From the IMG/VR virus record IMGVR_UViG_3300028027_000250, positions 1 through 22,899 of that record: a DNA stretch of 22,899 bases; one strand, written 5' to 3'. The stretch's first letter is position 1. Every line of letters starts with the position of its first letter. The DNA is from a virus. Positions 1 through 22,899 of the stretch are shown here, piece after piece. A program made the position numbers and the translations under genes. Under the pieces are notes generated by a model. The model searched no databases, had not been told where the DNA came from, and worked only from the letters and a program-made list of their open reading frames with translations.

Positions 1-230
1 GGCGCAGAACAAATCAACAAGATTATCAAACTTTCTGGGCTGAACTTAATAATACTACCTATGCCACAGATCCAAGTATGGATAGAATTGAAGTGCTATA
101 TAATTCAAGTTTTGACTTTGGTAAGAAGTATGTTCCACAGGCTGTCAGCAATGTTAATGGTGGTAATGGCGGTGGTGGTGGAGGAACTTGGATGGAAACT
201 GAAGGTGGGCCAATTTGGATGCCTAATTAA
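1..230 (+). CDS. C-terminal end of a phage structural protein (partial)
   Basis: The reading frame is open from the window edge (first full codon at 3) and stops with TAA at 228-230, giving the last 75 residues. The visible part is polar. It has a run of glycines (NGGNGGGGGG) followed by a Trp-rich end, TWMETEGGPIWMPN. Glycine-rich linkers with a short aromatic tail are common at the ends of virion proteins. It sits 8 nt before the GNAT gene and just upstream of the J-like tail-tip gene, so a tail or tail-assembly protein is likely. I do not recognise the family, and the N-terminal part lies outside the window. Confidence 0.75.
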   Translation, partial: RRTNQQDYQTFWAELNNTTYATDPSMDRIEVLYNSSFDFGKKYVPQAVSNVNGGNGGGGGGTWMETEGGPIWMPN

Positions 231-238
231 GGAATAAA

Positions 239-700
239 ATGATTAGATTTGAAGTTATTAAAGATGTTTTTACAGTTAAAGATGAAATACAAGGACTACT
301 AGAATTACACTATCAAGAACTTACACTTGATAAGAATGTAATAAAGTTAGATCCTGATTGGAATAGATATCAAACGCTGTTAGAAGAAAATAAACTATGC
401 ATTGTCATTGCCAGAGATGATGATTTACTTGTAGGTTATTCAGTGTTCTTTCTTGACTGGCATATACATTATAAAAATAATATGTTTGCTAGAAATGATG
501 TTTTATTTTTAGCACCAAGTCATCGTCAAGGTATGACTGGTATAAAACTTATTAAATATAGTGAGATGGTATTAGAAGCCTTGAATGTTAGTAAAATAAC
601 TTGGCACGTAAAGTATTCAAAAGATTTTAGAAAAATCTTACACAGATTAGGCTATCAAGACGAAGAAGTTGTTGTTAGCAGAGCATTAAAGGAATTATAA
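239..700 (+). CDS. GNAT-fold acetyltransferase-like phage protein
   Basis: A 153-aa protein with the GNAT core. Residues 62-73 (DLLVGYSVFFLD) look like the central strands, 84-92 like beta-4, and 95-104 (HRQGMTGIKL) like the acetyl-CoA pyrophosphate-binding loop and the start of its helix. The R-x-G-M-x-G form of this loop is the variant I know from phage GNATs next to structural genes. The family usually transfers an acetyl group from acetyl-CoA to an amine, but the substrate of these phage members is unknown. ATG 239 follows AAGGAATAAA at a usual spacing. The stop at 698-700 is one base before the tail-tip gene, so the two are probably co-translated. It may modify or be packaged with tail proteins; that is inference. 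Confidence 0.75.
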   Translation: MIRFEVIKDVFTVKDEIQGLLELHYQELTLDKNVIKLDPDWNRYQTLLEENKLCIVIARDDDLLVGYSVFFLDWHIHYKNNMFARNDVLFLAPSHRQGMTGIKLIKYSEMVLEALNVSKITWHVKYSKDFRKILHRLGYQDEEVVVSRALKEL

Positions 701-701
701 T

Positions 702-3700
702 ATGGCTGCATCACTATGGGCATTTGGAGAATTTGTAGCGACATACGCTGGAGTTGAAGCAGGAACAGCACTTTTTACTCTTACGGCCGGAGCCGTTGCT
801 GTGGGAACCGCTTATGGACTGAGTAGGGTTGTTAATGGTAATCAAAATAAAGGACCAAATAGTGCCCAAGGCAGTCAAGGTGGGCGAATACAAATTCCTC
901 CTGCAACCAATAATAAAATTCCCATAGTCTATGGTAATGCGTTTGTTAATGGTATTATAACGGATGCAAGATTAAAAAGTCTAGGTGGAGAAAACAATGA
1001 TACAATGTATTACTGTATTGTTCTCAGTGAAACCTGTAATAATGCCAGTGCTGCTTACACAGTTGATGACATTTATTGGAATGACCTGCGTTTAGTATTT
1101 GATGCCACAAACAAACAAAAAGCTATAGAAGGTCGTAAGAATGTAGATAATCCTGATGGCGTTACTGAAGACTTTGTTGATACAAACTTTGTTGTTGACG
1201 GTAAGAGTTTTGTTGAAGTTCGTGTTTACGCAGGCAGTAGTGCGGCTGCTGATCAAATCTTCCCTACAACTGGCGCTGTGCCAGCCTGGGAGATGTGGGG
1301 TGATAATGATGGCAGTTGGACCAGTGATTATAAAATGCAGGGTCTTGTATTTGCCATCATTAAATTAACTTATGGTGGTGAAAAAGGATTTACTGGCCTA
1401 GCCAATATGACATTTAAACTGGATAACAATATTAATAATCCAGCAGATGTTTGGTATGACTATATGACATCTAAGCGTTATGGTGCTGGTATTGAAACTT
1501 CAGCCATTGATACAACACCTACTACCAGCGCATTTGCAAAATGGCAAGCGTATTATGATGATGAAATAACTTACACTCCAATTGGTGGCGGTAGCACTAC
1601 ACAAAAGCGTTATACAATTAATAGTATTATTGATACAAGTCAACAGGTCAAAGCAAACATAGACAGTATTTTACAAAATGGTGGTGCTTGGATGAGTTAT
1701 AATGTTGCCACAGGTCTATGGCAACCAATACCTAAACGAGCAGCCACAAGCGGTGAATTAGACGCGGCATTGCAGTTCAGTGATGATAATATTATTTCTG
1801 GTATTACAATGGGTAGCACTCGCTTGGAAGACTTATACAATAAGTTTGAAGTGGAGTTTTACAACAAATACAACAAGGATCAAAAGGCCTATGCTAGATT
1901 AAACTTACCTGCGGCATTGCGTAATGCCAATGAGCCAGACAATCAATTGCGTATGAATCTTGACTTAGTTAACAACTCAGTGCAGGCAGAACTTATTGGA
2001 CAATTAGAACTGCGTCAAAGCCGTGATGACATTGTCATTGATTTTGATTCAACATTTTATGGCATACAGGCACAGGCCGGTGATGTCATTTCTGTTTACA
2101 ATGAATTATATGGATGGTGTGCACCAACTTTCCCTGATGGCAAATACTTTAGAGTAATGCGTGTCAAAGAAATTGAAAGTGATGATGGTAATTTAACTGC
2201 TAGTATACAGGCAGTGGAATACAATCCAGATGCGTATACTGTAGAACCAATCACAGAATTTACAACCATTGCTAATATTGGCATTGGTAATCTTGTCAGT
2301 AGTGTAGGTTTGCCTAGTCCAGATAATCCAACAATTACAAATGTTAGAGCCAATGATAGTGTGCCTAACTTTACATTCAATGTTGCTATTCCAACAACTG
2401 GTGGCCCATTTGATGAAATTGAAATATATTACACAGAAGGTTGGGATCCAAATAGTGTAACTGGTTGGATTGATAATAACAGCACACCTGGAACTTACAG
2501 TGGTGTTGCTGGAAACATTATGACTGTTACTTCAGTAACTTATAACAGTATCAATCCCGGTGATTATTTTGACCTAGGCGGAGTTACAGTTGTTAGTCAA
2601 TTAACACAGACTGCTATTTCAACAAAAACATTTAGCAGTGGTGGTGCACCAGGTGCATTTACATTTACGCTAAACAATGTCACAGGTGTTGTTATTGGAC
2701 AAAAGCCTGGATTAAATTCTCCAGCAGTTGGTATTCCTGCAGATGCTATGGTTGTAGCAATTAGCGGTAATACAGTTACATTGGACAAAGCATTTACAGT
2801 TCAAGCAAGTGGTAATTACAACTTCACTACAGCCGGAGGCACTGGCACTTATACAGTTAATATCCCAACAGCAACTACTGGGACTGATGATTTATTTGAT
2901 CAACCAGTGGACAGTGATTTTATATTTTTAAAGAAAATTACACCTCCAGGCAATGCTAGTAATTTTGAAACTGGAGGAACCTTAAGTGCAATTATCACTG
3001 AATTACCAGCAAACAGTCAATTATATCGTAGATATTTCTTAAAAGCCCGTTTAGGTGTTAAGAAAAACTTTGGAGCATTTACTAATAATGTGCCTGTTGA
3101 CTTAGATGGTAACAGCGTTAATTGGCAGCCAAATCCTATTGGTGAACTTAACACAAGTGTGCCCAGCGTTATAACATTGCATAACAGAGAACCAGGCACT
3201 TATTCCGCACCTGGTGCACCATTAATCTTGCGTCACTTAGCAGATGGAACTATTACAAATGGTTTTGGAACTACAATGACTTATGAAGTGCAGACTCCTG
3301 GAAGTGGAACTGTTGTTGGTGCTTATCACGATGTAGTAATGACTGACAGCACCACTGGTCTTGAAGACTTCCAATGGGGCATCGGCTTAATGAAAAATGG
3401 TGTTCCTCCTAGTGGCTCTGGTGGCGGTGCTCCAGTAGAGCGTCAATTTATTATTGATGGTAATGGTGATGTTCAAATTACAGGAACATTGACTCTTAAC
3501 TATGAAGAAGATGCAGCCAGTTCAATAATTTATGGTAAAACAAATGCGGCTGATAGCAGTTTAACTTGGAATGGAGTAAGTTGGGATTTTGCCAACAACT
3601 TTGGTCTAGTACTTAATAATACAACAACTCCAAAAGGTGTTCAAGGTATTATTGCTGCCAATGATTATTGGTTTGTAGGCGGTTATGATCCTAGCGGAAC

Positions 3701-4487
3701 TGGCAGCAATAATGGTGCTATGGTTATTGCTTCTGGTAACAATGGTAATGAACCTATCTATGTTCGCCAATATGGTGGAGGTGGAAATCCAAGCACAGGT
3801 ATTCCAGGTGCAAATACTATTACTAATGAATTAACATTGTTAGATGCTAGTGGTAATACAACACTACCTGGAACATTAAAATTAGAAGGTAGCACCAGCG
3901 GATCAATAACATTATCAGCAGGAGCAACACCTACCGCAACAACTTATACATTGCCCAGTGCAGATGGCACAAATGGATATGTTCTAAGCACAAATGGTAG
4001 TGGCACATTGAGTTGGATTGCTCGTGGCGATGTAGTTGGTCCAAGTAGTGCCACAGACAATGCAGTGGCTAGATTTAATTTAACCACAGGCAAGTTAATA
4101 CAAAATTCAGGTGTTACCATTGATGACAACAATAATATTGATCTAGGTATTGGTAGTATTACACAAGGCAGTAGCACTAATACAGCAAGTTTTTCTGGAA
4201 GTAATGCCGCTGGTAATACAACAATTGATACATTTGCGGCAGCAACTTATAGAAGCGGCAAATATGCAATAACTTTTACCAAAGGCACTGATTATCAAAT
4301 TCTAGAACTTGATGTTATTCACAATGGAACGACTTCATATATAAACACTTACAGTGATATGAAGACTGCGAGTAATCTTGTTACTTTAGCCACTAGCATT
4401 AGTTCAGGTAATGTTTTAATCAGTGGCACAGTTGTAGGCGGTGGCACACTAACCTGGCGTGTGTATAGAGTATTATTCAATGTTTAA
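702..4487 (+). CDS. Lambda J-like tail tip attachment protein with fibre-type C-terminus
   Basis: A 1261-aa protein. Residues 1-45 hold a hydrophobic, Ala/Gly-rich segment. From about residue 62 comes the J-type start: IPPATNNKIPIVYGNAFVNG, then a YYCIVLSE strand and DDIYWNDLRL. Residues about 535-620 look like a fibronectin III-type domain. From about 604 there is an Ig/lectin-like insert. The end holds a YTLP...LSW fibre module (about 1085-1110) and a C-terminal domain (about 1174-1261) shared with the 324-aa protein at 6090. J proteins form the tail tip and contact the host receptor. Lambda J is about 1130 aa, so the length fits. AAAGGA lies 7 nt before the ATG. The gene heads a block of fibre genes with short gaps. 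I infer a hub to which the fibres attach. Confidence 0.85.
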   Translation: MAASLWAFGEFVATYAGVEAGTALFTLTAGAVAVGTAYGLSRVVNGNQNKGPNSAQGSQGGRIQIPPATNNKIPIVYGNAFVNGIITDARLKSLGGENNDTMYYCIVLSETCNNASAAYTVDDIYWNDLRLVFDATNKQKAIEGRKNVDNPDGVTEDFVDTNFVVDGKSFVEVRVYAGSSAAADQIFPTTGAVPAWEMWGDNDGSWTSDYKMQGLVFAIIKLTYGGEKGFTGLANMTFKLDNNINNPADVWYDYMTSKRYGAGIETSAIDTTPTTSAFAKWQAYYDDEITYTPIGGGSTTQKRYTINSIIDTSQQVKANIDSILQNGGAWMSYNVATGLWQPIPKRAATSGELDAALQFSDDNIISGITMGSTRLEDLYNKFEVEFYNKYNKDQKAYARLNLPAALRNANEPDNQLRMNLDLVNNSVQAELIGQLELRQSRDDIVIDFDSTFYGIQAQAGDVISVYNELYGWCAPTFPDGKYFRVMRVKEIESDDGNLTASIQAVEYNPDAYTVEPITEFTTIANIGIGNLVSSVGLPSPDNPTITNVRANDSVPNFTFNVAIPTTGGPFDEIEIYYTEGWDPNSVTGWIDNNSTPGTYSGVAGNIMTVTSVTYNSINPGDYFDLGGVTVVSQLTQTAISTKTFSSGGAPGAFTFTLNNVTGVVIGQKPGLNSPAVGIPADAMVVAISGNTVTLDKAFTVQASGNYNFTTAGGTGTYTVNIPTATTGTDDLFDQPVDSDFIFLKKITPPGNASNFETGGTLSAIITELPANSQLYRRYFLKARLGVKKNFGAFTNNVPVDLDGNSVNWQPNPIGELNTSVPSVITLHNREPGTYSAPGAPLILRHLADGTITNGFGTTMTYEVQTPGSGTVVGAYHDVVMTDSTTGLEDFQWGIGLMKNGVPPSGSGGGAPVERQFIIDGNGDVQITGTLTLNYEEDAASSIIYGKTNAADSSLTWNGVSWDFANNFGLVLNNTTTPKGVQGIIAANDYWFVGGYDPSGTGSNNGAMVIASGNNGNEPIYVRQYGGGGNPSTGIPGANTITNELTLLDASGNTTLPGTLKLEGSTSGSITLSAGATPTATTYTLPSADGTNGYVLSTNGSGTLSWIARGDVVGPSSATDNAVARFNLTTGKLIQNSGVTIDDNNNIDLGIGSITQGSSTNTASFSGSNAAGNTTIDTFAAATYRSGKYAITFTKGTDYQILELDVIHNGTTSYINTYSDMKTASNLVTLATSISSGNVLISGTVVGGGTLTWRVYRVLFNV

Positions 4488-4501
4488 AAGGAAAATGAAT
4501 T

Positions 4502-5338
4502 ATGGCATTTCAAAATTTTGCAGTTCGTAATGGACTAGAAGTAGAAGGTAGTGTTATTCTATCTGGTAGCTCAAGTGGAACTACTGAAATCAAAGCGGCT
4601 GCTAATGCTCTAGGTGTTTACACTTTACCCAGTGCATTGCCCACAGTTAATGGACAGGTATTAAGTTCAACAACACTGGGAGTTACAAGTTGGGCAACAG
4701 CAGGAGGTGGCACCAATCTTGGATTTACTTCATTAAACTCATCAAGGGATTCTACAGCAACAACTTGGAGTATAGCACCTGGATTAGTATCATCACCTAG
4801 TGCAGCCAGCACTACATCTTTAGCAACAGCCGCCACTGGCAATGTATGGTATGTTCCAGTAAGTTTAAATAATAGTATTAATATAAGTGCATTTGCATTC
4901 AATGTAGTAACAGCCACAGGCGTAACAGTTGGTCCCAGTGTTCAAGTATTTTTTAATAATGTAGATGACTATTGGCAACCAACAACTACTGCATTATATC
5001 TTGGTGAAGTCACAAATATAACAACAACTGGAAACAAAGGCCTAACTGGTCTAACTGGTAAGATTTTACCTGCCGGTAATTATCTATTAGGATTGCAGAT
5101 TGCACCATTTACTGCCACAGCATTTAACCTTAGTGTTAGAAGTGTATTAAGTGCTATACCCGGAACACAGGTGTTTATAGATAATACATCATTTGGCACT
5201 GTGTATTTTTGGGCTAAACGAGGCAGTTTGTCATATACCTCTGGCACTCCAACAGTGGCAGCATATACCACAGATTTCAATTCAACTGGCACACCCGGTT
5301 TTTCTAATTTAGTATATCTAAGATGGACAAAAGTATAA
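4502..5338 (+). CDS. Tail fibre/adhesion protein with VRNG N-terminal module
   Basis: A 278-aa, Ser/Thr/Ala-rich, beta-predicted protein. The N-terminus, FAVRNGLEVEG, matches the start of the 978-aa fibre protein at 7087 (FKVRNGFTVGE), probably an attachment module. Residues 38-66 carry YTLPSALP and VTSW, the same YTLP...SW pattern as near the end of the J-like protein. The rest (about 75-278) is a beta-sandwich-like region with no motif I recognise. It follows the J-like gene by 14 nt, with AAAGGAAAATGAATT before the ATG. A nearly identical leader precedes the 978-aa gene. A role in host-surface binding is inferred from composition and position only. Confidence 0.7.
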   Translation: MAFQNFAVRNGLEVEGSVILSGSSSGTTEIKAAANALGVYTLPSALPTVNGQVLSSTTLGVTSWATAGGGTNLGFTSLNSSRDSTATTWSIAPGLVSSPSAASTTSLATAATGNVWYVPVSLNNSINISAFAFNVVTATGVTVGPSVQVFFNNVDDYWQPTTTALYLGEVTNITTTGNKGLTGLTGKILPAGNYLLGLQIAPFTATAFNLSVRSVLSAIPGTQVFIDNTSFGTVYFWAKRGSLSYTSGTPTVAAYTTDFNSTGTPGFSNLVYLRWTKV

Positions 5339-5348
5339 GGAGAATATT

Positions 5349-5513
5349 ATGACAAAGATTATTGATGTAAATGAATTTTGGGATCAAGATGGCAATCTTG
5401 TATCAAGAGAAGAAGTAGAACGAATTGTTCCAGATGAAACTCCAATGACAGCATTCGTTAATACACTAACAGAAGAACAACGACTGGCACTGTTGGCAGC
5501 TCTTCAGGCATAA
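5349..5513 (+). CDS. Small hypothetical protein (54 aa)
   Basis: The frame runs from ATG 5349 to TAA 5511-5513 and encodes 54 residues. The protein is acidic, with DVNEFWDQDGNLVSREEVE at the start and a helical end, LTEEQRLALLAALQA. AAGGAG (5337-5342) overlaps the preceding stop and lies 6 nt before the start. The gene follows the 278-aa fibre gene by 10 nt and is followed by a promoter-like motif and a hairpin. I do not recognise a family. Position suggests a small accessory of the fibre block such as a chaperone or capping peptide, but nothing in the sequence shows this. Confidence 0.6.
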   Translation: MTKIIDVNEFWDQDGNLVSREEVERIVPDETPMTAFVNTLTEEQRLALLAALQA

Positions 5514-5519
5514 GTTCTG

Positions 5520-5527
5520 CATAAATA
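5520..5527 (+). promoter_or_regulatory. CATAAATA motif, T4-late-promoter-like
   Basis: CATAAATA lies in the 63-nt gap after the 54-aa gene, 49 nt before the ATG of the 167-aa gene. It is one of seven ATAAATA copies, all at gene junctions. The T4 late-promoter octamer is TATAAATA. A hairpin starts 2 nt downstream. I see no good -35 box. Confidence 0.45.
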
Positions 5528-5529
5528 AT

Positions 5530-5555
5530 GGTATAGATTCCGCAGAGTCTATACC
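5530..5555 (+). other. Stem-loop after the ATAAATA motif
   Basis: GGTATAGA (5530-5537) and TCTATACC (5548-5555) form a perfect 8-bp stem with a 10-nt loop. No T-run follows, so it is not a standard terminator. It would lie at or near the 5' end of a transcript started by the adjacent motif and upstream of the AGGAG site of the 167-aa gene. It may protect the mRNA. Confidence 0.55.
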
Positions 5556-5576
5556 TACTTCCTCAGGAGAATCATT

Positions 5577-6080
5577 ATGTCAGGTGTATTAAGTTTCGCA
5601 GATTATTTGGGTGGCCCAGATAACATTCAGGTAGAACAAATCTTCCCTTCAACTAAGCGAACATACGCTTACAACTTCAATCAAAATATCACAGGTTGGA
5701 CTTGGGGCTTAGATGCTCAAACGCTGGTAGTAAATCCAGTTACATATGACCGTAATGGCGTTCCTAACTTTAGTTCAAGTTTAGTTATTGGTTATTTTCC
5801 TAAACAAGACCTAGCAGTAGATACAACTACAATCAATGTAGTAAATGCGGCCGCAGGTCTAGTTAATATTACTATCCCTGGCGGATTATACACAGGCGCA
5901 ATTATTCCTGATGCTCGTAAGAATGTGCCAATCACTATCGTTGGTGTAACTTGGACAACTAACACAACTCCTACACAGGTTAACAGTCATCGTTGGGCTT
6001 TCATACAATGTTATGAACCGGATGTTGACATTGGCAATCCTATTTTATCCGCAGGCTATACAGCACTAACAATAGCCTAA
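5577..6080 (+). CDS. Marine-phage virion structural protein (167 aa)
   Basis: A 167-aa beta-rich protein. Residues 19-43 contain QIFPSTKRTYAYNFNQNITG, followed by DAQTLVVNPVTYDRNGVPNF and a VIGYFP strand. I recognise this pattern (a QxFPxTxRTYAYNF start, then a VxYDRxxGxPNF strand) from uncharacterised structural proteins of T4-like cyanophages and other marine phages. Its exact place in the virion is unknown to me. It begins at ATG 5577 with AGGAG 7 nt upstream. It ends 9 nt before the 324-aa fibre gene. Its own upstream motif and hairpin suggest it may begin a transcript covering the next fibre genes. Confidence 0.65.
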   Translation: MSGVLSFADYLGGPDNIQVEQIFPSTKRTYAYNFNQNITGWTWGLDAQTLVVNPVTYDRNGVPNFSSSLVIGYFPKQDLAVDTTTINVVNAAAGLVNITIPGGLYTGAIIPDARKNVPITIVGVTWTTNTTPTQVNSHRWAFIQCYEPDVDIGNPILSAGYTALTIA

Positions 6081-6089
6081 GGAGATATT

Positions 6090-7064
6090 ATGAGCAATAT
6101 CTCAGTAACAACAACTCAACAAGTTATTGATGTCACTAATACCAGCGGCATTACAGTAACTACACCAGAAGGACAAACAATAGATGTCACAGTTCCTAAT
6201 AGTAGCGTTAGCGTTACTAATACTACAGATGATATTACAGTCGTAAATGGTGGCATTGTCACTTTTGAAAGCGGTGTTAAAAGTGTAAATGGCAACACTG
6301 GACCAGCTGTAGTTTTAACCACGGATAATATCAATGAAGGCACTACTAATCAATATTTTACAAATGCTCGCGCAAGGTCGTCCATCTCTGCGACTGACAC
6401 AGGCGGTGACGGTAGTTTGTCTTACGATAGTAGCACTGGAGTTATTACCTATACTGGTCCCTCAGCCAGTGAAGTGCGAGCCCACTTCTCAGCAGGCACC
6501 GGTGTTACAATCAACAGCGGACAAATAAGCATTGGACAAGCAGTTGCTGTTACAGATTCAGTGACATTTAACAATGTTGCAGTTACTACAAATCTAAGAC
6601 TAAACGGCGACAAAATCTTTAACAGCACCAATGATGAATTCATTAGATTAGTCAAAGACATTAATGGCACTAAGTTTATTGAGTTTGGTGAGCCTGGAAA
6701 CTATGATGTAAGTTTATATCCAGAGGCCGTTGTTTATAAAGGTGACGTTGCACAAACAACCAGCAGTATTACACTGGCAACAACTGCCGCAGATCAGGTC
6801 ATTGACCAATACGATAAAATATCACAGCGAGCCAGTAACTATGTTGTTCAAATTAGAGCAGGCACAGAATATGAAATCTGGGAAGGTATGTTACTACACG
6901 ATGGCACTAATGTTATCACCAATAGTTATGGTGAATTAAGAACTGGATTGACCAGCCTAGCAACTATTACAGCAGATATCAGTGGCGACTATGTGCGCTT
7001 ACTGGCCACACCAACATACGCTAACACGACATTTAGACTCTTCAAAACGATCTTTGAAGAATAA
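6090..7064 (+). CDS. Tail fibre protein with TNxYFTNARA module
   Basis: A 324-aa, Thr/Val/Ser-rich protein. The first 60 residues are short VTVT/TVVN beta repeats. Residues about 77-95 read TTDNINEGTTNQYFTNARA, then SLSYDSSTGVITYTGPSA and HFSAGTGV, a module I know from many phage fibres. Residues 236-324 form a C-terminal domain (GTEYEIWEGMLLHDGTNVI at its centre) that aligns with the last 88 residues of the J-like protein. AAGGAG precedes ATG 6090, and the gene follows the 167-aa gene by 9 nt. It is probably a side or tip fibre. The shared end domain may be a common docking or trimer-capping unit; that is inference. Confidence 0.75.
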   Translation: MSNISVTTTQQVIDVTNTSGITVTTPEGQTIDVTVPNSSVSVTNTTDDITVVNGGIVTFESGVKSVNGNTGPAVVLTTDNINEGTTNQYFTNARARSSISATDTGGDGSLSYDSSTGVITYTGPSASEVRAHFSAGTGVTINSGQISIGQAVAVTDSVTFNNVAVTTNLRLNGDKIFNSTNDEFIRLVKDINGTKFIEFGEPGNYDVSLYPEAVVYKGDVAQTTSSITLATTAADQVIDQYDKISQRASNYVVQIRAGTEYEIWEGMLLHDGTNVITNSYGELRTGLTSLATITADISGDYVRLLATPTYANTTFRLFKTIFEE

Positions 7065-7086
7065 ACAACCAAAGGGAAAATGAACA

Positions 7087-10023
7087 ATGGCTGACGATTA
7101 TTTCAAAGTGAGAAACGGTTTTACCGTAGGCGAAGACGCATTTACAGTGGATGCCGCAACAGGTGATGTTGTGGTCACTGGAGATTTAGAAGTTCAAGGT
7201 GATATAGAATTTACAGGTGACCTAGCAGTTAATGGTGGTGATATAACTACAACTTCTGCTACAGCCGCAGTATTCAATACTACAGCAACCACAGTAAACA
7301 TAGCTGGTGCAGGCACAACTGTAAGTATTGGTGCTAACACAGGCACAACAACTGTAAACAATGATTTAGTTGCTGACAGTTTAACTGTCGCAGGCGACCT
7401 AGCAGTTAATGGTGCAGATATCACAACTACTGCAACCGGAACTGCCACTGTATTCAATACCAACGCAACAACTGTAAACATTGGTGGCGCTGCCACAACA
7501 ATGAGTATTGGTAATGCATCAGGCACAGTTACTATTCCAGGTAATTTAACTGTCAATGGCACTACAACTACTATCAACACACAAGATTTATTAGTAGAAG
7601 ATAAAAACATTACAATTGGTAATGTAGCCGTGCCCACAGATGTAACTGCCTCTGGTGGTGGTATTACATTGTTAGGTGATACAAATAAAACTATTACTTG
7701 GAATAACAGCACAGATGGTTGGGAACTAAATCAACCACTTAAAGTCACAGGTGATGCAGTATTGTCCGGAGACTTAACTGTTAGTGGTAATGACATCAAA
7801 TCTAGTAGTGCAACAGCAATTACTCTAAGTGGTGCAAATGTTGCAGTAGTAGGCACATTAGATGTTCAGGGCGGGACAATCACAGATTCAACAGGTGCAC
7901 TTAGTATTACTACTGGTGCAAGTAATGGCAACATTATACTAGATCCAAATGGCACTGGTAATGTTGTAATGACATTTGCCAATGGTGGTAATTTAACCAA
8001 CGACAGAAACTATGTCTCAGGTAATATTCGCCAAACAGTGGCAGCCTCAGCAGGTGATATTTGGGGTTATCTTACAGGCACAACAAGTCCGTATCGTGGT
8101 ATTAGTTTAGATAATTATCTAACTTCAACAACTACATCAGGCAAACGCACTGGCTTAGTTATGCGTAACTATGCCAATACTCCACGAAATAGTATTATTG
8201 GTGAAAGTGCTCGTGGCACAAATCCCAGTAGCCCGACACAATTAACTAATAATAGTAATATTATAGAACTTGTTGCCAATGGTTGGGCAGGTGTCAGTGA
8301 TGGCACAGGTTTTACTTCAACTGGTTCTACAATCAGCGGCACTACATTGACCATTGGCACTTTAGTCACTGGAACCCCAGCAGTTGGTCAATTAATATCT
8401 AGTTATACATTTGGTGCTGGTGTCGTTACTGGAACAACAATTACAGCTAATATATCTGGTAGTGGTAGTGGCAGCACTTGGACAGTTAGCCAAAGTCAAA
8501 CAGTTACTAGTGCCGCAATAAATGGTGGTGGTGATGGTTGGTTATCAAGTATTAACGGTCTTGGTGGTAATCTACGATTCCAGGCTTTTGAAAACTGGAC
8601 CAATCAAACTAGCGGCACAGGTATGATTGTAGCATTAAGTCCTTTGGCTGCTACAAACGGTATTGCAGGTTTAACTGCAACTGCATTAAGTATGAGTTTC
8701 AGTTCTACTACTTTAGCCAGCGATACACAGGCATTTAGAACTAGACCATCAAGCACAGGCGGCACTAACTTTAATATGTTAAACTTAACTGAAAGTTTAG
8801 TAACTGTTGGTGGTGATTTAAGAATTAGTGGCAATGACATACAGGCCAGTGATGGCAACACAAATATCACTTTAAATGGTAACACATTAACTTCATTTGC
8901 TGGTGATATTAAAGTTGGTGGCAATGACATACAGGCCAGTGATGGTAATACAAATATTACTATGACAAGTAATACACTGACTACTTTGGCTGGTAATTTA
9001 CAGGTCAATGGTGGTGGAACAAGCACTATCAAAAGCAATGAGTTTAGAATCAATAACAGCAGTAATAATTATCTTTCCGGTGTTGTAGACAATGGAACAA
9101 GAGCACAATATACTTGGAGCAGTCCATACACTTCCAGCAGTCTATTACTTGACTTAGATGCTACAGCCAGTGTGTTCGCATTATATGGTGCCAGTGCAAC
9201 TGGTAGTGTAACTCCTACATTTAACTTTAACGCATTTAGAGAAAGTGCTGGCAGCAAATCGCCAACACAGTCAGGTGATAGACTGGGTCAATTTACTTTC
9301 AATGGTAATCTTACCACAGGCACAGGACCAACCACAGCCAATGTTGTAGGTGGAGAACTTCGTTGGTATGCTGTAGAAAATTGGACAAGTTCTCAAGCAG
9401 GCACTGCTGTAGCCATTGAAATTGTTAAACCAGGAACTAACACAAATCTTAATGTATTTTTAAGCAGTGGAGTTAGCACAGAAATTAAAGGTGATACTAC
9501 TACATTCAAAGATAGTAATAACAATCTACTAATCGGTAACAACATCAACTACAACCGTGTCTATGGACAATGGCAAAACTTAAACACTATAGTTCCAGCC
9601 GCAGACAATACCGCTTATGCGTTTGCATTACCAACCATAGACTATGCTAATGTCGCCAGTGTGAATACTACGAGTCGTATTGTTCCTGGTGCGGCTGGTA
9701 TGTATAAACTACAGTTCAGTGTGCAGGTTAGAAATGATGACAGTGCCGCAGAACACATCGCTTACTTTTGGTGGAGACGCAATGGCACAGATGTTCCAGG
9801 ATCAATGGGTCGTGTAGGTGTGCCAAAAGCCGCAGGCGCTGGTGACGCACTAACTATAGCAGGCTGGGACAATATGATAGAAAGTAGCAACAGCACTGAT
9901 TATTGGGAACTAATGTATGCTGTGGATGATGCCACACACATTGACTTCCCAACATTTACCGCAACAGCATTTGGACCTGCAACATCAGCATTATTCTTAA
10001 CACTAGTGCCCGTAGGCGCATAA
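7087..10023 (+). CDS. Large tail fibre with repeat shaft and C1q-like C-terminal domain
   Basis: A 978-aa protein. Residues 1-15 hold the FKVRNGFTVG start shared with the 278-aa protein. Residues 27-50 hold short GDLxVxGD repeats. Residues 44-102 and 103-161 are two 59-residue repeats starting GDLAVNG. A TINTQDLLVEDKNITIG module follows. Residues 577-606 and 607-636 are two 30-residue repeats with GNDIQASDGNTNIT. From about 825 to the end lies a jelly-roll, C1q/TNF-like domain (MYKLQFSVQVRNDD, FWWRRNGTDVPGSM, YWELMYAVDD), the usual receptor-binding head of marine-phage fibres. AAAGGGAAAATGAACA precedes ATG 7087. I infer a trimeric fibre with its C-terminus facing the host. Confidence 0.85.
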   Translation: MADDYFKVRNGFTVGEDAFTVDAATGDVVVTGDLEVQGDIEFTGDLAVNGGDITTTSATAAVFNTTATTVNIAGAGTTVSIGANTGTTTVNNDLVADSLTVAGDLAVNGADITTTATGTATVFNTNATTVNIGGAATTMSIGNASGTVTIPGNLTVNGTTTTINTQDLLVEDKNITIGNVAVPTDVTASGGGITLLGDTNKTITWNNSTDGWELNQPLKVTGDAVLSGDLTVSGNDIKSSSATAITLSGANVAVVGTLDVQGGTITDSTGALSITTGASNGNIILDPNGTGNVVMTFANGGNLTNDRNYVSGNIRQTVAASAGDIWGYLTGTTSPYRGISLDNYLTSTTTSGKRTGLVMRNYANTPRNSIIGESARGTNPSSPTQLTNNSNIIELVANGWAGVSDGTGFTSTGSTISGTTLTIGTLVTGTPAVGQLISSYTFGAGVVTGTTITANISGSGSGSTWTVSQSQTVTSAAINGGGDGWLSSINGLGGNLRFQAFENWTNQTSGTGMIVALSPLAATNGIAGLTATALSMSFSSTTLASDTQAFRTRPSSTGGTNFNMLNLTESLVTVGGDLRISGNDIQASDGNTNITLNGNTLTSFAGDIKVGGNDIQASDGNTNITMTSNTLTTLAGNLQVNGGGTSTIKSNEFRINNSSNNYLSGVVDNGTRAQYTWSSPYTSSSLLLDLDATASVFALYGASATGSVTPTFNFNAFRESAGSKSPTQSGDRLGQFTFNGNLTTGTGPTTANVVGGELRWYAVENWTSSQAGTAVAIEIVKPGTNTNLNVFLSSGVSTEIKGDTTTFKDSNNNLLIGNNINYNRVYGQWQNLNTIVPAADNTAYAFALPTIDYANVASVNTTSRIVPGAAGMYKLQFSVQVRNDDSAAEHIAYFWWRRNGTDVPGSMGRVGVPKAAGAGDALTIAGWDNMIESSNSTDYWELMYAVDDATHIDFPTFTATAFGPATSALFLTLVPVGA
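7219..7414 (+). repeat. Coding direct repeat, 177-bp period
   Basis: GACCTAGCAGTTAATGGTG occurs exactly at 7219-7237 and 7396-7414, 177 bp apart (59 codons). It marks a duplicated shaft segment in the 978-aa fibre; the rest of the two units is diverged. Confidence 0.8.
8828..8945 (+). repeat. Coding direct repeat, 90-bp period
   Basis: A 28-nt sequence beginning GTGGCAATGACATACAGG is identical at 8828-8855 and 8918-8945. The period is 90 bp, exactly 30 codons, and corresponds to the two 30-residue repeats (577-606, 607-636) of the fibre protein. The near-perfect DNA identity suggests a recent duplication. Confidence 0.85.
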
Positions 10024-10034
10024 AGGAGCATAAA

Positions 10035-10103
10035 ATGAGAAACTTACCAGAACGAGGAATGAGAACGAAAACTAATCGCAAGAAGCGCCCAGGGAGAAAA
10101 TAA
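10035..10103 (+). CDS. Tiny basic protein (22 aa)
   Basis: ATG 10035 opens a 22-codon frame, MRNLPERGMRTKTNRKKRPG and two more basic residues, stopping with TAA at 10101-10103. AAGGAG at 10023-10028 lies 6 nt before the ATG, a near-ideal ribosome site that has no other use. The stop overlaps the next start (TAATG). About ten of the 22 residues are Arg or Lys, so nucleic-acid or membrane contact is possible. I do not recognise a family. The strong ribosome site and coupling to the next gene are the main support. Confidence 0.5.
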   Translation: MRNLPERGMRTKTNRKKRPGRK

Positions 10104-10258
10104 TGCCAGTTAGAAAAGTAACAGGCCCTAGAGGCGGAACAGGATATAAGTATGGATCAAGCGGACACTATTACCCAGGACCAGGCGGCCGAGCTAAGGC
10201 TCAAAAGCAAGGTGTGGCAATACGCCTCAGCGAACAGCGAGCAAAAAAGAAAAAGTAA
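10103..10258 (+). CDS. Small Gly-rich basic conserved phage protein (51 aa)
   Basis: ATG 10103 overlaps the preceding TAA by one base. The 51-aa product starts MPVRKVTGPRGGTGYKYGSS, continues GHYYPGPGGRAKAQKQGVAI and ends in Lys/Arg. I recognise the layout (basic start, Gly-Tyr-x-Tyr/Trp-Gly-x-Ser-Gly-x-x-Tyr, then an Ala/Lys/Gln-Gly-x-Ala-Ile helix) from small uncharacterised proteins found in many tailed phages. Its function is not known to me. It is coupled to the 22-aa gene and followed 4 nt later by the membrane protein gene, in a likely accessory or lysis cassette. The overlapping upstream extension of the next frame (10152-10262) is probably not translated. Confidence 0.65.
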   Translation: MPVRKVTGPRGGTGYKYGSSGHYYPGPGGRAKAQKQGVAIRLSEQRAKKKK

Positions 10259-10262
10259 GCGT

Positions 10263-10538
10263 ATGGACGGATTTAAAGAAAATACATTAAAGTCTCACGT
10301 TCAACTCTGTGAACTTAGATACAAAGCACTTGAAGAAAGGTTAGACAATGTGGAATCAAAACTTGCCAAATTGGAAACAGATGTCAGTGCCCTTAAAGCT
10401 CAAACTCAACAGGGCTTTAGCGAGATCAAGTTATTGCTGGAGCGTCAAAATTCCAGTAAACAAGTACAGTTAATTGCGACATTTGGTACTATTGTCACTG
10501 CCATACTTGCATTTGCAGGATACTTAATTGTAAAATAA
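10263..10538 (+). CDS. Coiled-coil protein with one C-terminal membrane span (holin/XhlA-like)
   Basis: With ATG 10263 the product has 91 aa. Residues about 17-66 form a coiled coil (LEERLDNVESKLAKLETDVS). Residues about 68-90 form one membrane span (LIATFGTIVTAILAFAGYLI) ending in Lys. A coiled coil followed by one C-terminal span is the plan of XhlA-type hemolysin/holin-accessory proteins, which are about 80-90 aa and act in the inner membrane at lysis. The same frame is open back to ATG 10152 (128 aa), but that part overlaps the 51-aa gene for 107 nt, so I prefer 10263, though its ribosome site is weak. A lysis role is inference; no endolysin is in the window. Confidence 0.6.
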   Translation: MDGFKENTLKSHVQLCELRYKALEERLDNVESKLAKLETDVSALKAQTQQGFSEIKLLLERQNSSKQVQLIATFGTIVTAILAFAGYLIVK

Positions 10539-10562
10539 TTAAAGTGGATCAAATATCTAAAT

Positions 10563-11141
10563 ATGGATATGAGAGAACCTTTAAGCCGCAATTGGCAATA
10601 CATTGATACCCAAGTATCTGGTCTAGTTGATCCAAGATTAGTTATTACTAAACACTTGGATTGGACTATGACCAGTTGCCCTGATACCACTTGGACAGGC
10701 GCTGAGCCTGATAACTACAACTTTGCTATCTACGATAAGAAACCACACGATTTACGGTTTATTCAGCATCAATGTTTTTATTATTTGGACAAAACAATCA
10801 ATACTAGAAAATTTAAAGGTTGGATGAGTTTATATGTTGCCGAAGAAAAATTGCAGGCAGTTTTGTTCAACAGAGAAATATTAAAATTACAGCCACAGGC
10901 TGTTTGGCGTTATGCCACTGCCAAACCAATTAGACCTCGTCGCCCATTGTTAAACAGAGAAAACAATTATAGCAATCGTTCAACTTTTACCACTGAAGAA
11001 AGATTGTTTCAACAGGGCTATTATGAGAAATTTAAAAGTAAATACTTTGACGATGACAAACTTGTCAAAGTTGTGGGCACACCAAGAGGTGCTGTCCTAA
11101 ACTATCAGCCCGAGGTTGATAGTGAGGTAGAGGATTATTAA
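10563..11141 (+). CDS. Hypothetical protein (192 aa), last gene before the terminator
   Basis: A 192-aa soluble protein rich in aromatic and charged residues. It contains NWQYIDTQVSGLVDPRL, HQCFYYLDKTINTRKFKGW and a basic stretch KPIRPRRPLL, and ends acidic (EVDSEVEDY). I recognise no family or catalytic motif. It follows the holin-like gene by 24 nt. ATG 10563 has no clear ribosome site; ATG 10569 two codons later is equally possible. A terminator begins 35 nt after the stop, so this is the last gene of the tail/fibre/lysis transcript. Late position suggests a virion or lysis accessory, but this is a guess. Confidence 0.6.
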   Translation: MDMREPLSRNWQYIDTQVSGLVDPRLVITKHLDWTMTSCPDTTWTGAEPDNYNFAIYDKKPHDLRFIQHQCFYYLDKTINTRKFKGWMSLYVAEEKLQAVLFNREILKLQPQAVWRYATAKPIRPRRPLLNRENNYSNRSTFTTEERLFQQGYYEKFKSKYFDDDKLVKVVGTPRGAVLNYQPEVDSEVEDY

Positions 11142-11176
11142 TCCCCTGCCTTTAGTTAAAATTACTGCAAACTTTG

Positions 11177-11213
11177 AGCCCTGGGAGTGTTATAACTCTT
11201 GGGGCTTTTTTTT
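11177..11213 (+). terminator. Rho-independent terminator
   Basis: AGCCCTGGGAGT (11177-11188) pairs over all 12 positions (three G-U) with ACTCTTGGGGCT (11195-11206) around the loop GTTATA. Eight T follow (11206-11213). It lies 35 nt after the 192-aa gene and should end the fibre/lysis transcript. Confidence 0.9.
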
Positions 11214-11235
11214 GTCTACTACTTTTGTTGATATA

Positions 11236-11265
11236 ATACTAAAATATAGGGTAATACTTTAGTAT
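11236..11265 (+). promoter_or_regulatory. Inverted repeat, possible operator
   Basis: ATACTAAA (11236-11243) and TTTAGTAT (11258-11265) are perfect inverted arms around a 14-nt spacer. TAATACT occurs at 11234-11240 and 11252-11258, and AGTATT (inverted) at 11291-11296. A TATAAT (11232-11237) overlaps the left arm but has no good -35 at 16-18 nt. It could be a protein-binding site; no repressor gene is visible in the window. Confidence 0.35.
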
Positions 11266-11282
11266 GATTTATGAAGAACCTG

Positions 11283-11290
11283 TATAAATA
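11283..11290 (+). promoter_or_regulatory. TATAAATA octamer, exact T4-late-promoter match
   Basis: TATAAATA lies in the middle of the control region, 200 nt before the next gene and upstream of the second terminator-like hairpin. It is one of two exact matches to the T4 late octamer in the window. A transcript from here would meet the 11378 hairpin after about 90 nt and could be a short RNA. Confidence 0.4.
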
Positions 11291-11316
11291 AGTATTGTAG
11301 CAGGCAATTTTAGACA

Positions 11317-11336
11317 TATATTCCTTTATATTCCTT
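11317..11336 (+). repeat. Tandem 10-bp repeat
   Basis: TATATTCCTT occurs twice in tandem (11317-11326, 11327-11336). It is too short to assign a function and may be a slippage product. Confidence 0.6.
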
Positions 11337-11377
11337 TCTTTTGTATTTGCCAAAGTACTGCCAAGTCCTGTTACACT

Positions 11378-11417
11378 GAAAAGACCAAGTTTTTAGGCAT
11401 TCTTGGTCTTTTCTTTT
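11378..11417 (+). terminator. Second terminator-like hairpin
   Basis: GAAAAGACCAAG (11378-11389) and CTTGGTCTTTTC (11402-11413) form a perfect 12-bp stem with a 12-nt loop. TTTT follows (11414-11417). It lies 14 nt before the sigma70 -35 box, so it probably insulates that promoter from read-through. Confidence 0.75.
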
Positions 11418-11430
11418 GGCTGAATTTTAC

Positions 11431-11459
11431 TTGATAAACCACTGTTTTTAATGTATAAT
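11431..11459 (+). promoter_or_regulatory. Near-consensus sigma70 promoter
   Basis: TTGATA (11431-11436, five of six consensus bases) is followed after exactly 17 nt by TATAAT (11454-11459, six of six). The expected start is near 11466, leaving a leader of about 25 nt with AAGGAG before ATG 11491. It is the strongest host-type promoter I see and probably drives the early/replication block. Confidence 0.8.
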
Positions 11460-11467
11460 GATAAATA
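11460..11467 (+). promoter_or_regulatory. GATAAATA motif overlapping the sigma70 start region
   Basis: GATAAATACAA begins directly after the TATAAT box and covers the expected start site. If the motif is a phage promoter, this gene block could be read by both host and phage-specified transcription. Confidence 0.4.
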
Positions 11468-11490
11468 CAATACAACATTAAAGGAGATAT

Positions 11491-11667
11491 ATGTTAAACC
11501 AAAATTTATTCAACTACGAAGAAGAACGCAGAGAAGCCTTGGCCTGCCACAATATTGCACTATGGCATAAACTGGTCAAAGAAGAACAGGCTCAGACTGA
11601 ACGCCAAGAATATTATTTTCAAAAGATGCTGGACGATGATATGGATCGTTGTCTAGGAGGTTTTTGA
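11491..11667 (+). CDS. Small hypothetical protein (58 aa), first gene of the early block
   Basis: ATG 11491 follows AAGGAG (11481-11486) by 4 nt and the frame ends at TGA 11665-11667. The 58-aa product is highly charged and helical: NYEEERREALACHNIALWHK, then KEEQAQTERQEYYFQKMLDD. It is the first gene behind the sigma70 promoter. Its stop overlaps the next start (TGATG), and the AGGAGG for the next gene lies inside it. I recognise no family. Small charged proteins at the head of phage early operons often bind and redirect host proteins; that is general knowledge, not shown here. Confidence 0.7.
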   Translation: MLNQNLFNYEEERREALACHNIALWHKLVKEEQAQTERQEYYFQKMLDDDMDRCLGGF

Positions 11668-12395
11668 TGCAGACATTATATACATTGGCATTTTTAGCCG
11701 ATAATGAACCGGTGGTATTTTATGTAGGTCATACTAATGATGTAGAACGTAGACGCCGTGAACATTTTAAAAATCCATTAAATCCGGAACACGCAGAATA
11801 TGATACTTACAAATATCGCTGGTGTCGTGACTTATTGGCTGCAGGCATTGAGTATACATTAACACCTATTTTAGAAATAGAAACAGAAGATGATAGTGAA
11901 TATGAATGGATATTAAAATTTGCCAGAGACAATGAACAGCGAGGTATAGAATTTTACGATGGCTATCCATTGACTAATATGAAGGCCGGAGATTTTCTAG
12001 AAGATTTAATTAAAGATACTAGTATTGTTACTGCACATCAAATTCGTCATTGGAGAGCAGAACGCAGGGCTAAAGAAATCCGTTATGAAGAAGATTTAGG
12101 CAATGCTGAACAAAGTGCTGTGGCCATAGAATTGATTGATATGCTAAAACAACAAGGACACGATTTACGAGTTCAAGGATATAAAGAAGAAGTTAAAAAA
12201 CTTAAAAAAGATATTCGTGAGCGCGAAATGTTAAACAGTCCAGAACGTGCTGAATTTATCAAACAACAGACCATTGATTTATTAAAACGGGAATTGTTAG
12301 AAAAGACTATTACTTGGTATGAATATGACAGCGAAATAAAAAGAATGGGAGGTTATCCAGAATGGACAGAAACTAAGCCTCAATTAAAATATTAA
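11667..12395 (+). CDS. GIY-YIG nuclease domain protein
   Basis: ATG 11667 has AGGAGG (11655-11660) 6 nt upstream; an in-frame TTG at 11649 has none, so I use the ATG (242 aa). The N-terminus matches the GIY-YIG fold: YTLAFL (5-10) and FYVGHT (18-23) replace the GIY and YIG strands. ERRRREH (27-33) holds the conserved arginines, and E80 before WI is a likely catalytic glutamate. Residues about 130-235 are helical and very charged (VKKLKKDIREREML), a possible DNA-binding part. GIY-YIG enzymes cut DNA one strand at a time and include homing endonucleases, host-DNA-degrading and repair enzymes. It lies directly upstream of the structured non-coding element at 12434. The target is unknown. Confidence 0.7.
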   Translation: MQTLYTLAFLADNEPVVFYVGHTNDVERRRREHFKNPLNPEHAEYDTYKYRWCRDLLAAGIEYTLTPILEIETEDDSEYEWILKFARDNEQRGIEFYDGYPLTNMKAGDFLEDLIKDTSIVTAHQIRHWRAERRAKEIRYEEDLGNAEQSAVAIELIDMLKQQGHDLRVQGYKEEVKKLKKDIREREMLNSPERAEFIKQQTIDLLKRELLEKTITWYEYDSEIKRMGGYPEWTETKPQLKY

Positions 12396-12397
12396 GA

Positions 12398-12405
12398 GAT
12401 AAATA
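12398..12405 (+). promoter_or_regulatory. GATAAATA motif before the structured leader
   Basis: GATAAATA begins 2 nt after the stop of the GIY-YIG gene and ends 3 nt before the first hairpin (12409) of the long leader. If it acts as a promoter, the transcript would begin at the structured region upstream of the helicase. Confidence 0.4.
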
Positions 12406-12408
12406 AAT

Positions 12409-12427
12409 GTGTAGTGCAATGCTACAC
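12409..12427 (+). other. Hairpin at the head of the structured region
   Basis: GTGTAG (12409-12414) pairs with CTACAC (12422-12427); a T-G wobble can extend it to 7 bp around the loop GCAAT. No T-run follows, so it is not a terminator. Confidence 0.6.
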
Positions 12428-12433
12428 CTCTGT

Positions 12434-12542
12434 CGTAGTTGACAAAATCTCACAAACCAATTAAGGCCTTCAATGGCCTTAAGCGGTGAGTAAAGCAGTG
12501 AGATGTTTTATTCCGTCCGGTGAAACTCCGGTGGCAACTACG
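12434..12542 (+). ncRNA. Predicted three-way-junction structured element (RNA or origin)
   Basis: The inverted repeats nest. P1 is CGTAGTTG (12434-12441) with CAACTACG (12535-12542). P2 is ATCTCAC (12447-12453) with GTGAGAT (12498-12504), extended past one bulge by AAA/TTT. P2b, inside P2, is TTAAGGCC (12461-12468) with GGCCTTAA (12475-12482), loop TTCAAT. P3 is CCGTCCGG (12513-12520) with CCGGTGG (12528-12534), one bulge and one wobble, loop TGAAACT. P3 abuts the P1 closing strand with no gap. The P2b loop TTCA and the P3 loop TGAA are complementary, so a loop-loop contact is possible. I match it to no known riboswitch, ribozyme or intron. It may be a regulatory leader of the helicase gene, a free RNA, or a replication origin structure. 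Confidence 0.6.
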
Positions 12543-12577
12543 TAGAGAGGCAATAATAATTTCCTCCAAGTGTTCCG

Positions 12578-12597
12578 ATACTCAAACCTTTGAGTAT
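12578..12597 (+). other. Hairpin just before the helicase ribosome site
   Basis: ATACTCAA (12578-12585) and TTGAGTAT (12590-12597) form a perfect 8-bp stem with the loop ACCT. It ends 13 nt before AGGAG (12611). With no T-run it is unlikely to be a terminator. It may influence access of ribosomes to the helicase start. Confidence 0.6.
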
Positions 12598-12622
12598 AAT
12601 ATCTAACCTTAGGAGAAATAAT

Positions 12623-14356
12623 GTGATTGATAACATTATAAAAATAAACAAGGAAACTAGCGCGGATAATATTCGCACAAAAATTAAATCCTTGCAAACG
12701 GAAAGAAGTAAAACTGAAAAACTTTACAATAACGAAGTTGATCCAGATGTTAAAAATATTCGTTTCGAAAAACTACAAAAACTGGATCACGAAATAGCCG
12801 ATTTGACTACAGAGTTAAATGCTATTCAAGAACAAAATAAAAAGAAAGCAAAACAAAGTTTAGATAGCGTTATTGCCAATAATACTATTGCTTATATTAG
12901 CAGTGATGACAAATATATTTTGATTAGAAATTATAGTAAAACTGAAACTAAAGTTAACCTAGTGGAAACTATTTTAAGTAAAACTGAATTGCCTGGCGTA
13001 TTAAACAATTTAAGCAAGACTAGCGGACAGTTTGATGAACTTAGCTCAGTTGATATTAGACAATGTTTTGAACGTTGTGGTAAAAGTTATGTTATTCGCA
13101 CCAGCAGTTTTAATGATGATAAATGGAGAGATGATGAAGTTTATAACATTATTAATGAACAAAGAAAATATTGGGCTCCTATAGATAATGGTACAGACTA
13201 TGATCCATTATTTGATGATTTAATTTATAGTCTTGCTGGAGGTAAACAAGAAAATATTGATTACATTGAAAAATGGGTAGCGTTCAAATATTTGTATCCT
13301 GAAAAATGTAAAACTATTCCTAATTTAAGTATTACAGGTCGCCCGGGCGGTAATGGTAAAGGTATGTTTATTGTATTGTTGCGAAGTATTTTTACAGAAA
13401 ATGGTGTAGGACTTATCCGCAGTAAAAACTTAACTGGAGGTTTTAATGCTGTAATGGAAGGTAAAGTTATTACAGTATTAGATGATGAAAAGAAAAGTAA
13501 TTTTCCACAAGATGAACTTAAACAAAATACAGGTAACCCTGCTGTAATGATTGAACGCAAGGGTATTGATAGTTATACAGTCGATGCTACAGCCAATACT
13601 ATTGTATTAGATAACACAGGTTTAGTTAAACTAGTAGGTGGAGGTATCGGCGGAGAAGATAGACGTTGGAGTATTATATCTACAGAACTTAAACTTTTGG
13701 ATCATTTACAAGAGAAATATGAAATAACCGATGAAGATAGTAGAAGAGCCGCAGATGAAATGGCTACTAAACTATTCGAAAATAGAATCAGTTCTGGTAA
13801 ATGGGTAGCTCATTGTATTGAAAAATGGGATGTACATAATATGAATGTATTGCCACCATTGCACGGTGTTGACTATTTGGATAGAATTGCAGAACAAAAA
13901 GATAATTGGACCACTATATTTGAACAAGTATTGCCTATTATGATTAATCAAGGTTTTATGCCGATGAAGTTTCTTAAACAGATTATTGAAGCAACTACTG
14001 AAGAACGCATTAAAAATGCTGGTCCAATGACTAAAAAGTTTGATGAGTTTTTAAGTAGAAAAGGACATAAGAGTGTAGAAAAAGTGGAACAGGCCTATTA
14101 TAAAATTAGTATGGGTCCGAGAGGGTTGGTAGAAAAAGATAAAGGTGCTATTCGTAGAATTGATCCTACTGCTAACACTTTTGACTTCCGTTTGATTAGC
14201 AACGAACCTTGGAGCAAGAAAACTCCAATCACTAAAGACAGTTTAGAACTGCGTGATTTTAGTGTAGAAACAGCAGAAATAGATGTTGCAGACCAGCTTT
14301 TTACAAAAACGCAAATCAACCCCGTTTACCCCGTTTATGAGGATGAAGATGAGTAA
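12623..14356 (+). CDS. SF3/D5-like replicative helicase (DUF5906-type)
   Basis: I choose GTG 12623: AGGAG (12611-12615) is 7 nt upstream, while the ATG at 12621 is followed at once by TGA in its own frame and the TTG at 12590 lies in a hairpin. This gives 577 aa. Residues about 10-80 are coiled coil. The ATPase core shows Walker A GRPGGNGKG (239-247), Walker B KVITVLDDE (281-289), a sensor strand TANTIVLDN ending at N331, and an arginine finger region GGEDRRWSII (R347/R348). This is the phage/plasmid primase-associated helicase family, which unwinds DNA at the fork as a hexamer. The C-terminus NPVYPVYEDEDE is encoded by the first two ACCCCGTT repeats. The primase gene follows 113 nt later. 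Confidence 0.85.
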   Translation: MIDNIIKINKETSADNIRTKIKSLQTERSKTEKLYNNEVDPDVKNIRFEKLQKLDHEIADLTTELNAIQEQNKKKAKQSLDSVIANNTIAYISSDDKYILIRNYSKTETKVNLVETILSKTELPGVLNNLSKTSGQFDELSSVDIRQCFERCGKSYVIRTSSFNDDKWRDDEVYNIINEQRKYWAPIDNGTDYDPLFDDLIYSLAGGKQENIDYIEKWVAFKYLYPEKCKTIPNLSITGRPGGNGKGMFIVLLRSIFTENGVGLIRSKNLTGGFNAVMEGKVITVLDDEKKSNFPQDELKQNTGNPAVMIERKGIDSYTVDATANTIVLDNTGLVKLVGGGIGGEDRRWSIISTELKLLDHLQEKYEITDEDSRRAADEMATKLFENRISSGKWVAHCIEKWDVHNMNVLPPLHGVDYLDRIAEQKDNWTTIFEQVLPIMINQGFMPMKFLKQIIEATTEERIKNAGPMTKKFDEFLSRKGHKSVEKVEQAYYKISMGPRGLVEKDKGAIRRIDPTANTFDFRLISNEPWSKKTPITKDSLELRDFSVETAEIDVADQLFTKTQINPVYPVYEDEDE

Positions 14357-14452
14357 AACCAGCATTACAGGCACCTGCAAGGCAGGTCAGGGTCAATTTT
14401 TCAGCAAATCACCCCGTTGTGTTACCCCGTTATTTTTAAGGGTCACCCCGTT
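14319..14452 (+). repeat. Five-copy ACCCCGTT iteron-like cluster, candidate origin
   Basis: ACCCCGTT occurs at 14319-14326, 14328-14335, 14411-14418, 14424-14431 and 14445-14452, all in the same orientation. The first two copies lie in the end of the helicase gene and the other three in the gap before the primase. The segments from 14311 and from 14404 share a longer pattern (GCAAATC, ACCCCGTT, TACCCCGTT), so one looks like a copy of the other. C-runs are rare in this AT-rich DNA. Clustered direct repeats between a helicase and a primase gene suggest an origin or an initiator-binding site. Confidence 0.55.
14373..14387 (+). other. Short hairpin inside the candidate origin
   Basis: ACCTGC (14373-14378) and GCAGGT (14382-14387) form a perfect 6-bp stem with a 3-nt loop, AAG. 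It sits between the two groups of ACCCCGTT repeats. AATTTTT follows 6 nt later, so a weak terminator of the helicase transcript is an alternative. Confidence 0.45.
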
Positions 14453-14469
14453 TAAGAAAGTAGTAAATT

Positions 14470-15363
14470 ATGAAGTTTAATCTATATAAAAACATAAATG
14501 ATGCGTATATACATCCTGATGTAGTTGTAGACTGCGATTTTGAAACCGTTGTTAATATTCTAAAAGATAGTCAACAACTTGTAGAAAACAAAGAAGATCC
14601 AATGATGTTTAACTTATGTTCTTGGATTGACAATTTTGAAAGTCCGGAACATAAGCCAGGATTTATACGTAGATGTAAACCAAATGTAGCACAGATTTAT
14701 GCGTTAGTATTAGACATTGATGGAACTAGAACACTACAAGATGCTGTAGAAGAATTTATTGATTATGAGTTTTTAATATACAGTACTTTTAGAAATAGTC
14801 AAGAAAAAGAAAAGTTTAGATTATTATTACCTCTAAACACACCTTTGACTAGAATCGAATTTGATCAAAGACACGACAGTATGTGCGATACTTTTAATGT
14901 GGATAGAGCAAGTTTTACTATTAGCCAAGCATTTTATTTGCCTTGCTATAGTAAAGATAATGCAGATATTCGATTTATTGAATGGAATAAAACAGATCGC
15001 AGATATGAAGCATTATTCTTATCCGTTAAAGAAATTAGCAATAATATTATTGCAGGACCAAAAGAAGGCGAAATAGATCCATTAGCACCTAGCATTTACA
15101 AAACTTTGTTAACTGGCAGTAATATGCGTTATGCAGATGCACTACCATTAGCAGTTGTTTGTAAAAGCAAAGGGCTAGGATATTTAGAATTTAAGGATAT
15201 TATCAGCACGATAGCAGGTACAGATAGTAGTTTACGCACAGGACTTGCGGATGTAGATAAAATATGGAATGAAGCATATTCAACACACACTAGACATACA
15301 ACTATGATTACTCTTATGCAAAGATTAAACTGCGATATGTGGAGATGGACTACAAATGATTAA
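14470..15363 (+). CDS. AEP-type DNA primase (primase-polymerase domain)
   Basis: A 297-aa protein with the layout of archaeo-eukaryotic-type primases found next to phage helicases. Motif I is YALVLDIDGT with D82 and D84 as likely metal ligands. The second motif region is YSTFRNSQEKEKFRLLLPL (104-122); relatives usually carry a His here, replaced by Phe or Arg. The third is VDRASFTISQAFYLP with D145. Residues about 205-297 form a helical C-terminal part resembling the PriCT type. Such proteins synthesise primers at the fork for the adjacent helicase. Here the two activities are separate genes with the helicase first. The ribosome site before ATG 14470 is weak, and the stop overlaps the HNH gene by 8 nt. 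Confidence 0.7.
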   Translation: MKFNLYKNINDAYIHPDVVVDCDFETVVNILKDSQQLVENKEDPMMFNLCSWIDNFESPEHKPGFIRRCKPNVAQIYALVLDIDGTRTLQDAVEEFIDYEFLIYSTFRNSQEKEKFRLLLPLNTPLTRIEFDQRHDSMCDTFNVDRASFTISQAFYLPCYSKDNADIRFIEWNKTDRRYEALFLSVKEISNNIIAGPKEGEIDPLAPSIYKTLLTGSNMRYADALPLAVVCKSKGLGYLEFKDIISTIAGTDSSLRTGLADVDKIWNEAYSTHTRHTTMITLMQRLNCDMWRWTTND

Positions 15364-15922
15364 AGATACAAAAGCAAATCGTAAAAAGATAATGGGGGAA
15401 TTTTTAGACTCTATCCTATTAAACAAAGATTTTACAAAAGAAGAAGTAGCAATAGTTAATGCTATTACAGGTTGGACTTATAAATCATATCAAAAACGTT
15501 TAACTCCTCCACCTAATTCAAGCACAAGAAACATTTGGGTTAAAGATACTGAAGATTTTAAAAGTTGGAATAAAGCAATAGATGCTAAACCCATAGATGC
15601 CAAACGCCGACAAGATGTAGCACAGGCCTGTAGAGCAGCTATTGCACCATTAATGAATGAAATTAGACAGTTTGCAGAAGAGTGTGAACAATGTCAAACA
15701 ACGGATAATTTACAAGTGGATCATAAAACTATACCATTTAATACATTATTTGAACAATGGTTTGAACAAAATCCCAATGTTGATACAGGCACAGGATTAA
15801 AACAAATTGGACACAATTTAATTAAACCAGAAGAATTTGATAGTTGGATAGAATATCACGATGCAAGAGCTGACTATCAAATATTATGCAGAAGTTGCAA
15901 CGCAAGTAAAGGAAAAAAATGA
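15356..15922 (+). CDS. HNH endonuclease with DUF3223-like C-terminus
   Basis: A 188-aa protein starting 8 nt inside the end of the primase gene. The C-terminal half holds a zinc-bound HNH unit: C110-x2-C113, D122-H123 (the catalytic DH) and C178-x2-C181-N182, ending ASKGKK. The intervening FDSWIEYHDARADYQILC resembles the DUF3223/HNH pattern of proteins that end with a CxxCN motif and a basic tail. The N-terminal half (about 1-100) is helical and basic and may bind DNA. HNH enzymes nick or cut DNA; phage roles include packaging partner, homing and recombination. The position in the replication block, well before the terminase, leaves the role open. It ends in an ATGA overlap with the next gene. 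Confidence 0.8.
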   Translation: MIKDTKANRKKIMGEFLDSILLNKDFTKEEVAIVNAITGWTYKSYQKRLTPPPNSSTRNIWVKDTEDFKSWNKAIDAKPIDAKRRQDVAQACRAAIAPLMNEIRQFAEECEQCQTTDNLQVDHKTIPFNTLFEQWFEQNPNVDTGTGLKQIGHNLIKPEEFDSWIEYHDARADYQILCRSCNASKGKK

Positions 15923-16161
15923 AATACAGAATACCAGAAACAATTATTATTGAACAAAATGACAGTGAAACTATCAAAGATATTATATATCACGAACTTA
16001 ATGAACAAGAGTTTTTAGTAGAATACTTAAGAAACCCCAAGTTAAGTTATTGGCAAGACTATCCCGATGGTACTCGAGAACACTATAAAAACGGCAGATT
16101 AATTGCGACTATCAAAGATAGTATTGTTGTTAATCATAGCTTTTTAGACAACAAAAGATAA
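15919..16161 (+). CDS. Hypothetical protein with a DGTxxxYKNG motif (80 aa)
   Basis: An 80-aa protein whose ATG overlaps the HNH stop (ATGA), so translation is probably coupled. It is acidic in the first half (IIIEQNDSETIKDIIYHELN). Residues 53-66 read YPDGTREHYKNGRL, which looks like one unit of a MORN-2-type repeat (DGT, Tyr, Asn-Gly, Leu) known from many small proteins, in which it makes a beta hairpin. One unit is too little to assign a function. The TAA stop (16159-16161) is part of the ATAAATA motif before the zincin gene. Confidence 0.7.
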   Translation: MKYRIPETIIIEQNDSETIKDIIYHELNEQEFLVEYLRNPKLSYWQDYPDGTREHYKNGRLIATIKDSIVVNHSFLDNKR

Positions 16162-16164
16162 ATA
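16157..16164 (+). promoter_or_regulatory. GATAAATA motif before the zincin gene
   Basis: GATAAATA overlaps the stop codon of the 80-aa gene and ends 19 nt before ATG 16184. The remaining gap holds AAGGAATAATA as ribosome site. With so short a leader a promoter here would give an almost leaderless message. Confidence 0.4.
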
Positions 16165-16183
16165 CACTATAAGGAATAATAAT

Positions 16184-16489
16184 ATGCAGATACCCAGTGG
16201 ATTTACATTTATGAGTCAGCAATGGCAGATAAGAACAGCAGGTGCCAAAGAACTACACGAAACAATGGGCCTATGCGATCCAATGACCAATACAATTATT
16301 CTAGATCCAGATCTACCTGAAGATGTTATGTTGCAGACATTGACTCACGAATTAGTGCATTGCTTAGAAATAACATTGAACCAATGCCTAACAGAACAAC
16401 AGGTTGATACTATGGCTGCAGGTATACTGCATTTGTTTAAAGCCAATCCTGAAATATTAGCATTGTATTATACAGAGGAACCACAATGA
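16184..16489 (+). CDS. Zincin-like metallopeptidase (HExxH)
   Basis: A 101-aa protein with HELVHCLE at 55-62. H55 and H59 are the likely zinc ligands, E56 the catalytic base, and E71 or D75 in the following helix a possible third ligand. The strand NTIILDPDL before the helix fits the small phage zincins related to the ImmA/IrrE and SprT families. It is short for a protease and has no other domain. Such proteins cut a partner protein, but the target in phages is generally unknown. The start has AAGGAATAATA upstream. The end overlaps the next gene by ATGA. Confidence 0.75.
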   Translation: MQIPSGFTFMSQQWQIRTAGAKELHETMGLCDPMTNTIILDPDLPEDVMLQTLTHELVHCLEITLNQCLTEQQVDTMAAGILHLFKANPEILALYYTEEPQ

Positions 16490-16830
16490 GACACGACCAT
16501 TACACATTAAAACCTGAATACAAACACATAGGCCCTTGGTCGTGGAACGACGAAATATTGTGGTCAAAGATTGAAACAAGTTTTGACACTGAACAATGCT
16601 GGGAATATTCAGGTGCAATGAGCCCTAGTGGTGCTTTAATGGGCGCAAGAAAAAATGGTGTTCCACAGATGACACAGGCAAGAAGATTAGTTTATATGAG
16701 TCAAACTGGCCAAGATGTTACTCCCTATCAAGTAACATTGAAGTGTGCTAACCAGATGTGCTGTAATCCCAATCACTTTGAACTTAAAACAAATAACAGA
16801 CTTAAAAACAAATTTGGAGATCCAGTATGA
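16486..16830 (+). CDS. Degenerate HNH-fold protein (114 aa)
   Basis: The frame matches the plan of HNH homing-type proteins: CWEYSGAMSPSG (38-49), then TQARRLVYMSQTG, then LKCANQMCCNPNHFELKT (85-102). Active relatives typically have an H-R where this protein has A65-R66, and a His two residues before the first Cys where this has K86. The zinc-type residues C87, C92, C93 and the N94-P-N-H97 part remain. I infer a DNA-binding relic or an adapted protein with little nuclease activity. It lies between the zincin and a string of small unknown genes, linked at both ends by ATGA overlaps (16486, 16827). GAGGAA provides the ribosome site. Confidence 0.65.
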   Translation: MRHDHYTLKPEYKHIGPWSWNDEILWSKIETSFDTEQCWEYSGAMSPSGALMGARKNGVPQMTQARRLVYMSQTGQDVTPYQVTLKCANQMCCNPNHFELKTNNRLKNKFGDPV

Positions 16831-17042
16831 TAGATGCTAAAATACCTGTTGAAGAATTTGCTGTACTAACACAGATGTATAACATACAAGATTTTGTTAA
16901 TGTGTTAAAAAGTCATTGTAGCATTATGCTGTTTGATCCAAGAACAAGAATTTATACATTAACATTTACAAGACCAAACTGGTTTTTAGCCATTGAAGAA
17001 TTTCCACAACTCAAGGACTACTATTATGATCAACAGATTTGA
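16827..17042 (+). CDS. Hypothetical protein (71 aa)
   Basis: A 71-aa protein beginning in an ATGA overlap with the HNH-fold gene; GGAG lies about 8 nt upstream. It is alpha/beta in character: MIDAKIPVEEFAVLTQMYNI, then IMLFDPRTRIYTLTFTR, and a Tyr/Asp-rich end. I recognise no motif. It overlaps the next gene by 17 nt. It belongs to a run of four small unknown genes before the terminase, all on the same strand and with similar codon use, which supports that it is translated. Confidence 0.6.
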   Translation: MIDAKIPVEEFAVLTQMYNIQDFVNVLKSHCSIMLFDPRTRIYTLTFTRPNWFLAIEEFPQLKDYYYDQQI

Positions 17043-17268
17043 AACTAGAATCAGCGAATATATGTTTAGTTTACTAGACGAAGATGTCAGCGAACTAGCC
17101 AAAACTACTATTACTAGATTTGCTGCCAACAAAGAATATGATATGCAGTTTGACTATTGGAGAATATATTGGGACAAAGAAAACTGGATGCAGGCTAATA
17201 TTGTCTGTCCAGAATTACAGCGTATACTTAAACCATTGAAAGTCTTAGATGGCCAGACCACCAGCTGA
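17026..17268 (+). CDS. Hypothetical protein (80 aa)
   Basis: The frame is open from a TTG at 16993, but ATG 17026 has AAGGA (17013-17017) 8 nt upstream, so I use it (80 aa). The protein has an acidic first half (SLLDEDVSELAKTT) and an aromatic middle (YDMQFDYWRIYWDKENW), then CPELQRILKPLK. I do not recognise it. It overlaps the preceding gene by 17 nt and the next by 20 nt. The dense aromatic segment could be a protein-protein contact surface, but no function can be given. Confidence 0.6.
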   Translation: MINRFETRISEYMFSLLDEDVSELAKTTITRFAANKEYDMQFDYWRIYWDKENWMQANIVCPELQRILKPLKVLDGQTTS

Positions 17269-17512
17269 AACTATTATATCAACTAATGTCAGTGATTTTG
17301 ACAGCATAGATATTATGACAGCATCAGGACTATGGGCTGTGTTATACAAAGATCAACCTATCAGTTTTAGAACAAGACGCTGGACTGCTCAAGGCGAAAT
17401 AAGAAAATATATTAAAACTGTTTTTCCTAGTCCAGCACCAGCAAAGAATTTAGCTAAGAAGTTAAATGCAAAGTTTATCACAACAGATTTTTCTGTAAAA
17501 AAGATTTTATAA
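17249..17512 (+). CDS. Hypothetical basic protein (87 aa)
   Basis: An 87-aa protein. After MARPPAETIISTNVSDFDSI comes a strand region (LWAVLYKDQPISFRTRRW). The basic C-terminus has KYIKTVFPSPAPAKNLAKKL and ends VKKIL. The Lys/Arg-rich end suggests nucleic-acid contact, but no named fold is visible. The start overlaps the preceding gene by 20 nt and has no strong ribosome site, so translation is probably coupled. AAAGGG of the next gene begins 5 nt after its stop. Confidence 0.6.
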   Translation: MARPPAETIISTNVSDFDSIDIMTASGLWAVLYKDQPISFRTRRWTAQGEIRKYIKTVFPSPAPAKNLAKKLNAKFITTDFSVKKIL

Positions 17513-17532
17513 AAATAAAGGGTAAATATATA

Positions 17533-17751
17533 ATGAGCAAACACGGACAATTCTTTGTATACGGTGGACAAGCACCAAAAGAAAGCTGGGATATAATCAA
17601 CAACAACGATTATAAACTTAGAGTTAAAAAGACTTGGGTAGAAGCCACAGACTGTTGGCATATTGAATTTTACAGTCAAAGTGTATTAGACACACGCTAT
17701 GAAATGTTTCTCACGAACAGTGAGTTAAAAAAACTAAAGGATATATTGTAA
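17533..17751 (+). CDS. Hypothetical protein (72 aa)
   Basis: A 72-aa protein, MSKHGQFFVYGGQAPKESWD at the start, then KLRVKKTWVEATDCWHIEFY and a helical end (SELKKLKDIL). I recognise no family. It starts 10 nt after AAAGGG and stops directly before the terminase small subunit (TAAATG). Like the 87-aa protein it mixes a short strand region with a basic helix. Position beside the terminase genes may mean a packaging or late regulatory role; this is inference. Confidence 0.6.
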   Translation: MSKHGQFFVYGGQAPKESWDIINNNDYKLRVKKTWVEATDCWHIEFYSQSVLDTRYEMFLTNSELKKLKDIL

Positions 17752-18177
17752 ATGGCACAAGGTAAAGCCAATGCTTGGGGAGAAAAGATTGTTGAAGGCA
17801 AATTAATAGGCCGCAACAATGTTGTTATTCCTCCTGAAGAAGTAGAAGACTTAGCCGCATTAGGCTGCACCAATGTTGATATAGCAAACTGGTTTGGTGT
17901 TACTGAACAAGCCATTAGATACAACTTTAGCGAAAACTTAACAAAGGGTCGTGAATCGTTGAAGATTAGTTTACGCAGAGCAATGCTTAAGAACGCTTGT
18001 GTAAACCTAAATGCCGCAGTTCAAATCTTCTTAGCAAAAAATATGCTGGGAATGAGTGATAGTGGAATGACCACAGATGATAGTAAAGTATTGCCATTCA
18101 CAGATGATGAAGAAGTTAGTCAAGAAGATCTTGATGATATGCGTGAAGAATTAAAAGAATTAGATGGCACTGAGTAA
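17752..18177 (+). CDS. Terminase small subunit
   Basis: A 141-aa protein with a helix-turn-helix at about 31-58 (VEDLAALGCTNVDIANWFGV and TEQAIRYNF), a middle helical region (SLRRAMLKNA) that may form the oligomer ring, and an acidic C-terminus (EDLDDMREELKELDG) likely to contact the large subunit. Small terminases bind phage DNA and load it onto the motor. The assignment rests on this layout and on the overlap of 14 nt with the large-subunit gene. AAGGA lies 10 nt before the ATG, which directly follows the previous stop. Confidence 0.8.
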   Translation: MAQGKANAWGEKIVEGKLIGRNNVVIPPEEVEDLAALGCTNVDIANWFGVTEQAIRYNFSENLTKGRESLKISLRRAMLKNACVNLNAAVQIFLAKNMLGMSDSGMTTDDSKVLPFTDDEEVSQEDLDDMREELKELDGTE

Positions 18178-19393
18178 AGCACAACGAATGATTGCTGACG
18201 CACCATTTAGATTCAGGGTGGCCTGCTGTGGTAGAAGATTTGGCAAAACACATTTAGCACTTAGAGAAATTGCCAAGTTTGCCAGCTTACCAGATCAAAA
18301 AGTTATCTATGTTGCTCCAACATATAGAATGGCTAAAAATATCTTGTGGAAAAAGTTAAAAAAGAAACTTACCAGCATCAACTGGGTTCGCAAAGTAAAT
18401 GAAACAGAACTTAGTTTAGAATTAGTTAATGGCAGTGAGATACAACTCAAAGGTGCAGAGAATTTTGATGCACTTAGAGGAACTGGCAATAATTTTATCG
18501 TCTTAGACGAAGTTGCTGATATGCATCCTGAAGCGTGGTATGAAGTATTACGCCCAACATTAAGTGATACTGGTGGACACGCATTATTTCTAGGCACACC
18601 TAAGGGTATGAATTGGTTTAAAGATTTGTTTGACAATGCACTTACTAAAAAGAATTGGGTTAGTTTTCAATTCACTACTATTGATGGAGGCAATGTTCCA
18701 GAAGAAGAAGTTGCACAGGCTAGAGCGGATTTAGATGCTAGAACTTTTAGACAAGAGTTTATGGCTACTTTTGAAAACTTCTCAGGTATCATTGCTTATA
18801 GTTTTGGTCAACACAATGTTAAATCTGCAGAACCTGTGTCAGCAACAGAACCTCTTATACTGGGCACTGACTTCAATGTGAATCCAATGAGTTGCACAGT
18901 TATGCGTCGCACCCGAGATGGTTTACATCAAATAGATGAGATTGTTTTACATAGTAGTAATACTAATGAACTAATTGATGAGATTAGAAATAGATACCCT
19001 AGAAATCCTATACAGATATTTCCAGATCCAGCAGGTGTTCAGCGTAAGACATCAGCAAACGGAAATACAGACATTAAGTTATTAGAGAATGCAGGATTCG
19101 CAGTTAGATATCATAAACAACATCCATTAGTTAAGGATAGAATAAATGCAGCCAACAGTCTTTTTCACTTGCGTGATGATGGTACTTGTCGCTTTTACAT
19201 TGACGCCAAATGCAAGCATACTATTAAAAGCCTTCAGCAATTTTGTTATAAAGAAGGCACACAGATCCCTGACAAAGATTCGGGATTTGATCATCAATTT
19301 GATGCGTTAACTTACGCAATACAATTCTTATTTCCAATTAACAAAGAAATAGAGATTAGAGCGCCACAAAGATTTGGCCACGCATTAGCATAA
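18164..19393 (+). CDS. terL: Terminase large subunit
   Basis: A 409-aa packaging motor. ATPase: Walker A GRRFGKT (23-29), Walker B FIVLDE (111-116) with E116 as catalytic base, and the coupling motif LFLGTPKG (141-148). Nuclease (RNase H fold): GTDFNVNP with D236, FPDPAG with D288, and DHQFDALTYAI with D376 and D380 as likely metal ligands. All key residues are present, so it should both pump and cut DNA at the portal. It starts inside the end of the small subunit gene and is followed by an ATAAATA motif and the portal gene. It is on the short side for TerL but complete. Confidence 0.93.
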   Translation: MALSKAQRMIADAPFRFRVACCGRRFGKTHLALREIAKFASLPDQKVIYVAPTYRMAKNILWKKLKKKLTSINWVRKVNETELSLELVNGSEIQLKGAENFDALRGTGNNFIVLDEVADMHPEAWYEVLRPTLSDTGGHALFLGTPKGMNWFKDLFDNALTKKNWVSFQFTTIDGGNVPEEEVAQARADLDARTFRQEFMATFENFSGIIAYSFGQHNVKSAEPVSATEPLILGTDFNVNPMSCTVMRRTRDGLHQIDEIVLHSSNTNELIDEIRNRYPRNPIQIFPDPAGVQRKTSANGNTDIKLLENAGFAVRYHKQHPLVKDRINAANSLFHLRDDGTCRFYIDAKCKHTIKSLQQFCYKEGTQIPDKDSGFDHQFDALTYAIQFLFPINKEIEIRAPQRFGHALA

Positions 19394-19396
19394 ATA
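19389..19396 (+). promoter_or_regulatory. CATAAATA motif before the portal gene
   Basis: CATAAATA overlaps the TerL stop (19391-19393) and ends 24 nt before the portal ATG. The gap also holds AAAAGGAG as ribosome site. It is one of the seven junction copies. Confidence 0.4.
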
Positions 19397-19420
19397 TTAG
19401 ATTAAAAGGAGCCTATAATT

Positions 19421-20992
19421 ATGGCCGAGTTACAAACATTTCAAAATGCCTATTTACAGGCAACAAGTGGCAACACAACTTACAGCAGAAATCAACTACG
19501 CTGGAAGTTTTTATTAGATTCATATACTGGTGGACAGGCCTATCGTGAAGGTGCTTACCTACAGCGTTATGCATTAGAAAGCGATGCAGACTATGCCGCT
19601 AGGTTAAACAACTGCCCGTTAGACAATCAATGTAAAAGTCTAATCAGTCTTTACATTAGTTTCTTGTTTAGAGAAAAGCCTGACAGAGAGTTTGGTAGTT
19701 TAGAAAATAACTTTACCATTGAAGACATTTTAGAAGATGCTGACTTAGATGGACGCAGTATGGATGCGTTTATGAAAGATGTAGCAACTTGGACCAGTGT
19801 ATTTGGCCATATGTGGATCTGTGTGGCCAAGGCCAATGTTGGCGCAGTTACTATGGCAGATGAACAGGCTATGAATGCTAGACCATATTTGTCAATGTAC
19901 AATCCATTAGCAGTTACAGACTGGCGTTGGAAGCGTCAACCTAATGGCGGTTATCAATTAGACTATATCAAGTATGTTGAAGAAGTCAATGGTACTGAAA
20001 CCATTGTCAAGGAATGGACTACAGAAAAGATTACAACTTATCGTGCTGACACACAACAAGAGCGTGTATTAGAAATGACGGAAGAAATAAATGGTCTAGG
20101 TTATCTACCATTTGTTTGTGCTTATGCAGAACGCAGTCCTGTTAGAGGTTTAGGCAATAGTTTGATTGATGACATTGCTGACCAACAGCGTATGATTTAC
20201 AATGAACTTGCAGAAGTCTATGACAGTATTAGATTAGACACTCACCCAAGTTTAGTTGCAACTGCTGGCACAAACGCACAGGGTGCGGCAGCAGGTCAAG
20301 TTATTACAATGGAAGAAAATCTAGATGCTAACTTAAAGCCATATGTTCTACAGTTTGAAGGTGGTCAGATTGATAAGATTTATAATTCTATCAACAACAG
20401 AAAAAAGATGATTGACAGTATGGGTAATGTTGGCGCAGTTCGCGTAACAGAAACTCGTGAGATGTCAGGAATCGCTATAGAAACAGAATTCCAATTACTT
20501 AACGCAAGACTAAGCAGTATTGCTGATAACTTAGAACTAGCAGAAGAACAAATCTGGCAGATCATTTACACCTATATGGGTGCAACTTGGGATGGCGAGA
20601 TTACATATCCAGATAATTTTGCACTTCATAATACTGACAATGAACTAAGTCAACTTAAGACAGCATCTGAGATTGTTCAAGATCCAGTTAAACGAGCATT
20701 GATAGAAAATGCTGTTATGGAAACTATTGACATTGAAAGTCCTGAACACGAACTTGAAGAAGAATACGCTGAACAAGAAGGTGTTCCCAGTCCTGATGAA
20801 GAAGAAGTTCATTATGTTTATCCTGATGGTAAGCCTATTAGTCCTGACTTACCTGAAGCATATGACCTAGCCACAGGCAGCGAAAACTGTAAGAACTGCG
20901 GATATTACTTAGAAGGATTATGCACACGCTGGAACAATGCTCCAGTAAGAACAAATTATTGGTGTGCTGTGTGGGCTCCAATAAGCGAATAA
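19421..20992 (+). CDS. Portal protein (DUF4055-type) with four-Cys C-terminal tail
   Basis: A 523-aa protein. The N-terminus has the DUF4055 pattern: YLQRYALESDADYAARLNNC, then CKSLISLYISFLFREKP. The middle has GLGYLPFVCAYAERSP and SLIDDIADQQRMIYNELAEV, typical of portal stem helices. Portals form the 12-mer ring at one capsid vertex through which TerL pumps DNA; position after TerL and before the scaffold agrees. After an acidic linker the last 35 residues hold C490, C493, C501 and C515 (CKNCGYYLEGLC, then YWCAVW), the spacing of a small metal- or iron-sulphur-binding unit. This tail is unusual for a portal as far as I know. AAAAGGAG precedes the ATG. Confidence 0.85.
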   Translation: MAELQTFQNAYLQATSGNTTYSRNQLRWKFLLDSYTGGQAYREGAYLQRYALESDADYAARLNNCPLDNQCKSLISLYISFLFREKPDREFGSLENNFTIEDILEDADLDGRSMDAFMKDVATWTSVFGHMWICVAKANVGAVTMADEQAMNARPYLSMYNPLAVTDWRWKRQPNGGYQLDYIKYVEEVNGTETIVKEWTTEKITTYRADTQQERVLEMTEEINGLGYLPFVCAYAERSPVRGLGNSLIDDIADQQRMIYNELAEVYDSIRLDTHPSLVATAGTNAQGAAAGQVITMEENLDANLKPYVLQFEGGQIDKIYNSINNRKKMIDSMGNVGAVRVTETREMSGIAIETEFQLLNARLSSIADNLELAEEQIWQIIYTYMGATWDGEITYPDNFALHNTDNELSQLKTASEIVQDPVKRALIENAVMETIDIESPEHELEEEYAEQEGVPSPDEEEVHYVYPDGKPISPDLPEAYDLATGSENCKNCGYYLEGLCTRWNNAPVRTNYWCAVWAPISE

Positions 20993-20997
20993 AAAAG

Positions 20998-21005
20998 TAT
21001 AAATA
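20998..21005 (+). promoter_or_regulatory. TATAAATA octamer before the scaffold/capsid genes
   Basis: An exact TATAAATA lies 5 nt after the portal stop and 57 nt before the scaffold ATG. A perfect hairpin starts 6 nt after it, about where a T4-type late transcript would begin. Scaffold and capsid are the genes most in need of strong late expression. Confidence 0.5.
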
Positions 21006-21011
21006 CAATAC

Positions 21012-21029
21012 GGACAAAATTATTTGTCC
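21012..21029 (+). other. Stem-loop at the expected 5' end of the scaffold/capsid message
   Basis: GGACAAA (21012-21018) and TTTGTCC (21023-21029) form a perfect 7-bp stem with an ATTA loop. No T-run follows. It begins 6 nt after the TATAAATA octamer and may act as a stabilising 5' hairpin. Confidence 0.6.
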
Positions 21030-21062
21030 ACAAACTTAACTCTAGAAAGAGGCGCGGATACA

Positions 21063-21734
21063 ATGACCGAACAAAATATTGGCAACAATGAAGGAACTGA
21101 GCCTTCCAATGAAACTCAGGCAACAGAGAAAACTTTTACGCAAGCTGAAGTAAATGCTATTCTAGCAAAGACCAAAAGTCAACTAGAAAAGAAATACTCA
21201 AGCAAGTATGAAGAACTTGGTGATCCAGAGCAACTACGAGAAATCGTTAGTCAGCATCAAAAGATTCAACAAGAGCAACAACTAAAGCGTGGAGAGTTTG
21301 ATCGTGTTATACAAGAATTAGCAGCCAAGAAGGATGCAGAAATTCAAAAGAGGGATAGAGTAATAGAAAGTTTCAAAGTTGAAACTCCTATTGTAGATGC
21401 GGCAGCTCGTTATCGTGCTGTTAATCCAGATCAAGTCAAAGCATTGATTCGTAATCAAGTTAGACTTAGTCCGGAAGGTGAAGTTGAAGTATTAGATGAA
21501 AAGGGTGTTGTTCGCTACGATGACAGCGGCAAGCCCGTAAGTGTAGATAGTTTTGTCCAATCGTGGCTACAAAGCAATCCGCATTTTGTGTCGGCAGCAC
21601 CTGCCACAACTAATACTAAAAGCAATGTCACAGCAAATACTACTAAGAAGTTAGACTTAAAGAGCTTGGATATGAAAAATCCTGAGCACAGAAAAATCTA
21701 CGCAGAATATAGAAAATCTGCAGGATTAGCCTAA
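21063..21734 (+). CDS. Capsid scaffolding protein
   Basis: I use ATG 21063, with GAAAGAGG (21045-21052) upstream; the in-frame TTG at 21024 lies inside a hairpin and has no ribosome site. The product has 223 aa. A disordered acidic start (NNEGTEPSNETQATEK) leads into a long coiled coil (about 25-110, e.g. TKSQLEKKYSSKYEELGDPE). After a small folded region comes a Thr/Asn linker and a basic C-terminal helix (NPEHRKIYAEYRKSAGL). Coiled coil plus basic C-terminal helix, directly before the capsid gene, is the plan of scaffolds that guide capsid assembly and bind the coat protein through the C-terminus. The family is assigned by layout. Confidence 0.8.
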   Translation: MTEQNIGNNEGTEPSNETQATEKTFTQAEVNAILAKTKSQLEKKYSSKYEELGDPEQLREIVSQHQKIQQEQQLKRGEFDRVIQELAAKKDAEIQKRDRVIESFKVETPIVDAAARYRAVNPDQVKALIRNQVRLSPEGEVEVLDEKGVVRYDDSGKPVSVDSFVQSWLQSNPHFVSAAPATTNTKSNVTANTTKKLDLKSLDMKNPEHRKIYAEYRKSAGLA

Positions 21735-21754
21735 TTTTATAAAGGAAATTTATT

Positions 21755-22615
21755 ATGGCCGGTTCAACAACCACAACACTAAACGACTTGCTACCAGAGA
21801 TCATCCAAGAAGCGATGTTCGTAGCCAGCGAGAGATCCATTATGCGTGGTCTCGTAAAGAATTATACTTTGGCTCCAGGTCAAGGTAAAAATGTAAATGT
21901 TCCAATTTACCCAACTCAGTCAGCAGCCGCTGTTACTGAAGGTAATGAAGTTGATAACACAGCAGTTAGCACAAACACAGCACAATTAGTTGTTAGCCCA
22001 GTTGCTATCCGCACATTGTTAACTGACTTGGCTCGCACATCAGCCGCTTCTAACGTTGTTGCTGACTTAGGTAAACTATTTGGTGAAGCTATTGCTCGTA
22101 AAATGGACCAAGACTTGACAGCTAAGTTTGGTTTATTGAATGCTGGCTTTGGTGATGGCACAGGTCAAATCACAGCCGCTGATATTTTCAAAGCAGTTGC
22201 TAAATTGAAAGCCAGTGCTGTTCCTTCAGAAGGAATGGTCTGCGTATTGCACCCAGAAATTGCCTATGACTTGAAGGCAGCTTTGACAACTCAAGGTAAC
22301 ACTCCATTCACAGCAGGTGCATACAGTGAAGTTTCTAACGAAGCTATGCGTATGGGCTATGTTGGTCAAATCGCTGGTATCCCAGTTTATGAAACATCTA
22401 ACATTGCTAACACTGGCACAGCTGGTGATTTTAATGGTGCTGTTTTCCACCGTGACGCTTTTGGTCTTGGTATGATTGGTGATATCTCTATTGAGACACA
22501 ACGCCGTGCAAGTTTCTTGGGTGATGACATTGTATGTTCTGCATACTATGGCACAGGTATCCTACAAAACAACTACGGTCGTTACTTGCAGTTTGACTCA
22601 AGCATCAACCCTTAA
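21755..22615 (+). CDS. Major capsid protein (HK97 fold)
   Basis: A 286-aa protein with the order of HK97-type coat proteins lacking a long N-terminal delta domain: a helical N-arm (TLNDLLPEIIQEAMFVASER), an E-loop strand region (GKNVNVPIYPTQSAAAVTEG), the spine helix region (ADLGKLFGEAIARKMDQDLT) and the A-domain (MVCVLHPEIAYDLKAAL, then GYVGQIAGIPVYETSNI). It forms the shell. AAAGGA lies before ATG 21755, 20 nt after the scaffold stop. Codon use differs from its neighbours: of ten Arg codons nine are CGT/CGC and one AGA, while the start of TerL uses mainly AGA. This fits selection for strong expression. Confidence 0.92.
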   Translation: MAGSTTTTLNDLLPEIIQEAMFVASERSIMRGLVKNYTLAPGQGKNVNVPIYPTQSAAAVTEGNEVDNTAVSTNTAQLVVSPVAIRTLLTDLARTSAASNVVADLGKLFGEAIARKMDQDLTAKFGLLNAGFGDGTGQITAADIFKAVAKLKASAVPSEGMVCVLHPEIAYDLKAALTTQGNTPFTAGAYSEVSNEAMRMGYVGQIAGIPVYETSNIANTGTAGDFNGAVFHRDAFGLGMIGDISIETQRRASFLGDDIVCSAYYGTGILQNNYGRYLQFDSSINP

Positions 22616-22644
22616 TTGCTAAATTAATCTAAAGGACTATCACA

Positions 22645-22899
22645 ATGAACAGAGCATTTATATACAGTTACAAAACATTCGTAAGTTTCGCAACTTATGA
22701 GGATGTCACTCAGCGTGATAGTCGCGTTTTTGAAGCCAATGAAGATTTAACAGAAGACGAAATCAACGATTACTTAGAACTTGCCAGTCAGCGTATTCTT
22801 ACACAAATAAGAAACACTGGATGGTGGAGAGAATATCAGCGTAAACTAGCACAGATAGTTGATCCTAACTTGCTACCCGCTGTTAATCCAGATTATATA
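22645..22899 (+). CDS. Probable head completion/head-tail connector protein (partial)
   Basis: ATG 22645 has AAAGGA (22631-22636) 8 nt upstream and the frame is open to the window edge (85 residues). The visible part has a short strand region (MNRAFIYSYKTFVSFATYED), then an acidic segment and helices (LTEDEINDYLELASQRILTQ, GWWREYQRKLAQ). Small helical proteins directly after the capsid gene commonly close the head and join it to the tail. The helical content and position support this role, but the family is not recognised with certainty and the C-terminus is outside the window. Confidence 0.6.
   Translation, partial: MNRAFIYSYKTFVSFATYEDVTQRDSRVFEANEDLTEDEINDYLELASQRILTQIRNTGWWREYQRKLAQIVDPNLLPAVNPDYI

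Follow-up and report, generated by a model that had tools for sequence, protein, structure and literature searches.

A well-supported candidate for a new phage leader RNA family with a pseudoknotted core

One question raised by the IMG/VR viral record IMGVR_UViG_3300028027_000250 is what kind of element occupies the untranslated DNA between a GIY-YIG nuclease gene (11667-12395) and a DUF5906 gene starting at GTG 12623, and what this element may do. The window analyzed here is the whole record, 22,899 bases long. It represents a small tailed phage that encodes portal, terminase, scaffold and capsid genes, and these genes are akin to those of Pelagibacter phage HTVC112P and phage DSL-LC06. The start codon of the downstream gene is preceded by AGGAG. 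The original prediction had placed a new structured RNA at 12434-12542, in what was described as the longest untranslated leader of the window; as a non-coding stretch, 11142-11490 is longer than 12396-12622. The GIY-YIG motif residues of the upstream gene product are kept in 11 of its homologs, and its top Foldseek match is T4 EndoII, which is weak (E 0.2, prob 0.97). A 58-amino-acid open reading frame (11491-11667), kept in two related loci (L010 and L041), overlaps the start codon of the nuclease gene and gave no match above chance in a family search. The features discussed below are collected in Table 1.

Table 1. Features of the leader and its flanking genes in the window.
Feature	Position	Strand	Evidence
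GIY-YIG nuclease gene, upstream	11667..12395	+	weak Pfam GIY-YIG match, just under cut-off
TAAATA motif	12400..12405	+	same place in 6/7 loci and in the second RNA element
H1, leading hairpin	12409..12427	+	30/30 pairs, 6 sequences; 5/5 positions doubly compensated
P1 outer stem, 5' strand	12434..12441	+	56/56 pairs; 8/8 doubly compensated, 7 sequences
A strand, pseudoknot with A'	12447..12453	+	49/49 pairs; 5/7 doubly compensated
Hairpin C, ACC/GGU base and internal loop	12456..12487	+	49/49 pairs; 7/7 doubly compensated
B strand	12488..12496	+	49/56 pairs; 5/8 positions doubly compensated
A' strand, in loop of B/B'	12498..12504	+	partner of A
B' strand	12505..12513	+	partner of B
Hairpin D (CCGUCC...GGU), abuts P1 3' strand	12514..12534	+	24/24 pairs, 6 sequences; 2/4 doubly compensated
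P1 outer stem, 3' strand	12535..12542	+	partner of 12434..12441
H5 hairpin	12549..12564	+	29/31 pairs; 3' side can alternatively pair with Shine-Dalgarno (SD) region
Predicted SD-hiding stem, AUUUCCUCC with GGAGAAAU, around hairpin 12580-12595	12559..12619	+	SD unpaired probability 0.004
DUF5906 helicase/primase-like gene, downstream	12623..14356	+	Pfam DUF5906 E 6e-14; PHROG DNA primase

Two perfect 8-bp stems had been named in the original prediction, and both were verified in the sequence: the outer stem P1 (CGTAGTTG/CAACTACG) and an inner hairpin (TTAAGGCC/GGCCTTAA; 12461-12468 with 12475-12482). The long-arm stem (A/A', ATCTCAC/GTGAGAT) and the hairpin abutting the closing strand are present as well. 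Positions 12434-12542 fold at -41.2 kcal/mol, against a mean of -22.7 for shuffled versions (z -5.7; 0 of 200 shuffles), and the whole leader (12396-12622), for which folding against shuffled controls had been proposed, gives a z of -6.2. In the minimum-energy fold the long-arm stem is replaced by another stem, B/B' (GAGTAAAGC/GTTTTATTC).

Homologs of the element were found in six other viral sequences (L010, L041, L044, L046/L048, L049 and L188), and a whole-record search gave a single copy per record. L010 was reached through a terminase search and its leader is 79% identical over 120 bases; the nuclease search led to L041, L044, L046/L048 and L049, and a DNA pattern derived from the RNA led to L188, plus the other members. 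Helix strands were picked by eye in each leader and then checked for order. When the strands of the seven loci are concatenated free of gaps, 97% of the cells are paired over 33 tested pairs, a percentage that is favored by the choice of strands by eye; sliding the partners by 1-3 columns leaves pairing at only 30-46%. At 25 of the 33 pairs both sides have changed with pairing kept, and 0 of 500 shuffles were as good, in a test that kinship among the sequences inflates. Compensation at all eight P1 positions and at five A/A' positions is, judging from these alignments, not the outcome of strand choice alone.

A' is situated within the B/B' loop, which makes the two stems cross, and since both covary the core can be described as a pseudoknot within the outer stem, accompanied by two hairpins. 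The predicted fold that is shown by comparison to be conserved thus consists of a leading hairpin (H1), P1 around the pseudoknot A/A' x B/B', and hairpins C and D, with the ACC/GGU base of hairpin C invariant across the compared sequences; in L010 hairpin D is absent and two B pairs are lost. The four stems that had been proposed are present, yet the set is incomplete because A/A' and B/B' are both conserved. The crossing stems may form simultaneously or in alternation, and their linker of only 1-2 letters would require a kissing-type geometry. The letters TTCA and TGAA do stand in the loops of the window, but the loop-loop contact that had been read from them is absent in L041, L044, L046, L049 and L188. 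Pairing of GGUCC, ahead of the 3' strand of P1, with GGACC, past H5, would make a possible further pseudoknot; it is perfect in L188 but mismatched in L041 and L044, and is therefore not claimed here. Support for H5 itself is weak, as cross-pairing is nearly as good.

Departures from perfect pairing in the core stems include G-U and no A-C, which fits an RNA read on the + strand. A place in front of the replication genes could also suit an element acting as DNA, such as a replication origin or a cruciform, but crossing stems and G-U pairs suit RNA and make this very improbable. An intergenic element with a compact, pseudoknotted shape and conserved unpaired letters would be compatible with a self-cleaving ribozyme or an RNase processing site that splits the nuclease and replication messages. 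Against this stand the lack of a match to any Rfam ribozyme family and the L010 copy, with its missing hairpin D and B pairs, and we consider such a function quite unlikely. A group I intron has a similar topology and was rejected: only one letter separates A' and B', so there is no P8, and no Rfam intron matched.

Is this RNA already known? An Rfam search and a search for covariation in relatives had been proposed as checks. With Rfam 15, searched to E 10 with the window leader and its homologs, no family matches, and the best overlapping scores are 8-18 bits against gathering cut-offs of 40-88; the strong covariation across the seven loci has been given above, and the proposal of a new structured RNA holds up. 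A covariance model was built from six of the sequences; it gives these six 81-110 bits and recovers L010, which was excluded from building, at 34.4 bits (E 1.7e-6). The remaining fetched viral loci gave background scores only, and a further pattern run over the viral collection added zero members. Phages, plasmids and genome contigs, searched by DNA similarity and by pattern, yielded chance matches only, among them a Klebsiella phage match within a coding gene (E 0.7), and viral contigs searched with the helicase protein alone gave nothing. No description of the leader RNA was found in the open literature, of which coverage was incomplete. A new leader RNA family with a pseudoknotted core in aquatic phages is, from the comparison of sequences, well supported.

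Another question concerns the genes beside the element. A GIY-YIG gene lies directly upstream of all seven copies, with few spare bases between. The L188 gene exceeds the Pfam cut-off for this domain, while the other nucleases fall just below it and yet align over the motif with conserved residues. Downstream, the first gene varies, although a replication module follows in all six of the seven loci that are readable (the L188 record stops just past the start of the next gene). A DUF5906 helicase gene follows in the window and L041, and a PriCT_2-type primase gene and then a helicase gene in L044, L046 and L049; of this pair as tested in the L044 record, the primase is weak and the helicase is VapE-like (E 2e-44). 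In L010 a zinc-finger-like gene is followed by Prim-Pol. The element does precede the helicase in the window, as had been noted, but is not helicase-specific, and the lack of homology among the first downstream genes counts against a simple autoregulation by their products.

This constant neighbor could mean that the RNA is a partner of the nuclease, which may bind it, be guided by it or act on it as a regulatory target, with both traveling as a unit. All true matches of the RNA-first search (five distinct sequences) have the nuclease, including L188; this locus came to light by the RNA pattern, and its nuclease is only distantly homologous (27% identical). Both nuclease and RNA are missing from seven terminase-sharing relatives whose upstream sequence is long enough (L006, L009, L015, L026, L028, L035 and L036). 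With the window excluded, the unbiased tally is one locus that has both against seven that lack both. Such a tally has little power, and the main support for the link comes from the RNA-first search. However, GIY-YIG homologs often occur without the RNA (L042, L045, L047, L050, L051, L211 and L213), in L042 and L211 ahead of a Prim-Pol-like gene, and shared gene order could by itself produce the link. We regard a partnership as unlikely, and a ribonucleoprotein or dedicated RNA-nuclease pair in phages as improbable. To our knowledge no pairing of such kind has been described for GIY-YIG enzymes.

The region after P1 points to a different function. In the predicted folds of five of the seven leaders (window, L010, L044, L046 and L049) the SD is almost fully paired, with a mean unpaired probability of 0.001-0.033, and hiding is partial in L041 (0.42) and L188 (0.34). 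A test over six leaders, with dinucleotide shuffles of the upstream part, gave a combined p of ~4e-4, which is only moderate, with single-leader fractions of 0.007-0.52. The L044 leader differs from the others both in the SD region and in its partner strand (GGAAAU/AUUUCC), and pairing is retained. A cross-pairing test among leaders did not demonstrate specificity of the anti-SD pairing, because most SD sequences are alike. The strand that would pair with the SD doubles as the 3' side of H5; in these models this suggests an on/off choice. In L046 (1590-1610) and L049 (1850-1870) two ATG codons in different frames follow the SD, and the nearer one opens a 7-codon reading frame that overlaps the primase start.

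Based on the conserved core and these predictions, we find it fairly probable that the element is a cis-acting leader RNA which controls translation of the replication operon. Transcription would start at TAAATA, just past the stop codon of the GIY-YIG gene, and the leader would fold on the replication-operon mRNA. With the region after P1 folded as H5 the SD would be free, whereas pairing of the H5 3' side with the SD would block it. This balance could be shifted by a binder of the pseudoknotted core, for which the likeliest candidates are a phage protein from the replication module and the upstream nuclease; the timing or the amount of helicase or primase made would be set in this way. The constant GIY-YIG neighbor, which the original prediction had overlooked together with the pseudoknot, the flanking hairpins and the predicted SD-hiding stem, is not explained by translational control alone.

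TAAATA itself is a possible -10-like promoter or a 5' boundary of the RNA. It also bears on whether the element is a free small RNA acting in trans on phage or host messages: the motif marks the 5' edge of the element, an edge shared by a second RNA element (11285-11420) that also has a terminator. Yet no terminator follows the leader element, which runs to the ribosome-binding site in every locus, and such a role is hardly probable. The second structured element, which opens with TAAATA...TTGTAG as the leader element does, resembles a small RNA gene in its own right. It is also found at L010 1171, L023 625, L028 6480, L015 5423, L042 2807 and L047 1602; its outer stem carries compensating changes (GTAGCAGG/CCTGTTAC, GTAGTAGG/CCTACTAC, GTAGGCAG/CTGCCTAC), a terminator-like hairpin follows it in most loci, and the window copy has no Rfam match. 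On the + strand, 9 of the 12 TAAATA copies in the window overlap intergenic DNA (5522, 10558, 11285, 11462, 12400, 16159, 17523, 19391 and 21000), with none there on the - strand. The motif resembles a T4-late-type promoter, and some copies overlap stop codons.

It is rare for a phage replication gene to be regulated by a pseudoknot leader. A complex, conserved leader of aquatic phages that always stands beside a GIY-YIG gene provides a concrete family for a ligand search, and also lets a possible link between nuclease genes and replication control be examined. Like translational riboswitches, it combines a conserved folded core with a variable region behind it that is able, by prediction, to hide or free the SD; unlike them, it has no Rfam aptamer match and precedes replication genes rather than metabolism genes. 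Hairpins that hide the ribosome-binding site are found at the phage homing endonuclease genes I-TevI, segB and mobE (PMC2988022). These too are RNA structures by a phage nuclease gene, but the structure in the window is far more complex, comes after the nuclease gene and would target the gene that follows. By analogy, the nearest functional counterpart is the T4 gene 32 pseudoknot. Directly upstream of gene 32 is segG, which we take to be a GIY-YIG gene. The gene 32 promoters lie inside this endonuclease gene (PMC2988022), and gp32 binds a pseudoknot 67 nt upstream of the start codon and blocks translation, in what may be the sole viral example of a pseudoknot in translational autoregulation according to a 2010 review (PMC3014915). 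Both systems have a phage leader pseudoknot ~70-80 nt before the start codon of a replication gene, and both have the order nuclease, pseudoknot leader, replication gene. The genes of T4 and the window are not homologous. The T4 pseudoknot is a simple one of two stems with an unstructured A+U-rich stretch behind it, whereas that of the window is enclosed by a closing stem and accompanied by two further hairpins and a predicted SD-hiding stem.
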